A stretch of 64,000 bases of DNA. It comes from Gloeomargaritales cyanobacterium VI4D9 (GTDB taxonomy: Bacteria > Cyanobacteriota > Cyanobacteriia > Gloeomargaritales > Gloeomargaritaceae). The stretch lies in the NCBI GenBank assembly GCA_927797885.1, contig OV696605.1, forward strand, positions 2,083,157 through 2,147,156, given 5' to 3'. Position 1 is the first letter of the stretch, and the number at the start of each line of letters is the position of its first letter. Position numbers and translations under genes: made by a program. A model generated the notes under the pieces. The model was given only the letters and a program-made list of their open reading frames with translations. It had not been told where the DNA came from and ran no database searches. Positions 1 through 64,000 of this stretch are shown piece by piece.

Positions 1-99
1 CCACGCCGGGATGTCCTGAGGATGGGTGGTTAAAACCGCTTCCGCCTGAGCGATTAACCCCGGATAGTCCTCGTCAGCTAACCAGGTTTCCCAATTCAT
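1..99 (-). CDS. TPR-like protein, N-terminal 33 codons only
   Basis: Only the first 33 codons lie in the window; the reading frame runs off the left edge. It starts at an ATG (complement of 97-99) that overlaps the TGA of the MerR-pentapeptide gene by the ATGA arrangement, so the two genes are probably co-transcribed and translationally coupled. The peptide is acidic and helical (MNWETWLADEDYPGLIAQ at the N-terminus, then QAEAVLTTHP) and ends QDIPAW, a pattern typical of the first helix pair of a tetratricopeptide or similar helical repeat. The family cannot be fixed from so little sequence. Confidence 0.5.
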   Translation of the reverse strand, partial: MNWETWLADEDYPGLIAQAEAVLTTHPQDIPAW

Positions 100-1097
100 G
101 CGGAACCCAGTTGGGGGGCATAGACGTGACCGTCCGGCAGGGTCGTCCCCCAGAGGTTGGCGGTGGCGAGGCTATCGGCATGGAGCCGGGCTTGGGTCAA
201 ATCCGCCCCACTCAAATTGGCGCCCCACAGGGATGCCCCTTCCAGGTTGCTATCCCGTAAATTTGCCCCGATTAATATCGCCTCACTCAGGTTGGCATTT
301 TGCAAATTCGCTCCCGTGAGATTCGCCCCCCCCAAATTTGCCCCCACTAAATTTGCTCCCAGCAAATCCGCTTCACTCAAATCCGTGCCAATCAGAATCG
401 CCCCAATCATTTGGCTATGGCGAAAGTAGCCCCCAATCGCATCCGCCCCGGTGAGATTTGCCCCGATCAGACGGCTGTCCTCCAAGACCACCTCCTCTAA
501 ATTGGCCAGCATCAACTGCGCCCGGCTCAAATCAGCACCACTCAGGTTCACCCCGGACAAATTGGCTTGGATCAAATCCAACCCCTGAAAATCCCGTTCC
601 CCCGCCATATAGCGCTGGAGCAACTGCTCTCGCCCTACCCAATTTCCCCCTAGGGCAGGAGCATAGGTGGGATGGGCGGCTTCCCTCAACCAATCCGCTA
701 AGGTACGGTCATCCCCCTTGGCCTCATCCATTTCCGGCAATTGGGTCGCCAACCGCTCAAACCGCTGAACAATCGCCTGGTGGGTGGCTTGTAATTGTCT
801 CGCCTGTTGCGCTAGGGTCTGTAACCGTTCCTGCACCAGCCGACGAAAACTGCCGCAGGGATTGACCCCCTGGGCTTGCAGATGCACCAGATGTTTAATA
901 TCCTCCAGGGTCAGTCCGAACAGCTTGCTGTGCTGAATGAAGAGCAACTGGGTTAAAGATTCCGCCGGGTAGAGCCGGTAGCCACTCTTGTTGCGCTGGG
1001 GGGGTGCCAGAAGTCCCTCCCGCTCATAGAAGCGAATCGTCTGGGGCGATACCCCCGCCTGGGTACTCAATTCGCCAATCAGCCAGCCCCGTTCCAT
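96..1097 (-). CDS. MerR-family regulator fused to a pentapeptide-repeat domain
   Basis: The first ~70 residues (from MERGWLIGEL) form a MerR winged helix: IGELSTQAGVSPQTIRFYE followed by the conserved wing YEREGLLAPPQRN and GYRLY. A dimerisation coiled coil rich in Gln and Leu follows (about 85-125). After a linker, residues ~165-320 consist of A(N/D)LxX pentapeptide repeats forming a right-handed beta helix. MerR proteins bend promoter DNA; pentapeptide helices can mimic DNA or act as protein-binding surfaces. The fusion suggests either an effector-sensing scaffold or a self-interaction module, but this is inference. The ATG at 1097 is preferred because it begins the MerR fold; eight upstream in-frame codons exist. 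Its TGA overlaps the start of the next gene at 99. Confidence 0.85.
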   Translation of the reverse strand: MERGWLIGELSTQAGVSPQTIRFYEREGLLAPPQRNKSGYRLYPAESLTQLLFIQHSKLFGLTLEDIKHLVHLQAQGVNPCGSFRRLVQERLQTLAQQARQLQATHQAIVQRFERLATQLPEMDEAKGDDRTLADWLREAAHPTYAPALGGNWVGREQLLQRYMAGERDFQGLDLIQANLSGVNLSGADLSRAQLMLANLEEVVLEDSRLIGANLTGADAIGGYFRHSQMIGAILIGTDLSEADLLGANLVGANLGGANLTGANLQNANLSEAILIGANLRDSNLEGASLWGANLSGADLTQARLHADSLATANLWGTTLPDGHVYAPQLGSA

Positions 1098-1154
1098 TGA
1101 TATTCCTATCGCCACCATCACCCATTGTAAAGGCTCTGGTTCAAAGAGAAGTTA

Positions 1155-1271
1155 TACAGTCTATTTATCAATTAAAGGATGCAAAAAGCCTCGATTATCC
1201 TAAAGGCTTACCGTGATTGACCTAGGGCAAACGGGGTTCAACTGTATCCCATAACCACTCAAAAGACTGTA
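1155..1271. repeat. R3 repeat, 117 bp, TACAGTCT ends
   Basis: MITE-like repeat bounded by inverted TACAGTCT / AGACTGTA. The same 117-bp unit occurs in the opposite orientation at 59110-59226, and interrupted copies lie at 33730-33937 and 52964-53198. All share an AT-rich stretch with CCTTTAATT and AATCGAGGC and a terminal GAGTGGTTATGGGATAC-like stretch. It has no coding capacity. Confidence 0.8.
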
Positions 1272-1341
1272 GGCTAATCGCTTGCCCTGTAGGAGCCTTG
1301 GAAGGTTGCGGGAATTGTTTTGACCGACTCAAGCCAATCAA

Positions 1342-1563
1342 GGACACCTCTATAGCTAGGTAGGTTAAGGTTGTCACCTTAAGATTCTGGGAAACCAATG
1401 TGGGGCTACGCCCAGCGACCCATATCATGTCAACCTTTGTATGCTCAGCTATATTAATTCGCAACCATTGCGAATGACCCCTGCGTTATTGATAATTGCC
1501 AACAAGAGAATCGGGCTTCCAAACCTGCCGTGTAAGTACAAAAATCAATAAATAGAGGTGCCC
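1342..1563. repeat. R4-type repeat with R1-like ends
   Basis: A 222-bp block starting GGACACCTCT and ending AGAGGTGCCC. The right half (about 1467-1560) is the reverse complement of segments near 12463-12545 and 52571-52650, sharing GGCAATTATCAATAACGCAGG on one strand. The ends match the termini of the IS5-like element at 27307-29666, so this looks like a non-autonomous derivative. An 80-codon ORF across it is not a gene. Confidence 0.65.
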
Positions 1564-1609
1564 TGTAGTAGTAGTTTCAGCTACTGTCCTAAAGGCACCT
1601 TGAAGTGAA

Positions 1610-2977
1610 TTAACTCTGGATCAACCCCTGCAACCGCTCAGCCAAAAGCTCCGTAACCTGATTCACTACCTCCCGGGCGGCTTTGCGGCTACTGCGGTAG
1701 GTATCCCAATAGTCATTCAGCCGGATCGGTTCCCCCACCCGCACCGCTACCCAGCGCTTGCCCAGATGCACCGGTTGGTCTTTGCCCTGGAGATGGGTCA
1801 CCACCGACCAGAGAATCAGGGTAGTTTCCGCAAAACGATCCGCCGAGGGCTTTTCCCGCACATAATCCCCGGTCACACTGGTCAGCCGTTCCACCAACTG
1901 CATATGCCACAGGCGCAATGCCGCTTCCTGGGCAATCCGGTCGGCTAAACTGCGAGCCAAGGGGGACAGGTCGTGCAAATCCTGCCGGTACATCCAGTCC
2001 CACCCGGCGGCTTCCAACCGGCGGCATCGGTCAATGGTACTGCCCTCCCCCGGCACCCCAAAAAACGCCTCCGTCACCCGCAACGCCTTATCCCGCAGAC
2101 GTTCCAACCGAATTTTCAACCGTTCATTTACAGATAAATCCGGCTCCGGGGGCAGTTCCGGCGGGGGGCAATGGTAAAACCGGCGGTAAAAATCCTCCAT
2201 CTGGGTCAGCAAATAATCCGCCAAACGCAACAAACGCCCATAAAGCCATTCCTGCCGCTCCGTCGGTGTTTCAGGGGATTGGCTCATCACCGGCAAACCA
2301 CACAGGGTTTCCATGCGGGTCAGGAGTTGGCTGATTTTTTCCCAGGGGGGACGCAAAAACCCGTACTGAATGCCAATGGGAATCACCACCACCGGCAATT
2401 CCTGCCCCTGTTTCGTCAAATCCTCCAAACACCAAAACCCCATCTGGGGTACCCCCGGCTCCAACGGTGCCAACCGCTCGCTGTGGCTGTTGATCCCCCC
2501 CTCCGGCGCTACGGTCAAGGGCATTTCCCCCTGGAGCAAACATTCCCGAATCGTTTTCAACGCCGTCCGATCCACCCGCCCCCGCTGAATCGGAATTCCT
2601 CCTAACCGGGAAAACAGCCAGCCCACCCACCGCCCCGCCCACAGGGGAATGCCCCGGTCATAGACGAAATAATTATGCAACGGTAACTGGAGTTTTACAC
2701 CCGCCGCCCGTGCCGCCTGGGGTACGGAACGAGAAAGTAAATACAACATCACATAGGGGTCATCCAGGGTGGGATGGCGAAAGGCGAGCAACACCCGTGC
2801 CTGATTTTTTTGTAACGCCTGATACCAGGGCACCAGAGCATCAGCCCCCTCCACCCGCACCTGAGCAATGTGCAACTGGGTACGCATCCACCAGGGCAAT
2901 AGCAGGTGAATCACCCAGCGCACCCACGGCTGATAGTGGGGGGGAATAAATTGCAAACCGGGTTCCGCCCGCCGCAC
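1610..2977 (-). CDS. PlsC-like 1-acylglycerol-3-phosphate acyltransferase family protein
   Basis: Predicted glycerolipid acyltransferase acting at the membrane, transferring an acyl chain to a lysophospholipid-type acceptor. The HX4D catalytic box is at residues 68-73 (HPTLDD within LAFRHPTLDDPY). A second block, GGIPIQRGRVDR, lies near 130, and the substrate-binding block reads VAPEGGINSHSE near 160, replacing the usual EGTR. At 455 residues it is about twice the length of simple PlsC; the C-terminal half has no domain I recognise. The start is GTG, directly abutting the TAG of ycf48 (2978-2980), so it is probably in one operon with rubA and ycf48. The exact substrate is unknown. Confidence 0.75.
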   Translation of the reverse strand: MRRAEPGLQFIPPHYQPWVRWVIHLLLPWWMRTQLHIAQVRVEGADALVPWYQALQKNQARVLLAFRHPTLDDPYVMLYLLSRSVPQAARAAGVKLQLPLHNYFVYDRGIPLWAGRWVGWLFSRLGGIPIQRGRVDRTALKTIRECLLQGEMPLTVAPEGGINSHSERLAPLEPGVPQMGFWCLEDLTKQGQELPVVVIPIGIQYGFLRPPWEKISQLLTRMETLCGLPVMSQSPETPTERQEWLYGRLLRLADYLLTQMEDFYRRFYHCPPPELPPEPDLSVNERLKIRLERLRDKALRVTEAFFGVPGEGSTIDRCRRLEAAGWDWMYRQDLHDLSPLARSLADRIAQEAALRLWHMQLVERLTSVTGDYVREKPSADRFAETTLILWSVVTHLQGKDQPVHLGKRWVAVRVGEPIRLNDYWDTYRSSRKAAREVVNQVTELLAERLQGLIQS

Positions 2978-3961
2978 CTACGCCCCCCGGTAACGCAGAA
3001 GGGTACCCTGATTCCCCAGGATAAACCCCTGCTCCGGCGTGAAAAACACAATCCGGTACAAATTCGCCGGGATATTCGCCACTTCCTTGTCCTGTTGCCA
3101 GGTTTGCCCCCCGTCGTAGCTCACATAGAGGGTGCCACTGCCCCCCGTCAACCAGATTTCCTGGGGAGAACGATACGCCATATCCAGCAGACCAATCCCC
3201 AGAAACCCCACATTCCCCTCCGGTTGCAAGGGTTTGCTCCAATGCCCCTCCTGCCCATCGGGATTAAACCGCAATTCCCCCGCTTGGCTGAGCATCCACA
3301 ACCCCCCATCGGGCGTAAACCCCATGCTCTGCACCCGGCGGGAACTCTCCCGGTTGTGCTGCACCCAAGCCGATTGCCCCGGCTCCCAGGTGGAATAGAA
3401 ATTTCCCTTGGTGGAGACCGCCGTGTAATGCCCCTGGCTGTCTCGGTCTAAATCCCGTGCCGCCCCCAACGCCTGTTCCACCTGCGCCTGCCAGGTTTTG
3501 CCCCCATCCGTGGTGCGGTAAATCGCCCCCAAATCCGTCGTCATTTCCGCCGAGTTCTTCCCCAGGGCGACAATCGCAATCGGTACCCCTGGCAATTTTT
3601 CATCCAAAGGAATCCGCACCCAGGATTTACCCCCATCGGTCGTGTGCAATAGCAAAGGCGGTTTGCCCACCACCCAGCCCTCGCCATCCCGCATACTCAC
3701 CGCCGTGAACCGGTATAAACCTTCCCCCAAATCCAGGGTGCGCGAGTTCCAGGTTTTGCCCCCGTCCTCGGTTTCCAGCAGGGTCGCCTCCGTCCCCACC
3801 AACCAGCCATGCTGGGGCTGATCCGGGTCAAACGCAATATCCATCAGGGTCGCCGTCGTTGGCAGAGATACCTGCTCCCAGGGATGGGTCGTGGTTGCCA
3901 CGGGACCCCGACTACACCCCAACAACAGCACACACATCAGCACCGCCAACAGTCGCCCCAT
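2978..3961 (-). CDS. ycf48: Ycf48/HCF136-type photosystem II assembly factor
   Basis: A beta-propeller lipoprotein that binds newly made D1 during photosystem II assembly at the thylakoid lumen side. The chosen ATG (complement 3959-3961) begins MGRLLAVLMCVLLLGCSRG, a signal peptide with lipobox LLGC. The longer open frame upstream overlaps rubA and lacks a signal. The mature part carries repeated blade motifs with the DGGKTW/DGGQTW signature (EDGGKTW, TDGGKSW, TDGGKTW, YDGGQTW). Its 327 residues match the family. It lies 5 bp after rubA, the widely conserved cyanobacterial pairing, but psbEFLJ does not follow here; a PlsC-like gene does. Confidence 0.93.
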   Translation of the reverse strand: MGRLLAVLMCVLLLGCSRGPVATTTHPWEQVSLPTTATLMDIAFDPDQPQHGWLVGTEATLLETEDGGKTWNSRTLDLGEGLYRFTAVSMRDGEGWVVGKPPLLLHTTDGGKSWVRIPLDEKLPGVPIAIVALGKNSAEMTTDLGAIYRTTDGGKTWQAQVEQALGAARDLDRDSQGHYTAVSTKGNFYSTWEPGQSAWVQHNRESSRRVQSMGFTPDGGLWMLSQAGELRFNPDGQEGHWSKPLQPEGNVGFLGIGLLDMAYRSPQEIWLTGGSGTLYVSYDGGQTWQQDKEVANIPANLYRIVFFTPEQGFILGNQGTLLRYRGA

Positions 3962-3966
3962 CGCCC

Positions 3967-4293
3967 CTATTTCAACCCGTAAAAACTCATTAAAAAGAGA
4001 AATCCCAGCGCCAACCCGCCAAAAATCAGCAGGTTTTTTTGCCCCGGCGTGAGGGTATTCACCCCCAACCCATAGCGATAATTTTCCGGGAACCCCGCTA
4101 CGGATTTGGTGCCAATATCGGCAAAAGCGGTTTTCCGGGCACCACACACGGGACAGCGCCAATCCACCGGCAAAGCGGTAAATGCCGTCCCCGCCGGTAT
4201 GCCCTTATCCGGTTGCCCCTGTTCCGGCTCATAGATATAGCCACAGGCTCGACACTCATAGCGGGACAATTCCGCCACCGCTGGTTCATTCAT
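3967..4293 (-). CDS. rubA: Membrane-anchored rubredoxin RubA
   Basis: A small one-iron electron carrier needed for photosystem assembly in cyanobacteria and chloroplasts. Two knuckles are visible, [14 protein letters not shown] near the N-terminus and [10 protein letters not shown] about 40 residues later, giving the four Cys iron ligands. A C-terminal hydrophobic helix ([19 protein letters not shown]) anchors it to the thylakoid membrane. The ATG starting [10 protein letters not shown] is chosen over an upstream ATG seven codons away, as this gives a typical 108-residue protein. It is followed within 5 bp by ycf48, so the two are probably translated from one message. Confidence 0.93.
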
Positions 4294-4330
4294 AATGCAC
4301 CCCCAACGCCTCATTTATTATGCCATAGGG

Positions 4331-5665
4331 CTACCCCCGCCCCAACGCCTGCGCCACCCGTTGCCCGGAACGCACCGCCCCCTCCATGTAGCCCTGCCAT
4401 TCCCCGCCCGTATGCTCCCCGGCAAACCAAACCCGCCCCACCGGTTGGGTCAACGCCCCCGCCAAGGTCGTCCATTGCCCCGGCTGAAAACAGGTATAAC
4501 TGCCCAACGCCCAGGGTTCCCGCCCCCAAGCCACCTGGGTTTCGGCGGTAATGGGTGCCGTACTGCCCATGTATTTTTGCATCACAGCCAAGCCCACCTG
4601 CCCGGTTGGTAACTGTAACCCCGCCTGTCCCCCCAGAAAAAACGTCAACCCCCGCTCCCCATGCGCCCAGGAATACTGGTACCCCCCATCCGTGATCGTT
4701 TCGCCGCTGTAGCCCTGGGTGCGCCAAAACGCCCGCCCCGTCTGCATCACCACCTTGCCATTGGTGCCGTAGCCCCAGGTGTGAACCGCCCGTTGCTGGG
4801 CAGGGGATAGCCCAATCCCCAACTCCATCCGCCGCAACCGGGTGAGGGGCACCGCCAAAACCACCGCCTGCGCCCGCAATTCCTTGCCCCCGCCGCTGAG
4901 CCGATAACCCTGCCCCACCGCCCGCACCGCCTCCACCTGCCAATTCACCTCGATTTGCCCGGTTAATTTCGCCGCCAACCGGTTGATTAAACGACTATTT
5001 CCCCCGGCGATCCGATACCGGGGTGCCTCCTCCTCCGGCTCCGCCCCCGCCTCTGCCAACCAAAAAATCAAATTCAACGCCGACTGGTTCCCCACCTCCA
5101 GTCCAAATTCCGTTTGACATTGAATTTCTAAATAGCGGCGCACCCACCCCCGCACCCCCAACCGGTCTAAATAATCCGTAATCGAAGCCCGATCCAGTTG
5201 ACGGGTCAGGGCATCCTGGGGAAAATCCCGTTCCCGCTCCGGCAACCGCTGATAATCCCGGCGTACCCTCTGCCAAATCGGTCGCACCTGCTCTGTCACC
5301 TGCGCCGCCGTGTACTGCTGTCCCCCAAAGAAAAACCCCATCCGTCCCGGAGTCTGCACCGGCACCAAGGACAAGCCCAATGCCCGGACTAACTGTTGCA
5401 CCTGCCGATGTTCCCCATCAATAAATTCCCCCCCCAACTCCACCGGCTGTCCCCCCTGCGCCTGCGTCCACACCCGTCCCCCCAAGCGGTCACTCCCCTC
5501 CAACACCCGCACCCTGACCCCCCGTTGCGCCAAATTGTACGCCGCCGTCAACCCCGCCAACCCCGCCCCCACCACGACAACATCGGGATTGACTTCCGCC
5601 GCCCGCCACCCCTGGCAACCCGCCAATACCCCCAAGCCCACCAAGCCCAATTGCCGCCGCCGCAT
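4331..5665 (-). CDS. FAD-dependent amine oxidase family lipoprotein
   Basis: Flavin oxidoreductase of the monoamine oxidase fold. After a short signal, residues ~29-58 form the dinucleotide-binding motif VVVVGAGLAGLTAAYNL with the downstream GGRVWTQ, and the C-terminus contains VWFAGEHTGGEWQGYMEGA, the conserved FAD-contacting segment. The N-terminus MRRRQLGLVGLGVLAGCQG combines a twin-arginine-like start with a lipobox (LAGC), implying export of a folded flavoprotein and lipid anchoring. Substrate cannot be deduced; L-amino acid, polyamine and carotenoid-type oxidases share this fold. It lies 37 bp upstream of rubA on the same strand and may lead that operon. Confidence 0.85.
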   Translation of the reverse strand: MRRRQLGLVGLGVLAGCQGWRAAEVNPDVVVVGAGLAGLTAAYNLAQRGVRVRVLEGSDRLGGRVWTQAQGGQPVELGGEFIDGEHRQVQQLVRALGLSLVPVQTPGRMGFFFGGQQYTAAQVTEQVRPIWQRVRRDYQRLPERERDFPQDALTRQLDRASITDYLDRLGVRGWVRRYLEIQCQTEFGLEVGNQSALNLIFWLAEAGAEPEEEAPRYRIAGGNSRLINRLAAKLTGQIEVNWQVEAVRAVGQGYRLSGGGKELRAQAVVLAVPLTRLRRMELGIGLSPAQQRAVHTWGYGTNGKVVMQTGRAFWRTQGYSGETITDGGYQYSWAHGERGLTFFLGGQAGLQLPTGQVGLAVMQKYMGSTAPITAETQVAWGREPWALGSYTCFQPGQWTTLAGALTQPVGRVWFAGEHTGGEWQGYMEGAVRSGQRVAQALGRG

Positions 5666-5747
5666 TTTCCTCCCCTCCCCTATTGTTAAGAAGTGTAAAA
5701 AGATTTAATATATTATGCAGATGTTAAATTTCCTTTGATAGCCCCCT

Positions 5748-6059
5748 ATGAACTCCCCCCATTTGCCCCATTCTCCCATAGTAAAATCTCTTTTAGAGCC
5801 ACTTTTGAGTGACTTCCTGTACTGGTTTGGTCAGGCGCGCCAAATGTTGGAGGGGGAAACCCTCCCCTTTTTGGAACCGGGTCAGCGGCAAGCCTTGCTG
5901 GCTCAGATTACCCAAGCGGAAGCGGAAGTCCAAGCCGCCCATGCCCTGCTCACCAGTACCGGCGTGGGGGTAGATACCACCGTTTTAATGACCTGGCATC
6001 GTCTGGTTTTAGAATGTTGGCATCTCCGCTTGCAGACCCGTACCCATCCCCATCCTTGA
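5748..6059 (+). CDS. DUF2605 family protein
   Basis: A 103-residue cyanobacterial protein of unknown function. It shows the family pattern: LLEPLLSDFLYWFGQARQML near the N-terminus, an Ala/Gln-rich helix in the middle and VGVDTTVLMTWHRLVLECW near the end. No membrane segment or catalytic motif is visible. The DUF2973 gene starts 20 bp downstream, and I recall the two families co-occurring, so they probably act together. Confidence 0.75.
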   Translation: MNSPHLPHSPIVKSLLEPLLSDFLYWFGQARQMLEGETLPFLEPGQRQALLAQITQAEAEVQAAHALLTSTGVGVDTTVLMTWHRLVLECWHLRLQTRTHPHP

Positions 6060-6078
6060 CCCTATTTCTGGTTAAACA

Positions 6079-6330
6079 ATGATTCTACATTTGCTGTACG
6101 TCGTCCTATTTACCATCCTGTCCGTTCTGGCACTCGGTAATCTTCTGCGGAGTTTGATGCGTTTGAGTTTGGAATCCCAATATCCCCGCCAGCGCCCCGT
6201 TCCCCACCCGGAATTGTTGGACGAGGCGGGTAACCCGGTGGACGAACCCCTGCTGGTGATGCGGAGTGTGAATTTAGAGGAAGCCCGCCAGCAGTTGGAC
6301 AAACTCTACGGGGACGATTTGGAATCGTAG
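6079..6330 (+). CDS. DUF2973 family small membrane protein
   Basis: An 83-residue protein with one N-terminal membrane helix (ILHLLYVVLFTILSVLALGNL) and a soluble tail that ends EARQQLDKLYGDDLES. This matches cyanobacterial DUF2973. It follows the DUF2605 gene by 20 bp. Its last 25 bp overlap the 3' end of ictB, which converges from the other strand, leaving no room for a terminator between them. Confidence 0.75.
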   Translation: MILHLLYVVLFTILSVLALGNLLRSLMRLSLESQYPRQRPVPHPELLDEAGNPVDEPLLVMRSVNLEEARQQLDKLYGDDLES

Positions 6331-7625
6331 CGACCGAACACCAGTGCCACGCTAAACCACCAGAGCATTTGCACCTGGGGGCGAAACCAAAGGGTATCCA
6401 CCAGCCCGTGGGTCATTGTGCCCACCATCCCCGCCAAAATGCCCATCAGCAAAAACGCTTGGGGGCAGGGTTTCTTCATTAAATAGGATAAGTTTTGCCA
6501 ACTCCGGTGCAAAATGGTGCCCGTGAGTGCCAGAAATGCTCCCAAACCCAGCAATCCCGATTCCACCGCCACCTCCAGGGGGACGGAATAGGCGCCCAAC
6601 GCATTGAAATTCGGTCGCTGGTAGAGGGGATAAATCAGATTAAACGCCCGATTTCCGGGTCCGATGCCCAGCCAAGGGTGATCCCGGATCATCGCCAGCA
6701 CCGCCGCCCAGACATTGATCCGAAAATTGTTACTGCTGTCCGCTCGCCCCGCAAAAATACTCAAAAACCGCAGGCGCAGTCGTTCCGAACGTCCTAACAG
6801 TGCCAGTACTATTACCAAAACCAATCCCGCCCCCACCCAGAGCAATACCCTTTGCCAGAGGGGACGGTGGGGACTCCATTGCCACCAGCCCCAGCCCAAC
6901 CCCACCCCAAAACTGGTATAGACGGCGGCTAATCCTAGCCAGCCTCCCCGACTGCCCGTGAGAACCACACAGACGGTCAGCACCAGCACCAGGGTAACAG
7001 CCAGTGCCCGTTGTGCCCAGGTACGCCAACCCAGCAGACAGCCCAAACTCATCCCCACCCCCGGCAGGAGATAGGCTGCCAACACATTGGGATTCTTCAA
7101 AAAGCTATACACCCGGGTCGTGCCCGCCAGCGGTGATTCCGGGTCAATCCAAGTCGCCAGGGCTTCCGCCCCAAAAAACCATTGCCGCAACCCCACCACC
7201 GCCACCAGCAGTGCCACCAGTAAGTACAAAATCATTAACCACTGCCCCCAGCGGCGCACCCCCCGCAACAGCACCCCCAGGGCAGACAAGTACAAACTCG
7301 CCTTCACCCACCCACTCAAAGCCGCCATTTTCACCGGGGAAAAAGCCGTCGCCAGGGTCAGGGTCACCCAGTACAGCACCGCCGTCCCCCAAATCCCTGC
7401 AGGCGGTTCCAAAAGCCATAGCCCAAACCCCAGCCCCACCCCGCCGAGCAAGAGGACACCTAACTGGTCATTACTCAAAAATGGCAGACCCAGCAGTAGT
7501 CCTGCCACCCACAGCGCCGCCACTGCATCCCGCCACCGTCCCAGCAGACTACCCGGCACCCAGGCGGCACCCTTACCCCACCACCCGGTCACCCAACTGG
7601 CGGGGAACCAATGAGTGGGCACCAT
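6306..7625 (-). CDS. ictB: IctB family inorganic-carbon-associated membrane protein
   Basis: A 439-residue polytopic membrane protein (about 10-12 hydrophobic helices) of the O-antigen ligase-like superfamily. It matches IctB, first linked to bicarbonate accumulation in Synechococcus, by the block SFLKNPNVLAAYLLPGVG, the GSRGGWLGL segment and PWLGIGPGNRAFNLIYPLYQ. Whether IctB is itself a bicarbonate transporter is disputed; the fold suggests polymer or lipid ligation. The start ATG overlaps the TGA of the 120-residue upstream gene as TGATG, implying coupled translation. Confidence 0.85.
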   Translation of the reverse strand: MVPTHWFPASWVTGWWGKGAAWVPGSLLGRWRDAVAALWVAGLLLGLPFLSNDQLGVLLLGGVGLGFGLWLLEPPAGIWGTAVLYWVTLTLATAFSPVKMAALSGWVKASLYLSALGVLLRGVRRWGQWLMILYLLVALLVAVVGLRQWFFGAEALATWIDPESPLAGTTRVYSFLKNPNVLAAYLLPGVGMSLGCLLGWRTWAQRALAVTLVLVLTVCVVLTGSRGGWLGLAAVYTSFGVGLGWGWWQWSPHRPLWQRVLLWVGAGLVLVIVLALLGRSERLRLRFLSIFAGRADSSNNFRINVWAAVLAMIRDHPWLGIGPGNRAFNLIYPLYQRPNFNALGAYSVPLEVAVESGLLGLGAFLALTGTILHRSWQNLSYLMKKPCPQAFLLMGILAGMVGTMTHGLVDTLWFRPQVQMLWWFSVALVFGRYDSKSSP

Positions 7626-7987
7626 CAGGCGCGACGGATTTGCTTCGCCATGTCTAAAAATGAACTCATATTTGGGCCAGGCCGTCGCCGGTTGCGTAAA
7701 TCCGGGGAGCCAGAACTAAACACCAGCGTGGGGGTAGGTGCCGGTTTCGCCACCACTGCTTCGGGCTTGGCGACCGATTTGGCTTCCGTAGAAGCTACTG
7801 GCGTTGCCGACCGGGATTCCGATTCGCGCCCAAGGCTCTTGGCTTCCTCTGGGTCTAGGAAAAAAGCCGTTTCCTGTTTCTTAGGAGATTCCCCCTGGGG
7901 TCGCCGCCGAAAAATGCCAAAAATTGCCCCAAAAATACCGCCGATAAAGCCAAAAACGGCTCCAAACAGCCTACCAATTACACCCAT
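7625..7987 (-). CDS. Conserved hypothetical protein with Gly/Phe-rich N-terminus
   Basis: A 120-residue protein without a family I can name. The first 28 residues (GRLFGAVFGFIGGIFGAIFG) form a glycine-zipper-like hydrophobic helix followed by an RRR stop-transfer cluster. The centre is low-complexity Ala/Pro/Lys/Ser. The C-terminus reads PNMSSFLDMAKQIRR, a short helix that looks conserved-type. It overlaps ictB by the TGATG arrangement, so it is probably co-expressed with it. Membrane association by the N-terminus is inferred from hydrophobicity. Confidence 0.65.
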   Translation of the reverse strand: MGVIGRLFGAVFGFIGGIFGAIFGIFRRRPQGESPKKQETAFFLDPEEAKSLGRESESRSATPVASTEAKSVAKPEAVVAKPAPTPTLVFSSGSPDLRNRRRPGPNMSSFLDMAKQIRRA

Positions 7988-8054
7988 AATTGTCCCCCCA
8001 TCAACAACAGCATTTGTCCATCGGGCACTCTATATCTTATCCGAAAATTTTGGG

Positions 8055-8267
8055 TCAGGCTTCGTCAAAGGCTTCCCAATCCAACAGGTGCAGATAGGGT
8101 TCCACGATGTCTGGGCGTTGGAACGCAATTTTTCTTAACAAATGCCAATCCTGGAGGCTGGCAAACGCATTGGGATAATCGTCCTGTTCTAGCCGTTGGG
8201 CGAGGGCGGCCACATCAGCGGGCGTTAGGTGCTGAATCTCCTGTTCAGTGATGGTTTGAGCATTCAT
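8055..8267 (-). CDS. DUF2555 family protein
   Basis: A 70-residue soluble acidic protein. The pattern LTPADVAALAQRLEQDDY followed by DWHLLRKIAFQRP and VEPYLHLLDWEAFDEA fits the small cyanobacterial family DUF2555 as I recall it. No function is known. It stands alone, 67 bp before the 120-residue gene on the same strand. Confidence 0.7.
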   Translation of the reverse strand: MNAQTITEQEIQHLTPADVAALAQRLEQDDYPNAFASLQDWHLLRKIAFQRPDIVEPYLHLLDWEAFDEA

Positions 8268-8464
8268 AGCACACAGGTTTCCCAGGGGAATGAAACGATG
8301 AGCATTGATACAGTCTTACGCTATTTAATATTATCTCAATCCGGTTGTCCCATCAAGCAACGCCCCTAAAATTCAGCACCCATTGGTGATCCAGAGATTT
8401 TGGAGGTCTGTCATGGAAGCATCTTCCATTCGTCAAATGTCCACTCATTATAATTGAGACACCT

Positions 8465-8734
8465 TTACATTGCCATAGCAATACCATCCAACGTTGGTGT
8501 ACAATTGCTAAAAATCCTAGTATAGAAACGCCCATCCGCACAAGAGATTCCGGCCATCCCTACAGGAAATTTCATAGCACCAACTAACAAGGCCATGAAG
8601 GCCATCTCTTGTATTTTTCGCAGAGTTTCCTCACAGGAATCCCCTTGGGTGTAGCAACCCTGTAGGGTCGGACAGGAGGCAAAGTAACCTTCTTCGTCCT
8701 TTTCAATCACTACGGGAAACAGCAAACGGTTCAT
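8465..8734 (-). CDS. HicB-like antitoxin with aberrant C-terminus
   Basis: The first ~45 residues are a clear HicB partial RNase H-like fold: FPVVIEKDEEGYFASCPTLQGCYTQGDSCEETLRKIQE. After KIQE the usual acidic helix and tail are replaced by an unrelated sequence (MAFMALLVGAMKFPVG...) ending in IAMAM, whose last codons include TATTGCTATGG, resembling the end of an R2 repeat. No HicA toxin gene is visible on either side. It is therefore probably a decaying orphan antitoxin. Confidence 0.55.
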   Translation of the reverse strand: MNRLLFPVVIEKDEEGYFASCPTLQGCYTQGDSCEETLRKIQEMAFMALLVGAMKFPVGMAGISCADGRFYTRIFSNCTPTLDGIAMAM

Positions 8735-8862
8735 AACGCTCTAAATTGGATGTTATTGGCACTTTGGTCTACCCCCATGCTACTCAAGAACCCTACGATT
8801 GAGGGATGACCTATGGAATAATAGAGCCAATTAGCCGGTTGTCAGGACAGAATAACAACTTT

Positions 8863-9840
8863 ATGATCACCGTTGAGCATTTGACCAAGCGTTACGGTTC
8901 CACCCTGGCGGTCAATGACCTGAATTTCAGCGTGGATGCCGGGGAAATCCTGGGGTTTTTGGGACCCAACGGGGCGGGCAAAACTACCACCATGCGGATG
9001 CTCACGGGCTATATGCCCCCCAGTGAGGGCACGGCGAAAATCGCTGGTTTTGATGTGCTGGAGGACTCCCTAGCGGTGCGCCAGCGGATCGGCTATCTGC
9101 CGGAAACCCCGCCCCTCTACCGGGAAATGACCGTGCAGGGGTATTTGCATTTTGTCGCCAGCATCAAAGGGGTGAGTGCCGGGGATCGCCCCCGTCGGGT
9201 GGACTGGGCAATAGAACGGTGTGGTTTGACCGAACGCCGCCACCAGCTGATCCGCAAACTTTCCAAGGGGTTTCGCCAACGGGTGGGGATTGCTCAGGCG
9301 ATTGTCCATGACCCGCCAGTGATTATCCTGGATGAACCGACGGTGGGGCTTGACCCGAAGCAAATTATCGAAGTGCGAAATCTCATCAAAAGTCTCGCCG
9401 GGGATCACACGATCATTCTTTCCACCCACATCCTGCCGGAGGTGAGCATGACCTGCAACCGGGTGGTGATCATCCAAAAAGGGCGGGTGGTGGCGACGGA
9501 TACTATTGACCAGTTGCTGAACCGCTCGGACAACCGCACCCAGTACGAACTCAAGCTCAGCGGGAATCTCCAGGCATTACAGGCGGCTCTAGCCCAGTTT
9601 CCAGATTTGGCCGGGGTACAGACCCAGAGTGATGGGGACAATCATCTGGTGACGGTGACAACCAACGGGGACACGGATATAGGACCAGAACTAACCGCCC
9701 TGGTGGTGCAGGCGGGGTTGAGGCTCTATGAAATGAACCGCCGTCGGGCGACCCTGGAGGATGTGTTTTTGCAATTGACCACCAGCGAAGACACCGCCGA
9801 GGACGAGGTATTCGCCAGCGAAACGGCGGCAGACTCCTAA
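8863..9840 (+). CDS. ABC transporter ATP-binding protein (GldA-like)
   Basis: Cytoplasmic ATPase of an ABC-2-type exporter. From ATG 8863 (MITVEHLTKRYG) it shows Walker A GPNGAGKTT (34-42), the signature LSKGFRQRVGIAQA, Walker B VIILDEPTVGLD and the switch His in STHILPE. The ~90-residue C-terminal extension is usual for the GldA/NosF-like branch. An upstream start 57 bp earlier would add residues unrelated to the family. The permease follows after 39 bp and a GldG-like gene after that, forming one operon. Confidence 0.9.
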   Translation: MITVEHLTKRYGSTLAVNDLNFSVDAGEILGFLGPNGAGKTTTMRMLTGYMPPSEGTAKIAGFDVLEDSLAVRQRIGYLPETPPLYREMTVQGYLHFVASIKGVSAGDRPRRVDWAIERCGLTERRHQLIRKLSKGFRQRVGIAQAIVHDPPVIILDEPTVGLDPKQIIEVRNLIKSLAGDHTIILSTHILPEVSMTCNRVVIIQKGRVVATDTIDQLLNRSDNRTQYELKLSGNLQALQAALAQFPDLAGVQTQSDGDNHLVTVTTNGDTDIGPELTALVVQAGLRLYEMNRRRATLEDVFLQLTTSEDTAEDEVFASETAADS

Positions 9841-9879
9841 AGCTGTGGTAGGATTAAGCCTGACTTCCTGGGGGCTGTG

Positions 9880-10680
9880 ATGCGTTTACTGTGGGCAAAT
9901 TTTGTGGCGATTTACCGCAAGGAATTGCAGGGCTATTTTGCCACTTCCTTAAACTACATCATCGCCGCCGTGTATTGGTTTATGGCGGGTGTTTTTTACA
10001 TCATTTTATTTAATGCGGTGCAAGCCAATGTAGCGGCTCAGGATTTGCAGGGGCAGGCGGGTTTGGGCGCGCCCCCGGTGGATGTGCCAGCGGTAATTTT
10101 GGAAAACTATTTGGGGGTATTAGGCTTCCTGTCTTTATTTATTTTGCCCCTGTTGTCCATGAATTTGTTTGCCCAGGAACGGCAACAGGGCACCCTGGAA
10201 TTGCTCGCCACCTCCCCGATTACGACCACGATGGTAACGGTGGGAAAATTGGCGGGGGTGTTGACGTTTTTTATTACGTTACTTGTGCCGGTGATGTTCT
10301 ATGAAAGTTTGACCCTGTTGCAGTCGGAACCCCCCTTTTCGTTTTGGTTAATTCTACTCGGACATGGGGCGTTGGTACTGCTGGCGGCGGCGATTTTGTC
10401 CCTGGGTTTATTTATTTCCGCTACCACTGAAAGTACCCTTTTGGCGGCGGTGGGGACGTTCGCTTTGATTTTATTGCTGTGGATTTTGCAGGCGGTGGCG
10501 GATCGGTTGAGTGGGGTACCAGCGGCTATATTTCGCCATTTGTCCCTCTTGCAAAATTACACCAGTTTGATCCAAGGTTCAGTCAGCACCACCAATATCA
10601 TTTTATTTCTCAGTTATGGGATTTTGGGGGTATTTTTGACGGTACAGTGGGTGGATGGATTGCGCTTCCAGAGGTCATAG
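9880..10680 (+). CDS. ABC-2 type permease (GldF-like)
   Basis: A 266-residue integral membrane protein with six predicted helices; the first is reached after the amphipathic start RLLWANFVAIYRKELQGYF. The segment ERQQGTLELLATSPI is the typical cytoplasmic loop of ABC-2 permeases that contacts the ATPase. The ATG at 9880 is preferred over the GTG just before it. The stop codon TAG abuts the start of the GldG-like gene (10681), so translation is coupled. The substrate is unknown; related three-part exporters include gliding and cell-surface systems. Confidence 0.85.
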   Translation: MRLLWANFVAIYRKELQGYFATSLNYIIAAVYWFMAGVFYIILFNAVQANVAAQDLQGQAGLGAPPVDVPAVILENYLGVLGFLSLFILPLLSMNLFAQERQQGTLELLATSPITTTMVTVGKLAGVLTFFITLLVPVMFYESLTLLQSEPPFSFWLILLGHGALVLLAAAILSLGLFISATTESTLLAAVGTFALILLLWILQAVADRLSGVPAAIFRHLSLLQNYTSLIQGSVSTTNIILFLSYGILGVFLTVQWVDGLRFQRS

Positions 10681-12183
10681 ATGATGAATACGCTGGTGAA
10701 GGTCGTCCGCAACCATTGGCTCGCTTGGCTGGGGATTGCCCTGGTCACGGCGGGGGTGGTGATCATTCTGGTGGGACCCAAAAACCAACCCTGGGGCGGT
10801 CTGCTGTTGGGGGTGGGGGTGGCGCTGTTAGGGTATGCCCTGTTTCGTCTGCCCCTGTGGGACCGACGGGCGTTGGCAGTCGGCGGCAATGTGGCTCTGC
10901 GTACCCTGGCGGTGTTGGTGATTTTGGGGTTGGTGAATTTTTTGGCGGTACAATATCCGTACAAAATTGACCTGAGTGCCAACCAGCGGTTTACGTTAGC
11001 GCCGGAGTCGCAAAAATTGGTACAAAATCTAAAAGAGCCGGTGCGGGTGATTATTTTTGACCAGCAGATTACGCCGCCCGCCCGACAGCTTTTGGAAAAT
11101 TACCGCAAGGTGGCGGGGGATAAATTTAGCTTTGAGGTGATTGACCCCCGCAGTAATCCGGTTAAGGCGCAGGACTTTGAGGTGCAGGGGTTTGGGGAGG
11201 TGCATTTAGAAAGTGGTAAGCGGCGGGAACGTTTGCGGGATCAGCTCAGCGAATCTAATTTAAGTAATGCAATTGTCCGGCTCACCCAATCCAAGCAGGG
11301 GAATGTGGTATTTTTGCAGGGGCACGGGGAGAAGTCTTTGGAACCGGGGCAGCGGGGCAGTATGTCCCAGGCGCAGCAGGCCTTGCAAGCCCGCAACTTT
11401 AACGTGCAACCCCTGAATTTAGCGGAAACGGGTCAAATCCCCAAGGATACGAAGGTGGTGGTAGTGGCGGGACCGCAACAAGCCCTATTAGCCCCGGAGG
11501 CTCGGGCGTTGGAGCAGTTTGTGAAAAATGGGGGCGGGGTACTGTTGTTGCTTGACCCCTTGGAACCGGCGAAAAATGACCGGGGGTTACAGGATTTGTT
11601 CAAGTGGGCGGGGGTCAAATTAGACGGGCGGTTTATCGTTTCCAATACGGAAATCATTCAGGGAGCGGGACGGGGGGTGGCGGTGACGACCCGTTATGCG
11701 GACCACCCGATTACCAAGGAATTTGGTCAGAGTTTGGCGCTGTTTCCCCTGGCGCAGGCGGTGGATTTGGTAGGAGAAGGGGAAAAAACGGGGGTGCCCC
11801 TATTTCTGACCGGGCGGGGGGTTTGGGCGGAGAGCAATACCCAGGAAGACCCCTTTTTTGACCCGCAACAGGACCGGGAGGGCCCCCTGCCGATTGGGGT
11901 GGCGGTGGAGAAGGGCAAAGGGCGTTTGGTGGTGATTGGGGATTCGGAATTTGTCGCCGATGGCTTATTTAATTTGCAACGGAATGGGGATGTGTTTTTG
12001 AATAGTGTGAATTGGTTGGCACAAAACGAAGCCCAGCCCCTCTCGATCCGTTCCAAGGACCCGACCAATCGCCGCTTGAATATTGCTACCCCCCTAGCAA
12101 CTTCTGTGACCCTGCTGGCCTTAATTGGCTTACCGGGGGGAGCGTTGGTGGCGGCGGCGGTGGTGTGGTGGCGCAGAAGGTAA
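10681..12183 (+). CDS. GldG-like auxiliary component of ABC exporter
   Basis: A 500-residue protein with N-terminal membrane helices (about 14-30, 39-55 and 72-92), a large extracytoplasmic region and a C-terminal helix followed by WWRRR. It resembles the GldG family (ABC-type uncharacterised transport system auxiliary domain), with sequences such as VVFLQGHGEKSLEPG and GGGVLLLLDPLEP. It begins directly after the permease stop. Family members partner with ABC-2 permeases to export or assemble surface material. The frame downstream of its stop is open and encodes a mazF remnant. Confidence 0.82.
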   Translation: MMNTLVKVVRNHWLAWLGIALVTAGVVIILVGPKNQPWGGLLLGVGVALLGYALFRLPLWDRRALAVGGNVALRTLAVLVILGLVNFLAVQYPYKIDLSANQRFTLAPESQKLVQNLKEPVRVIIFDQQITPPARQLLENYRKVAGDKFSFEVIDPRSNPVKAQDFEVQGFGEVHLESGKRRERLRDQLSESNLSNAIVRLTQSKQGNVVFLQGHGEKSLEPGQRGSMSQAQQALQARNFNVQPLNLAETGQIPKDTKVVVVAGPQQALLAPEARALEQFVKNGGGVLLLLDPLEPAKNDRGLQDLFKWAGVKLDGRFIVSNTEIIQGAGRGVAVTTRYADHPITKEFGQSLALFPLAQAVDLVGEGEKTGVPLFLTGRGVWAESNTQEDPFFDPQQDREGPLPIGVAVEKGKGRLVVIGDSEFVADGLFNLQRNGDVFLNSVNWLAQNEAQPLSIRSKDPTNRRLNIATPLATSVTLLALIGLPGGALVAAAVVWWRRR

Positions 12184-12189
12184 GAAGAT

Positions 12190-12468
12190 AACAGCCAAGT
12201 TGGATTAGCCTGGCTTTGTTCAATTAAAACACAAGTCAAAGGGTATCCATTTGAGGTTTTGCTGCCTGAAGGTTTCGCAGTAAAAAGTGCCATTTTATCT
12301 GACCAGGTGAAAAGCCTGGACTGGCAAGCAAGGAAAGCGGAATTTAGTTGTAAGTTACTACCCAAAAAATTCAATGAAGTTATCAAGAAATTAAACACAT
12401 TAATTCATGAGCAACTGTACAATGAAAATAAACTGTTGAACCTCTATTTATTGATTTTTGATTGATTT
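12190..12468 (+). pseudogene. MazF/PemK toxin C-terminal remnant
   Basis: In the same frame as the preceding GldG gene, just past its stop, the translation reads SQVGLAWLCSIKTQVKGYPF, then VLLPEGFAVKSAILSDQVKS, LDWQARKAEF and KKLNTL. This is the C-terminal half of a MazF-type endoribonuclease (QVKGYPFEV and SDQVKSLDW are characteristic). The N-terminal half, with its start and first catalytic residues, is missing, and the last codons run into repeat R4. No MazE gene is nearby. It is a dead fragment, perhaps left by a deletion that joined it to the ABC operon. Confidence 0.75.
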
Positions 12469-12568
12469 TTGTACTTACACAGCAGGGCTGGAAGCCCCAT
12501 TCTTTCGTTAGCAATTATCAATAACTCAGGGATCATTCGCAATAGCCGTGAATTATATAGAGGTACCC
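12437..12568. repeat. R4 repeat copy
   Basis: Bounded by GAACCTCTATTTATTGAT and AGAGGTACCC. The interior is homologous, in opposite orientation, to 1467-1560 and parallel to 52571-52669, sharing GCAATTATCAATAAC and GTACTTACAC. It supplies the last codons and stop of the mazF remnant. Confidence 0.65.
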
Positions 12569-12571
12569 TGA

Positions 12572-12666
12572 CATAGCAATCCTAAATAAGAATGGAATAG
12601 GGGTCGCAGGGGCACCGCCCCCGTCCTTGGTTCTGGGAAATTTCTGTTGATTAATCAGATAGGATG
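12572..12666. repeat. R2 repeat copy, slightly degenerate
   Basis: Starts CATAGCAATCCTAAATAAGAATGG, contains the shared GC-rich palindromic core (GGTCGCAGGGGCACCG then CCCCCGTCC) and ends near GATAGGAT. It sits 4 bp after the R4 copy. The rest of the gap to the fasciclin gene (12667-12786) shows nothing I can name. Confidence 0.7.
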
Positions 12667-12786
12667 ACTACGGGCAAGGTTCCGTATAATTAGGGTTAAT
12701 AACAGGCATTAATCATAATAATTTCAGCCATTGACCCAGATATGGATATAATTCAGGAGTGGTAAAACCCTTCATCATCAAAATCT

Positions 12787-13254
12787 ATGGCAGATATTGT
12801 GGATATTGCGGTGAGTGCGGGGCCGTTTCAGACCCTGGTGGCGGCGGTGCAAGCGGCGAATTTGGTGGATGCCCTCAAAAGCCCCGGCCCGTTTACCGTG
12901 TTTGCCCCCAATGATGACGCCTTTGCCGCCCTTCCTCCAGGTACGATTACAACCTTATTACAAAATATTCCCCAACTCACCCGGATTTTGAAATACCATG
13001 TGGTGGCGGGACGATACACGACTGCGGATTTACACACTGGGATGCGTTTGCAATCCTTGGAAGGGTCGTTGATTCCCATATACCTGGAAGGGGGGGAATT
13101 TGAGGTGAAAAATGCCACGGTGTTGGCCGCCGATATTGCCGCCGATAATGGGGTGATCCATGTGCTGAACCGGGTGATTTTGATGGGAGGCGATGGGCCG
13201 GTGCCGGGGGATGTCACCAAGGGCTGGTACTCCCAACCGGTGACGGGGCTTTAG
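12787..13254 (+). CDS. Fasciclin (FAS1) domain protein
   Basis: A single FAS1 domain of 155 residues. The H1 box is visible as [17 protein letters not shown], the central YH motif as [11 protein letters not shown], and the H2 box as [14 protein letters not shown]. No signal peptide is seen, so unlike many FAS1 proteins it may stay in the cytoplasm, or export may use an uncharacterised route. FAS1 domains mediate adhesion in eukaryotes; the role of short cyanobacterial versions is unclear. It is preceded by repeat-rich sequence and appears monocistronic. Confidence 0.85.
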
Positions 13255-13373
13255 GGATGTTACAGAGCTTGAGGGAATTTAACGTTTAATTGCAGAATCT
13301 CAGGTTCCCATACCAGGGCGTTGGTGGCGAATGATACCGTTACCCAATATCCATATTTTGAGATTGAGGGCTT

Positions 13374-13547
13374 ATGTATCGTCCGAGTCAACGGGATTGG
13401 CCTACGGCTTTGGTCACAGCGGGTTTGGGGGCAGGGGTGGCAACCTCTTGGGCAGTGGTGCAGGGGCAAAACCCTTTGGTCGCCCTGGGGATCACCCTGT
13501 TTGCCGCCGTGATGGCGCTGGTGGTGGATGAACTTCAACGGGGCTAA
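13374..13547 (+). CDS. Small two-helix membrane protein, 57 aa
   Basis: Short ORF: MYRPSQRDWPTALVTAG, then two hydrophobic segments (about 12-30 and 33-49) and the end DELQRG. The codon use matches the neighbours and the hydrophobic pattern is ordered, so I regard it as a real but unnamed small protein. No convincing ribosome-binding site is seen. Confidence 0.45.
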   Translation: MYRPSQRDWPTALVTAGLGAGVATSWAVVQGQNPLVALGITLFAAVMALVVDELQRG

Positions 13548-13774
13548 AGTCTCAGGCTTTTGGGAAAACATTATAATAAGGGATGCCGCACCTGTCGGGG
13601 AACGGTTGTCGTCGGAGTATTGGGCGTTGTGATGTCAACATGGTTCGGGGAGTGCCATTCGCTCCATCGGCGGGGGTTTTCTGCTGACATCCATCATCAC
13701 GGCCATCTGGGGATGCCACCGGCGGGGGGGTTGTTTTGCCCCATTTTTGTCCCTTTATTTTTTTTGTTTGCACC

Positions 13775-16700
13775 ATGAGTCATTCCCTATTGCCCTGGTT
13801 GACCGACGAGCGTGATGCCTGTGGGGTTGGATTTATCGCTGACCGTCGTGGCCGGGTGAGCCATGATTTGGTGACCCAAGCCCTGGCCGCGCTGACCTGT
13901 CTGGAGCATCGGGGGGGCTGTAGTGCGGACCGGGATTCCGGGGATGGGGCGGGGCTGATGACGGGTCTGCCCTGGGGAATTTTGCAGGACTGGGCGGAGG
14001 CACCGGGGTTGCCTCCCTTGGGACGGGGACGGACGGGGGTGGGGATGATGTTTTTACCCCCCCAGGCGCAGATGGCGGCGCAGGAATGGTTGACCCAGGG
14101 GTTGCAACAGGCGGGCTTGACGGTGTTGGGCTGGCGGGAAGTGCCGGTGCGCCCGGAGGTCTTGGGGGTGCAGGCGCGGCAAAATTGTCCGGCGATTGCC
14201 CAGGTGATTGTCACGCATTCGAAATTACAAAATGATGCGTTAGAACAGCATTTGTACTTAACCCGTAAGCGGTTGGAACGGCAGGTGGCGGAGCAATCCT
14301 GGGGGGATGATTTTTATGTGTGTTCCCTTTCCTGTCGCACGATTGTCTATAAGGGGATGGTGCGCTCGGCGGTACTGGGGGAATTTTATCGGGATTTGCA
14401 AGATGAGCGGTACCAGAGTGCGTTTGCCATTTATCACCGCCGTTTTAGTACGAATACTCTGCCTAAATGGCCGTTGGCGCAACCGATGCGGCTGCTGGGG
14501 CACAACGGGGAAATTAACACCCTGCTGGGCAATATCAACTGGATGATGGCGCGGGAGTCGAGTTTTGCCCATCCCCTGTGGGCGGGTCGTTTGGCGGACC
14601 TCAAGCCGGTGGTGAATCGGAAAAACAGCGATTCAGCCAATTTGGACAATAGTTTGGAATTGCTGGTGCGTTCCGGGCGCAGTCCCCTGGAGGCGATGAT
14701 GATGCTGATCCCGGAGGCGTACCAAAACCAGCCGGAATTGGCGAATTACCCGGAGGTGGTGGATTTTTATGAATACTATGCGGGTTTGCAGGAAGCCTGG
14801 GATGGTCCGGCGTTGATCGTGTTTGGGGATGGCAACGTGGTGGGGGCGACCCTGGATCGGAATGGTTTGCGACCCGCCCGCTATGTGTTGACCCAGGATG
14901 ATTGGGTGATTGTGGCTTCGGAGGCGGGGGTGGTGGATATTCCCGCCGATCAGGTGATTGCTAAGGGGCGTTTGGGACCGGGGCAAATGCTGGCGGTGGA
15001 TTTAGCCAAAGGGGAATTGCTCACCAATTGGACGATCAAACAGCAGGTGGCGCAACGGCTGCCCTATGGGGATTGGGTCAAGCAATACCGGCACCACCTC
15101 CCCGCTGAACCTTTTGGGGATGCTTGTCAGTACGATGAAATAACATTGCTCCGGTATCAAACCGCCTTTGGCTATACCGCCGAAGATGTGGAAATGGTGA
15201 TCGAACCGATGGCGACGACGGGGAAGGAGCCGACGTTTTGCATGGGGGATGATGCGCCTTTGGCGGTGCTGTCGGAAAAGCCCCATCTGCTCTACGACTA
15301 TTTCAAGCAACGGTTTGCCCAGGTGACGAATCCGCCGATTGACCCCCTGCGGGAGAGTTTGGTCATGTCCTTGGAGATGGGGCTAGGGGCGCGGGGGAAT
15401 TTATTACAAGTCCGCCCGGAGGATGCCCGCCAGATTTGGCTCAGTTCGCCGGTGCTGAATGAGCGGGAATTGCAGGGGGTGAAAAGCGGGGGCTTAGCCA
15501 CGGTTGAAATTAGTACGTTGTTTGACTTGAATGGGGCTTGTGACACCCTCAAAAATGCCCTAGATGCCCTATGTGCCCAGGCGGTGGCGGCGGTGCAAAC
15601 AGGGGCGGAAATTCTCATTCTCAGCGACCGTATCGAACTGCTCACGGCGACCCGTACCTGGATACCCCCCCTGTTGGCGGTGGGGGCGGTGCATCACCAT
15701 TTGATTGCCCAGGGGTTGCGCCTGCGGGTGTCCTTGGTGGTGGAGACGGCGCAGTGCTGGAGTACGCACCATTTCGCCTGTTTGATTGGCTACGGGGCGA
15801 GTGCGGTCTGTCCCTACCTGGCGTTGGAGACGGTGCGCCAGTGGTGGCAGGATAGCAAAACCCAAGCCCTGATGGCGCAGGGCAAAATCAGCCGCTGTAC
15901 CCTGGTGGAAGCCCAGGGGAATTACCGGGCGGCGGTGGAGGCGGGATTGCTAAAAATTCTCTCGAAAATGGGCATTTCCCTGTTGTCCAGCTATCACGGG
16001 GCGCAGATTTTTGAAATTTTGGGCTTGGGCGAGGAGGTGGTGGAGACCAGTTTCCGGGGCACGATTTCTCAGTTGGGGGGGTTGAATTTGGCGGAACTGA
16101 ACCAGGAAATTTGCCGGATTCACCAGCGGGCGTTCCCGGAGTTGACCCAGAAGAAGCTGGAAAATCTGGGGTTTATCCAAGCCCGTCCCCGGGGCGAGTA
16201 CCACATGAATTCCCCGGAAATGGCGAAGCTTTTGCACAAGGCGGTACGTTCGGGGGCACCGGCGGACTTTGCCACCTACCAGCAATTCTTGGAACACCGT
16301 CCCCCCACGGCTCCCCGGGATTTGTTGACCTTGGCGAGCGACCGCCACCCCATTCCCCTGGCGGAAGTGGAACCGGCGAGTCACATTGTCACCCGTTTTT
16401 GTACCGGCGGGATGTCCCTGGGGGCGTTGTCCCGGGAAGCCCATGAGGTGCTGGCGATTGCCATGAACCGTCTGGGGGGCAAGTCCAACTCCGGGGAGGG
16501 GGGGGAAGACCCGGTGCGGTTCCGAGTCTTAGAAGATGTGGATGAAACGGGACATTCTCCCACCATGCCCCACCTGAACGGGCTTCGCAATGGGGATACG
16601 GCGAGTTCGGCGATCAAACAGGTGGCGTCCGGGCGATTTGGGGTGACGCCGGGGTATCTGATGCACGCCCAGCAGATTGAGATCAAAATGGCGCAGGGAG

Positions 16701-18334
16701 CCAAACCGGGGGAGGGGGGGCAATTGCCGGGGAAAAAGGTCAGCCCCTACATTGCCATGTTGCGCCGTTCCAAGCCGGGGGTGTCGTTGATTTCGCCGCC
16801 GCCCCACCACGATATTTACTCCATCGAAGACCTAGCGCAATTAATTTTTGACCTACATCAGGTGAATCCGCAAGCGAAAGTGTCGGTGAAATTGGTGGCG
16901 GAAATTGGCATCGGCACCATCGCCGCCGGGGTCGCCAAAGCCAATGCGGACGTGATCCAAATCTCCGGGCATGATGGGGGGACGGGTGCCTCGCCCCTGA
17001 GTTCGATCAAACACGCCGGTACCCCCTGGGAGTTGGGGTTGACCGAGGTGCATCGGGTGCTGTTGCACAACCAACTGCGGGACCGGGTGATTTTGCGGGT
17101 GGATGGGGGCTTAAAAACCGGCTGGGATGTGGTGATGGCGGCTCTGATGGGGGCGGAGGAATTTGGGTTTGGGTCGGTGGCGATGATTGCCGCCGGGTGT
17201 ATCATGGCGCGGGTGTGTCATACGAATAATTGTCCGGTGGGGGTGGCGACCCAACGGGAGGATTTGCGGCGGCGGTTCCCCGGTTTGCCAGAACAGGTGG
17301 TGAATTTCTTCCTGTTTATCGCCGAAGAGGTGCGGCAGATTTTAGCGGAATTGGGCTACCGTTCCTTGAGTGAAATTATTGGGCGGGCGGATTTGCTCCA
17401 ACCCCGGCAGATCACCGTCAGCAAAACCCAGGGCTTGCACCCTACCGCCTTAACCCAACTGCCCGACACCCGCACCCACCGGGATTGGCTCAACCATGAA
17501 CCCGTCCACAGCAACGGGTCGGTGGTGGATGATGGGTTATTGCAAAAGCCGGAAGTACAACGGGCGATCCAAAACCAGGAAACGGTGATGGTAAATGTGT
17601 CCCTGGTCAATACCGACCGGAGTGTGGGGGCACGGATCGCTGGGGAAATTGCCCGTCGTTATGGGGATGATGGGTTTCAAGGGCACATTACCCTGCGGGC
17701 AAAAGGCAGTGCGGGGCAGAGTTTTGGGGCGTTTAATCTCCCCGGCATGACCCTGCACCTGACCGGCGAGGCCAACGATTATGTGGGCAAGGGGATGCAC
17801 GGCGGCGAAATTATCGTGGTGCCTGACCCGGATTTGGCCTGTGACCCCAGTGCCCAGGTGATTATCGGCAATACCTGTCTGTACGGGGCGACCGGGGGGC
17901 GGTTGTTTGCCTACGGGCGGGCAGGGGAGCGGTTTGCGGTGCGCAATTCCCTGGCGCAGGCGGTGATCGAAGGGGCGGGGGATCACTGCTGTGAGTACAT
18001 GACCGGCGGGGTAGTGGTGGTACTTGGCCCGGTGGGGCGCAATGTAGGGGCGGGCATGACCGGCGGCTTGGGGTATTTCTTGGATGAAACGGGGGACTTT
18101 CCCCTACGGGTCAACCCGGAAATTGTCAAAATCCAGCGGGTGACCAGCCCGGCGGGTGCCCGCCAGTTGCACGACCTGATCACCATCTACCGGGAACGTA
18201 CCGGCAGTCGCAAGGCCGAGGCCATTTTGACCCAGTGGGAACGGTATCTGCCCCAGTTTTGGCAGGTGGTGCCCCCCTCGGAAGCCGATACCCCCCAGGC
18301 TCAACCAGCCACTTCGGTTCTGGAGCCGGTTTAA
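13775..18334 (+). CDS. glsF: Ferredoxin-dependent glutamate synthase (Fd-GOGAT)
   Basis: Converts 2-oxoglutarate and glutamine to two glutamates with electrons from reduced ferredoxin, the central ammonium-assimilation step. From ATG 13775 a 15-residue propeptide precedes the catalytic Cys16 ([10 protein letters not shown]), the N-terminal nucleophile of the glutaminase domain. Later come the central domain, the FMN-binding TIM barrel (near [17 protein letters not shown]), the 3Fe-4S Cys cluster [15 protein letters not shown], and the C-terminal beta-helix domain with [20 protein letters not shown]. At 1519 residues it is full length for the ferredoxin-type enzyme, and no NADPH-subunit gene is adjacent. 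The 13-codon upstream extension in frame is not needed. Confidence 0.96.
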
Positions 18335-18379
18335 TCCGGCAGGAATCAGGCTAAGATGAAAGCCGACTTCTGAGGTGTC

Positions 18380-19651
18380 ATGGTGCTGGGTTGGGTAATC
18401 CTTGTCCTGCTCCTGGGGGGGGGCCTCGGCGGCTGGTGGCTGGATCGCTGGCTCTGTCGCCGTTCCCAGAATCCGTTGCGCCTGAGCCGGGGTCACTGGC
18501 AGATGGAAATCCAAAAAACCGACCATTACCGCTGGCGGGGGCAGTTGGAATGGCTCAATCCCAGCCACCGCTTCGAGGTGATGCTCCCGGAATGTACGGT
18601 GGATGTACAGCTTTTATCCCAACACGATACCGCTGGCATTACGGTAAAAACCGAGTTGATTTCCCATCACCCCGATGCTCCTGCCCGTCCCGATGGCTAT
18701 TGGGCGGCCTGTATCATCAAAACCCGGCAACGGGTGGGTTTGGAGGTGACCTTGGACATGACCGGGGCGGATTTGACGGGCTTGCAGGCGGCCTGGGTGC
18801 GGTGTCAGTATGTCACCTACGGGCCGGCGGGTTGGGTGCCCCGGGAACAGCACGTGGTTTTGCCCTTGGCGTTTCCCGACCCCACCCGCACGTTGGTGAG
18901 TCGGCGTAGCCCGGAAGGCGCAGAAATTCTGCTGATTCGCACCCATCTGCTGTGCCATCTGGATGACCCGGTTTCGGTGATCAAACGCTATGCCCAACCC
19001 CATGCTCTCCCCGGCGATATTGTGGTTTTGGGGGAGACCCCGGTGGCGATCATGCAGGGGCGGTGGCGGCACCCCCGGCAAATTCAACCCGGCTGGTTGG
19101 CTCGGCGGCTCTGTACGTTTTTCCTACCCACCTCCAGTCTGGCGACCGCCTGCGGGTTGCAAACCCTGATCGACCTGGTGGGTGCGCCCCGGGTGTTGGG
19201 GGCATTTCTGGTCGGCGCCATCGCCAAACTCCTGGGCAAGCCGGGGGTGTTTTACCAGTTGGCCGGGGAGCAGGCCGCCCTGATTGACGACGTGACCGGC
19301 ACCTTGCCCCCCTATGACCAGTTCGTGGTATTGGGGCCCAGCCGACCCCAGACCGTAGTGGAGGAGATCAAGGAGCAAACCGGACTCGGGGCGGCGATTG
19401 TGGATGTGAACGACTTGAAAGCGGTTAGAATATTAGCCAGGACGGCGGATGTGGATGCCTCCCTGTTGACCCGGGTGTTGGTGGATAACCCCGCCGGGAA
19501 TGCGGCGGAACAAACCCCTCTGTTGCTGATCCGTCCCTTGCCCCCAGCCCCCCCCCAGCCCCCCCACGCTGACCATGTTGACCATCCGACCGCCCCACCC
19601 CCAGGAATGGAAAGCGATCCCGACCCGCACGGGGGATGGCGACCCGTTTGA
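18380..19651 (+). CDS. CofE-like protein (F420-0:gamma-glutamyl ligase annotation family)
   Basis: A 423-residue protein with an N-terminal membrane anchor (VLGWVILVLLLGGGLGGWW). The C-terminal half shows RTHLLCHLDDPVSVIKRYA, DIVVLGETPVAIMQGRWRHP and DQFVVLGPSRPQ, patterns I associate with cyanobacterial proteins annotated as F420-0:gamma-glutamyl ligase. Most cyanobacteria do not use F420 widely, so the real substrate is uncertain. The Pro-rich C-terminal tail after about residue 398 overlaps the next gene by 77 bp in another frame. Confidence 0.6.
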   Translation: MVLGWVILVLLLGGGLGGWWLDRWLCRRSQNPLRLSRGHWQMEIQKTDHYRWRGQLEWLNPSHRFEVMLPECTVDVQLLSQHDTAGITVKTELISHHPDAPARPDGYWAACIIKTRQRVGLEVTLDMTGADLTGLQAAWVRCQYVTYGPAGWVPREQHVVLPLAFPDPTRTLVSRRSPEGAEILLIRTHLLCHLDDPVSVIKRYAQPHALPGDIVVLGETPVAIMQGRWRHPRQIQPGWLARRLCTFFLPTSSLATACGLQTLIDLVGAPRVLGAFLVGAIAKLLGKPGVFYQLAGEQAALIDDVTGTLPPYDQFVVLGPSRPQTVVEEIKEQTGLGAAIVDVNDLKAVRILARTADVDASLLTRVLVDNPAGNAAEQTPLLLIRPLPPAPPQPPHADHVDHPTAPPPGMESDPDPHGGWRPV

Positions 19652-20555
19652 ACCCCCGGGGCAGACCTGGGTAGCTCTGGAAGCGGGGCAGATGGTAGGG
19701 GCGATTCATGTGGTACCCTTCAACCGCAGTCGCAGTACCTGGCAGGTGAAGTGGGTGACCAGTACCACCCTAGCGGTGGGTTCCCAACTGTTGCGGTACG
19801 CCCTGGAAACGGTTTTGGAAGCCCGCACCTGGGTTTTAGAAATCCCCATCCAGGAGCGGGACACCCTGGCGCTTTACCGGCAAAATGGCTTTCAACCCCT
19901 GGCCCATTGCACCTACTGGCACCTGCACGGGTCTGCCCTCACCGCCCTTGCCCACGCCCCGGTGGAAGCCCCCACCCTCAGTCCTGTGGGGAATGGGGAT
20001 GCCTATCTGCGCTACCAATTGGATACCCTGGCGATGCCCCCTCTAGTACGTCAGGTGTTTGACCGCCATCCTGAAGACTTTGCCGTCCCCCTGTGGCAAA
20101 CCCTGTGGCACCAGTGGCGCACCTGGCAGGGGCAATCCCGGTGGATTCGCAACTATGTGTTTGAACCCCAACGGAAGGCGGCGATTGGTTATTTTGGCCT
20201 GTGGTTTGACCCCCACGCCTCGCAACCCCACCCGGTGGATTTGACCGTCCACCCCGCCTACACCTGGCTGTACCCCCAATTGCTTTCCCACTTGACCCGC
20301 CTGGTCACCCCAGAGCCGGGGTTGCGCTTAGCCTGCATGGACTATCAACCGGAGCGGGAAGCCTGTTTCCAGTGGGCGGGAGCCGTGCCCCAGGGGGAAA
20401 CCCTCTGGATGTCCCGTTCCGTGTGGCACAAACTGCGGGAGGCCAAATTGAACCTCCAGGAACTGCCCAATTTAGCAGAGGTTTTGCCCCATTTGCAACC
20501 CGTCCCCCTTACGCCCCGGGATTCGTTTGCAGGGGATCAGAACATGGCACAATAA
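19575..20555 (+). CDS. GNAT-like acetyltransferase family protein
   Basis: A 326-residue protein. Its first ~110 residues resemble a GNAT fold: MLTIRPPHPQEW start, WVALEAGQMVGAIHV strand, then IPIQERDTLALYRQNGFQP, the typical alpha4/beta6 region with LYRQNGF. The C-terminal ~190 residues contain a second half without a clear motif, possibly a degenerate second GNAT unit. It starts within the preceding gene (77-bp overlap), and its start matches the family fold, so the start is trusted. Acceptor substrate unknown. Confidence 0.6.
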   Translation: MLTIRPPHPQEWKAIPTRTGDGDPFEPPGQTWVALEAGQMVGAIHVVPFNRSRSTWQVKWVTSTTLAVGSQLLRYALETVLEARTWVLEIPIQERDTLALYRQNGFQPLAHCTYWHLHGSALTALAHAPVEAPTLSPVGNGDAYLRYQLDTLAMPPLVRQVFDRHPEDFAVPLWQTLWHQWRTWQGQSRWIRNYVFEPQRKAAIGYFGLWFDPHASQPHPVDLTVHPAYTWLYPQLLSHLTRLVTPEPGLRLACMDYQPEREACFQWAGAVPQGETLWMSRSVWHKLREAKLNLQELPNLAEVLPHLQPVPLTPRDSFAGDQNMAQ

Positions 20556-20577
20556 CCCTAAGGTGCCAACGGTAGAG

Positions 20578-21036
20578 ATGGTAGTCGGTTTGGGTTTGGA
20601 TATTGGTCGGAAACGGGTGGGGGTGGCGATCAGTGACCCGCTGGGTTTGGTGGCAACGGGTCTGCCGACTCTGACCTGGCCCCAAGTGCCCCCAGCCCTG
20701 GCCGCCATTGTCCGGGAACGCCAGCCCCAGGTCTTGGTGGTGGGTTTGCCCCGCTATCCCGATGGCCGTCCCAGTGCCCAAACCCGCTACACCCAAAAGC
20801 AGGGGGATTACCTCGGACGGTATCTCCATCTGCCGGTGGTGTATGTGGATGAAGTCCTCACGTCCTGGAGTGCCGCCCAAACCCTGGATCGCCGCCGTTA
20901 CCGCCACGAGGTGGACTACCGGGAAGCGGTGGACCAACGGGCCGCCATGCTGATTCTGCAACAGTGGCTCGACCAGCAACCTCATTCCTTTCGTTCTGGA
21001 GACAATTATGGGTCGAAATTCCCAACAAAATTTTGA
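20578..21036 (+). CDS. ruvX: RuvX/YqgF-type Holliday junction resolvase-like nuclease
   Basis: RNase H-fold nuclease implicated in pre-16S rRNA 5' maturation. ATG 20578 gives GLGLDIGRKRVGVAISDP at the N-terminus, with the first catalytic Asp in LDIG. LVVGLPRYPDG and the DEVLTSWSAA segment (second acidic residue) follow, and the C-terminus has VDQRAAMLILQQWL, where the last Asp is conserved. 152 residues is typical. The longer frame upstream overlaps the previous gene. It overlaps the DUF3727 gene by 29 bp. Confidence 0.88.
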   Translation: MVVGLGLDIGRKRVGVAISDPLGLVATGLPTLTWPQVPPALAAIVRERQPQVLVVGLPRYPDGRPSAQTRYTQKQGDYLGRYLHLPVVYVDEVLTSWSAAQTLDRRRYRHEVDYREAVDQRAAMLILQQWLDQQPHSFRSGDNYGSKFPTKF

Positions 21037-21556
21037 CCTACCGGCCCAGGTGGTGCTGGTGGATGAGCGGGGTCGCTCCCTGGCCTGCTATGTGGATCGG
21101 ACCTTGGAGGTGGATAATCGCCCTTACCTCCTGTTGTTGCCGGTGGATGTGCCAGTGGAATTGTTCGCCTGGAATGAGGCAGAAGACACCCTACTGGATT
21201 TAGAGGAGGAGGAAATGGACGCCATTTTGCCCATCGCTCGTGACATTCTGGCGGAGCAAAACCTCACCCTGTTGGACACGGCCCTGACCCTCACCGCCCA
21301 GGGAGAACTGCCGGACGACCAGGAAACCCTATTTTTGGACTACGAAGGCCGGGAAGGGGAGGTGGAATCGGAGGAATTTCAAGAATTGGGGGTCTTTTAC
21401 CACGAAGGCCGCCGCTACGGGGTTTATACGCCCCTCGACCCGCTGTTATTTTTCGCCCGTTTGAACAGCCAAGGCCAACCGGAACCCCTCTCCGCCGAAG
21501 AAATGGAGCGCATTGGCCCCCGTTTGGAAGCCGAGTTACTCAATGACCTGGATTAA
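21008..21556 (+). CDS. DUF3727 family protein
   Basis: A 182-residue acidic soluble protein matching the cyanobacterial/plastid DUF3727 family: the N-terminal beta-rich segment VVLVDERGRSLACYVDRTLE, a central Glu-rich segment (LDLEEEEMD) and C-terminal GRRYGVYTPLDPLLFFAR. Function unknown. It starts inside ruvX (29-bp overlap), an arrangement that favours coupled expression. Its last 4 bp overlap the convergent cobM gene. Confidence 0.8.
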   Translation: MGRNSQQNFDLPAQVVLVDERGRSLACYVDRTLEVDNRPYLLLLPVDVPVELFAWNEAEDTLLDLEEEEMDAILPIARDILAEQNLTLLDTALTLTAQGELPDDQETLFLDYEGREGEVESEEFQELGVFYHEGRRYGVYTPLDPLLFFARLNSQGQPEPLSAEEMERIGPRLEAELLNDLD

Positions 21557-22317
21557 GGCCGAAACAAATGCCGATGCTGTGGGTGGTACAACTGGGAACG
21601 GGTCACCCCCGCCCCAAACACCGGGCTGACCACATACAGGGTGGTGCGGGTCAAATGCTCCCGGTGGGTCACGGCGGCCATTTGCGTCAAAGGCACCAAC
21701 CAAATGCGTTCCTGGGGCCAACCCAACCGGTGACAGACCGCCACCAGGGTATCCGGGGGGTAATGTTTTTGTAATTCTGCCTGCGCCTGATCCACCAAGC
21801 GGGCACTGAGATACAGCCCCAGGGTGGCTCGGTGAGCCGCCAAATCCGCCAAATTTTCGGGCATGGGGGTGATGCCAGGGGTGCGGGTGAGGATCACCGT
21901 CTGTACCAATTCCGGCACCGTCCATTCTGTCGTTAATCGTGCCGCCGCCAACTGCATTGCCCCCACGCCGGGGATAATTTCCACCCCAATTCCCGCCCCG
22001 TGCAAGGCTTGGATTTGCTCATAAATTGCCCCGTACAAACTCACATCCCCGGAATGCAACCGTAGCACCAATTTGCCCGCCTGCACCCGCTCAATCATCA
22101 GGGGCACGATGGTTTCTAGGGTCAAATTTTTGGTGGGGATGCGTTCACAATCCGCCCGGGTCAACGCCACAATGCCTGGGGGGATGAGGGAATCCGCATA
22201 AAGCACCACGTCGGCGGTTTTAATCAGCCGCTCTGCCTGCACGGTCAACAATTCCGGGTCGCCCGGCCCTGCTCCTACTATGTAAATTTTGGGATATATT
22301 TTGGGCGTATCGGACAT
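21553..22317 (-). CDS. cobM: Precorrin-4 C11-methyltransferase
   Basis: SAM-dependent tetrapyrrole methylase of cobalamin synthesis, adding the methyl at C-11. It shows the family N-terminal motif IYIVGAGPGDPELLTVQAERLI, then VVLYADSLIPP, LRLHSGDVSLYGA (the SAM-contacting SGD loop) and GVEIIPGVGAMQLAAARL. The ATG starting MSDTPK gives 254 residues, matching the family; an upstream ATG would add nine residues. No other cob gene is adjacent, which is usual for the scattered cyanobacterial cobalamin pathway. Confidence 0.92.
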   Translation of the reverse strand: MSDTPKIYPKIYIVGAGPGDPELLTVQAERLIKTADVVLYADSLIPPGIVALTRADCERIPTKNLTLETIVPLMIERVQAGKLVLRLHSGDVSLYGAIYEQIQALHGAGIGVEIIPGVGAMQLAAARLTTEWTVPELVQTVILTRTPGITPMPENLADLAAHRATLGLYLSARLVDQAQAELQKHYPPDTLVAVCHRLGWPQERIWLVPLTQMAAVTHREHLTRTTLYVVSPVFGAGVTRSQLYHPQHRHLFRP

Positions 22318-22386
22318 GGCGGCAGATGCCTCCTCATTCACCATTCGCTTGCCAATGATACTCTAGGTTCTGTTGATCTTATGTAA

Positions 22387-22482
22387 GGGCACTTCTAAAA
22401 ATAGGTCGCAGGGGCATAGCCCCCGTCTCTGGTTTTCGATAGCCTGCGTGGCGTAAATGGGTGTAAATAAATAGAAGTGCCC
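22387..22482. repeat. R1 repeat copy, 96 bp
   Basis: Bounded by GGGCACTTCTA and TAGAAGTGCCC, with the internal palindromic core GGTCGCAGGGGCATAGCC and CCCCGTC, and a GGTTTTCGATAGCCTGCGTG segment shared with the copy at 26061. These ends resemble the IS5-like element termini at 27307 and 29666. No clean target duplication is visible at this copy. Confidence 0.8.
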
Positions 22483-22536
22483 TATAGCCAATTACAAGCT
22501 CAGTTAATTTATTGTGTGAACTAGGGAGGAACCGCA

Positions 22537-22824
22537 GTGGCTACGGAGATTCTGGAAAAGCCGAAAACCGGGGGACAGCGCAAACACGCCCCCAATTACA
22601 AAGTGCTGTTGCACAATGACGACCACAACACGATGGAGTATGTGGTGGAGTCGCTGATGAAAACCGTGCCCAGCCTGTCCTGGATGGATGCGGTGGCGGT
22701 GATGTTGGAGGCGCACAATACGGGGGTGGGGTTGGTGATTGTTTGCCCCCAGGAGCCAGCGGAATTTTATTGCGAGGGGTTACAGCGCCGGGGCTTGACC
22801 AGCACGATTGAGCCGGAATGCTAA
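22537..22824 (+). CDS. clpS: ClpS adaptor for ATP-dependent Clp protease
   Basis: Delivers N-degron substrates to the ClpAP-type protease (ClpC in cyanobacteria). The conserved core is YKVLLHNDDHNTMEYVVESL (the hydrophobic-pocket HNDDxN motif), then the Met/His-rich helix VMLEAHNTGVGLVIVCP. It starts at GTG with a strong ribosome site (AGGGAGGA, 22523-22530). The 95-residue length is usual. Its last 7 bp overlap the CPBP protease gene. Confidence 0.93.
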   Translation: MATEILEKPKTGGQRKHAPNYKVLLHNDDHNTMEYVVESLMKTVPSLSWMDAVAVMLEAHNTGVGLVIVCPQEPAEFYCEGLQRRGLTSTIEPEC

Positions 22825-23648
22825 AAGCGAGGTTGCGCCGGTTGGCGACTTTGCCATTCCCCCTGCGGTTGCTGGCATTTGTCCTGATTGTGTTGGCGTT
22901 TTGGTTGCCGGTGGTGCTGGTACTCTGGCCGTTTTTGGGTACGGGTGACCAGGTGCGCTCTCTGGCGACTACAATTCTTTATCTGGAATTTATCGGTATT
23001 TTGTACTGGTGGAGTTGGGGAGTGCGGGGGGAACGGCATCCCTGGGCTTACTACGGTTTGGCGTTGGAGGGACGCTGGGGGCGGGAAGCCCTGTGGGGTT
23101 GGGGGTTGGGGCTGGGGGCATTGATGGCATTACTCAGTATGCAGGCGCACTGGGGCTGGTTGTTGTGGCAGAACCGCCCGGAGACGCAAGTTATTCTGGA
23201 AGGGGTGGCGGTAGGACTGGGCGTGGCCTTGGCGGAGGAATGGCTGTTTCGGGGTTGGTTGTGGCAGGAGTTGCGCCAGGATTATGGGGTGGCGGGGGCG
23301 GTCTGGGGCAGTAGTGGGTTGTTTGCGTTGGCGCATTTTTTCCACCCCCCGCAGGTGCTTTTAGCCATTTGGCCGCAGTTTCCGGGGTTGATGTTGTTGG
23401 GGTTGAGTTTGGCCTGGGGACGGCTGGCCTGCGGGGGTCGCCTGGGGTGGCCGGTGGGGTTTCACGGGGGGCTGGTGGCGACCTACTACTGGGTGCGGGT
23501 GGGGGGCTGGCTGACGGTGCATCCCGATTTCCCCCCCTGGCTGACGGCGCTGGAGACGAATCCCTTGGCTAGTCCCCTGGGGTTGACGGCCATGCTGGCG
23601 GTGGCGGTCATGACCCGCTGGTGGGCGCAGAAAACCCTGCCGGGGTAA
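22818..23648 (+). CDS. CPBP family intramembrane metalloprotease
   Basis: Predicted Rce1-like membrane protease with about seven helices. The conserved motifs are present: EEWLFRGWLW (EExxxR), FALAHFFH with the second metal His, and a third block GFHGGLVATYYW. Bacterial CPBP proteins include bacteriocin-immunity and signalling proteases. It overlaps clpS by 7 bp, and its TAA overlaps the next ATG as TAATG, so the three genes form a tight set. Substrate unknown. Confidence 0.85.
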   Translation: MLKARLRRLATLPFPLRLLAFVLIVLAFWLPVVLVLWPFLGTGDQVRSLATTILYLEFIGILYWWSWGVRGERHPWAYYGLALEGRWGREALWGWGLGLGALMALLSMQAHWGWLLWQNRPETQVILEGVAVGLGVALAEEWLFRGWLWQELRQDYGVAGAVWGSSGLFALAHFFHPPQVLLAIWPQFPGLMLLGLSLAWGRLACGGRLGWPVGFHGGLVATYYWVRVGGWLTVHPDFPPWLTALETNPLASPLGLTAMLAVAVMTRWWAQKTLPG

Positions 23649-24052
23649 TGGCGCAACGGGGGTTCTGGCTGGGTCTGGGGTTACTGTTGACCGCTTGTGG
23701 CGTGCCCTTGGTGGCGGTTTCCCCAGAGTTGCTCCCCCTCACGTTGGAAGGACGGGCGGGTGGCGAGGTGGGCAGTGGGCAGTGTGGTTCTGTCAATCGC
23801 CGCCCCAACCATCGGTTGCAGATTGCGGAAGATATGGATTATCTGAAATTGGAGGTCAGGGATGCCCGAAACGTTACCCTCCTGGTCAAGGGGGCGGATG
23901 GCGTTTTGTGCGCGACCCCGATCCAAAATCGCCCAGCCCAGATTTCCGGGTATTGGCAGGCAGGGGTTTACGAAATTTTCATCGGCAGTCTTGACCCTGG
24001 GCAGTCCCCCCCCTACCGCCTGGTGGTCAGCGGGGCAAAATCGCTTCCGTGA
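23648..24052 (+). CDS. Putative lipoprotein, 134 aa
   Basis: The ATG overlaps the stop of the CPBP gene. The N-terminus MAQRGFWLGLGLLLTACGVP is a lipoprotein signal with lipobox LTAC. The mature domain is beta-rich (SVNRRPNHRLQIAEDMDYLK, YWQAGVYEIFIGSLDPGQSP), resembling small pre-peptidase-like beta domains, but I do not recognise the family. The last 26 bp overlap the convergent pentapeptide-repeat gene. Confidence 0.65.
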   Translation: MAQRGFWLGLGLLLTACGVPLVAVSPELLPLTLEGRAGGEVGSGQCGSVNRRPNHRLQIAEDMDYLKLEVRDARNVTLLVKGADGVLCATPIQNRPAQISGYWQAGVYEIFIGSLDPGQSPPYRLVVSGAKSLP

Positions 24053-25241
24053 GCAGGGCACTCTGTAAATCCGTGGCCTCCAGATAGGCATCCGTCAAAC
24101 AGGCACGGGTGAAATCCGTTCCCTGCACCAGCACTTCATAGAGGGAAGCCCCGCTCAAATCGGCACCCACTAGGCTGGCATTGGTCAAGTCCGCCTGGTT
24201 GAGAATTGCCCCGGTGAGATTGGCCCCGCCCAAATCCGCCCCCTGGAGCAATACCCCGGTCAAATCCCCACCCGCCAGATTCGCCTGGTGCAACCGTGCC
24301 CCCGTGAAAATCGCTCGGGACAAACGGGCATCGCTCAAATCCGCTTCGCTCAAGTTGGCCTCCCGGAGCGTCGCCTGTACCAGATTACTGCGCTGTAACA
24401 TCGCCTTGGACAGTTGCGCCCGGGTGAGGTTGGTGCGGCTCAAATCCACGCCGGTCAAATCCGCCCGGGTGAGGTCCGCCTCCGTGAGATTGGCATGGAT
24501 CAAATCCACCCGGTCTAAAATCGCCCCGTTCAGAACCGCCCGGGTGAGGTTCGCCCCCTTGAGGTTGGTGCGGCTGAAATCGGCGTTCATACATTGGGCT
24601 TCGGTCAAGTCCGCATTGGCAAGATTGGCTTCACTCAAAATCGCATCGCTCAAACCCGCCCCCACCAGTTTCGCCCCCTGCAAAATTGCCCGGCTCAAGT
24701 CCGCTTCAAAAAAATTGGCCTGACTGAGGTCACTGTGCCGCAGAGCCGCCCGTGTCAAATCCACCCGTGCCAAATTCGCTCCACACAGCCGGGCATCGTT
24801 CAAATTCGCCCCCGTTAAATCCGCCCCACTCAGGTCAGCCCCGCTCAAATCCGCCTCAATCAGCACCACCCGGCTCAAATTCGCCCCCACCAACTTGGCA
24901 CCCCGCAGATTCACCCCCACCAAATCCGCTTCGGTCAATTTGGCCTTGTTGAGAACCGCTCCCTCCAAATCCGCCTGGCTCAGATACGCCCCCACCAGTT
25001 TCGCCGCCGTCAGATTGGCTTCCCGCAGTACCGCCTGGCTCAAATCCGCTTCTCGCAAAATCGCCCGGCTCAAATCCGCCCGGGTCAAATTCGCCTGACT
25101 GAAGCCAATCCCCGCCAGCTTCGCCCGACTGAGATTGATCTCCCGCAGGATGGCCAAAGCCAAATCTGCCCCGTTCAGGTTCACCTGCCGGAAATCCCGC
25201 TCCCCATCCGCATACCGCCGTAACAGTTCGTCCGCATTCAT
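24027..25241 (-). CDS. Pentapeptide-repeat protein, 404 aa
   Basis: Nearly the whole protein consists of A(D/N)LxX repeats forming a long right-handed quadrilateral beta helix, after a short N-terminal helix (MNADELLRRYADGERDFRQV). Such proteins are abundant in cyanobacteria; functions include thylakoid-associated scaffolding and DNA mimicry, but none can be assigned. The start at MNADELL is favoured because RYADGERDFR is the standard cap preceding pentapeptide repeats (the MerR fusion at 96-1097 has RYMAGERDFQ). The nucleotide sequence is itself repetitive and produces long spurious ORFs on the other strand. Confidence 0.88.
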   Translation of the reverse strand: MNADELLRRYADGERDFRQVNLNGADLALAILREINLSRAKLAGIGFSQANLTRADLSRAILREADLSQAVLREANLTAAKLVGAYLSQADLEGAVLNKAKLTEADLVGVNLRGAKLVGANLSRVVLIEADLSGADLSGADLTGANLNDARLCGANLARVDLTRAALRHSDLSQANFFEADLSRAILQGAKLVGAGLSDAILSEANLANADLTEAQCMNADFSRTNLKGANLTRAVLNGAILDRVDLIHANLTEADLTRADLTGVDLSRTNLTRAQLSKAMLQRSNLVQATLREANLSEADLSDARLSRAIFTGARLHQANLAGGDLTGVLLQGADLGGANLTGAILNQADLTNASLVGADLSGASLYEVLVQGTDFTRACLTDAYLEATDLQSALLTEAILPR

Positions 25242-25264
25242 GGTTTTATGATACAGGGGATTGG

Positions 25265-26023
25265 TCAATTGCCCATAAGAGCCGCCCACACTGGCTCATC
25301 CATCTCAAAATTCGCACTCACGGTCTGCACATCGTCTAAATCCTCCAATACCTCTAACAACCGCAGTACCTTGCGCCCCCAGTCCGCATCCGTAATCGCC
25401 ACCGTGGTCGTGGGTTGCCAACGGGTCAGGGCTGTGCCCACCCGATACCCCTCCTTTTGCAGAGCCGTCACCACCGCCTCCAAAGCCAACGGTTCCGTGA
25501 GCAACGCCGCCGTGTCCCCGTCCCACTCGTACCCCGTTGCAGGCACCTGGAGCGCCGTCGCCAGCAGGTCATCTTCATCCGTCACCCCCGGCAGTTCAAT
25601 CCAGCCCACCTGGGTAAACATCCAGCCCACACAGCCGGTTTCCCCCAAATTGCCCCCGTATTTATTAAACGCCGCCCGAATCTCCCCCGCCGTCCGGTTG
25701 CGGTTATCCGTCAGGGCTTCGATCAACACCGCCACTCCCCCCGGCGCATAGCCCTCGTAACGCACCGCCTCCAAACTATCCGCATCCGCCCCCAACAGTC
25801 CTGCCCCCTTGGCAATCGCCCGTTCGATATGCTCCTGGGACATCCCCGCCGCCTTAGCCTTCTCCACCGCCGTCCGCAGGCGAAAATTAGCCGCCGGGTC
25901 AGGTAACCCCGTCCGTGCCGCCACGATCATCTCCCGTGATAATTTGGCAAAAACCTGTCCCTTGAGGGCATCCACCCGCGCTTTTTGACGTTTGATATTC
26001 GCCCACTTACTATGTCCCGCCAT
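25265..26023 (-). CDS. YebC/PmpR family transcription-translation factor
   Basis: A 252-residue YebC-family protein: the hallmark N-terminus MAGHSKWANIKRQKARVDALKG, then ANFRLRTAVEKAKAAGMSQ, YEGYAPGGVAVLIEALTDNR and the GNLGETGCVGWMF block. YebC proteins were described as transcription regulators, and recent work links them to ribosomes stalled at prolines. The ATG at 26023 starts the conserved MAGHSKW; upstream codons are discarded. It ends 23 bp from the pentapeptide gene on the same strand. Confidence 0.93.
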   Translation of the reverse strand: MAGHSKWANIKRQKARVDALKGQVFAKLSREMIVAARTGLPDPAANFRLRTAVEKAKAAGMSQEHIERAIAKGAGLLGADADSLEAVRYEGYAPGGVAVLIEALTDNRNRTAGEIRAAFNKYGGNLGETGCVGWMFTQVGWIELPGVTDEDDLLATALQVPATGYEWDGDTAALLTEPLALEAVVTALQKEGYRVGTALTRWQPTTTVAITDADWGRKVLRLLEVLEDLDDVQTVSANFEMDEPVWAALMGN

Positions 26024-26060
26024 GATTCTGCCTACATTGACAATCATTAATTTTAATTTA

Positions 26061-26191
26061 GGGTACCTCTATTTATTTACACCCATTGAAGTTTATCTCG
26101 CTGAAATGCCCATATTAATCACTACGCCACGCAGGCTATCCAAAACCAGAGACGGGGGCGGTGCCCCTGCGACCTATTTTTAGAAGTGCCC
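26061..26191. repeat. R1 repeat copy with 4-bp target duplication TTTA
   Basis: Bounded by GGGTACCTCT and AGAAGTGCCC. The flanking TTTA at 26057-26060 is repeated at 26192-26195. The interior has GCAGGCTATCCAAAACCAGA and the GC core GGGGGCGGTGCCCCTGCG. The 4-bp duplication length equals that of the IS5-like element in the nearby nest. Confidence 0.85.
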
Positions 26192-26222
26192 TTTAATTAC
26201 TAATTCATTTAGGATAATTTAA

Positions 26223-26345
26223 GACACCTCTATTTATTTGCACCACCAGAAAGTCATCTCACCGGAAGGCTCATATTAATACAGCCGTGCCATGCAGGCT
26301 ATCCAAAACCAGAGCCAGGGCAATGTCCGTGCAAACCCTGTTTAG
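26223..26345. repeat. Degenerate R1 repeat
   Basis: Begins GACACCTCTATTTATTTGCACC and keeps the GCAGGCTATCCAAAACCAGA interior, but the GC core has decayed (GGGCAATGTCCGTGC) and the right end has lost its R1 terminus. Confidence 0.6.
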
Positions 26346-26397
26346 GATTAAATGTTATATATTTATAGGCACAAGTGTTGAATCCTGCAATAAAACT

Positions 26398-27306
26398 TTA
26401 CATATTTAGGCGTGGGACGACCCGATTGAGCCAATGGACAAAATTCCACTCCTGCCGTATTAAGATTTGTATATATCGGAACTTATCTGCCAATTTACTT
26501 CCGTACATCCGTGGAACTTTTAACAGTTGCAATATCAAGTAAACTATTAAAATTACATAAATTTGAATGGTAATTCCATTCAAATTTTTACTCATCATTT
26601 TATCGAGCTTTAAGTTCATCTTTAGAAATTTCCATAGTACCTCTATCGCCCAGCGTTGTCTATAGGCTTCCCCTATCTCTTCATTACTCATTACATCCTC
26701 AGGAATATTGGTAGCTAAATAATAGTCTACTTTCTGTTGAACATTGCCAAAACAAACTACTCTCGCCTTACCTCGTTCTGTGGTGATATGATAGTTTTCA
26801 TCCCATTTCCAATTCGACTTAATACGGATAATAAAAAGGGCATCATTTTCGATAAATTGTTCAAATACTTTGTGACTGCAAAACCCTCTATCCCCGACTG
26901 CGACTCCATTTTCCGGTAGCATTTTCACAATATCTTCACCAAAATTAATCTCATGTGCCTGTCCAGGACTAACAATTAAATGACCAGTAGATTTCGTATC
27001 TTGATTCAAAGTGGTTATTAACTTTACTTGGCGATAGCCTTGGAGCCAAAATAACTTACTCATCAGCGGTATTACGGTAGCATCAAAAGGACATAAAACC
27101 AACCTCTTTTCAGGATGAGCTTCCTCAATATAATGCAATAATTTATGATAAAGATGCATAAAAATTTGTGGGTCTCTTGTCTTGTTCGCCTTAGAAAACG
27201 TGGATAAGTCAACCTTAATGCCCGCATGATTTAATTGGTAAAATAAGTCCCGTAAACTGTTGATTCCTTTGTCTAAAATGCCAGCAAACCAGATTGAACA
27301 AAATAA
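26398..27306 (-). pseudogene. IS A transposase, C-terminal part (IS4-like)
   Basis: Carries the C-terminal ~300 residues of a 330-residue DDE transposase identical, as far as I can read, to the intact copy at 28440-29432 (ISC). The open frame stays readable to 27312, but the 5' part of the gene was moved to 29667-29756 by insertion of IS B, so the N-terminal ~30 codons are separated. DDE features: DATVIPLMSKLFW (first Asp), VGDRGFC (second Asp), and YRQRWAIEVLWKFLK (Glu in the YREK-like box). Confidence 0.9.
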
Positions 27307-27447
27307 GGGCACCTCTATTTATTCAAAATATGAGAACGAAACACAAAAACAGCATAGCATTGCTCAGTACTTTTTTGTACTAAGATGACTGGGTTTTATA
27401 GATTGCTGTAGATATGATTGAAAAGAGACTTAGTAGGGGGTCAAAAC

Positions 27448-28352
27448 TCACAGATTATCGGCCAGGGACTGCCGCTCCCAAAACGCATAACGGCGGAAAT
27501 TATAAGCCAGATTTTTCAACCCAATTGCCGCTTCTACTCTGGTTTTACCAATCAGACGCATGAATTTACCCCCAAGACACATCACCCACTGACCAAATAC
27601 GTGTTCCACCTTGGCTCTCACTTTAGATTTGATGCGATTCTTTTCATTTTGCTCTGCGGTTAGGGGCTGATTTCGGTAGCCTTTTTCATGGATGTGACTG
27701 GTAAATCCAATCCTGGCTAACGTCCATTCTAAATCCGTGCTGTGATAGGCACTATCTCCCCAGATTTCCGACCCATCAATATCCACCAGTTGACTGAATA
27801 CTTGTGAGTCATGCACGGAGGCATCCGTGACCACATAATGACGCACAAAACCATATTTTACATCCACACTGATATGATTTTTATAGCCAAAATAGCTGAC
27901 ACCATTTTTCTTTACCCAACGGGCATCTCTATCCTTTTGCCGTAAAACCTGGGGTTTTTCCTCCCATTGCTTAGGAATTTTCCCTTCCTTTACTTCTTGA
28001 TTTTCTTGCCGAGTATTTCGTTGGACTGGCACGGGAATGAGAGTGGCATCCACAATCTGACCAACTTCGACAATATATCCTTTTTCTCTCAGGTAATTAT
28101 CAAAGTGAGCAAATACTTCTTTGACTAGATCGTGCTTGGCGAGATTATCCCGAAATAGCCAGACCGTTTTGGCATCAGGGATAGCGTCTTCGATACCCAA
28201 TCCTAGGAATTCCATGAACGAGATACGGTCATTCACTTGAAACTCGAGTTCATCGTCACTAAGGGCATACATTTGTTGGAGAATCAACAATTTAAACATC
28301 ACAATGACGTCGGTGGGTTTTCGACCCGCATTACTCTTTCTTTCCTTGTCAT
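27448..28352 (-). pseudogene. IS B transposase, C-terminal 5/6
   Basis: Encodes the bulk of an IS5-family transposase: GRKPTDVIVMFKLLILQQMY at the 5' side, then QIVDATLIPVPVQRN (first Asp), EIWGDSAYHS (second Asp) and RIKSKVRAKVEHVFGQW (Glu in the R..VEH.F box). The N-terminal 45 codons are at 29461-29596 on the other side of IS C. Precise excision of IS C plus one CCTTGTCAT copy would restore an uninterrupted 343-codon frame, so the inactivation is recent. Confidence 0.9.
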
Positions 28353-29460
28353 CAGAAGTGTTGAAAGGTAGGTAAAGGCAGAAAAAGAGGGGTCAAAATA
28401 TGGTATTCTAATTCATATAAACCAAAACATGAAACAACTATGAAATTCAATTCTTTTCCCGGGATTGTCAAATTTTTACTCAAAGACCTGCCAACTAATG
28501 ATTATCCAGTTCTAAATTCTCGCTTATTTTGTTCAATCTGGTTTGCTGGCATTTTAGACAAAGGAATCAACAGTTTACGGGACTTATTTTACCAATTAAA
28601 TCATGCGGGCATTAAGGTTGACTTATCCACGTTTTCTAAGGCGAACAAGACAAGAGACCCACAAATTTTTATGCATCTTTATCATAAATTATTGCATTAT
28701 ATTGAGGAAGCTCATCCTGAAAAGAGGTTGGTTTTATGTCCTTTTGATGCTACCGTAATACCGCTGATGAGTAAGTTATTTTGGCTCCAAGGCTATCGCC
28801 AAGTAAAGTTAATAACCACTTTGAATCAAGATACGAAATCTACTGGTCATTTAATTGTTAGTCCTGGACAGGCACATGAGATTAATTTTGGTGAAGATAT
28901 TGTGAAAATGCTACCGGAAAATGGAGTCGCAGTCGGGGATAGAGGGTTTTGCAGTCACAAAGTATTTGAACAATTTATCGAAAATGATGCCCTTTTTATT
29001 ATCCGTATTAAGTCGAATTGGAAATGGGATGAAAACTATCATATCACCACAGAACGAGGTAAGGCGAGAGTAGTTTGTTTTGGCAATGTTCAACAGAAAG
29101 TAGACTATTATTTAGCTACCAATATTCCTGAGGATGTAATGAGTAATGAAGAGATAGGGGAAGCCTATAGACAACGCTGGGCGATAGAGGTACTATGGAA
29201 ATTTCTAAAGATGAACTTAAAGCTCGATAAAATGATGAGTAAAAATTTGAATGGAATTACCATTCAAATTTATGTAATTTTAATAGTTTACTTGATATTG
29301 CAACTGTTAAAAGTTCCACGGATGTACGGAAGTAAATTGGCAGATAAGTTCCGATATATACAAATCTTAATACGGCAGGAGTGGAATTTTGTCCATTGGC
29401 TCAATCGGGTCGTCCCACGCCTAAATATGTAAAGTTTTATTGCAGGATTCAACACTTGTG
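28353..29460 (+). mobile_element. IS C: intact IS4-like element, 1108 bp
   Basis: Imperfect 13-bp inverted ends CAGAAGTGTTGAA and TTCAACACTTGTG (complement CACAAGTGTTGAA, one mismatch). The 9-bp target duplication CCTTGTCAT flanks it. It contains a single intact transposase gene. The element is the same as IS A around it, but inverted. Confidence 0.93.
28440..29432 (+). CDS. IS4-like transposase of IS C (intact)
   Basis: A full 330-residue DDE transposase starting MKFNSFPGIVKFLLKDLPTN. The catalytic Asp pair is in CPFDATVIPL and GVAVGDRGFC, and the Glu in QRWAIEVLWKFLK, where YRQRW...E is the IS4-type YREK region. The last residues are FVHWLNRVVPRLNM. Together with its intact ends and duplication, this copy may still be active. 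It is the only intact transposase in the window. Confidence 0.92.
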   Translation: MKFNSFPGIVKFLLKDLPTNDYPVLNSRLFCSIWFAGILDKGINSLRDLFYQLNHAGIKVDLSTFSKANKTRDPQIFMHLYHKLLHYIEEAHPEKRLVLCPFDATVIPLMSKLFWLQGYRQVKLITTLNQDTKSTGHLIVSPGQAHEINFGEDIVKMLPENGVAVGDRGFCSHKVFEQFIENDALFIIRIKSNWKWDENYHITTERGKARVVCFGNVQQKVDYYLATNIPEDVMSNEEIGEAYRQRWAIEVLWKFLKMNLKLDKMMSKNLNGITIQIYVILIVYLILQLLKVPRMYGSKLADKFRYIQILIRQEWNFVHWLNRVVPRLNM

Positions 29461-29596
29461 CCTTGTCATATATGGTTTCTAATATGGGTCGGAAATCTTC
29501 CCAGTTAATATTTTCATTGAGCCACTTCAGCATGGGCTTTTTCTGATTGAGTTTTTCCCGCCGCTCTTGCTCATCCCAAAATCCTTTTTGACCCAT
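29461..29596 (-). pseudogene. IS B transposase, N-terminal 45 codons
   Basis: Starts MGQKGFWDEQERREKLNQKK and runs to ETIYDKA, the DNA-binding start typical of IS5-family transposases, before being cut by the IS C insertion. It is in frame with 27448-28343 once IS C and one 9-bp duplication are removed. Confidence 0.85.
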
Positions 29597-29666
29597 TTTT
29601 TCTCTCCACGTCGTTAATACTAATTATCTCACAAATCCCTCCCAAAATCAATTAATAGAGGTGCCC

Positions 29667-29756
29667 ATAAGCGAGAATTTAGAACTGGATAATCATTAGT
29701 TGGCAGGTCTTTGAGTAAAAATTTGACAATCCCGGGAAAAGAATTGAATTTCATAG
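29667..29756 (-). pseudogene. IS A transposase, displaced N-terminal part
   Basis: The complement reads ATG AAA TTC AAT..., encoding MKFNSFPGIVKFLLKDLP to NSRL, identical to the start of the IS C transposase. It was separated from the rest of its gene (26398-27306) by the IS B insertion. The IS A terminus lies at 29841. Confidence 0.9.
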
Positions 29757-29873
29757 TTGTTTCATGTTTTGGTTTATATGAATTAGAATACCATATTTTG
29801 ACCCCTCTTTTTCTGCCTTTACCTACCTTTCAACACTTCTGATTTATAGGGTCTTTAAGTCAAGTGTCCAGTG

Positions 29874-30290
29874 ATGTCCCATATTTATCTGGCGGCTCCC
29901 TTATTTAGTTTGGCAGAACGAAATTTTAATCAATCACTTGTGGACTATCTAACTGAGCGGGGATTGCACGTCTTTTCACCATACAAAGAATGTGATGGAC
30001 TGGTGGGTATTGATATTTATAAAACCTGTCTTAGGGGAGTCTCAACCGCTTCTATCTTAGTGGCTATTTTAGATGGAGCTGATGCCGATAGTGGCACCTG
30101 TTGGGAATGTGGTTATGCTTCAGCAAAAGGTATCCCTATCGTGGCAGTGCGTACTGATTTTAGAAGCACTGGTGATACCAATGGTTTTAATGCCATGCTT
30201 TACTACAGTGCTACTGTCGTTGTGGAAGGTACTGATAATCTGTTTGCAAGAATCTTCCAAGCTGTAAAACAATTGCGACATCCTAGTTAG
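29874..30290 (+). CDS. Nucleoside 2-deoxyribosyltransferase-like protein
   Basis: A 138-residue protein of the nucleoside deoxyribosyltransferase fold: N-terminal HIYLAAPLFSLAERNFN (the YLAGP/F strand-loop), then LVAILDGADADSGTCWECGYASAKG, where the SGTxxExGYA motif carries the catalytic Glu. Family members exchange bases on deoxynucleosides or hydrolyse modified nucleotides. The ATG at 29874 is preferred to the GTG before it. It begins 24 bp after the target duplication of IS A, and its AT-rich composition and isolation suggest transfer. It could be a cargo of the island or an independent salvage gene. Confidence 0.78.
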   Translation: MSHIYLAAPLFSLAERNFNQSLVDYLTERGLHVFSPYKECDGLVGIDIYKTCLRGVSTASILVAILDGADADSGTCWECGYASAKGIPIVAVRTDFRSTGDTNGFNAMLYYSATVVVEGTDNLFARIFQAVKQLRHPS

Positions 30291-30451
30291 TATTCAAAAA
30301 TTCTTAAACTAAATCCAAAACTAAATCTAATGCTTGAATTTAATCTTTAATTTATGATGTACTACTGACTTGTTGAGTATTTTTGATCCCAACAGTATTA
30401 AGAATTGTTACAGCCCAATGCGGTTTAATTGATCCATTAGTAACTTATAAC

Positions 30452-30518
30452 CATGGGGTAGCGCCTCCGTCCTTGGTTCTGGGAAATCTCTGTTCACTAA
30501 TCAAGTAGGATTGCCATA
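30452..30518. repeat. R2 repeat fragment
   Basis: Retains the CCTCCGTCCTTGGTTCTGGG and TTGCCATA right half of R2; the left end is lost. The rest of the 30291-30571 gap is AT-rich with nothing else recognised. Confidence 0.55.
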
Positions 30519-30571
30519 GGTGCGAAAAATGAGTCGCTAGAAGCTCTTTCCAAGGTAGTTTGGAGGGTGAC

Positions 30572-32431
30572 ATGGATTCACTACCTAAAAACTCATTGAC
30601 CAAATTCGCTTTATGGACAGATAACAGACCTCGCTGGTGGATTGGATTATCTATACCGTTTGCCGCCGTAATGACTTTAATAACAGCCGTAACCCCTGGA
30701 TTACCAACTAGAGAAATTTACAAATCATATTATGTCCATATGCTCCCAAGAGTACAAACGGTTGATTTCAATATGTTGTTCTATATGTTACCTGCCGCCT
30801 TATCGAATGCGATGGCTGGGCATCATGTCGAAGAAATAAAAAATCAACCATCTCAATATAGGCAAATTTCACAGAACATCCAAAATATACTCGATAGCAA
30901 TTATGGGGTTTTTTACCTTTTAGTGACTCACGAAAATATTAAGCCTAGTGACATTGAGAGTGGTAGAGATGAGCATATTTTATATGAAACTAAAAATCAA
31001 GGACTGACTGACATTTTAGATAAGGGTTATATTGTCCATTCGGATTTGATTTTATATCCACAGCCTGCCTGTAGCACCGTAAGTTATCCTGATCCCAAAG
31101 CTGAACGTCCAGAAGTCAATAGGGAATGCCAAGCTAAAATTGAGAAAGCTATTGCTGAAGGACGAACTAAGGTACTAGGCAGAGTTCACTACGTTAAAGG
31201 TAAAACACCCAGTTTTTGGAGAATCGCTCAAAATTTTAACAAAAACCCCTTTAGTGAGGACAGTGGTTATCATTTCATCCGCCATTATTTAGGTTTTACA
31301 TTTATTGCCTTTTTCTTGCTCTATTGGTTCGTTCATTTTCTACTGAAGCATACAGCAACTCAACATAAATTGAACGAAGCCATTAAAAAGTCTTTAGAAA
31401 ATGAGCTAGTAGCCACTGACTTTGCAAAACGACTGGCTGAAGAATCTGGCAAGCGTAGATTGGCGGAGGAACAAAATCGAAGGATTGAAGCAGAAAACAG
31501 ACTCTTAAGACTCATGGAATTTGATCAAGTTTTTCGTCAACAAATTGATGCAATTTTTACATCTGAATTGGGCAACACTTTACAAAGATTAGATGCTGAA
31601 TACCTTGCCATGTTTAAGCGTTTGGAAACAGATGTTCAAAATATCACGCATGACATTCGTAAAGCCCCTCTACTCTGTTCATTAGATGTAATCAAAGATG
31701 CACTTGAAAAAATTAGGCGAACAGATTCAAGGGATGAAAAAATAGATTTACTCATTGAAACAATCACAAAAATTGATGATAGCATTCAAATCATCAACCA
31801 GGTAATTAATAACCTAGATGAAATGATTTCTTTAGAAAAAAGAACATATAGGTTAAGTGATTTACTCGACGAATTTGAAAGAAATTTACCCAATAATGTT
31901 AAAGATATACCACTATCTTTTATTCGTGAAAACTGTGACTACTGCATCAATATCAACCGTTGGCATTTCAGAAGTATATTAAAAAATATTCTATACAACT
32001 CTCGTAAGGAATTAATCAGACTGAAGATAAAGAAAGTACGAATTGGCGAAAGTTTCCAACCTCAAATACAGATTTTATGTTCCGTAATTAAAGATAAAAA
32101 TGAAGCTCAGATTGTCATTGAGGATAATGGGGGTGGTATTCCTGAACAATATTTAGGTAAACTTTATCAAACACCGGAACGGTTAAATCAGTCAAATGGT
32201 AGGACAAGTGGCAATGGAAGTATGATTGTTTTTGCCTATTTATCATTTCATAATGGGAAAGCAAAAGTTGAGAATCTTAAAGAGAGTGATGATGATAATG
32301 CTAAAACTATTGGTGCAAGAGTGACAATTTCCTTTCCAATTGTTGAATGTCCAACCGAATGTCTGAATGAGAAACGTTGTTCACAGTTGAATGAAGGAGG
32401 TACACATCATGGCTCACTTTCTTCTTGTTGA
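30572..32431 (+). CDS. Membrane sensor histidine kinase
   Basis: A 619-residue kinase. From ATG 30572 (ribosome site GGAGGGTGA) come TM1 (about 22-42), an extracytoplasmic sensor of ~190 residues with no domain I recognise, TM2 (about 239-257), a long charged coiled coil (about 265-345), the phospho-acceptor region ITHDIRKAPL with candidate His360, and an HATPase domain: N-box NILYNSRKEL (472-481), G1 IEDNGGGIP (517-524) and the G2-like TSGNGSMIVFAY. The H-box is unusual, closest to the HDLRNPL type. It overlaps the receiver-RelE gene by 23 bp. The AT-rich composition differs from the flanking core genes. Confidence 0.85.
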   Translation: MDSLPKNSLTKFALWTDNRPRWWIGLSIPFAAVMTLITAVTPGLPTREIYKSYYVHMLPRVQTVDFNMLFYMLPAALSNAMAGHHVEEIKNQPSQYRQISQNIQNILDSNYGVFYLLVTHENIKPSDIESGRDEHILYETKNQGLTDILDKGYIVHSDLILYPQPACSTVSYPDPKAERPEVNRECQAKIEKAIAEGRTKVLGRVHYVKGKTPSFWRIAQNFNKNPFSEDSGYHFIRHYLGFTFIAFFLLYWFVHFLLKHTATQHKLNEAIKKSLENELVATDFAKRLAEESGKRRLAEEQNRRIEAENRLLRLMEFDQVFRQQIDAIFTSELGNTLQRLDAEYLAMFKRLETDVQNITHDIRKAPLLCSLDVIKDALEKIRRTDSRDEKIDLLIETITKIDDSIQIINQVINNLDEMISLEKRTYRLSDLLDEFERNLPNNVKDIPLSFIRENCDYCININRWHFRSILKNILYNSRKELIRLKIKKVRIGESFQPQIQILCSVIKDKNEAQIVIEDNGGGIPEQYLGKLYQTPERLNQSNGRTSGNGSMIVFAYLSFHNGKAKVENLKESDDDNAKTIGARVTISFPIVECPTECLNEKRCSQLNEGGTHHGSLSSC

Positions 32432-33404
32432 AGATAGACTTGATATTTGCGAAATTTGGCGCAACTGGCTCCTTGAAGAAGGTCACACATGTCAGTGGGC
32501 TAACACGTATGAAGATGCTATTCAAAAAATTTGGTTAAGTGAGCAAAACGATGGAGAACCGTTTGATATGATTTTGCTAGATCATGAATTAGACGGAGGT
32601 TTTTTCGGAATTAATGTTTTGGAGGAAATTTCTGAGGAACTAGGTCAGGATTATAAAGAACATCGCTTTGTTGTTATTACTGCTTCTCATGACATGGGAC
32701 TGGTTAGCATTTACAGCCAAAGAGGAGCTTTAGGTTATCTAATCAAACCTACTTCAAGAGAATCATTCTTTGCCACGATTATTAATGCTTTAGAACGCAG
32801 ACGCATTTATGTTGAAAACAAGGAGGATTGGGAAGCCGCAGTTAGAGTGCTTGAGGACTTAGAGTTACTGCCTAAAATTGAGCAAATGCAGAGGGATTTA
32901 GAGGCATTTCAAGCCTTAAGGGAAACCCATAATAAGTTATTGAAAGACTTAAAAAAAGCCGGAGGGAATGAAGCTAAAATACGAGAAAGTTATGCCTATG
33001 CCTACCAAGCAATTACGAATAATACTGCCACAATAGAATCTATAATACCCTGTTTGCAACCATTTTTTATTACTGAATCTTTTTGGGAAGATATTGAATA
33101 TACCTTCGATCATGAACGCTTAAAGTTTTATGGTTTACAGTCCTACCTATTGAGAATCGGGAATGATCCCAATGCCTACCGGATCAAGCATTTAAGCGGT
33201 GATGCCCCCGGTCACTACGAATATCGAACAGGCATAACCCATCGTCTTTATTTTCGGCGGCAAGATGGTCATATTGTTTTAGAACGATTTGGTCACAAGA
33301 GTAAACAAAAAGAGATATTGCATTTTTTACATGAGACAGGGGGCGGAGAGGTTTATAAAGCTCATGAAATAGTGAGTAAAATCAAGGACACCTCTACCTA
33401 TTGA
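32409..33404 (+). CDS. Response-regulator receiver fused to RelE/ParE-like domain
   Basis: A 331-residue protein with ribosome site GAAGGAGGT ahead of ATG 32409. The receiver is at residues 1-130: acidic VED (8-9), phospho-acceptor Asp58 in MILLDHEL, VVITAS (88-93) and Lys113 in GYLIKPTS. A coiled coil follows (about 145-185). The C-terminus (about 225-305), NAYRIKHLSGDAPGHYEYRT then GITHRLYFRRQDGHIVLERF then GHKSKQ, resembles the RelE/ParE beta sheet with a late basic/His segment. This suggests phosphorylation-gated RNase or gyrase-directed activity, or a degenerate binding domain. The gene overlaps the kinase by 23 bp and is clearly its partner. Its last codons (DTSTY) lie in an R1-type repeat end. 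Confidence 0.8.
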   Translation: MAHFLLVEDRLDICEIWRNWLLEEGHTCQWANTYEDAIQKIWLSEQNDGEPFDMILLDHELDGGFFGINVLEEISEELGQDYKEHRFVVITASHDMGLVSIYSQRGALGYLIKPTSRESFFATIINALERRRIYVENKEDWEAAVRVLEDLELLPKIEQMQRDLEAFQALRETHNKLLKDLKKAGGNEAKIRESYAYAYQAITNNTATIESIIPCLQPFFITESFWEDIEYTFDHERLKFYGLQSYLLRIGNDPNAYRIKHLSGDAPGHYEYRTGITHRLYFRRQDGHIVLERFGHKSKQKEILHFLHETGGGEVYKAHEIVSKIKDTSTY

Positions 33405-33565
33405 TTTGTGGGTAGTGCTATCCAAGTAATTGTTTGCTATTACAATCTTACTACAGGGCACTTCTAAAAATAGGTCGCAGGGACGTAGCCCCCGTCTGTG
33501 GTTCTCAATAATATTGGCATTCCAGCGAGATAACCTTCTGGTAATGCAAATAAATAGAGGTTCTC
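33386..33565. repeat. R1 end followed by R1 copy with TACA duplication
   Basis: An isolated R1/R4-type left end GGACACCTCTACC begins at 33386, inside the end of the receiver gene. A complete R1 copy occupies 33456-33565 (GGGCACTTCTA to AATAGAGGTTCTC) with the 4-bp duplication TACA at 33452-33455 and 33566-33569. The core reads GGTCGCAGGGACGTAGC and CCCCGTC. Confidence 0.8.
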
Positions 33566-33729
33566 TACAATCAGCACCATGCCTTCCCAACGGAGTGGAT
33601 GCCATTCTAGACGGTAGGCTCTCTAACTTCTCGGTAGTAAATTCCCGCCAAGCCTCATTTCATGGATATTTGAGGAATGTCTAACCCTACATTCACCCAT
33701 GACACTTCCCCCTGGAAAAGTAAAGCCAC
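33566..33729. other. Non-coding gap, no recognisable feature
   Basis: Between the R1 copy and the R3 block I see no gene, repeat member or structure that I can support. Short ORFs here show no family pattern. Confidence 0.4.
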
Positions 33730-33937
33730 CTAGAGTCTTTTAAGTAGTCATGGGATGCAGTTGAACCTCACTTGCCGTAATTTAAAGTTTGATCATGTAA
33801 AGCCTTTAGAATAATCGAGGCTTTTTTGTATCCTTTAATTAATCAAGGGTATGAACCCACGAGGTAAACCTCGGGAGTTAGTCCGCCCTAGAAGGGCGGG
33901 GTATTCGACCCAACGAGATAAAATAAATAGACTGTAG
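33730..33937. repeat. R3 repeat interrupted by a palindromic IS200/IS605-like end
   Basis: The R3 sequence begins near 33730 (GAGTCTTTTAAGTAGTCATG), runs to CCTTTAATTAA at about 33842, and resumes at about 33920 as AAATAAATAGACTGTA. Between them lies a ~77-bp insert with two perfect hairpins: CGAGGT-AA-ACCTCG (33860-33873) and CCGCCCT-AGA-AGGGCGG (33883-33899). The latter kind of hairpin is typical of IS200/IS605 right ends, so the insert may be a remnant or palindromic derivative of such an element. Confidence 0.7.
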
Positions 33938-34095
33938 CACTACTATTTGCCGCATCTTTCCGGGAGGTAGTGCCAAGGAGTACTAGAACGTGCCATCTAG
34001 AGAACCACCTCAATAAATCTTTCCCAATATTGACTCTCTTTTCTGTCTCTAAAAAACCAATCTCATCCTCTTTATCCTGCATAAGAAACACGACC

Positions 34096-34222
34096 TATAG
34101 CAATCCTACTTGATTTGCATTAGCTTGCGTGCCGTAGGCATACAAAAATTTTTCAGAACCATACACGGCAGGTGCTTCTTTTACGGGGGCGGTGCCCCTG
34201 CGACCTATTTTTAGAAGTGCCC
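34096..34222. repeat. Chimeric repeat: R2 left end, R1 right end
   Basis: Starts with the R2 terminus TATAGCAATCCTACTTGAT and ends with the R1 terminus CCTATTTTTAGAAGTGCCC. The shared GC core GGGGGCGGTGCCCCTGCG sits between. It appears to be a recombinant of the two families. The remaining sequence up to 34387 (34223-34387) holds the upstream region of the CHAT gene without a clear promoter. Confidence 0.7.
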
Positions 34223-34387
34223 ATAAGATCAACACGACCTAAGAGTGCTCATGTTTTAGTTGGATAGTCTATTTCCTGAAAGTAGCTATTCTCGGAGCTG
34301 TCTATTGACTTATTTTTTTGGATGTTATAAAGTGCGAACAACTAATGATCTACATCTAACTATTTGTGTGGTGTTAGGGGGTTTGAT

Positions 34388-37300
34388 ATGCGTCATTTAC
34401 TTTGTGGGACAGTTTTAGGTGGGTTAATTGTATTACAGGGCGGTGTAGGTTTAGCCCAGCGGATCACCCCAGCAAATGATGGCACGGGTACGCAGGTTAA
34501 TCGGAGTGGGAATCGTTATGACATCACGGGGGGACGGCAGGCGGGGCGCAATCTATTCCACAGTTTTGGGCAGTTTAATGTGGATGCGGGGAATATTGCG
34601 AATTTCTTGGCTACCCCTAATTTGCACAATATCCTGGCACGGGTGACGGGTGGTTCTGCTTCCTACATCAACGGGTTAATTCAAGTAACGGGCGGCAATC
34701 CCAATCTCTATCTGATGAACCCGGCGGGGATTGTGTTTGGGCAAGGGGCGAGCTTGAATGTGCCTGCTTCGTTTATTGCCACCACCGCTGACCGCATCCT
34801 GTTTCCCGGTGGGAGTTTTAATGCTTCCGGGGTGAATGACTACAGTAAATTGGCAGGGGAACCGATTGGGTTTGCTTTTGACCGCAAAGACCCGGCGGCG
34901 ATTGTCAATGAAGGGAATTTAAGCGCCAATCCGGGGCAAAGTGTGAGTTTGATTGCCGGACAGGTGATCAATACAGGAAAGGTACAAGCACCGGGGGGGA
35001 ATATCACCCTTGCCGCTGTGCCGGGGGAAAATCTAGTGCGGTTGTCGCAGACGGGGCAATTGTTAAGTTTGGAATTTAACCCCCAGCAGGCCGCCCAAAT
35101 GATGGACAGCCAGGGCAATATTCCCACCACCCGTTTACCGGAATTGCTCACCGGGGGTGGGGTAACCACGGTTACCCAAAATAGTAATGGTACGGTGCGT
35201 GTGGCGGGTTCCGATTTGCAAATTCCCACAGGCACGGGCACGACAATTGTTTCTGGGGTGTTAGATGTTTCAAGTACGAGTCAAACCGGGGGTAATGTGG
35301 GGGTATTTGGCACCCAAATTGCTCTAGCAAAAAGTGAAATTAATGCCTCAGGATTTACGGGTGGGGGTGAGATTTTAATCGGGGGTGAATTTCAGGGGAA
35401 AGGGACGCAACCCAACGCCCAATATACGTTTGTGAGTCGTGATTCTCAATTAACTGCCGATGCGGTTAACTCTGGAAATGGGGGCAGGGTGATTGTGTGG
35501 GCGGATAAGGCAACGGATTTTCGGGGCAGTATTACCGCCAAAGGGGGACAGAATGGGGGTGATGGGGGATTTGTAGAAGTATCAGGGAAAGAGAGTTTAG
35601 CATTCACAGGGAATGTGGATACGTCAGCACCTAAGGGCAAGACGGGTACCCTCCTGCTTGATCCGGCGAATATCTTTATTGTGCCGGGGATTGGGGTAGA
35701 TAATGGGGAATTACCAGTGATTTTATTTAGTGACCGTCCCGGGGAAAGCTTAACTATTGGAGCTACTAGTCTCATTTCTCAACTATCCAGCAATGATGTC
35801 GTACTCCAGGCAACCAATAATATCACTTTTAACGCTAATTTATCCGGTTCTTTTGGAGATACCACCCTGTTTGCCGATGCGGGTAATACGATCACAGTGA
35901 ATAATCAAATTTCTGGTTCTAGTCTTAGTTTGGATTTCTTTGCTGGTAATACTATCAATGCCAACGCCTTGATTTCTCTTTCTAATGGGGAGGTGGCGTT
36001 CAGTGCGGGAAGAAGTATCTCTACGGCCAATATTTTCGCAACGGAAGGTATCTTTTTGAATGCAGGCGGTAGTATCAATACCGGTAACCTACAAAGCTTT
36101 GGGGATGTCTTCATTGGTAGCAATTCCGGCAATATCCAAACTGGTAATATCACCACTCAAGGCGGAGATATTGGTATTGCTACTTTCGGGGGAGGAATCA
36201 GAACTGGAATTTTGCGATCCAGTGCTTCCTCTTCTGGGGATGCTGGTGATATTTTCCTGTTTGCTCCTAGGGATATTCAGACTGGTTATATTCAAGCGGA
36301 AGCTATCAATGGGCGGGGGGGCGATGTCACGATTTTCGGTTTCTCGAATGTACGGGTGCAAGGGGTCAGTTCCTTTGGGTTTAGTATCAGTACCAGAGGG
36401 GGAGCAGGGGGAGGAGAAATTTTTATTCTGCACGGGGGACAAAATTTCTTTACGATTGGCGATGCCAGTGTCAATGGTACATCTGGCGCAATTACTACCG
36501 GTCAGTTTACCCTCTCGCCGTTCCAGAAGTTTTACTCCCGATTCTTAGGAAACATTAGTATTATTTCCCTGTTTGATGGCGGCATTGGTAGTGATTTATT
36601 TGGCACCGAATTTTCCGGCCTCGGTTTGGATTCCGGTTTGGATGCCATTGATGAGGTAGCCTTTGATGATCTTGATTTTACGCGGCTGGCACTGGCGAAT
36701 GCTTTGGCTGCTGGGGATTATGCAGCAATTTTGTCCTTAGATGATTTGTTTGGCAATGAATTTAGTCGCTTTTTAGGAGTCAAAGCAGTTAACAATTTTG
36801 ATTCGGTTGAGTCCGTCGGCAATATGCTCAGTCGTCTGGCCAAAGAAACCGGTAAAAAACCAGCAATTATTTACCTAATGGTGGATGAACGGCAGTTAAG
36901 CATTGCCGCGATTACGCCGGGGAGTCGGGCGGGGGTAGCGAGTCCGGGGATTCTCAAGTTTGATCCGGGTTTATTCACATCTACGCAACCGTTGCAATAT
37001 ATCGCCCAGCAGGAAGCCAAAATCCAGCCGGTGGTGCGGGGGATTCCTGAAGCGAAACGTTCTCAGTTGATGCCGGTGGTGGAACGGTTCCTCACTGCCC
37101 TCAAAGACCCCCGCCAGCGCACCAGTACTGCCTATTTGAAAGATGCCCAGCAGTTGTATCGGTGGCTAGTAGCTCCCATTGAAAGCGAACTACAAGCCCA
37201 GGGGATTGATACCCTGCTGTTCTCAATGGACAATGGCTTGCGGTTATTGCCGGTGGCGGCTCTGCATGATGGCAAGCAGTTTTTGGTGGAAAAATACAGC

Positions 37301-38026
37301 ACGGCTCTCATCCCCAGTGTGAATTTGATTGACACCCGTTACCGCAATATCCGTAATACCCAGGTGTTGGCGATGGGGGCGGATACCTTTGCCAATCAAG
37401 CGCCTCTACCAGCGGTGCCGGTGGAATTGAAAGTGATTACGGAGGAATGGCCTGGGCAGGCCTTTTTGAATCAGGAATTTACCGTCCAACGCTTGACCCA
37501 GGAACGATTGCAGAGCGGTTATCCCATCATTCACCTGGCGACCCATGCGGATTTTGCCCCGGGACGATTGAGTGATTCCTATATCGAATTTGGCAACAAT
37601 CAACGGTTGAACTTACCGCAACTGCGGCAATTGCCTTTGCGGGAACCCAATGTGGTGGAATTGTTTACCCTGAGTGCCTGTCGGACTTCCGTGGGGGATG
37701 TGAGTTCAGAATTGGGGTTTGCGGGTTTAGCGGTGCAGTCCGGGGTGAAAAGTGCCCTAGCGTCCCTGTGGTACGTGTCGGATGAGGGCACCCTGGCGTT
37801 GATGAGTGAGTTTTACAAAAATCTGCGGCAGGCACCGATCAAGGCGGAGGCACTACGGCAGGCGCAAATTGCCATGTTGCAAGGGAAAGTCACGATTAAA
37901 GGGGGCGAACTGCGGGGCGTGCGGGGGGGGATTCCGGTGCCGCCAGTGATTGCCCAGCGGGGGGATCAGGTGTTGAACCATCCCTACTACTGGGCGGCCT
38001 TTACCCTCATCGGTAGCCCCTGGTAA
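34388..38026 (+). CDS. Secreted haemagglutinin-type (TPS) protein with C-terminal CHAT protease domain
   Basis: A 1212-residue protein. ATG 34388 begins a signal peptide (MRHLLCGTVLGGLIVLQGG, cleaved near LAQ). The N-terminal ~250 residues are a filamentous-haemagglutinin TPS domain (NLYLMNPAGIVFGQGASLNV is the hallmark), guiding export through a TpsB pore. The middle is a beta-helix of Gly/Asn-rich repeats. The C-terminal ~350 residues are a CHAT caspase-like domain with His1053 in HLATHADF and Cys1098 in LSACRT. No TpsB gene is nearby. Known cyanobacterial proteins share this layout; targets are unknown. A GTG eight codons upstream is a possible alternative start. Confidence 0.9.
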   Translation: MRHLLCGTVLGGLIVLQGGVGLAQRITPANDGTGTQVNRSGNRYDITGGRQAGRNLFHSFGQFNVDAGNIANFLATPNLHNILARVTGGSASYINGLIQVTGGNPNLYLMNPAGIVFGQGASLNVPASFIATTADRILFPGGSFNASGVNDYSKLAGEPIGFAFDRKDPAAIVNEGNLSANPGQSVSLIAGQVINTGKVQAPGGNITLAAVPGENLVRLSQTGQLLSLEFNPQQAAQMMDSQGNIPTTRLPELLTGGGVTTVTQNSNGTVRVAGSDLQIPTGTGTTIVSGVLDVSSTSQTGGNVGVFGTQIALAKSEINASGFTGGGEILIGGEFQGKGTQPNAQYTFVSRDSQLTADAVNSGNGGRVIVWADKATDFRGSITAKGGQNGGDGGFVEVSGKESLAFTGNVDTSAPKGKTGTLLLDPANIFIVPGIGVDNGELPVILFSDRPGESLTIGATSLISQLSSNDVVLQATNNITFNANLSGSFGDTTLFADAGNTITVNNQISGSSLSLDFFAGNTINANALISLSNGEVAFSAGRSISTANIFATEGIFLNAGGSINTGNLQSFGDVFIGSNSGNIQTGNITTQGGDIGIATFGGGIRTGILRSSASSSGDAGDIFLFAPRDIQTGYIQAEAINGRGGDVTIFGFSNVRVQGVSSFGFSISTRGGAGGGEIFILHGGQNFFTIGDASVNGTSGAITTGQFTLSPFQKFYSRFLGNISIISLFDGGIGSDLFGTEFSGLGLDSGLDAIDEVAFDDLDFTRLALANALAAGDYAAILSLDDLFGNEFSRFLGVKAVNNFDSVESVGNMLSRLAKETGKKPAIIYLMVDERQLSIAAITPGSRAGVASPGILKFDPGLFTSTQPLQYIAQQEAKIQPVVRGIPEAKRSQLMPVVERFLTALKDPRQRTSTAYLKDAQQLYRWLVAPIESELQAQGIDTLLFSMDNGLRLLPVAALHDGKQFLVEKYSTALIPSVNLIDTRYRNIRNTQVLAMGADTFANQAPLPAVPVELKVITEEWPGQAFLNQEFTVQRLTQERLQSGYPIIHLATHADFAPGRLSDSYIEFGNNQRLNLPQLRQLPLREPNVVELFTLSACRTSVGDVSSELGFAGLAVQSGVKSALASLWYVSDEGTLALMSEFYKNLRQAPIKAEALRQAQIAMLQGKVTIKGGELRGVRGGIPVPPVIAQRGDQVLNHPYYWAAFTLIGSPW

Positions 38027-38028
38027 AT

Positions 38029-38373
38029 CTACAGCGACCCTGCCCCTTTGCCAGCCCGCCGGTGCGCCGCCCCCGGGAACCCCACCGGTACCAATCGCTG
38101 GTGACTGCGAGCGGTTTCTAAACGGTGTAAATCCCGGTAATTCACCCAATGGATGCAGTCCACCGGGCAGGTATCAATGGCTTCCTGAATCAGATAATCC
38201 GGGTCGCCATCCTGGTTCACCACCCGGGAGCGTCCATAGTCCGGTTCAATATAAAAGGTGTTGCGGGCGACGTGAGCGCAATGTTTGCACCCAATACAGA
38301 CCGCCTCATCCACATAGACCGCTTTTTGCCGCCATTGACCGCCCAGCTCTGGCTCAAATCCCGTCCGTTCCAT
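38029..38373 (-). CDS. 4Fe-4S ferredoxin
   Basis: A 114-residue ferredoxin with two iron-sulfur half-motifs: CIGCKHCAHVARNTF, then CPVDCIHW, giving one 4Fe-4S site with the fourth ligand from the distant Cys. A ~35-residue basic tail follows (VNYRDLHRLETARS onward). It belongs to the cyanobacterial group linked to Ycf35, and its start overlaps the ycf35 stop as TAATG. The cassette DUF2997-ycf35-ferredoxin runs in that order on the minus strand. Confidence 0.88.
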   Translation of the reverse strand: MERTGFEPELGGQWRQKAVYVDEAVCIGCKHCAHVARNTFYIEPDYGRSRVVNQDGDPDYLIQEAIDTCPVDCIHWVNYRDLHRLETARSHQRLVPVGFPGAAHRRAGKGAGSL

Positions 38374-38759
38374 TAAGCCGCCCAGCGTTGTACCACCAAC
38401 CGCAGGGAACCATCGGGCAATTGTTGAGATTCACTTACCTGGAACCCTTGCTTCTGGCTTTGGGCAACCACCACTTCGTAGGCATATTGTTGGTGCAATT
38501 GCTTGACAAAACCCTCCACGCTCAGGGGCTGTTGCCAATACTGCAAATCCGTCACCAAGTTGTACTGCTGACCATCCCAGACAAAGCCGATGTCATAGCC
38601 ATTTTCCTGGGGAATGACCAGGTCGGCGATTTGGGTTTGTCCCCGGTAACCCCGTACCGGCTGGGAACCGACCCGATAGTCGTAGTTGAGCCGGGTGAGG
38701 GCGGCTTCGAGGGCTGACCGGTGCCGCAGGCTGGTGTGAATGGTGCTGAAGTGGGACAT
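38373..38759 (-). CDS. ycf35: Ycf35 (DUF1257) protein
   Basis: A 128-residue protein beginning MSHFSTIHTSLRHRSALEAA, the standard Ycf35 start. It continues with ENGYDIGFVWDGQQYNLVTD and QLHQQYAYEVVVAQSQKQG. Ycf35 is found in cyanobacteria and plastids; its role is unresolved. An upstream in-frame extension of 63 codons overlaps the DUF2997 gene and is rejected. It lies 13 bp after that gene and overlaps the ferredoxin start by one base. Confidence 0.9.
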   Translation of the reverse strand: MSHFSTIHTSLRHRSALEAALTRLNYDYRVGSQPVRGYRGQTQIADLVIPQENGYDIGFVWDGQQYNLVTDLQYWQQPLSVEGFVKQLHQQYAYEVVVAQSQKQGFQVSESQQLPDGSLRLVVQRWAA

Positions 38760-38772
38760 AGGAATACTGCCT

Positions 38773-38979
38773 TTAGTAATGGGGATGGATGTGAATGTCC
38801 TGGTGGTGGGGCTGGGTATGGGTGGTCTGGAAATACTCCGCCGTCCATTCCCGTTGCACAACGTGCCCCAACTCCTGCTCGATGGGGTGGGAAACCTGGG
38901 TGCATGCCGCACTGGCAATGCCCTGTACTTGCACCTGAACCCGCCCATCCGGGCGAATAATAAACTCTATGGTTTCCAT
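38773..38979 (-). CDS. DUF2997 family protein
   Basis: A 68-residue protein starting METIEFIIRPDGRVQVQVQG, typical of DUF2997. The C-terminus is unusually His-rich (TTHTQPHHQDIHIHPHY), which could bind metal; that is inference. It leads the ycf35-ferredoxin cassette. Confidence 0.82.
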   Translation of the reverse strand: METIEFIIRPDGRVQVQVQGIASAACTQVSHPIEQELGHVVQREWTAEYFQTTHTQPHHQDIHIHPHY

Positions 38980-39115
38980 CGGCTGTCACCCACGAATTAC
39001 CTCAGATTGTAACGAAGATTAGGGAGAATGACATCTCGATCATAATTTTTAACATTTGCCAGTTCTGAATCCTAGGGCATGGGCTACACTGGAGTTTGCC
39101 GAGTGAGCCCTGGTC

Positions 39116-39259
39116 ATGACCCAGCAACGCCCCCCCAGCTATGTCCGTCTTGCCATGCGGAATATGGTACGCAAAGGCAGAACCTCCCTATTCCATTTCA
39201 CCCTGACCGCCCTGGGGCTGATTGGGGTTTTGGTGGGGCTGGCTTATCTCACGCATTGA
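39116..39259 (+). CDS. DUF3285 family small membrane protein, 47 aa
   Basis: MTQQRPPSYVRLAMRNMVRK then a single helix LFHFTLTALGLIGVLVGLAYL ending TH. The YVRLAMRNMVRKG block is characteristic of the short cyanobacterial DUF3285 family. It stands alone, 93 bp upstream of moeB. Confidence 0.75.
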   Translation: MTQQRPPSYVRLAMRNMVRKGRTSLFHFTLTALGLIGVLVGLAYLTH

Positions 39260-39352
39260 GTGAACAATTAAAAATTAAACTGGGTGATTTTGCCAAGGGG
39301 TGCCGCAAAGTGTGTTAATTTGATTGGCACTTGTGAATCTTTAGGGCAACCT

Positions 39353-40537
39353 ATGACTGCTGTTGATGTGCTGGCGAGCGAACTTCCTGCCCTCACCCAA
39401 GCGGAGTATGAGCGTTACTCCCGCCATTTGCTCTTGCCGGGGGTGGGGTTAGAGGGGCAAAAAAAATTAAAAGCGGCGAAGGTGCTGTGTGTGGGAACCG
39501 GGGGGCTGGGTTCGCCGGTGTTGCTCTATCTGGCGGCGGCGGGCATTGGGCGCTTAGGGATTATTGATTTTGATACGGTGGATAGTTCCAATTTGCAACG
39601 GCAGATTATTCATACAGTGGAGCGGGTGGGGCAATCCAAGGCGCAATCTGCCAAAGAACGCCTTGCCCAGTTAAACCCCCATTGTCAGGTGGATGTGTAT
39701 GAAACGCAGTTAAACGCCAGCAATGCCCTGGACATTATTGCCAACTATGATGTGGTGGTGGATGGCACGGATAATTTTCCCACCCGCTATTTGGTGAATG
39801 ATGCCTGTACGTTATTAAATAAACCCTTTATTTACGGTTCGATTTTGTGGTTTGAAGGTCAGGTTTCGGTATTTAATTACCAGGGAGGACCCACCTATCG
39901 GGATTTATTCCCGGAACCGCCACCGCCGGGAGCCGTGCCCTCCTGTGCTGAGGGGGGAGTCTTGGGGGTTTTGTGCGGGGTGATTGGCTCTTTACAGGCG
40001 ACAGAAACGATTAAGGTAATTCTCGGCTTGGGGGAAACCTTGAGTGGGCGTTTACTGCTTTATAATGCCCTAAAAATGCAATTTCGGGAGTTAAAATTGC
40101 GTCCCCATCCCGACCGTCCGGTGGTCAAAGAATTGATTGATTACGAACAGTTTTGTGGCATCACCCAAGCCCGACAGCAGGAGCAAACCATGCAGGCAGA
40201 AATTCCCGAAATCACGGTGCAGGAATTACACCAACGGCTGACCCAGCAACCTCAACAAACCTTGCTCGTGGATGTGCGCAATCCGGGGGAATACGAGGTG
40301 GCGCGCATTGCCGGTTCAGTGTTGATCCCTTTGCCGGAATTGGAGCAGGGGGCGGGTCTGGAAAAGTTAAACCAAATCTGGGGGGATCAGGAACTGGTGG
40401 TGCATTGCAAATCCGGGGTGCGTTCCCTGAAAGCCTTGCATTTGATCAAGGAAAAAACCGGGCGGGTGGGGATGAATGTCAAGGGTGGCATTTTAGCCTG
40501 GAGCCGGGAAATTGACCCTTCCGTACCCCAGTATTAA
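39353..40537 (+). CDS. moeB: MoeB adenylyltransferase with C-terminal rhodanese domain
   Basis: E1-like enzyme that adenylates the C-terminus of a sulfur carrier (MoaD/ThiS type) for molybdopterin or thiamine sulfur transfer. From ATG 39353: YSRHLLLPGVG, the nucleotide loop VGTGGLGSPVLLYLAAAGIG, DFDTVDSSNLQRQ, and DGTDNFPTRYLVND. The active-site region has EGGVLGVLCGVIGS. Residues from about 290 form a rhodanese domain (VQELHQRLTQQPQQTLLVDV, VVHCKSGVRSLKAL with the sulfur-carrying Cys in HCKSG). 394 residues. Its stop overlaps the next gene as TAATG. Confidence 0.92.
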   Translation: MTAVDVLASELPALTQAEYERYSRHLLLPGVGLEGQKKLKAAKVLCVGTGGLGSPVLLYLAAAGIGRLGIIDFDTVDSSNLQRQIIHTVERVGQSKAQSAKERLAQLNPHCQVDVYETQLNASNALDIIANYDVVVDGTDNFPTRYLVNDACTLLNKPFIYGSILWFEGQVSVFNYQGGPTYRDLFPEPPPPGAVPSCAEGGVLGVLCGVIGSLQATETIKVILGLGETLSGRLLLYNALKMQFRELKLRPHPDRPVVKELIDYEQFCGITQARQQEQTMQAEIPEITVQELHQRLTQQPQQTLLVDVRNPGEYEVARIAGSVLIPLPELEQGAGLEKLNQIWGDQELVVHCKSGVRSLKALHLIKEKTGRVGMNVKGGILAWSREIDPSVPQY

Positions 40538-41244
40538 TGCCGACGCAAGACACCAAGTATATTCATTTATTGGCAACGCAAATTGCCATTTTCCTCCTTC
40601 ATCCCCTAGTCGGTTATACCTCTTGGGGCAGTTTGGTGATTGTTTCTGCTTTATTCTGGGCAATTATGGTCATCACCCGCACCCTGCTTCCCCGCCGCAC
40701 ATTCCAGGCTTATATGGGTTTAGCCTTATTGGGGTTGGGGGTGCAATTGCTGGGATTACTGCGAGATTTAACGGGGGTGCAGTTGTTATCCTTGGATGTG
40801 ACCGTTACCCTTAATTTGCTGGGGCAAATTATTTTTGTGGGTTTTTTAATTGTCCCAATTCGTTCAATTATTCAGCGGTTATTTCAAGAGCGACGCGTGA
40901 CGGTCAATACTTTGCGGGGGAGTGTTTGCGTTTATTTGCTCATCGGCACCCTCTGGAGTATTGTTTATGGCATCATTTATGCGGTCAATCCCGAGGCGTT
41001 TGCCTTTAGCCACCCCGCCACTAGCGGAGAATTGTATTATTTCAGTTTTGTCACGTTGACCACCGTTGGGTATGGGGACATTACCCCAGTCAGTCCCTTG
41101 GCACGGACAGTGACCAATGTGGAAGCCATTATGGGACAAATGTATATTGCCATCATCGTGGCACGGGTGGTCGCCCTGTACCGTTCCCCTTGGGAAGCGC
41201 CGGTTACCCCCCAAAAACAACCCCCCCAGGGCACAATTGATTAA
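40537..41244 (+). CDS. Voltage-independent K+ channel-like protein
   Basis: A 235-residue membrane protein with about six hydrophobic helices. The pore loop carries the K+ selectivity filter TTVGYGD within SFVTLTTVGYGDITPVSP, followed by the final helix containing MYIAIIVARVVALY. The N-terminal helices lack the regular Arg pattern of a voltage sensor. It overlaps moeB by one base, so it is translated with it, an unexpected partnership. Confidence 0.85.
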   Translation: MPTQDTKYIHLLATQIAIFLLHPLVGYTSWGSLVIVSALFWAIMVITRTLLPRRTFQAYMGLALLGLGVQLLGLLRDLTGVQLLSLDVTVTLNLLGQIIFVGFLIVPIRSIIQRLFQERRVTVNTLRGSVCVYLLIGTLWSIVYGIIYAVNPEAFAFSHPATSGELYYFSFVTLTTVGYGDITPVSPLARTVTNVEAIMGQMYIAIIVARVVALYRSPWEAPVTPQKQPPQGTID

Positions 41245-41256
41245 ACCTAGCAGGGA

Positions 41257-42312
41257 ATGAGCCAAACCATGAAAAAAGCGCTGATTACTGGCATTACGGG
41301 TCAAGACGGTTCCTACCTCGCCGATTTTTTGGTGCGCCAGGGCTATGCGGTGCATGGCATTATTCGCAGAGCTTCCTTATTCAATACCAGCCGGGTGGAT
41401 CATTTGTACAAGGATGCCCACGACCCGGATGCCCGTTTATTCTTGCACTACGGGGATTTGACCGACGGGACGGGTTTGCGCCGGATTATCGAGCAGGTGC
41501 AACCGGATGAGGTGTACAACCTGGGGGCGCAGTCCCACGTGAAGGTCTCCTTTGCCCAACCGGAATACACGGCGGATGCGGTGGCGACGGGGACGCTCCG
41601 GTTGTTGGAGGCGGTGCGGGATTACGAGAATATTTCCGGGCGGAGGGTGAAGTTTTATCAGGCGGGTTCCTCGGAGATGTTTGGGGCGGCTCCTCCTCCC
41701 CAGCATGAAAAAACCCCTTTTTACCCCCGCAGTCCCTATGCGGTGGCAAAGGTGGCGGCTTACTGGTACTGCGTGAATTACCGGGAAGCCTACGGGATGT
41801 TTATTTGTAATGGAATTTTGTTCAACCATGAGAGTCCCCGGCGGGGCGAAACCTTTGTCACCCGTAAAATTACCCGGGCGTTGGGGCGGATCAAAATGGG
41901 GTTACAAAAGCATTTGTATTTGGGAAATTTAGCGGCGAAACGGGATTGGGGGTTCGCGGGGGATTATGTGGAGGCGATGTGGTTGATGTTGCAACAGGAA
42001 CAACCGGATGATTTTGTCGTAGCCACTGGGGAGGCTTATTCGGTGCAGGAATTTTTGGAAACGGCGTTTGGGTTAGTGGGTTTGGATTGGCGGGACTATG
42101 TGAAAATTGACCCCCGTTATTTTCGCCCGACGGAAGTGGATTATTTACTAGGAGATGCCACGAAAGCCTCGAAACAACTCCATTGGCAACCCCGGTGTAA
42201 CTTCCAGGAATTGGTGCGGATGATGGTGGAGCATGATTTGGAATTGGCTCGCCAGGAACTAACGCTTAAGGAGGCGGGGCATTGGGTGAATTTCCCTGGC
42301 TTGAGTGATTAG
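41257..42312 (+). CDS. gmd: GDP-mannose 4,6-dehydratase
   Basis: Makes GDP-4-keto-6-deoxymannose for fucose or rhamnose-type sugars. The Rossmann motif is [19 protein letters not shown]; the catalytic Tyr is in [30 protein letters not shown] is the diagnostic Gmd segment. 351 residues, full length. The usual partner (GDP-L-fucose synthase) does not follow; the gene stands between a channel gene and R2 repeat. Confidence 0.93.
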
Positions 42313-42386
42313 GAAAGAAATTTATGCTGGTTAAAATCCTGAAAAGTTGGCTGAATCGTTTCCCCTATATTGAACAAGGAAACCTC

Positions 42387-42488
42387 TATAGCAATCCTAA
42401 ATGAGAATGGAACAGAGGGTCGCAGGGGCATCGCCCCCGTCCTTGGTTCTGGGAAATTTTTGTTGGTTAATCAAATAGGATTGCTATA
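42387..42488. repeat. R2 repeat, intact, 102 bp
   Basis: TATAGCAATCCTAAATGAG at the left and TCAAATAGGATTGCTATA at the right, a near-perfect inverted pair. The core GGTCGCAGGGGCATCGCC and CCCCGTCCTTGGTTCTGGG lies between. It ends 16 bp before the stop of glcF. Confidence 0.88.
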
Positions 42489-42504
42489 TACGCCGAATTT
42501 AACT

Positions 42505-43848
42505 TCAGACCAAAGCCCTTTGCTCCAGGGGGTGGACATCCTGGAGCGGTAGGCGGCGCATGGCATGGTCGAGCAATTGCACCGGGTGATAGACGGGTAT
42601 CTGGGAACCCTGTTCCCGCAAATAATGTTGGATTTGCACCGTACAGCCGATGTTCGCCGAAGCAATCACCTGTGCCCCCGTGTTGAGCAAATTTCGCACC
42701 TTTTGGCGACCCAATTCCTGGGCGGTTTCCGGCTGAAGCAGGTTGTACACCCCGGCACTGCCGCAACATAGCGCCGCATCCAGGGGTTCCCGCAGTTCTA
42801 CCCCCGGAATCTGCCGCAGGAGTTGCCGGGGTTGCAGGCTGATTTTTTGCCCGTGGATCATGTGGCAGGCATCCTGATAGACCACGTTCAGGGGTTCGTT
42901 TGCCAAGGGATACAGGGGCACCCCCAGGTCAATTTGGGCGAGAAATTCCTGCACATCTTTCACCCGCTGGCTAAATGCCTGAGCCAGTTCCCGATATTCC
43001 CCATCGTCCGCCAAAATCTGCCCGTATTCCTTCAAAGTGTGCCCGCACCCGGAGGCGTTGATGAGAATGGCATCCAGGTTGTAATGGCGAAAACTGTCAA
43101 TCATCCAGCGGGCGAGGGTTTGCGCCTGGGCAGTTTCCCCCTGATGCTGGGGCAAAGCGGCACAACAGCCCTGCTGGGGCGGAATCACCACCTCACAGCC
43201 CACCGCCCGTAGTACCCGCACCGTCGCCGCATTCACCCCTGGGTTGAACAATCGTTGCACACAGCCCAAAATCACCCCCACCCGATAGCGACGGGTTCCC
43301 TGGGCAGGCAGTACCTCCGACCAAGGCTGGGGCAGGAGTTGGGAAAATTTTAGGGGCGGCAACATCTCGGTCATCGCCCCCAAGCTGGGAGAAATTGTGC
43401 GGAATAACCCCGGCAACCACTGGGATACCCCCATTTTTTGGTAGAGCCAGAGCAGGGGAGCCAGGCACCGCAGGCGTTCCGGGTAGGGGAACAGTTGAAA
43501 GACCATCTGCCGCACCAGCCACTCCGACCAAGGGCGGGGATAATTGCGCTGGATTTGGGCACGGGTGGCAGCGATCAACTCGTCATAGCGCACCCCCGAA
43601 GGACAGGCAGTGACACAGGCGAGACAGCCCAAACAGCTATCAAAATGGCTGACCGTGACGGCATTCAGGGCAATGTCCCCCTGCTGGATGGCATTCATCT
43701 GGTAAATGCGCCCCCGGGGGGAGTCCATTTCCGTCCCCAAGACCCGGTAGCTGGGGCAGGTGGTCAAACAAAACCCGCAATGCACGCAGGTATCCATCAC
43801 CGCCTGGGACGGGGGGTGTTGGCTATCAAAACCGGAGGCGACTGTCAT
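42505..43848 (-). CDS. glcF: Glycolate oxidase iron-sulfur subunit GlcF
   Basis: Fe-S subunit of the glycolate dehydrogenase complex, part of photorespiratory 2-phosphoglycolate salvage. Two 4Fe-4S motifs are present: CVHCGFCLTTCPSY and CLGCLACVTACPSG. Two CCG domains follow (GCVQRLF...GCCAAL and ACHMIHG...CCGSAGVYN). 447 residues. GlcD and GlcE subunits are not in the window. The DNA near its 3' end is bordered by an R2 repeat. Confidence 0.9.
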   Translation of the reverse strand: MTVASGFDSQHPPSQAVMDTCVHCGFCLTTCPSYRVLGTEMDSPRGRIYQMNAIQQGDIALNAVTVSHFDSCLGCLACVTACPSGVRYDELIAATRAQIQRNYPRPWSEWLVRQMVFQLFPYPERLRCLAPLLWLYQKMGVSQWLPGLFRTISPSLGAMTEMLPPLKFSQLLPQPWSEVLPAQGTRRYRVGVILGCVQRLFNPGVNAATVRVLRAVGCEVVIPPQQGCCAALPQHQGETAQAQTLARWMIDSFRHYNLDAILINASGCGHTLKEYGQILADDGEYRELAQAFSQRVKDVQEFLAQIDLGVPLYPLANEPLNVVYQDACHMIHGQKISLQPRQLLRQIPGVELREPLDAALCCGSAGVYNLLQPETAQELGRQKVRNLLNTGAQVIASANIGCTVQIQHYLREQGSQIPVYHPVQLLDHAMRRLPLQDVHPLEQRALV

Positions 43849-43904
43849 GGTTTTCAGGGATACGTTCTTCCCTTGTACCGTGATTTTGAGATTCCGGCTA
43901 GGAT

Positions 43905-44111
43905 TTACCCCTTGATGTACACCACCGTCGCCCGGTAGAGGAGGAACTGCTCCTGCTGCCCATTCACCAAGCGGAAATAGTCGGGGTCCTGCCAGACAAT
44001 CTGCCCCGCCAGCACATCCCCGGTGGTGAGCTTGACCTCCACCGGCTTTTTTTCTTGAATGTAGGCTTGCACCTGCCGCACACTGGGCAAACCCGTATCC
44101 AGTTCCGCCAT
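43905..44111 (-). CDS. hfq: Cyanobacterial Hfq
   Basis: A 68-residue Sm-like protein matching the divergent cyanobacterial Hfq. The start MAELDTGLPSVRQVQAYIQ is the family signature, followed by PVEVKLTTGDVLAGQIVWQD. Cyanobacterial Hfq lacks the standard RNA-binding residues and in Synechocystis is involved in motility through the pilus base protein PilB. It lies 42 bp downstream of the SPOR-like gene and 56 bp upstream of glcF on the same strand. Confidence 0.88.
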   Translation of the reverse strand: MAELDTGLPSVRQVQAYIQEKKPVEVKLTTGDVLAGQIVWQDPDYFRLVNGQQEQFLLYRATVVYIKG

Positions 44112-44153
44112 GCCAATCCCCCCGGCGTTACCCCCAGGTATTGTACTCCAGAA

Positions 44154-44927
44154 TCACTGGGATTCCACCACCACCTGGAAGCCCCGGGAACGCAGGTATT
44201 GCACCAACTGTTCCGCCCGCATTTGATCCTGAAACCGCCCCACCTGCCAGAGGATTTGCCCCCGGTGGCTGGCACGAAACGCCTCCGGCATCAGTTTGAG
44301 AATTTCCTCCTGCTGGGTCGGCGTAGCCGGGCGTACCAAAACCCGTACCATCGGTTGCTGAGAACGACTGGGCAGGGCATTCCGCCGTACATTCTGCCAA
44401 CTGGCAAGGTTTTCTAGGGAACCGGGGTCACCACTGCGGGGCGGGTTCAATACCATCTCCATCCGAGCCTCCCGCTGTGCCGTCGCCACCTGGTTTTGGG
44501 CGGGACTCACCACCTGCGCCAGCAAACCCTGTTGCCGCAACCGTTCCGCCAACTGTTCCCCTTCCTGCGCTGACTGAAACACCCCCGCCTGCATCACCAT
44601 CTGCCCCTGATACCGCACGGGAAACGCCTGGGGGGCGATTTGCCGCAGGAGTGCCACCTGCATCGGGGACACCGCCACCACCAAGACCCGGTAGGACTGT
44701 TCCGGGTTCACCATCACCCCCGGCGCAGGCGGTAACACACTCCCCTGTCCCACCGGTGCCGACATCCCGGGCACGGGTAGCGGGCGATGACCGGGTTGGC
44801 TAGTACGCTGTTGCCGTTGATTCCAGTCCGCCGGTGCGGGTAACTGGGTGCCCAATTGTGCCCAAGCTGGCGTGGCCAGTACCGCCAAAGCTAGGGTTAA
44901 AAAACCGATGCGTTGTGTGTGTGCCAT
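44154..44927 (-). CDS. SPOR-like exported protein
   Basis: A 257-residue protein with a signal peptide (QRIGFLTLALAVLATPAWAQ). Two similar ~70-residue modules follow (about 75-140 and 190-257), each with a strand (YRVLVVAVSP; MVRVLVRPAT), a Phe/Ala-rich helix and QMVMQAGVFQSAQEGEQLAE or GQILWQVGRFQDQMRAEQLV, which matches the SPOR fold. SPOR domains bind denuded septal peptidoglycan. It precedes hfq by 42 bp. Confidence 0.75.
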   Translation of the reverse strand: MAHTQRIGFLTLALAVLATPAWAQLGTQLPAPADWNQRQQRTSQPGHRPLPVPGMSAPVGQGSVLPPAPGVMVNPEQSYRVLVVAVSPMQVALLRQIAPQAFPVRYQGQMVMQAGVFQSAQEGEQLAERLRQQGLLAQVVSPAQNQVATAQREARMEMVLNPPRSGDPGSLENLASWQNVRRNALPSRSQQPMVRVLVRPATPTQQEEILKLMPEAFRASHRGQILWQVGRFQDQMRAEQLVQYLRSRGFQVVVESQ

Positions 44928-45179
44928 GATGGGATCAACTCCTCAGGTGTGCTGATAGTGTGTGTATGTTGTCTATATTCTTTGTAGCTTTGCCCTATCT
45001 TGCCCCCAAATGTTCACTAGTAACGGTCAAGACAGGTAATGGGCAAACGTTGTAATCTAACCCAAGGAGCGAAAGGAATAGTCCAGGCAAGTTAACACCT
45101 AAAGGATAATCAGCCCAACCAGGGATGTCAACCGCTGATTTAATGTTTTTATTGTTTTCCTAATGCTGTTCCGGTGATC

Positions 45180-46673
45180 ATGCCCAAACGCTGGTTACAC
45201 CCCACCCTGCTATTTCTCGCTGGGGCATTGCTGGGTTTGACCCCCGGCGTAGCGTGGCTATGGCTCTTGGGGTGGGTGGCGTTGGTGCCGCTCTGGTGGG
45301 GTACCTTTGGGCGCAAATGGGTATTCCGGCGGGGAATGCTCTGGGGGGCGGCTTATCACGGCGTGGCTTTATCCTGGATCGTTCACCTCCACCCCCTCAC
45401 CTGGTTGGGCATTCCTTGGGCGTTGAGTCTGGTCATTGCCATCACAATATGGTTATGCGTAACCCTGTGGGGGGCAGTGCTGGTGGGAATTTGGGCGTGG
45501 GCAACCAGCCGGATCACCCAACCGATTCTGCGGCTATTCGCCGGGGTCGCCCTCTGGTGTACGCTGGAAACCCTGGCGAGCCTGACCCCCCTGTGGTGGA
45601 CGACCCTGGCACTCACCCAAAGCCCCGGCAATCCCACCTTTTTACACCTGGGGCAACTTTCTGGGTCAGTCACGCCAACCGCCTGGCTGATGTTGGCAAA
45701 CGGTGTCCTGGCACTAGCGATAACCTATCCCCGAAACATCATGCTCCCCCTGGCGTTGGGGTTGTTTTTCCTAGGGCAAAGTTTGGGCTGGTTTTTCCAG
45801 GTAACGGCTGTCCGGGAGCGGGTTTTGGCGTATCTGCCGGTGGGCATCATTCAGCCGAATATCCCCAACCCCCAGCGGTTCACCCCCCTTGGTCGTACCG
45901 AGATGGAACAACGCCTACGCTCCGGTTACGAAACCCTAGCCCGCCAAGGGGCAGAGGTGATCATTACGCCCGAGGGAGCTTTGGGACAGGAATTTACCGC
46001 CAATCATGCTCTAACATCATCCATACAACAGTGGCACGTTCCTTTAGTGTTGGGAGCCTATGGTCGCCGGGATGGGCAACTTACCAATAGTTTGTTTTTC
46101 CTTGACCGGACTGGGGAAGTGGTAAGTCGTTATGACAAAGTAAAGATTGTGCCTTTGGGGGAATTCATCCCGTTTGAGCAATGGTTAGGGGATTGGGTGC
46201 GCCGCATTTCCGCCCTGCCGGAATCCCAGGTGGCTGGCAGGATGCCCCAGTCTGTGCGTACCCCCAACAACCCGGTGATCGCTGGCATTTGTTATGACTC
46301 TGCCTTTGCCTCGATTTTTCGTGCCCAAGCCCAAGCGGGGGGAGAATGGATCATCACGGCGGCGAACAACGACCCCTATCCCCCCCGGATGATGCGGCAA
46401 CACCAAGCCCAGGATGTGCTACGGGCGATTGAAACTGACCGCTGGCTGGTGCGGGCGACCAACACGGGCATTTCGGGGGTGATTAGTCCCCGGGGGCAAA
46501 TCATTTGGCAGGCTGAACCCTATCAATACCTGACGCATTTAGCCCGCATTTATCGGCGGACAACGCAAACCCTTTATGTGCGTTATGGCGATTGGCTCAC
46601 CCCAGGTTTAATGGGAATGTTAATCCTAGTTTTGGGGATGCAAAAATATGGCAATTTTAGACGGTCTATGTGA
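45180..46673 (+). CDS. lnt: Apolipoprotein N-acyltransferase
   Basis: Adds the third acyl chain to lipoproteins at the periplasmic face of the inner membrane. A ~200-residue membrane part (five to six helices) precedes a nitrilase-like domain with catalytic Glu in TPEGALGQEF, Lys in YDKVKIVPLGEFIP and Cys in GICYDSAF. ATG 45180 is chosen over GTG 45174. 497 residues. The TGA is followed within 3 bp by R2. Confidence 0.9.
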   Translation: MPKRWLHPTLLFLAGALLGLTPGVAWLWLLGWVALVPLWWGTFGRKWVFRRGMLWGAAYHGVALSWIVHLHPLTWLGIPWALSLVIAITIWLCVTLWGAVLVGIWAWATSRITQPILRLFAGVALWCTLETLASLTPLWWTTLALTQSPGNPTFLHLGQLSGSVTPTAWLMLANGVLALAITYPRNIMLPLALGLFFLGQSLGWFFQVTAVRERVLAYLPVGIIQPNIPNPQRFTPLGRTEMEQRLRSGYETLARQGAEVIITPEGALGQEFTANHALTSSIQQWHVPLVLGAYGRRDGQLTNSLFFLDRTGEVVSRYDKVKIVPLGEFIPFEQWLGDWVRRISALPESQVAGRMPQSVRTPNNPVIAGICYDSAFASIFRAQAQAGGEWIITAANNDPYPPRMMRQHQAQDVLRAIETDRWLVRATNTGISGVISPRGQIIWQAEPYQYLTHLARIYRRTTQTLYVRYGDWLTPGLMGMLILVLGMQKYGNFRRSM

Positions 46674-46676
46674 ATC

Positions 46677-46776
46677 TATAGCAATCCTATTTGATTAACG
46701 AACACAAATTTCCCAGAACCAGGGACGGGGGCGGTGCCCCTGCAACCCCTGTTCCATTCTTATTTAGGATTGCTAT
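46677..46776. repeat. R2 repeat, intact, 100 bp
   Basis: TATAGCAATCCTATTTGATT left, ATTTAGGATTGCTATA right; core GGGGGCGGTGCCCCTGC. It begins 4 bp after lnt. Confidence 0.88.
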
Positions 46777-46895
46777 ATGTGGATCATTAAGCGACAGGGC
46801 TATATTACGCAAGTTATCAAAATTAGAGTGGGGTTTTGCCCTATGACCCCAATCTTTAAGCATCGAATTTTGTGGGACAATTCCGGTGTAATTGC

Positions 46896-47016
46896 TACAT
46901 GGCAACCCTACTTGATTAACGCACAGAAATTTTTCAGAACCATACACCGCAGGTGCTTCTTTTACGGGGGCGGTGCCCCTGCAACCCCTGTTCCATTCTC
47001 ATTTATGATTGCTATA
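46896..47016. repeat. R2 repeat, degenerate left end, 121 bp
   Basis: Left terminus TACATGGCAACCCTACTTGAT, right terminus TATGATTGCTATA. The interior includes the alternative segment CAGAACCATACACCGCAGG and TGCTTCTTTTACGGGGGCGG, also seen at 34096 and 52990. An isolated R1 right end (GATAGAGGTGCCC) lies near 47092-47105. The gap 46674-47204 holds nothing else recognisable. Confidence 0.8.
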
Positions 47017-47204
47017 TTTATCTGAACCAATCATCAATTCCGTCGTGGGAATGTCCATCTTATTCAGAACCAAGGGCGGGGCTAACTTGGAATTGATAGA
47101 GGTGCCCTACAGGGAAATCACACGTGATATTCTGAACAAAATTTGATAGCTGGAAATCAAGGGTCGCAACCCTGGTGATACCCATAAACGGAACCCCATA
47201 CCCC

Positions 47205-48008
47205 ATGTCTTTAGCAAATCTAATCACCCCTGCCGCCTTAGCCGACCGTTTGGATGACCCGGCGCTCCTGATCCTGGACTGCCGGTTTGACCTGGCGCAA
47301 CCGGACTGGGGACAAACCCAGTACCAGACCAGCCATATTCCCGGAGCCTTTTATCTGGACTTGAATCGGGATTTATCCAGCCCGGTAACAGCCCAAAGCG
47401 GACGACATCCCCTGCCTAATGTAAATACATTGACCAGCAAATTAAATCAAATGGGTTTAACTGCCACCACCCATGTGATTGCCTACGACCAGGGGCGATT
47501 GCCCTACGCCGCCCGCCTCTGGTGGCTGTTGCGCTACCTGGGGCACCCCCGGATCAGTCTGTTGGCTGGCGGTTGGGAAGCCTACGTCCAAGCAGGTTAT
47601 CCCGTGAGCCATGAAATCCCCACCCCCCGCCCCGGTGATTTTATCCCCCATGTCCAAAATCAGTACATTGCCAGTCGGGCAGAGGTGATCGCCGCCCCAA
47701 ATGACCCGGATGTTCTGCTGGTGGATGCCCGGGAACCCCGCCGTTATCGGGGGGAATGGGAGCCGATTGACCCAGTCGCTGGTCACATCCCTGGCGCAGT
47801 GAATTTGCCCTGGACAGAACTCCTGCCCCCCCAACCCTACCGGGAACGCTGGCAAGCCCTGAATACACCCCCCCGGGAAGTCATCTGCTACTGTGGCTCC
47901 GGGGTCACCGCCTGCGTCAATTTACTCACCCTGGAATGGGCGGGTTATCCCCCTGGTCGTCTCTACGTGGGGGGTTGGAGCGAGTGGTGCCGTCACCCAA
48001 AACCTTAG
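47205..48008 (+). CDS. Two-domain rhodanese sulfurtransferase (SseA-like)
   Basis: A 267-residue tandem rhodanese. ATG 47205 begins [20 protein letters not shown]. The inactive N-domain has [17 protein letters not shown] and HVIAYDQG. The C-domain has [14 protein letters not shown] and the active loop [14 protein letters not shown] with the sulfur-carrying Cys. Could be a thiosulfate or 3-mercaptopyruvate sulfurtransferase; the loop CGSGVTA matches either. Its last 4 bp overlap pstB from the opposite strand. Confidence 0.85.
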
Positions 48009-48805
48009 CCGAACCGCCCGCTCACGTAGTCCATCGTCGCCTGTTGTTTGGGGGAGCCAAAAATATTTTTGGTCAAATCAAATTCCACTAAATGCCCAAC
48101 TTTGCCGCCTTTGGGAGTGGCTTCGGCATTGAAAAAAGCCGTCATGTCCGCCACCCGGGTCGCCTGTTGCATATTGTGGGTGACAATTACGATAGTATAA
48201 TTTGCCTTCAATTCATGCATCAATTCCTCCACCTTGAGGGTAGAAATCGGGTCAAGGGCGGAGCAGGGTTCATCCATCAACACCACCTCCGGTTCCACCG
48301 CAATCGTGCGGGCAATACACAAGCGCTGTTGTTGCCCCCCGGAAAGGGAAAACCCACTCTGTTTTAACTTATCTTTCACCTCATCCCAAAGCGCCGCCCG
48401 CCGCAGGGAACGCTCCACCAATTCATCCAAATCCCCCTTGTAATTGATCACCCGCGCCCCGTACACCACATTGTCGTAAATAGACTTGGGAAAAGGGTTG
48501 GGCTTTTGAAACACCATGCCAATTTTCCGGCGCACCTCCACCGGGTCAATATCCGGGTCATAGATATTTTTATCGTGGTAGGTAATTTTCCCCTCCAGCC
48601 GGAAGGAAGCAATCAGGTCATTCAAGCGATTTAGACACCGCAAAATCGTACTTTTCCCACAACCCGAAGGACCAATAAACGCCGTCACCTGGTTCTTGGG
48701 AATGGTCATGGAAACATCCCGTACCGCCTTAAAATTACCGTAGTAAATATTGACATTCTCCACCCGGAACACCGGTTGCCCTTGGGGGGACGCTCCATTG
48801 ACCAT
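48005..48805 (-). CDS. pstB: Phosphate ABC transporter ATPase PstB
   Basis: Energises high-affinity phosphate uptake. It shows Walker [10 protein letters not shown], the phosphate-family loop [15 protein letters not shown], the signature [16 protein letters not shown] and Walker [17 protein letters not shown] 48805 sits 7 nt after GGAGG; an adjacent GTG three bases earlier is possible. The last gene of pstSCAB; no phoU follows. Confidence 0.95.
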
Positions 48806-48838
48806 CACGACACCTCCAGAAACTATAGGACTATAGAC

Positions 48839-49732
48839 CTAACGCATGGGCTGGCGACGAATCACCAAACGGGACGCCACACTCGCCACCAAAATCAGCA
48901 TAACCAGGAAGAACGAAGCCGCCCAGGCTAACTCCTGCTGAGGCTTAAAGGGCACCGTGGCAAAGTTGTACACCAGCACCGATAGGGTGGCAATCGGCTC
49001 CAAGAGTCCCCGGGGCCAGAAACTGGAAAACAACGCCGTGAAGATCAACGCCGCCGTATCCCCCACCGCCCGCGCCATCGCCAGGATCACCCCCGTCAAA
49101 ATCGAAGGCAACGCCGCAGGCAGTACCACCCGCAACGTCGTGTAATAGTTGGAAGCCCCCAACCCCACCGATGCCCACCGCACCTCCTGGGGCACAATTT
49201 TCAAGGCTTCATCCGTGGTACGGACAATGGTCGGCAACATCAACACCGCCAGAGCCACCCCCGCCGCCGCCGCCGAATACCCAAAAATCCCGGTGGTGAC
49301 AAACAGCCCATAGGCAAACACCCCCGCAATAATTGAAGGCACCCCCGCCAACACATTGATGCCAAACCGCACCCAGCGAGCCACTTCCTTCTGGGCTTTA
49401 GTGCTACTAAATTCCGACAGATACACCGCCGTCAACACCCCAAACGGCACCGAAATCAGGGTACCCAGCAAGACAACAATAATGGTGCCAATAAACGCAT
49501 TGCCAAACCCCCCCCCAGACAACCCCGGTGGCGGTGGCAGTTGGGTAAACAGGGTCAAACTAAAGCGGCTGATCCCCCGCACCAGCACGAACCCCAGTAC
49601 CGCAAACAAAGGAATGATGGTTAATAGGGCACATAACCCCACCAGACCCGTCATCACCCACCCCACCCAATTGCGGAGTTGGGGGCGTTTGATCAGCCCA
49701 GCCACTTGCGGATTTAGGGTTGCGGTGGTCAT
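48839..49732 (-). CDS. pstA: Phosphate ABC permease PstA
   Basis: A 297-residue membrane protein with six helices. The EAA-type loop IVPQEVRWASVGLGASNYYT interacts with PstB. The start MTTATLNPQVAG is the natural one; a longer frame that continues upstream lies over pstC in a different frame and is spurious. It lies 14 bp after pstC and 33 bp before pstB. Confidence 0.94.
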   Translation of the reverse strand: MTTATLNPQVAGLIKRPQLRNWVGWVMTGLVGLCALLTIIPLFAVLGFVLVRGISRFSLTLFTQLPPPPGLSGGGFGNAFIGTIIVVLLGTLISVPFGVLTAVYLSEFSSTKAQKEVARWVRFGINVLAGVPSIIAGVFAYGLFVTTGIFGYSAAAAGVALAVLMLPTIVRTTDEALKIVPQEVRWASVGLGASNYYTTLRVVLPAALPSILTGVILAMARAVGDTAALIFTALFSSFWPRGLLEPIATLSVLVYNFATVPFKPQQELAWAASFFLVMLILVASVASRLVIRRQPMR

Positions 49733-49746
49733 GATTTCTGCCCCTC

Positions 49747-50703
49747 CTATTCGTACTTCGCTTTCAGGCGGTTGACGATCACTTCCGCCAGGATATTCAC
49801 GATCAGGGTCATCAGCATCAACAGCACAGCGGCATACATCAACGCCGACACCTGAATCCCCCGCGCCTCCGGGAACTGGTTCGCCAACAGGGAAGCGATG
49901 GTATTCGCCGGTGCCAACAGGGACCACTGAAACTGGTTGGCATTCCCAATCAGCATCGTCGCCGCCATCGTTTCCCCCAACGCCCGACCCAGCCCCAACA
50001 TCGTCCCCCCCACGATCCCGGAAATCGCCGCCGGGATCAATACTCGAAAAATCGTCCACCAGCGGGTCGCCCCCAACCCCATGGACGCCTGCCGCAACTC
50101 CGGGGGCAGTGCCGCCAAAGAATCCTTGGCAATCGCCGTCATAATCGGCAAAATCATAATCGCCAACACCAGCGAAGCGGGCAACATCCCCGGCCCCACC
50201 GGCTCCGTCCCAAACAGGGGAATCCAGCCCAAATTGGCGTGCAACCATCGAGCCACGGGTTGAATCAGGGGAATCAACACAAAAATCCCCCACAACCCAT
50301 ACACCACACTGGGAATCGCCGCCAACAATTCCACTAAAAACGAAATCACCAACCGGGGTTGGGAGGGGATAAAATCCTCACTCAAAAAAATCGCCGTCCC
50401 CAACCCCAGGGGCACCGCAATCAGCAGGGCAATAATCGAACTGACCAACGTCCCGTACAGCATGGGAAAGACCCCAAACTCCTCCCGCCCCGGCACCGGA
50501 TTCCAAGCCGAACCGGTAATAAAATTCAACCCAAAGGCTTGCACCGCCGGGAGAGACCGCCAGGCAATCACCAAAATGATGAAAGCCAAGAGTACCCCGG
50601 TCAGCACCGCCAATACCAGGGTAGTGCGGACAAATAAGCGGTCAATCAACCGTTCCTGGGGGGAGCGGGAACGACGTTCCGGTAGAGCGGTGCTTGGGGT
50701 CAT
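49747..50703 (-). CDS. pstC: Phosphate ABC permease PstC
   Basis: A 318-residue permease with six helices after a charged N-terminus (ERRSRSPQERLIDRLF). The cytoplasmic coupling loop is ALPPELRQASMGLGATRWWT. FIPSQPRLVISFLVELLAAI is also typical of PstC. 19 bp separate it from pstS. Confidence 0.94.
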   Translation of the reverse strand: MTPSTALPERRSRSPQERLIDRLFVRTTLVLAVLTGVLLAFIILVIAWRSLPAVQAFGLNFITGSAWNPVPGREEFGVFPMLYGTLVSSIIALLIAVPLGLGTAIFLSEDFIPSQPRLVISFLVELLAAIPSVVYGLWGIFVLIPLIQPVARWLHANLGWIPLFGTEPVGPGMLPASLVLAIMILPIMTAIAKDSLAALPPELRQASMGLGATRWWTIFRVLIPAAISGIVGGTMLGLGRALGETMAATMLIGNANQFQWSLLAPANTIASLLANQFPEARGIQVSALMYAAVLLMLMTLIVNILAEVIVNRLKAKYE

Positions 50704-50722
50704 CGTCGTCAGTCCTTATTTC

Positions 50723-51838
50723 TCACGAATCCTTCAGGGTGATCGTGTACTTGTCACTCATGGTATCAGCCGCCTTGGCAATCCGCTCCCGCACCACCTT
50801 GGGCAGAGGGATATATCCCAATTCCGGTGCCGCCTTTTGACCTTCATTCAGTCCATACTCAACCCAAACTTCCAACCCCACCGCCTTATTGGCATCGGGC
50901 TGTTTTTGGTACTGCAATTGCCAGGTGTAGGTGACAATCGGGTAGGAATCTTTCCCTTCCGGGTCGCTGATAAACGCCCGCAGATTTTCCGGCAATGCCA
51001 CCGCCGCCAGGGTCGCCGCTCCCGATTCCGGTGTGGGAATCACATACTCTCCAGCCTTATTTTGTAACGCCGCCACGGTGAGTTTATTGTTGCGGGCAAA
51101 GCCAAATTCCACATAGCCAACCGCTCCGGGGGTTTGTTGAATCTGCGCCGTCACCCCTTCATTGCCCCGGGCACCGACAAAATTACCGGTTTTCGCCCAC
51201 TGAATCGTTGTCCCTTCCCCAAAGGCTTTTTGCCACTCCGGGCTAATCGCACTCAGGTGCTTGGTAAACACCGCCGTCGTACCACTGCCATCGGAACGAT
51301 GCACCACGGTAATCCCCTGATCCGGCAAGGTCACCCCCGGATTCAACGCCACAATTTTCGGGTCATTCCAGCGGCGGATTTGACCACTGAAAATCCCCAC
51401 ATACACATCCCGGCTCAGCTTCAAACCCTCCGGCACCCCTGGCAAATTGTACGCCACCACGATACTTCCCGCCGTCATGGGCAACATCAACACCCCCCGC
51501 TGCACCTTGGGAATATCCTCATCCTTCATGGCAATATCACTGGCGGCAAAATCCACATTCCCCTGGATAAAATTCTCAATCCCCGCGCCACTGCCCTGGG
51601 ACTGGTAATCCACCCGGATGTTGCTATGCACACGGTTCAACCCCACCGCCCAGTTCTGGTACAAAGGAGCCGGGAAGGAAGCCCCCAAACCCGCCAAACT
51701 CACCTCACCATTAATAGGTAACTTAGAAGCCGGAGGCTCTTGCCCCCCAAAATCACAAGCCGCTGTCAACCCCGCCACCAAGAGGAAAAGGGTCACAAAA
51801 CTCATCCACCGCCGAGCCAAGCCGAATCGCTTGAGCAT
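50723..51838 (-). CDS. pstS: Phosphate-binding lipoprotein PstS
   Basis: Periplasmic receptor for inorganic phosphate. ATG 51838 gives a signal MLKRFGLARRWMSFVTLF with lipobox LTAAC (lipidated Cys28). Phosphate-binding loops: LAGLGASFPAPLYQNWA, DYQSQGSGAGIENF and VHRSDGSGTTAVF. 371 residues. It heads pstSCAB. I looked for tandem PHO-box repeats upstream and found none I would defend. Confidence 0.94.
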   Translation of the reverse strand: MLKRFGLARRWMSFVTLFLLVAGLTAACDFGGQEPPASKLPINGEVSLAGLGASFPAPLYQNWAVGLNRVHSNIRVDYQSQGSGAGIENFIQGNVDFAASDIAMKDEDIPKVQRGVLMLPMTAGSIVVAYNLPGVPEGLKLSRDVYVGIFSGQIRRWNDPKIVALNPGVTLPDQGITVVHRSDGSGTTAVFTKHLSAISPEWQKAFGEGTTIQWAKTGNFVGARGNEGVTAQIQQTPGAVGYVEFGFARNNKLTVAALQNKAGEYVIPTPESGAATLAAVALPENLRAFISDPEGKDSYPIVTYTWQLQYQKQPDANKAVGLEVWVEYGLNEGQKAAPELGYIPLPKVVRERIAKAADTMSDKYTITLKDS

Positions 51839-52047
51839 AATCCACTCCTCAACTTTTTGCAGACATAGTACAAACACAATACAAACCAAAAATCCAAAGC
51901 CAAACGCTACTGTCTGGTGGGATGAAAACTGTCAACCAGCTTTCAAGGGTAACTTAACACGTTCAGGTAAAGAAAAGGTTATGGCGGTGCCATCTTTAGC
52001 TTTAGTTTCGTATTCATCTCTCGCCGGAGTTTTCTCCTTCACGCCGC

Positions 52048-52479
52048 CTAATCCAGGTACGCCATCACTCGTTTTTTCAAAAAATTCACCATACTGATAA
52101 AGCCGTTGTTCCGGGACGGAGTGAGGCTGACATCCAACCCGGTGAGTTGAATAAAATCCGGCGGTAGGGCGATAATCTCCTGCGGGGTCGCTCCCCCCAA
52201 ACCCAGCACCAGCATTGCCAACAACCCCTTGACCAACTGGGAATCCGCATCGCCGCTGATCTGCACCTTGCCCTGTGCATCCAAATCCGTCACCAACCAC
52301 ACCTGGGAGGTACAGCCCTGCACCTGATTGGCGGGAATTTTGGCACTCGTGGGCAGGGGGGGCACCTGCTGGGCGTAGCGAATCAGCAATTCGTATTTCA
52401 TCCGGGCGGGGTTTGCCCGTTGCAAGCGTTCCACAATTTTGGTCAGGGGGGCGGGCAAATGGGTTACCGATTCAGGCAT
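52048..52479 (-). CDS. sufE: SufE family sulfur acceptor
   Basis: Accepts persulfide sulfur from the SufS cysteine desulfurase for Fe-S cluster assembly. 143 residues; the active Cys is in VQGCTSQVWL, and the conserved LLIRYAQQVPPLP segment is at the N-terminus. The C-terminal NNGFISMVNFLKKRV is also typical. 209 bp upstream of pstS on the same strand; I see no functional link. Confidence 0.9.
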   Translation of the reverse strand: MPESVTHLPAPLTKIVERLQRANPARMKYELLIRYAQQVPPLPTSAKIPANQVQGCTSQVWLVTDLDAQGKVQISGDADSQLVKGLLAMLVLGLGGATPQEIIALPPDFIQLTGLDVSLTPSRNNGFISMVNFLKKRVMAYLD

Positions 52480-52570
52480 AGATAAGGGAGTGAACGGCTC
52501 GGCTCCTATTCTATCGAGTTAACGGGTGTGGCACTAGGCTCCCAACTCATCCTGCGGCCAAGTCAAACAC

Positions 52571-52669
52571 CAGGATTTCCCCCTGAAGGACGGAAGCCCC
52601 ATTCTCTCCTTGGCAATTATCAATAACGCAGGGGTCATTCTCAATAACCATAAATTAATAGAGGTGCCC
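52571..52669. repeat. R4 repeat fragment
   Basis: Contains GGCAATTATCAATAACGCAG and ends TTAATAGAGGTGCCC, matching 12463-12568 and, inverted, 1467-1563. Confidence 0.6.
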
Positions 52670-52810
52670 CTAAATGATTACACAACCGGTACTCACGGAA
52701 ATCAGGTTACAGCGGGCTTCCTAGGCGATTATTGTTTCAATCTCCGATAGGTTTGCGATATTTTTTAGAAATGCCCTGTAGTAATTCCCCTCCGTTAACA
52801 AACTAAAATT

Positions 52811-52975
52811 ATGAAAAATGAAGTACAGTTCTTAAGTGGTTATGGGATACAGTTGCAAACCCGTTTGCTCGAAGTTTATACTGATGCTCAGCCTTGGAAA
52901 CAAGATTCTTTGTATCCTTTAACTTATGAACAGGCTGTAATGATGCTGTGCCCACTTAACCAGTACACTTTTTAA
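52811..52975 (+). CDS. Possible 54-aa protein, uncertain
   Basis: Open frame MKNEVQFLSGYGIQLQTRLL to MMLCPLNQYTF. Parts of its DNA (AGTGGTTATGGGATACAGTTG and TTTGTATCCTTTAACT) resemble R3, so the frame may be a degenerate repeat rather than a gene. No ribosome site is evident. I list it with low confidence because it is the only long frame in the 870-bp gap between sufE and the DUF2854 gene. Confidence 0.2.
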   Translation: MKNEVQFLSGYGIQLQTRLLEVYTDAQPWKQDSLYPLTYEQAVMMLCPLNQYTF

Positions 52976-53198
52976 GTGGTTATGGGATATATAGCAATCC
53001 TAAATGAGAATGGAACAGGGGGTCGCAGGGGCACCGCCCCCGTAAAAGAAGCACCTGCGGTGTATGGCTCTGAAAAATTTTTGTTTCTAAATTAAGTAGG
53101 ATTGCTATAGTTAAACCCCGATTGCCGTAGGTCAATCATGCTGAGGTTTTAGAATAATTGAGGCTTTTTGTACCCTTTAATTGATAAATAGACTGTAA
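52964..53198. repeat. R3 repeat interrupted by an R2 repeat (52990-53109)
   Basis: R3 begins TACACTTTTTAAGTGGTTATG and resumes after the insert as GTTAAACCCCGATTGCCGTAG to AAATAGACTGTA. The R2 insert (120 bp) has TATAGCAATCCTAAATGAG and AGTAGGATTGCTATA ends and the longer interior with GAAGCACCTGCGGTGTATGG. R2 thus moved after R3 at this spot, at a TA-rich site. Confidence 0.85.
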
Positions 53199-53352
53199 GC
53201 GATTTTGGGGGATAAACCAACGGTTAAAGCCAAATTTTATGGTGGGATGAATCGGCAGAATACCAAGCTTTTCCGCCGTATGTTAAGATACTTATCGCAA
53301 TCTAACGCCGTGAATGGCGGATGGTGGGGTTCTCTTCAATTTGAAGCTAAAA

Positions 53353-53904
53353 ATGCCGCAAATATTGCAACGGATTCCCTTGGGTGGGGTCGGTTTGGTG
53401 ATTGGTTCCATCTTGACGGTGATCGGTTTCGGGGCTTACTTTGCCGATATGCCGACCTTGAATTTGGCCGGTTTCTTCTACGGGATTCCCCTCCTTTTGG
53501 GTGGACTAGCCCTCAAAGCGGCGGAATTGCCCCCAGTACCCTGGCGGCGACCCACGCCCCCGGAGGTGATGGCGCACCGGACGCAGGCCACCCCGACCCA
53601 AAACCAAATCCGCCAGGAGGTCACCCGCTATCGTTATGGGGAAAAAGTGCATTTAGGTGCGGCTTTAGAACGGCTGAAACTAGGCGATACGGATGAGGAA
53701 TGGCCGGTTTTGGTGGGCATTCATGAGGAACTGCGAGATAACCATTACACATTGGTGCTGACTTTCGATTCCCCAGATGTGCCTTGGACGACGTGGCAGG
53801 AAAAGGTAGAGAAATTAACCAATTTTTTTGGCCCCGATATTCAAATTGCCCTCCATCAACCCCAGGAGGAAATGGTGGAATTGGCCTTGCTGAGTACCCG
53901 CTAA
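53353..53904 (+). CDS. DUF2854 family membrane protein
   Basis: A 183-residue protein with two N-terminal helices (GGVGLVIGSILTVIGFGAYF; LAGFFYGIPLLLGGLALK) and a soluble C-terminal domain (EVTRYRYGEKVHL, then EEWPVLVGIHEELRDNHYTL). This fits DUF2854, found in cyanobacteria and plastids. ATG 53353 starts MPQILQRIPLGG; the longer frame lacks support. Function unknown. Confidence 0.78.
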   Translation: MPQILQRIPLGGVGLVIGSILTVIGFGAYFADMPTLNLAGFFYGIPLLLGGLALKAAELPPVPWRRPTPPEVMAHRTQATPTQNQIRQEVTRYRYGEKVHLGAALERLKLGDTDEEWPVLVGIHEELRDNHYTLVLTFDSPDVPWTTWQEKVEKLTNFFGPDIQIALHQPQEEMVELALLSTR

Positions 53905-53953
53905 TTTATGTGAACTACGTGACTGGGCTCCCCTAAATTTGCGGTTAAGATTG

Positions 53954-54107
53954 TATAGCAGGATACGCTTTCTTCTCGCTAAGGGAACCGCTTTAGTATT
54001 TCTGTTTATCACCAGATACTCATATGCCACCCAGGCGATTAGAACCAGAACGGCATGGTGCCCTGCAACCTCTATTCTCATTTAGGATTGCCATACACGT
54101 TGCTATA
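53954..54107. repeat. Degenerate R2 repeat at the 3' end of the Sua5 gene
   Basis: Possible left end TATAGCAGGATACG and right end GTTGCTATA, with an additional internal end (CTCATTTAGGATTGCCATA). The right end supplies the last codon and TAG stop of the gene on the minus strand. Confidence 0.6.
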
Positions 54108-54663
54108 GTCGTATGCTTCCCTGGCGCAAAATGTGCCAATTCCCATCCTGCCAAGTCACGACGGTTGAGGGCTGTCCTGAACCTTGATAAACCCCATGCA
54201 ATACATACACCTCTGGAAATGTGGTGTTAATTGCTTCCCCCGTCAGCAAGGGGTCTGCCCCGGAATAATTGGCACTGGTCGTCGCTAAAACCCCCGTTTG
54301 CTGTAAAACGCTCAAAGCGATGGGATGGTTGGGAATCCGTAGCCCAATGGTGCCCGTATTTTCAGGGTTAATCGCCGTTGTCACCCGCTCACTGGCAGGT
54401 AAAACAATGGTCAATGCCCCCGGCCAATGCCTATGCGCCAAATCCATCCAGGGAATGGTCAATCCAGACGCAATCCAGGGCAAAAACGCCTCTAAATCAG
54501 CCGCCATCAGAATTAAGGGTTTATCCGGGGGACGCTTTTTACATTCATAAATCTTGGTTCCGTACTCCGGTTGTACTGCTAATGCCGGTACAGTATCCGT
54601 CGGGAAACTGACCACATTCCCCGCCCGTGCCCCTAGGACTAAACTTGGCAAACTGACGAGCAT
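54103..54663 (-). CDS. Sua5/YciO/YrdC family threonylcarbamoyl-AMP synthase
   Basis: Probably makes threonylcarbamoyl-adenylate for t6A37 tRNA modification. 186 residues with the KxR-type binding surface reading KKRPPDKPLI, the segment HRHWPGALTIVLPA and the SANYSG loop. The start ATG overlaps the prmC stop as TGATG. The C-terminus ends RQGSIRL with its TAG inside an R2 end, so the last residues may be altered from the ancestral gene. Related YciO proteins have other roles. Confidence 0.85.
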   Translation of the reverse strand: MLVSLPSLVLGARAGNVVSFPTDTVPALAVQPEYGTKIYECKKRPPDKPLILMAADLEAFLPWIASGLTIPWMDLAHRHWPGALTIVLPASERVTTAINPENTGTIGLRIPNHPIALSVLQQTGVLATTSANYSGADPLLTGEAINTTFPEVYVLHGVYQGSGQPSTVVTWQDGNWHILRQGSIRL

Positions 54664-55505
54664 CACCCACCCCACCGAGCGACAACGATCCGGTCATGCC
54701 CGCCCCAATCCCGATAGACTTGAATGTTTTGATAACCGCCCTGTTGTTGGAGCAAAGCCACCACCGCTTGAGTTTGCCCACTCATGGTCTCCACACACCA
54801 CAGCCCACCGGGAGCTAAGTAACCCGGAGCCGTTTGGACAAGATATTGCAAAGATACTAAACCATTTTCACCGCCATCTAAGGCTAAGCGGGGTTCATAC
54901 TGGACTTCCGGGGCAAGGGTGGGCAGTAAATCCGTGGGAATGTAGGGCGGGTTGCTAACCATCGCTTGCAGTCGCCCCCGCCGATGCTCTAAGGGCGTAA
55001 ACCAGTCCCCTTGATAGAGCGTTAACCGGGTATTTAACTTCAGGGTAATTGCATTATTTTTAGCTATTTGTAATGCTGTTGAACTGCAATCTACCCCGTG
55101 AACATAAATGTCAGGCAACTCCCGCAGTAACCCCAGGGCAATGGCACCGCTCCCTATCCCCAAATCCACCCAATGCCCGGTCGTCAACCCCCAACCTTTT
55201 GCCCAGTGAACCGCCACATCCACCAGCCGTTCCGTTTCCGGGCGGGGAATCAACACCCCCGGTGCCACCTGCAAGTCCATGTCCCGCCAAGGGGTTGTAC
55301 CGACAAGATATTGCAGGGGTTGGCGGGTTTGGATGTACGTATGCCAAAGGGTTTGCAACTGCGGGAGAAATTCTGCCCCGGTTGCCCCCGCCCAGCGGAG
55401 GGTGAGGGTGTCCCAGCCCGTGACTTGGCGCACCAACCAGTCCAATTCCGCCGCCAATTCCGGTGCCCGTTGGCGTTGCTGTTGCCACCACTCCCGCAGG
55501 GTCAT
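54663..55505 (-). CDS. prmC: Release factor glutamine methyltransferase PrmC
   Basis: Methylates the Gln of the GGQ motif in release factors. N-terminal helical domain, then the SAM-binding VDLGIGSGAIALGLLRE, HGVDCSSTALQIA, and the catalytic NPPY in MVSNPPYIPT. 280 residues, full length. It overlaps Tic22-like upstream (TAATG) and Sua5 downstream (TGATG), forming a tight translational chain. Confidence 0.93.
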   Translation of the reverse strand: MTLREWWQQQRQRAPELAAELDWLVRQVTGWDTLTLRWAGATGAEFLPQLQTLWHTYIQTRQPLQYLVGTTPWRDMDLQVAPGVLIPRPETERLVDVAVHWAKGWGLTTGHWVDLGIGSGAIALGLLRELPDIYVHGVDCSSTALQIAKNNAITLKLNTRLTLYQGDWFTPLEHRRGRLQAMVSNPPYIPTDLLPTLAPEVQYEPRLALDGGENGLVSLQYLVQTAPGYLAPGGLWCVETMSGQTQAVVALLQQQGGYQNIQVYRDWGGHDRIVVARWGG

Positions 55506-56437
55506 TACTGGGGTTTGGGAGGGGGTGAGGTTTGGGGACGAGGCGAGGTCTGCGGTTGAGGAGCCGGACTGGCTTGGGGACGGGGGACGGGAGCGGGAGA
55601 GGTCTGCGGTTGAGGAGCCGGACTGGTTTGGGGGCGAGGAGCCGGTTGGGTTTGGGGGCGGTTGCCCGTATTCCCCTGTTGTTGTTGGATAAACCGCAGG
55701 GCGGCACTGGAGGGAACGAAGTACAACTGCCGCAGTTGCGGGTCATTTTTCTGCTCCATGATCGCCACCAACCGGTCGAGGCTACTGACTTGGATTTTGG
55801 CCGATTCCCCAATTTTCGGGTCCTGTTTTTTCACTTCTGCCAAGAAGGCATCCGCATCTTGACGGCTGAAAAACATGGGTGCCATTTCCTCGCTTTTGCC
55901 CCCTTTCGGGTCGCTCACCTGCACGGTCAATTGGGCTTGTTGGGGACCCCCGGTGATGAAAAACAGGGGAATTCCTGTAAATTTATCGGTTTTTTGGCCA
56001 CTGGCCTGGAGAATTTTCAAGGCCGCATCCACCTGCGCTCCTTCGGGCTGAAAACTGACATCAAACTTTTGGTCTTTACTTTGTTGAACAGATTTGGCTA
56101 ATTCGTAGGCTTTATCCAGACCAATGGCACGGATTTGGGCACCCTTGGCGAGGGCAGGATTTTGGGCTTGTACCCGTTGGAGTGCAGTTTGGGCATCCTG
56201 GGGGCTAAAGAAGAAAAAACTAATTTCCTTGTCCTTGCCACCGTCTTTGATGGTGAGGGTTAAACTTTGTTTGCCAGTGCTGTCAATCAAGGTAAATACT
56301 GGCACCGTTTTCAATTGTTCGGCAATGTCTTTGGCGGGCATCCCCTGGGCAATGGCTGGGGCGAGGGTGGGGGTGAAACCAATGCCAGCACCACACAACA
56401 GACTGACGATTAACCCACCCCGGATCAGACTTTTCAT
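55505..56437 (-). CDS. Tic22-like family protein
   Basis: A 310-residue exported protein: signal peptide (MKSLIRGGLIVSLLCGAGIG up to AIAQ), then the Tic22 fold with VPVFTLIDSTGKQSLTL, SFFFFSPQDAQTALQRV and ITGGPQQAQLTVQV. Tic22 proteins act as periplasmic chaperones in outer-membrane biogenesis in cyanobacteria. The last ~70 residues are Pro/Gln/Thr-rich repeats (QTSPAPQPQTSPAP), an unusual flexible tail. The ATG at 56437 begins the signal peptide. Confidence 0.82.
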   Translation of the reverse strand: MKSLIRGGLIVSLLCGAGIGFTPTLAPAIAQGMPAKDIAEQLKTVPVFTLIDSTGKQSLTLTIKDGGKDKEISFFFFSPQDAQTALQRVQAQNPALAKGAQIRAIGLDKAYELAKSVQQSKDQKFDVSFQPEGAQVDAALKILQASGQKTDKFTGIPLFFITGGPQQAQLTVQVSDPKGGKSEEMAPMFFSRQDADAFLAEVKKQDPKIGESAKIQVSSLDRLVAIMEQKNDPQLRQLYFVPSSAALRFIQQQQGNTGNRPQTQPAPRPQTSPAPQPQTSPAPVPRPQASPAPQPQTSPRPQTSPPPKPQ

Positions 56438-56463
56438 CCCTACTCCTTGCGCTAAATTTGCTC

Positions 56464-57486
56464 TCATTGTACTAATTCCTGGGGCAGTTGCCCAGACTCA
56501 GATGACGGGGGACGAGCGGCGGGAGGTTCCCACAAACCATACCAAACCAAATTGCTCAATAGAGCCAAACCCACCAAATACTTTAACCCGGCGGGGATGG
56601 CTTCGCTGGGGGAAAAAAAGCCCTCAATCACCCCGGCAATCACCAACAAGGGCACGATGCCATAGACCAACTGGGCAGCTTGGGCACCATAAATTTGCAA
56701 AGCCGTGCCCCGCCCCCATCGCCCCGGAAACAGCAGTGCCCGTCCGATCAACAGTCCCGCCCCGCCAGCGAAAAAGATAGCGGGTAATTCCAACGCTCCG
56801 TGGGGAGCCACAAACGCCCAAAAGGGGTAAGCCAGGCCATATTCCCCCACCAAGGAACCAATCACCCCCAACAGCAGACCATTCACGAACAGGAAATAGC
56901 TGGTCAATAATCCCCCCGTGATGCCCCCGGCGATGACCCGAAAGGAGACGCTCAAGTTGTTGACCATAATGTTACTGGCGACCCAGGGTTCATTCCCCAG
57001 AATGCTCCCTGTCCACAATTCCCCCCGCTCCCGCACCTGCCTGATGAGATATTGAGGCAACAATAGGGACTGGAAACTGCTGTCCCGCCAGCCGTACCAC
57101 CAACCGATCAGCCCGCCCAAGAGCAAAATTCCCGCTGCCGTTGCCCAATAAGGCCAGGTTTGGCGCAACACCAGGGGCAATCCCCAGCGATAAAACCGCC
57201 CAATCGCCTGCCATTCCTGACGGCGACTGCCCTGGTAAATCTGGCTGTAACTGCGGCTGGTCAAGTTTTGTAAATCCTGGATCAAGACGGGACTCAGTCC
57301 AAAGGTACGGGCACGGGCTAAATCCCCGGACACCACCCGATACAGGCTGGCTAAACGCCGGATTTCCCTGGCGGATAGGTGGGATAACCCCCGTTGCTCT
57401 AGCCGTTCTAAAAGGGCTTTCAGTTCTTGCCAATCCCCTTCCCGGCGACTGAGCCAGCGTTTTACGTCCACTTGAATTAACCGCAT
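56464..57486 (-). CDS. SpoIIM-like membrane protein
   Basis: A 340-residue stage II sporulation protein M-like protein. A helical N-terminal ~100 residues (LKALLERLEQRG; LSAREIRRLASLYRVVSGDL) precede a membrane part of about six helices with SNIMVNNLSVSFRVIAGGI and FVAPHGALELPAIFFAGGAG. Cyanobacteria do not sporulate; such proteins may work with DD-carboxypeptidase-like or RDD partners. Start at MRLIQVDVKRW. It precedes the Tic22-like gene by 26 bp. Confidence 0.82.
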   Translation of the reverse strand: MRLIQVDVKRWLSRREGDWQELKALLERLEQRGLSHLSAREIRRLASLYRVVSGDLARARTFGLSPVLIQDLQNLTSRSYSQIYQGSRRQEWQAIGRFYRWGLPLVLRQTWPYWATAAGILLLGGLIGWWYGWRDSSFQSLLLPQYLIRQVRERGELWTGSILGNEPWVASNIMVNNLSVSFRVIAGGITGGLLTSYFLFVNGLLLGVIGSLVGEYGLAYPFWAFVAPHGALELPAIFFAGGAGLLIGRALLFPGRWGRGTALQIYGAQAAQLVYGIVPLLVIAGVIEGFFSPSEAIPAGLKYLVGLALLSNLVWYGLWEPPAARPPSSESGQLPQELVQ

Positions 57487-57642
57487 GAACCATTTAGATA
57501 CTAGCCCAATCCCCGGATGCTGGAACATCAATCCTATTCCTGGTAGGATGAGTAACCTTTCTATAGATTTGAGATTTGTGATGCCACCCCCCGCAAATCA
57601 GTGGACTTTACCATAAACTGATAGTGTTTCTGGGTTTTGACT

Positions 57643-59076
57643 GTGACCGATACTACCCTAGCTGGACGCTATCACATTCTCAAACCCCTCGGCAGTGGCG
57701 GGTTCGGGCATACCTTTTTGGCGGAAGATTTGTTTTTACCCGGTCATCCCCGCTGTGTGGTCAAACAACTTCAGCCCCAGTCCACCAATTCCCAGGTCAT
57801 GGAGGTGGCACGGCGATTATTCAACCGGGAAGCGGAAGTGCTGTACCAACTGGGTTCGACGGTCAACCGCATTCCCCGCCTGCTGGCGCACTTTGAGCAG
57901 GACAAGGATTTTTACCTGGTGCAGGAATTTGTGGAGGGGCACGACCTCAGCCACGAACTCACCCCTGGCAAAAAGTACCCGGAGGTCTGGGTCAAACAAC
58001 TGCTTTTGGATGTGTTGGAAGTCCTCAGCCAGGTGCATCAGCGTAATATCGTCCACCGGGATATTAAACCCGCCAACCTGATGCGCCGCCAATCCGACCA
58101 GCACATTGTCCTGATTGATTTCGGGGCGGTGAAGGAAGTCGGTACCCTGATCGCTGATGGGAAAGGGGAAACCGCCATCGGCACCCAGATTGGCACCCGG
58201 GGTTATATGCCCATCGAACAATTCCGGGGACAACCCCGCCTGAGTAGCGACGTGTATGCGGTGGGGGTGGTGGCAATTCAAGCCCTGACCGGGTTACCCC
58301 CCAGCCAAATGGAGGACTACGACACGGGGGAATTGAAGTGGCAACCCTATGCCCAAATCAGTCCTGGCTTGCAAGCGGTACTGGAAAAAATGGTACACCC
58401 GGACTGGCGGCAACGGTATCCCAGCGCCGTAGAAGCCCTGCAAGCCGTTCAGGAACTCACCACCGCCGCCACTGCCCCAGCCACCCAACCCATGCCCCCT
58501 AAAGGGGTTGCTCCCACCGTCGCCCTGACCGAACCCCCTGCCCGACCCAGCCCCGTTGCCACCCCGACCCGTCCTCGTTCGACGGGGATTCCCTGTATTG
58601 TCTGGTTGTTTGGCGGCATGGGATTCGTGGGACTCGCTTTTGTGGGATTGATTTTTTTGGCGGTACTCACCGATACCAGTACGGATACCCCGTCCCCAGA
58701 GGCATCCCCCAGCCCCGCCACCCAAAACAACCAATCCCCCCGCCCGACCCCACCCGTGACCAGTACGGGGGATTTATTCGGTGCCATCGCCTACAACAGT
58801 GAGGACGGCTCCTACGGGTATGGGTACAATTTTCCCGACCGTGCCAGTGCAGAAGCTCGGGCGATCCAGGAATGCGAACGGGTGTCCCAGGGCAAAGCCT
58901 GTGAGGTGTTGGTCTGGTTCCAGAATGCCTGCGGTGCCCTGGCTAGGGATGGGCGGAATAATGCGGGCAGTGGTTGGGGAGAAACCCGGGAACTCGCCCA
59001 AAAGGAAGCGGTCGCCTCCTGCCGCAGTATCGGGGGGTCGGATTGCGCGGTGGTGGAAACCATCTGTGCCAAATAA
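57643..59076 (+). CDS. Ser/Thr protein kinase with C-terminal DUF4189 domain
   Basis: A 478-codon gene (477 residues; GTG start at 57643, or TTG two codons upstream). The Hanks kinase domain (about 8-270) has the glycine loop LGSGGFGHTF, VVKQL, the catalytic loop HRDIKPANL, DFGAVK and RGYMPIEQF. A Pro/Thr linker and one transmembrane helix (about 310-335) lead to a ~100-residue extracytoplasmic DUF4189 domain (FGAIAYNSEDGSYGYGYNFP; CGALARDG). DUF4189 has four Cys likely forming disulfides. It could be a sensor. Confidence 0.88.
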   Translation: MTDTTLAGRYHILKPLGSGGFGHTFLAEDLFLPGHPRCVVKQLQPQSTNSQVMEVARRLFNREAEVLYQLGSTVNRIPRLLAHFEQDKDFYLVQEFVEGHDLSHELTPGKKYPEVWVKQLLLDVLEVLSQVHQRNIVHRDIKPANLMRRQSDQHIVLIDFGAVKEVGTLIADGKGETAIGTQIGTRGYMPIEQFRGQPRLSSDVYAVGVVAIQALTGLPPSQMEDYDTGELKWQPYAQISPGLQAVLEKMVHPDWRQRYPSAVEALQAVQELTTAATAPATQPMPPKGVAPTVALTEPPARPSPVATPTRPRSTGIPCIVWLFGGMGFVGLAFVGLIFLAVLTDTSTDTPSPEASPSPATQNNQSPRPTPPVTSTGDLFGAIAYNSEDGSYGYGYNFPDRASAEARAIQECERVSQGKACEVLVWFQNACGALARDGRNNAGSGWGETRELAQKEAVASCRSIGGSDCAVVETICAK

Positions 59077-59109
59077 CCCGAGCAACTGCCGTATCAATTC
59101 CGCATTGAT

Positions 59110-59226
59110 TACAGTCTTTTGAGTGGTTATGGGATACAATTGAACTCCACTTGCTGTAGGTCAATCATGCTAAGCCTTTAGGATAATCGAGGCTTTTTGT
59201 ATCCTTTAATTGACAAATAGACTGTA
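59110..59226. repeat. R3 repeat, intact, 117 bp
   Basis: TACAGTCTTTTGAGTGGTTATG left and CAAATAGACTGTA right; opposite orientation to 1155-1271 and the same length. An R2 fragment (59229-59300) follows at once, ending ATTTAGGATTACCATA. The gap 59077-59378 holds only these repeats and a GC-rich stretch before glgA. Confidence 0.85.
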
Positions 59227-59378
59227 ACGAACAAAAGTTCCCCAGAACCAAGAGCGGTGTTCCTGCGACCCCTGTTCTATTCTCATTTAGGATTACCATA
59301 TAATTGAAAGTATGAGGGGAGGTGCCTGAACGTGCCCCCCTGTGTGTATGATAGGTACGCAACCTGCGAGAATAGCCC

Positions 59379-60812
59379 ATGCGAATTTTATTTGTGGCCG
59401 CCGAAGCCCATCCCATTGCGAAAGTGGGCGGTATGGCCGATGTGGTGGGAGTGTTACCCAAAGTCCTAAAGCAATTGGGGCATGATGTGCGGGTCTTCTT
59501 GCCCTACTATGGATTTCTGCCGGAGAAATTGCCCATCCCCAGCACCCCCATCTGGCAGGGGTATGCCATGTTTCAGTATTTCCATGTTTACGAAACCCGC
59601 TTGCCCGATAGCGATGTCCCCCTGTACCTATTTGGTCATCCCGCCTTTATGCCCCGCCGCATCTATTACGGGGAAGACGAGGACTGGCGGTTTACCCTGT
59701 TTGCCAACGGTGCCGCCGAATTTGCCTGGAACTATTGGAAACCCAATATCATCCACTGCCACGATTGGCACACGGGCATGATCCCGGTCTGGATGCACCA
59801 ATCCCCGGACATTACCACCGTTTTTACCATTCACAACCTGGCCTACCAAGGTCCCTGGCGGTGGAAATTGGAGACCATGACCTGGTGTCCCTGGTACATG
59901 CAGGGGCATAATGTGATGGCGGCGGCTGTCCAATTTGCCGATAAAGTCAATACGGTTTCCCCCAATTATGCGCGACAGATTCGTTTGCCAGAATATGGGG
60001 AAAAACTAGATGGTCTATTGCGCTTTTTGGGGGACAAGGTGACGGGAATTTTGAATGGCATTGACCCGGAGATTTTCAACCCGGAAACCGACCCGCATCT
60101 GCCCCAAAACTATAATGCAGAAACCCTGGATTTGCGCATAGTCAACAAACTGGCCTTACAGGAGGAAGTGGGCTTAGAAGTCAACCGTGATAAGTTTTTA
60201 GTGGGGATGGTGACCCGATTGGTAGAGCAGAAAGGACTGGATTTACTCCTGCAAATCTTAGACCGATTTCTCGCTTACACGGACACCCAATTTGTGATTA
60301 TGGGCACCGGGGAACGGTATTACGAAACCCAACTATGGCAGGTGGCTTCCCGTTATCCGGGGCGGGTGTCGGCGCAGATTTTATTCAACGACCCCCTATC
60401 CCGCCGGTTGTATGCGGGGATTGATGCGTTTATCATGCCCTCCCGCTTTGAACCCTGTGGGATCAGCCAGATGATTGCCCTGCGCTATGGTTCGGTGCCG
60501 ATTGTGCGGCGTACGGGGGGCTTGGTGGATACGGTGTTTCACCACGACCCGGTGGCTGGCACGGGTAATGGCTATTGCTTTGACCGCTACGAACCCCTAG
60601 ACTTTTACACCTGTCTGGTGCGGGCGTGGGAGGGATACCACTATCGGCGGGAGTGGCAAGCCCTGCAAAAACGGGGGATGGCGGCGCGGTACACCTGGGA
60701 GCAGTCCGCCCGGGAATACCATGCGCTGTACAATTCCATCTACGGTTTGCCCCCCACCCACGGTCTGCCGGAGGCATCCATTGAACGGGAACCCGTGGCT
60801 CTCTCGGGGTGA
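59379..60812 (+). CDS. glgA: Glycogen (starch) synthase
   Basis: Transfers glucose from ADP-glucose to glycogen. 477 residues; KxGG motif at 15-18 ([14 protein letters not shown]), [12 protein letters not shown], and the C-terminal catalytic Glu in [17 protein letters not shown], followed by [11 protein letters not shown]. Length and order match the cyanobacterial GlgA. It appears to be monocistronic; tRNA-Trp begins 53 bp downstream. Confidence 0.95.
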
Positions 60813-60865
60813 CACTGGGTCATCCGTGAAGGCGGTACGCGCTGAGTGGTAAAATTGAGTAATCT

Positions 60866-60938
60866 GCGTCCTTAGTTCAGTTGGTAGAACGTCGGTCTCC
60901 AAAACCGGATGTCGGGGGTTCGAGTCCTCCAGGACGCG
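60866..60938 (+). tRNA. trnW: tRNA-Trp (CCA)
   Basis: Acceptor GCGTCCT (60866-60872) pairs with AGGACGC (60931-60937); discriminator G at 60938. D arm TAGTTCAGTTGGTAGAA; anticodon stem TCGGT/ACCGG enclosing CTCCAAA with anticodon CCA; T arm GGGGGTTCGAGTCCTCC. No CCA tail is encoded. In many cyanobacteria secE-nusG follows this tRNA; here an apparent mobile replicon does. Confidence 0.93.
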
Positions 60939-61012
60939 CTCCAATCAACAAGCCAAAACTACCGCCACTAAACAAATTTGCACCCCTAACCTGTAATGAC
61001 GTTCTTTGGGTT

Positions 61013-61075
61013 ATTGGGTCTTATTGGGTCTTAAGGGGTTGCATTGGGTCTGATTTTGGGTCTAAGATTGGGTCT
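61013..61075. repeat. Iteron-like array, five copies of (A/T)TTGGGTCT
   Basis: ATTGGGTCT occurs at 61013, 61023, 61043 and 61067, with a TTTGGGTCT at 61055. Start spacing is 10, 20, 12 and 12 bp, near one or two helical turns. It is on the plus strand, 75 bp after tRNA-Trp and about 500 bp from the 3' end of the primase-helicase gene. The rest of 60939-61359 has no gene I can support; there is an ATACCC repeat pair at about 61140-61165. Confidence 0.7.
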
Positions 61076-61359
61076 AAGGGGGTTAAGAGTCCTATCAATT
61101 AAGCCCGTCCCTATTGGGTTCCACGTTCAATGATTAAAATTTATACCCGATTTTATACCCATTGACTAAATTTTCACCCCTCAATGGCTTGGTTAGGGGT
61201 TGATTCAGTTAGAACCTATAGTGTCGAAACTACATTTACCCACCCCGTTCTAAGCCCGGTTTTGTACTGCATTGTCCCCCGACCCAGGGGACTGTCAGTT
61301 AGTCCAGCGAAAATATAGCTTGAGTATTCAATAGGCGAGTTACAGTTTCCCAACCTATT

Positions 61360-61548
61360 TCAAATCCGTTTTCGTACTGCAATAGTCCGGGGCTTGACCG
61401 ATGTGGATTGCCCTTGGTTGGGGTGGTGCCTTTGTTTTTGCCGATGATATTTTTCGTCCATCTGTAGTAGGTACCAATCCACCAACCGGGAGGCGGTGGG
61501 GGTGTAGGGGCGGTCAAGTAGGGCGGTGATCCAGGGCGGTTCTTTCAC
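61360..61548 (-). CDS. Small hypothetical protein of the mobile element, 62 aa
   Basis: A GTG start at 61548 has a GGAGGG ribosome site 8 nt upstream, which lies inside the end of the primase gene (stop at 61553-61555). The product begins VKEPPWITALLDRPYTPTAS and ends KPRTIAVRKRI: a short helix then a basic tail. Longer starts at 61563 or 61575 are possible. A second frame at 61299-61517 overlaps it and is judged less likely. Confidence 0.45.
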   Translation of the reverse strand: MKEPPWITALLDRPYTPTASRLVDWYLLQMDEKYHRQKQRHHPNQGQSTSVKPRTIAVRKRI

Positions 61549-61552
61549 TGCA

Positions 61553-64000
61553 TCACCCTCCATCCGGGTCAACATCCCAGTAGCTCCCTTGGGGTGACAT
61601 TCCCCCCGGCTTAATTTTTTGCTCTAGGGTAATTTGTGTCGGGGCATCAGTAACATCGCTCCCATCATCTAAAAAATCATCCCGGGTAAGTTTGCTCTCA
61701 ACATCCGATCCATCCGATCCGCTATCCGTAGAATGCCCTGGTGACGGGGCTTTCCCGTTGGATCGGATGATCCGATCCGTACTAACAAGCGTTGCGTTAT
61801 CCGATCCACAAACAGAAACGTTACCGATAGGCGGGGCATCAGTAACATCGCTCCCATCACCTAAAAAATCACCTGGGGTAATCTTTGTCGGGACATCAGT
61901 AACATCAGTAACAGGGGTGCCGGAATTGGCTTGTGGCGGGGCTTTCAGGCTGTTACCTATATCCGTAACAGCGTTACCGATAGGCGGGGCATCAGTAACA
62001 GAAACGTTACCGATAGGCGGGGCATCAGTAACACTGTTACCTATATCGGTAACGCCCTCTAATGCCGTTGTAGTCGGGCTTTCTGGGATGGCGTTACTGA
62101 TGTTACTGATGTCAGGGCAAACTTTAACCCAACACTTTTTGGGAGTGCCGTTTATCCGTTGCGTTGAATTTTCCCACCCCAGTTGGCGCATGATTGCCCC
62201 TACCCGGCGTTGCTCCTGCTTGCCATGCCGATCCACTGGCAATTCAAGCCAATCAGTCAGGATGTATTCCGTCGTCACCTGGGATGGGGCACCTGGGAGT
62301 GATAGCTTGCCTTGGATAATGTCCATCCAAGGATCGGATTGTTGGTACTCCAGGTTCAGTCCCTCTGATTGGTTATGTTCATCCGGGGTTAACCACCACT
62401 GGGCACCGTCTTTGTAGGCTTTTACCGCCGCCGCCCATATCGCATCCCGTTCCCGGCGCAATGTCTCTATATCAATAGGTCTGCTACCAGTGGGGATAAT
62501 CCAAAACCGACGGCTACCGGTGGGGTCATTCAGAAACTCCTGCTGATTGGTGCTACCACAAATCACACCCCGGCGGGGAAATTCTTTGACGCACCTACCG
62601 TATGGTGGTCTAAATCTATCCACCCGGCGGCTAAGGAAGGATTTGATTTGGCTGGCTTGTCGGTGCCCGCTAACGTGATCAAATTCTGACCACTCCTGAA
62701 TCCAGCACCGGTGCAGGGTCATGACATCATCCTTGCCATCAAGCGGCCCCATCGAGTCGTCAAACCATGCGCCGCCTAGTGCCGCAAAGAAACTTGATTT
62801 GCCTTGCCCCTGGTGCCCCTGCAAAATCAGGGCTGTATCCAATTTGCAACCGGGCTGGTATGCCCTGGCAACCGCACCAATCAGGAATTTTTTAACAAAC
62901 ACGTCATACAGCGGGTTAGTTGTCCCAAAATAGCGGCTGGCAAGGTTCTCAATGCTGATGGGTACAGCGTCCTGCGAGACTTTTTCCAGGTAGTCCACCA
63001 CTGGGTTATACCTGCGCCGTTGCGCCAAAAATAACAGGGCATCAGCACATATTTCCTTGCCAATCAATGCCCCCACCTGCTGACTAAATGCTAAATAGGC
63101 GGTGTCCACATCCACCGGTGCCCCGTTTAGCTCCACCGATTGGGTTAGCTCATTGAATCGTAAATATGCCCCCAATTCCTTATCGAGTATGAATAACACC
63201 TTGTCTTGGGATAGCCGGGGCAATCCCGCCCGTAGGTCTGCTAGGTTTTCCTTCACCTGCACTAGCCATTCTTTTAGGGGCATGGCATCCCCCATCACCT
63301 GGGCAATGGCTCCACCGGCGGCTACATGGTCATCAATCCCCTTGCCGTCATGCCAGGTGCATACCCGCACATCGCAACCCCGCCGCTGGATCAACTGCGC
63401 TAACTTACGCCACCCCGCCGCCACCTGGGGGTTATCCTGCCAATCGGCATCCGGCCACAAATAAACCGCCCGTCCCTTGGTGCAGAATTTAGCAATCTGC
63501 GAGTTTAACCGCCCCTGGTGTTGCCCGTTCCAACATCCGGCAATGCTGATAGCGGCTAAATTCCCCGTCAACAAGCACCCGGCTTTCTTTGCACCCTCCA
63601 CAATATGGATGGGAGCGTCATTCTTTAGCACCCCCTGCCAATAGCCTGTTACCCCGTTATCCAGGAATAGCGGCTCTGAAGGTTCCCCACTGGCGGCTAA
63701 ATACTTCTGGAATTTACCGGGCTTAATCTGCCCATTCTCATCCCGGCATGGGGGCGGGTTATCGGGTTTGAATTGTGCGCCACGATAGCACCGTTCCCCG
63801 GTCTGTGGATCAACCCCTGCCACCGCCCATCCAGGAACCAGGTGATCTGAATGTTTCCACCGCCGCCCCGTATTCCGGTTGAGTAGCTGATCAACATCCC
63901 TGGCATCATCTATCGTCCACACATTCCGGCAAATTATTTCCGGGTTAACCGCCGACTGTAGCCACTCTTGCCGGTGCCGGTTGTCTAAACCCTGATTATG
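61553..64000 (-). CDS. DUF3854/VapE-type primase-helicase, 5' end outside window
   Basis: The frame is open to the right edge (816 codons in the window, including the stop); the GTG at 63920-63922 need not be the true start. N-terminal region: DUF3854-like TOPRIM-type part (IHIVEGAKKAGCLLTGNLAA, VYLWPDADWQDNPQ, DDHV). Central: a VapE-like superfamily 3 helicase with P-loop LQGHQGQGKSSFFAALGG, WIQEWSEFD (Walker B-like) and VICGSTNQQEFLNDPTGSRR. The C-terminal ~200 residues are low-complexity with VTDAPPIGN repeats. Such proteins replicate phages, satellites and integrated plasmids. The DNA of the tail holds two clusters of short repeats. Confidence 0.82.
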   Translation of the reverse strand, partial: HNQGLDNRHRQEWLQSAVNPEIICRNVWTIDDARDVDQLLNRNTGRRWKHSDHLVPGWAVAGVDPQTGERCYRGAQFKPDNPPPCRDENGQIKPGKFQKYLAASGEPSEPLFLDNGVTGYWQGVLKNDAPIHIVEGAKKAGCLLTGNLAAISIAGCWNGQHQGRLNSQIAKFCTKGRAVYLWPDADWQDNPQVAAGWRKLAQLIQRRGCDVRVCTWHDGKGIDDHVAAGGAIAQVMGDAMPLKEWLVQVKENLADLRAGLPRLSQDKVLFILDKELGAYLRFNELTQSVELNGAPVDVDTAYLAFSQQVGALIGKEICADALLFLAQRRRYNPVVDYLEKVSQDAVPISIENLASRYFGTTNPLYDVFVKKFLIGAVARAYQPGCKLDTALILQGHQGQGKSSFFAALGGAWFDDSMGPLDGKDDVMTLHRCWIQEWSEFDHVSGHRQASQIKSFLSRRVDRFRPPYGRCVKEFPRRGVICGSTNQQEFLNDPTGSRRFWIIPTGSRPIDIETLRRERDAIWAAAVKAYKDGAQWWLTPDEHNQSEGLNLEYQQSDPWMDIIQGKLSLPGAPSQVTTEYILTDWLELPVDRHGKQEQRRVGAIMRQLGWENSTQRINGTPKKCWVKVCPDISNISNAIPESPTTTALEGVTDIGNSVTDAPPIGNVSVTDAPPIGNAVTDIGNSLKAPPQANSGTPVTDVTDVPTKITPGDFLGDGSDVTDAPPIGNVSVCGSDNATLVSTDRIIRSNGKAPSPGHSTDSGSDGSDVESKLTRDDFLDDGSDVTDAPTQITLEQKIKPGGMSPQGSYWDVDPDGG
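61650..62106. repeat. In-gene short-repeat clusters (ATCCGATCC and GTTAC)
   Basis: ATCCGATCC occurs at 61703, 61712, 61770 and 61799, and inverted (GGATCGGAT) at 61760. GTTAC/GTAAC occurs about 16 times between 61650 and 62106, many within GTTACCGATAGG or CATCAGTAAC. They lie in the disordered C-terminal tail of the primase-helicase and partly explain its VTDAPPIGN repeats. Confidence 0.7.

What the first reader, a model, noticed from the sequence alone, without database searches (positions are those of the whole stretch)
26057..26195. R1 repeats are probable non-autonomous passengers of the IS5-like element
R1 copies here (TTTA duplication) and at 33456-33565 (TACA duplication) share the GGGCACYTCTA ends and the 4-bp duplication length of IS B (27307-29666). 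The IS B transposase is broken by IS C, so mobilisation in this genome needs another intact copy.
Basis: partly seen in the sequence, partly recalled or inferred. Interest (0 to 1): 0.6.

Follow-up and report, generated by a model that had tools for sequence, protein, structure and literature searches.

The report
Miniature transposons sharing an IS5-element's ends
The short repeats are ordinary miniature transposons that carry only the landing ends of an IS5-type jumping gene; this genome holds many intact copies of that jumping gene, but the repeats are older than its recent burst and also fill a related genome where only its wreckage was found.

Summary
The R1 elements at 26061-26191 and 33456-33565 are real: 131 and 110 bp, inverted ends, exact 4-bp duplications. 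GGGCACYTCTA occurs 281 times in the 3.16-Mb genome, against 1 for the reversed control. IS B is a 1243-bp IS5-family element (NF033581). The window copy is broken by IS C, but 17 of 21 full-length copies elsewhere encode an uninterrupted 343-aa transposase. IS B and R1 share 4-bp, AT-rich target duplications, 17 of 21 and 13 of 22 full-length copies. So do two further miniature families found here, R2 and R3. R1 and IS B each have a matching empty site in a same-genus genome. R1 is therefore a type II MITE of an IS5_4-type transposase. "Passenger of IS B" is only partly supported. One R1 end matches IS B at 18 of 20 positions, but the other matches distant IS5_4 relatives better. Relative G003 carries many R1 copies, 12 of 23 examined with duplications, yet only a truncated IS B relic and no IS5_4 transposase. 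R1 is older than the present IS B burst; IS B is the only candidate helper found here. Known kind of element; no transposition was tested.

The parts
26057..26195 (+). R1 copy (131 bp, 26061-26191) with TTTA target duplication on both sides
   Evidence: lies just upstream of the minus-strand ORF 25265-26047
26222..26345 (+). second, degraded R1 relative in the same orientation; right end lost
33452..33569 (-). R1 copy, 110-bp form (33456-33565) with TACA target duplication
22387..22482 (-). R1 copy with internal deletion (96 bp), both ends exact, no 4-bp duplication
34183..34222 (+). R1 right-end fragment (40 bp, identical to the 26061 copy over that stretch)
27307..28352 (-). IS B (IS5 family, NF033581), nucleotides 198-1243 of the 1243-bp element; left duplication ATAA at 27303-27306
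29461..29666 (-). IS B, nucleotides 1-206; right duplication ATAA at 29667-29670
28353..29460 (+). IS C (IS4 family, NF033592), inserted in IS B with a 9-bp duplication; breaks the IS B transposase
   Evidence: duplication length read from the overlap of the two IS B pieces
26357..27306 (-). part of an older IS C copy into which IS B inserted (rest at 29667-29843)
   Evidence: inverted repeats I1 and I2
1446..1563 (+). R2 miniature element (second family with IS B-like ends)
12458..12568 (-). R2 miniature element, one end truncated
52592..52669 (-). R2 fragment with exact GGGCACCTCTA end

Best explanation
R1 is a type II MITE: a 110-131 bp non-coding element with imperfect inverted ends (GGGCACCTCTATTTATT at one end, GGGCACTTCTAAAAATAGG at the other). 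An IS5_4-type (NF033581) DDE transposase recognises the ends, cuts the element out and inserts it into AT-rich sites, which are duplicated over 4 bp. In this genome the only intact transposase of that type found is IS B, present in about 20 uninterrupted copies, so IS B is the likely present helper for R1, R2 and R3. R1 is older than the present IS B burst and was very probably built up by an earlier IS B relative, whose relics remain in related genomes. Shown: ends, duplications, copy numbers, intact IS B copies, empty sites, relics and absence of intact IS5_4 transposases in relatives. Inferred: recognition in trans, and that IS B moves R1 today.
For: 281 exact ends against 1 control. Exact 4-bp duplications: IS B 17 of 21, R1 13 of 22 (two of these share one duplicated site), R2 24 of 47, R3 5 of 16; slid controls give 0.1-0.3 expected each; TTAA is the commonest duplication for IS B, R1 and R2. 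R1 left end matches the IS B right end at 18 of the first 20 positions. 17 of 21 full-length IS B copies encode 343 uninterrupted residues; in the whole genome 20 of 56 transposase matches run from residue 1 or 2 to 343 without a stop. Distant IS5_4 elements in other phyla carry GGGCACCTC[GT]A-type ends, several with 4-bp duplications. Empty site with a single copy of the target for one R1 (2515109) and one IS B (14265) in G003. Two R1 copies at unrelated sites are identical over 110 bp (948462 with a duplication, 1844421 without). Across this genome and seven relatives, ends are plentiful in the five with IS B sequence or relics (281, 207, 88, 107, 47) and nearly absent in the three without (1, 1, 0).
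Against: Similarity between R1 and IS B is confined to the ends. The R1 right end matches IS B less well than distant relatives. R1 is abundant and carries duplications in G003 (12 of 23 copies examined), where no IS5_4 transposase is detected, so the present IS B is not needed to explain most copies. Nearest-neighbour identity is lower for most R1 copies than for R2, so most R1 copies may be old and immobile. The relics in G004 and G007 are short. No transposition was observed.
Confidence: 0.8

Rival explanations
1. R1 is a dead (fossil) MITE. It was moved by an extinct IS5_4 relative, and the present IS B does not recognise it; only R2, whose ends resemble IS B more closely, is a current passenger.
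For: R1 right end matches distant IS5_4 relatives at 17 of 20 positions and IS B less well; R2 has many identical copies while most R1 copies differ by several percent or more. R1 is widespread in G003 and G004, which lack an IS5_4 transposase. R2 was found in G003 only, 15 matches, among seven relatives.
Against: Two R1 copies at unrelated sites are identical over 110 bp, one with a duplication. One 110-bp-form R1 has an empty site in G003, so it inserted after the split or was precisely lost there. Duplications are intact in 13 of 22 copies.
Confidence: 0.3
2. R1 is moved by another transposase still present in this genus that was not recognised here.
For: 55 of 281 exact ends were not in the DNA examined; only DDE_Tnp_1 and IS5_4 models were searched genome-wide.
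Against: None of the 31 unassigned ends had a recognisable complete transposase gene of another kind next to it (best frames read by eye; one end lies 15 bp outside an intact IS B). The other IS elements whose ends were read (IS C; the 331-aa and 187-aa elements of G003) end in CAGAAGTGTTGAA, CAGTAGTGTTGAA and TATAGAACCTG.
Confidence: 0.1
3. R1 is not a mobile element but a conserved structured RNA or regulatory repeat.
For: R1 copies lie between genes and contain a G+C-rich inverted core.
Against: Exact 4-bp duplications far above control, an empty site in a relative, and no Rfam match in 22000-35000.
Confidence: 0.02

Closest known systems
Type II MITEs of prokaryotes (review PMC10969869: passages and section 2.2 read)
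   Same: Short, non-coding, inverted ends, target duplications, similarity to the autonomous element confined to the ends, more copies than the autonomous partner, movement in trans inferred
   Different: Here several miniature families (R1, R2, R3) share one end type; one partner-less relative genome (G003) has many R1 copies with duplications
IS5 family, NCBIfam group NF033581 (transpos_IS5_4)
   Same: IS B transposase scores 270.5 bits against a cut-off of 140; distant members have GGGCACCTC[GT]A-type ends and, where readable, 4-bp duplications
   Different: R1 encodes no transposase; the closest outside homologue found for IS B is 61% identical
Chunjie and QMITE families (as described in PMC10969869 section 2.2)
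   Same: Tens of copies, variable length, many truncated copies without ends
   Different: Different hosts and ends; not compared by sequence here

Membership tests
MITE (type II) | Short (under about 400 bp) and without a transposase gene | tested here: met
   110-155 bp, no ORF of 100 aa or more inside the window copies
MITE (type II) | Terminal inverted repeats | tested here: met
   GGGCACCTCTATTTATT / GGGCACTTCTAAAAATAGG consensus over 22 full-length copies; core 11 bp inverted, inner part not
MITE (type II) | Target-site duplication of fixed length | tested here: met
   13 of 22 full-length copies, 4 bp, slid control 0.26 expected
MITE (type II) | Dispersed multicopy with insertion difference between genomes | tested here: met
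   50 matches in own genome, not all full-length; 22 full-length in examined DNA; one empty site in G003 of three R1 sites tested, the other two giving no hit across the junction
MITE (type II) | Similarity to the autonomous element confined to the ends | tested here: met
   R1 and IS B consensus ends agree over 17 bp and then diverge
MITE of IS B specifically | Both ends match IS B better than any other element | tested here: not met
   Left end: IS B best, 18 of 20. Right end: IS5_4 elements of L238 and L155 best, 17 of 20; IS B not among the best eight
MITE of IS B specifically | Mobilised in trans by IS B transposase | not testable with these tools
   Needs an assay
IS B: IS5 family NF033581 | Transposase over the curated cut-off | tested here: met
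   270.5 bits, cut-off 140
IS B: IS5 family NF033581 | Complete element with inverted ends and target duplication | tested here: met
   1243 bp, 4-bp duplication in 17 of 21

The most novel reading that the evidence does not exclude
In this genus the miniature families outlive their transposase: R1-type elements were built up by an IS5_4 element that has since decayed in at least three genomes of the genus, persisted there as orphans, and in this genome were joined by a fresh burst of near-identical IS B copies, with R2 amplified afresh (and perhaps R1 reawakened).
Probability: 0.35. Interest if true: 0.5.

Novelty: new member of a known kind. Interest (0 to 1): 0.3.

Why it matters
It explains much of the intergenic repeat load of a small cyanobacterial genome: at least three miniature families and about 20 intact helper copies share one end type. 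The genus offers a natural series (intact helper, decayed helper, none) for asking how miniature elements persist after their transposase dies. It is otherwise an ordinary IS/MITE pair.

Tried and rejected
Counting the 11-mer with two mismatches inside the window: not above chance; replaced by exact genome-wide counts. Ten exact hits at 117-120 kb were rejected as a coding repeat. The G003 multi-copy elements with 331-aa and 187-aa frames were considered as R1 helpers and rejected by their ends. IS C was rejected likewise. A fragment in G003 (L294) was considered as an internally deleted IS B; only the first 145 nt align in the right orientation, so it is called a truncated relic. G005 matches to R1 cover only the shared core (about positions 77-120), so G005 is not counted as an R1 carrier. 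A suspicion that the TACAGTC repeats derive from a TnsB transposon was dropped: no 3-6 bp duplications, 0 of 37. Empty-site test: six sites were sent (three R1, one R2, two IS B); two gave a continuous hit across the junction in G003, and four gave no hit across it. In G004 the R1 site tested holds a different miniature element. Literature: searches listed no paper on these elements in this genus; one review was read in passages and one section, the others only as listings.

Full report
Observation. The two R1 copies, their 4-bp duplications (TTTA, TACA) and IS B with its ATAA duplication are at the stated places. Two of the four R1 ends deviate from GGGCACYTCTA by one and two bases. Window-level counts of this motif with two mismatches are at chance, but genome-wide exact counts are not: 281 against 1 for the reversed control.

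Whole-genome survey. The window lies in a single-contig genome of 3,162,419 bp. R1 gives 50 matches at E 0.01 or better, with 40 of 510 first-look candidates scored, so this is a lower bound. IS B transposase gives 56 matches, many of them fragments. In the DNA examined (448 kb), which holds 226 of the 281 exact ends, BLAST assigns 63 ends to IS B, 46 to R1, 46 to a 121-bp family R2, 30 to a 120-bp family R3, 10 to a coding repeat, and leaves 31 unassigned. Many of the 31 read as further R1/R2/R3/IS B ends interrupted by other repeats, and none has a recognisable complete transposase gene of another kind next to it (by eye). R3 is a distant relative of R1.

IS B. The full element is 1243 bp; its transposase is IS5 family NF033581, 270.5 bits (cut-off 140). 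17 of 21 full-length copies in the examined DNA encode an uninterrupted 343-aa product. Sixteen copies are 99.5-100% identical to the reference and five are 90-95%; four of these five are broken. So there is an older decayed set and a recent burst. The window copy is split by IS C with a 9-bp duplication, and IS B itself sits in an older IS C copy.

Target duplications. Exact 4-bp duplications flank 17 of 21 IS B, 13 of 22 R1, 24 of 47 R2 and 5 of 16 R3 full-length copies; sliding one flank gives 0.1, 0.3, 0.3 and 0.1 expected. Full-length means BLAST ends within 3 nt; the window copy at 33456 falls outside this set although it has its duplication. Two R1 copies (1839291 and 1840067) share identical flanks and are one duplicated site. 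TTAA is the commonest duplication in IS B, R1 and R2.

Ends. Over the first 20 positions the R1 left end agrees with the IS B right end at 18, and the R2 ends with the IS B left end at 19 and 18. The R1 right end agrees best, at 17, with IS5_4 elements of L238 and L155, not with IS B. Ends of the GGGCACCTC[GT]A type flank IS B homologues in several phyla, some with 4-bp duplications (for example L144, L166, L172). In that call I read the best of many candidate pairs per locus, and some loci gave no such ends.

Relatives. Exact ends number 207, 88 and 107 in G003, G004 and G005 (same genus), 47 in G007 (same family), and 1, 1, 0 in G001, G002, G006. IS B relics exist in G003 (145 nt, 84%), G004 (106 nt, 79% and 71 nt, 83%), G005 (698 nt, 76%, with stops) and G007 (54 nt, 85%, and a 19-nt end), and no IS B match in G001, G002, G006. 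With model NF033581 only the own genome passes the cut-off among the eight; G005 has two sub-threshold pieces. R1 matches: 51 in G003, 51 in G004, 42 in G005 (core only), 1 in G001, none in G002, G006 and G007. In G003 12 of 23 R1-like copies examined have exact 4-bp duplications, in G004 1 of 5. R2 is in G003 (15 matches) and in none of the other six relatives.

Empty sites. Of six joined flanks sent against G003 and G004, one R1 site (2515109) and one IS B site (14265) gave continuous hits across the junction in G003 at 94% and 91%. Alignment shows one copy of the target (TGTG for TGTA, one substitution; ATTA) and no element. The other four gave no hit across the junction. At the same R1 site G004 carries a different miniature element.

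Recency. Several R2 copies at different sites are identical over 121 bp with different duplications. Among R1, one pair at unrelated sites is identical over the 110-bp form (one member without a duplication) and the best 131-bp pair is 96.9% identical.

Reading. R1 is a type II MITE (terms as in PMC10969869, section 2.2) of an IS5_4-type transposase. IS B is the only intact candidate helper found and can plausibly act in trans. R1's spread cannot be credited to the present IS B copies alone. The genus is probably Gloeomargarita: this is recalled from the 3,049,282-bp length of G004 and comes from no call.

Noticed in passing
G000:C1, e.g. 2353688, 224306, 2142266 (window about 59110): A 117-bp repeat with ends TACAGTCTTTT / TACAGTCTATTT, 37 nearly full-length copies in the DNA examined, no 3-6 bp duplication (0 of 37). 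It looks like a TA-target miniature element of IS630/Tc1 type (recalled, not tested).
   Followed up: partly
G000:C1:1752524-1753079 (L334): A 185-aa frame that resembles the N-terminal part of a TnsB transposase (by recall); apparently a relic.
   Followed up: partly
G000:C1:116500-121000 (L061): A long repeat protein gene with a 201-bp tandem period, which produces ten chance GGGCACTTCTA hits.
   Followed up: yes
G000:C1:1838567-1841712 (L021, L022): Two R1 copies 776 bp apart with identical flanks and identical duplications: a local DNA duplication, not two insertions.
   Followed up: partly
window 28353-29460 and genome-wide: IS C, an IS4-family element with about 60 near-identical 355-aa frames in this genome, is the most numerous intact transposase seen.
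   Followed up: no
window 26061-26191 and 25265-26047: The R1 copy sits directly upstream of a minus-strand gene that resembles YebC (recalled), and may lie between it and its promoter.
   Followed up: no
genome-wide intergenic DNA: A further repeat bounded by TATAGCAATCCTA shares the core GGTCGCAGGGGC..GCCCC with R1, so miniature families here exchange inner segments or carry nested copies.
   Followed up: no

Follow-up and report, generated by a model that had tools for sequence, protein, structure and literature searches.

The 64,000-nt stretch of DNA analysed here (the window), which belongs to a genome of 3.16 Mb that is cyanobacterial by its relatives and gene content, carries a pair of genes, overlapping by 23 bp, that code for a membrane sensor histidine kinase and a receiver protein with a C-terminal extension (Table 1). 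The locus has a G+C content of 0.36-0.39, as against 0.50-0.62 across most of the remaining window, and transposase ORFs lie upstream of it; insertion sequences are all the context that this locus shows, the defence-gene neighbours described below being at other loci. An earlier note, made from the letters of this DNA, had described a membrane kinase with an unrecognised sensor of about 190 residues, the overlap of its ORF with that of a receiver protein bearing Asp58 and Lys113, and an AT-rich island beside insertion sequences, all of which our analysis bears out.

Table 1. Features of the kinase/receiver locus, in window positions.
Feature	Position	Strand	Basis or remark
Nucleoside 2-deoxyribosyltransferase-like gene	29871..30290	+	adjoins operon; possible accessory
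Membrane sensor histidine kinase, 619 aa	30572..32431	+	ORF, Pfam, alignment
TM helix 1, predicted (aa 23-41)	30638..30694	+	hydropathy
Periplasmic sensor domain (QTVDFN...SNYG..F...VT....PxP....G+V+Y+.+..P)	30704..31276	+	sensor profile
TM helix 2, predicted (aa 240-258), coiled coil next	31289..31345	+	hydropathy; sequence
Phospho-acceptor His360 in NITHDIRKAPL	31649..31651	+	invariant alignment column
HATPase_c domain (aa 466-590)	31967..32341	+	Pfam
Receiver-RelE response regulator, 331 aa	32409..33404	+	GGAGG ribosome-binding site just before ATG 32409
Receiver domain (aa 1-125)	32409..32783	+	Pfam
Phospho-acceptor Asp58 codon	32580..32582	+	sequence, alignment
Helical / coiled-coil linker (aa 126-215)	32784..33053	+	
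RelE/ParE-superfamily C-terminal domain (aa 216-313)	33054..33347	+	profiles, model, alignment

Both proteins have the hallmarks of a two-component system, namely an H-box and HATPase domain in the kinase and the Asp, Thr/Ser and Lys residues of the receiver. The kinase matches HATPase_c in Pfam (E=2.2e-8), and its alignment shows no variation at H360 (HDIRKAPL) or in the N, G1 and G2 boxes; the sensor between its two TM helices gives no Pfam match. The receiver domain matches Response_reg (E=1.7e-11) and carries the canonical residues D9/D58/T91/K113, none of which varies among the 7 intact relatives aligned. Response_reg is the sole domain that Pfam reports in the receiver protein of the window, which shows no CARF domain. 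An ordinary DNA-binding output was considered and rejected, as the protein has no HTH and its best matches are RelE toxins.

The assignment of the C-terminal region to the RelE/ParE superfamily, which the earlier note had proposed, draws on profiles, shuffled controls and a structural model. Taken alone, the window domain (residues 216-313) gives no Pfam match and a weak match to YoeB (E=0.08). The C-terminal domains of its relatives match RelE_StbE in four of six cases (best 4.9e-4), along with HigB-like (8.6e-4), ParE (0.003) and YafQ models and few others. Against the ParE model PF05016, with its curated cut-off of 23 bits, the Nostocales relatives score 21.6, 22.7 and 23.3 bits, the last being a full-length relative (L185:5870-6826) that exceeds the gathering score; the window protein itself falls under it. 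In HMM-HMM comparison (hhalign), the scores were 28.9 against a cyanobacterial YoeB alignment and 29.8 against a ParE alignment, and none of 100 column-shuffled alignments attained them (maxima 19.5 and 18.8, respectively). An AlphaFold (AF2) model of the domain, built from two input sequences (pLDDT 63), shows the RelE topology with a strand 1 of two residues. In a Foldseek comparison of this model with the PDB, in which no match reached E<0.001, the ten best matches are all YoeB, RelK, YafQ, HigB, ParE or related toxins, with YoeB and RelK at the top and the CARF-RelE protein Cami1 at rank 11. A full-length AlphaFold model, also from two sequences (pLDDT 51), was too poor for use; sequence searches of the PDB gave essentially only coiled-coil matches, falling on the linker, with a linker-plus-RelE profile, and no match with the RelE domain alone. 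Each of these lines is modest by itself; taken together they are mutually consistent, and by profile and predicted structure they place the C-terminal domain (about residues 216-313) in the RelE/ParE superfamily.

Within this domain, K260, Y270, E271, Y272, R273, R279, Y281, R283, E292, R293 and K297 are invariant. The His-Tyr catalytic pair of the YoeB kind is unconserved in the receiver-RelE family, with no invariant His at the position of YoeB H83; hence, a ParE-like domain and a dead fold are both conceivable, readings to which we return below. Between the window and its counterpart in genome G003 (genomes and loci are given by our G and L handles), the RelE domain differs by 9 synonymous and 2 nonsynonymous changes (dN/dS 0.05), which suggests purifying selection.

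Such a fusion beside a kinase, which the earlier note had proposed to seek in other genomes, occurs in at least eight other cyanobacteria. The operon is found in G001, G231 and G352, in Chlorogloea purpurea, whose kinase has a sensor region too divergent for our sensor profile, in G567 and G568, both of Nostocales type, and on plasmid4 of Aulosira laxa NIES-50 (AP018311.1). A scan of genome contigs with receiver-biased patterns returned nothing, and one centred on RelE returned one named relative. In every intact two-gene locus, the kinase gene either adjoins or overlaps that of the receiver-RelE protein. The claim that no antitoxin lies near also stands for the intact loci examined, beside none of which we found a conserved small gene, though an antitoxin might be encoded at an unlinked site, and G352 has an XRE-type HTH gene two genes downstream.

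Some copies are broken. The G003 operon has an insertion sequence within the RelE domain, a 29-aa relic of this domain survives in G190, and in a second copy in the window's own genome (G000) insertion sequences cut the kinase and leave the receiver-RelE gene intact; hence, the kinase may be dispensable there or supplied in trans. Insertion sequences interrupt three different loci, in the RelE domain (L045, in G003), in a receiver-DUF2325 gene (L046, in G052) and in the kinase (L047, the second G000 copy), which could reflect either chance in genomes rich in such elements or selection against the system.

The sensor domain turns up, by profile, in 30 of the 390 cyanobacterial genomes sampled, which brings to light a wider family that the earlier note had missed. 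Neither of the two outcomes that the note had named as refuting its idea was seen: the C-terminal domain falls in the RelE/ParE superfamily, and other genomes do carry a like fusion. Most members are single chains, with a TM-sensor-TM unit, a long coiled coil and a C-terminal effector. The effectors over the respective Pfam cut-offs are a HicA toxin that retains the G-S-H motif (three proteins), a Gp49/HigB toxin (one, L102:2768-4609; PF05973, 40.5 bits) and a NERD nuclease (eight). Four others end in a Card1-like nuclease, one over the cut-off and three under, and in further one-chain members a DUF2325 domain occupies this place, two falling just short of the cut-off and the rest being recognised by profile. 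The window's own genome codes for one of the sensor-coiled coil-Card1-like endonucleases (L048:5316-7283, at about 1914452-1915063 of G000:C1), the other Card1-like members being at L086, L103 and L104. No HicB-like gene adjoins the HicA fusions (L091:5791-7617, L093:5849-7624 and L107:5688-7319). DUF2325 ends sensor or receiver proteins at L087, L089, L092, L101 and L046:8687-9352, which hints that this uncharacterised domain may itself be an effector. G052 has the kinase with a receiver gene after it into which an IS630-like element has inserted; on the far side of this element is a DUF2325-like domain (E=3.2e-23 against a profile of the one-component members).

Across the sensor tree, there are 11 changes of effector label, as compared with a minimum of 7 and a mean of 17.9 for shuffled labels. 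Close relatives by sensor bear different effectors: NERD and DUF2325 members form a well-supported sister pair (99/93), and the G352 receiver-RelE member falls apart from the window clade and, with lower support, beside the HigB/Gp49 member. To judge from these sequences, the sensor is held constant and its effectors are exchanged, across both one- and two-component forms. Of the indirect arguments that the RelE domain, too, serves as an effector, this constancy amid swapping is the strongest.

Genes for a PhnD-like periplasmic binding protein (PF12974) adjoin the sensor gene or lie close to it in G352, Chlorogloea, G567, G568, G224 and G052, as they do on plasmids of Calothrix and of Nostoc sp. 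C052; none was detected in the stretches read for the window's genus, G231 and Aulosira. In G352, L043:2214-5060 joins a Ser/Thr protein kinase to a PhnD-like binding domain in one protein, and its gene lies 2 bp upstream of that for the sensor kinase. Beside the RelE relic of G190 is a single NERD-TM-PhnD-like chain (L186:6369-8261), possibly a parallel one-component design. The pair adjoins GmrSD genes in all three Nostocales loci (Aulosira, G567 and G568), and is also near DISARM DrmB/DrmC in G567 and a type I-type restriction enzyme in Aulosira, neighbours which favour a role in defence or conflict in that branch. Genes for an SNase, an acid phosphatase, an S1/P1 nuclease and a deoxyribosyltransferase in the vicinity hint at a signal with nucleic-acid or phosphate chemistry, though to name a ligand from such PhnD and nuclease neighbours is speculation. 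Tentatively, this could be an unrecognised class of receptors, in which a conserved periplasmic sensor, often together with a PhnD-like protein, would read an extracellular danger or nutrient signal and fire swappable effectors that attack nucleic acids (RelE, HigB, HicA, NERD and Card1-like), in one- or two-component form and with no antitoxin.

We consider it fairly probable that the window pair is a two-component system whose output is a toxin, with phosphorylation switching on the RelE-superfamily domain and with the sensor driving swappable effectors elsewhere. The coupling of an outside signal to toxin activity is the most likely common theme, through phosphorylation here and directly in the one-chain relatives. 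The periplasmic sensor would read the outside signal, in several relatives perhaps by way of the adjoining PhnD-like protein, and control the kinase, which would phosphorylate Asp58 of the receiver. This would act through the helical linker, probably by dimerisation or repositioning, to turn on the RelE-superfamily domain and so slow or halt protein synthesis, with ribosome-dependent mRNA cleavage as the likeliest means. In the resting state, the covalently attached receiver domain would keep the toxin off and, hence, no antitoxin would be needed. Dormancy or abortive defence would be the likely uses. The domains, the operon, its recurrence, the swapping of effectors, the lack of a neighbouring antitoxin and the conserved residues for phosphotransfer are observed; toxic activity, activation rather than inhibition by phosphorylation, the ligand and a defence role are inferred. 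Activation is favoured by the persistence of the receiver-RelE gene beside the broken kinase in G000, an argument weakened if the window kinase acts on it in trans, and by the precedent of Cami1, a ligand-activated RelE protein that operates without an antitoxin (PMC11229360).

The switch might also work the other way, as the earlier note had allowed for, with a RelE domain that is active by default and restrained by phosphorylation or by contact with the kinase, the latter serving as the "antitoxin". Such an arrangement would account for the lack of a nearby antitoxin and for the close linkage of the two genes in every intact two-gene locus; the tolerated G000 copy with its cut kinase (unless the window kinase stands in for it) and the one-component HicA and NERD members, which lack both a kinase and an adjacent antitoxin, make it unlikely. 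Improbable as well is a catalytically dead RelE fold that acts as a ribosome-, RNA- or protein-binding module, through which the pair would gently regulate translation or another process. While the unconserved YoeB catalytic pair and the weak single-sequence likeness to RelE families are in keeping with this, the basic set K260, R273, R279, R293 and K297 is invariant in seven relatives, and the same sensor elsewhere bears HicA with its G-S-H motif and the NERD and Card1-like nucleases. We give little credence to a further variant, which retains the rest of the favoured model and makes the effector a ParE-type gyrase inhibitor in place of an mRNA interferase: the Nostocales relatives do score best with the Pfam ParE_toxin model, but PF05016 includes RelE mRNases too (PMC11980606), and the top Foldseek matches are YoeB and RelK. 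That the pair is a degrading accessory remnant in the insertion-sequence-rich island of this genus, with no present function, fits the broken G000 and G003 copies and the G190 relic but is very doubtful, given that both window genes are intact, that dN/dS is 0.05-0.40 and that intact copies occur in several other families.

The output of a two-component system is nearly always transcription or a second messenger, and a RelE-type toxin nearly always needs an antitoxin. Among response regulators with enzymatic output, those of the CheB, PleD and RpfG type resemble the window protein in having an intact receiver (D58/T91/K113 in the latter) ahead of a C-terminal effector and an operon shared with a histidine kinase, but here the output is a toxin fold. 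That fold and its profile similarities are shared with the RelBE, YefM-YoeB, HigBA and ParDE type II modules, from which the pair differs in having no neighbouring antitoxin and in the fusion of the toxin to a receiver linked to a kinase. Comparable, too, is Cami1 (8phb/8phj), an ancillary effector of type III CRISPR systems in which a RelE toxin is likewise covalently tied to a signal-receiving domain with no classical antitoxin; its input is cyclic oligoadenylate via CARF, whereas here a membrane kinase feeds a receiver domain. The sensor family includes a counterpart of a further CRISPR ancillary nuclease, Card1. The transmembrane BECR toxins termed ToxM similarly tie a RelE-superfamily domain to a membrane segment, but their toxin is N-terminal and within a TA module, while here it is C-terminal and preceded by the sensor; the 2025 survey of multidomain RelE/ParE toxins that describes them lists no receivers or response regulators (PMC11980606). 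In the full-text, open-licence literature, where absence is not proof, we found neither a receiver-RelE fusion nor such a sensor family. The toxin fold and the signalling logic are each known, and it is their coupling and the surrounding sensor family that are new. If the favoured model is true, a phosphorylation-gated toxin, along with a sensor family that swaps toxins of unrelated folds, would form a direct path from an outside signal to growth arrest, and the disputed role of the toxins of chromosomal toxin-antitoxin modules would become directly testable. It would also offer a modular, switchable toxin for laboratory use.

A PADLOC search gave no relevant match to a catalogued defence protein for either the kinase or the receiver protein of the window, and carriage by phages is unsupported, since no relative turned up in the viral contigs and phage records searched. 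The deoxyribosyltransferase-like gene accompanies all four copies in the window's genus and keeps beside the operon in either orientation (for example, L044:8304-8735). It was rejected as a candidate antitoxin, being of the wrong family, missing at other loci and present without the pair in G002. Just downstream, at 34364-38026 of the window, lies a gene for a large filamentous-haemagglutinin-type protein that, from its sequence only, appears to have a CHAT-like C-terminal region.
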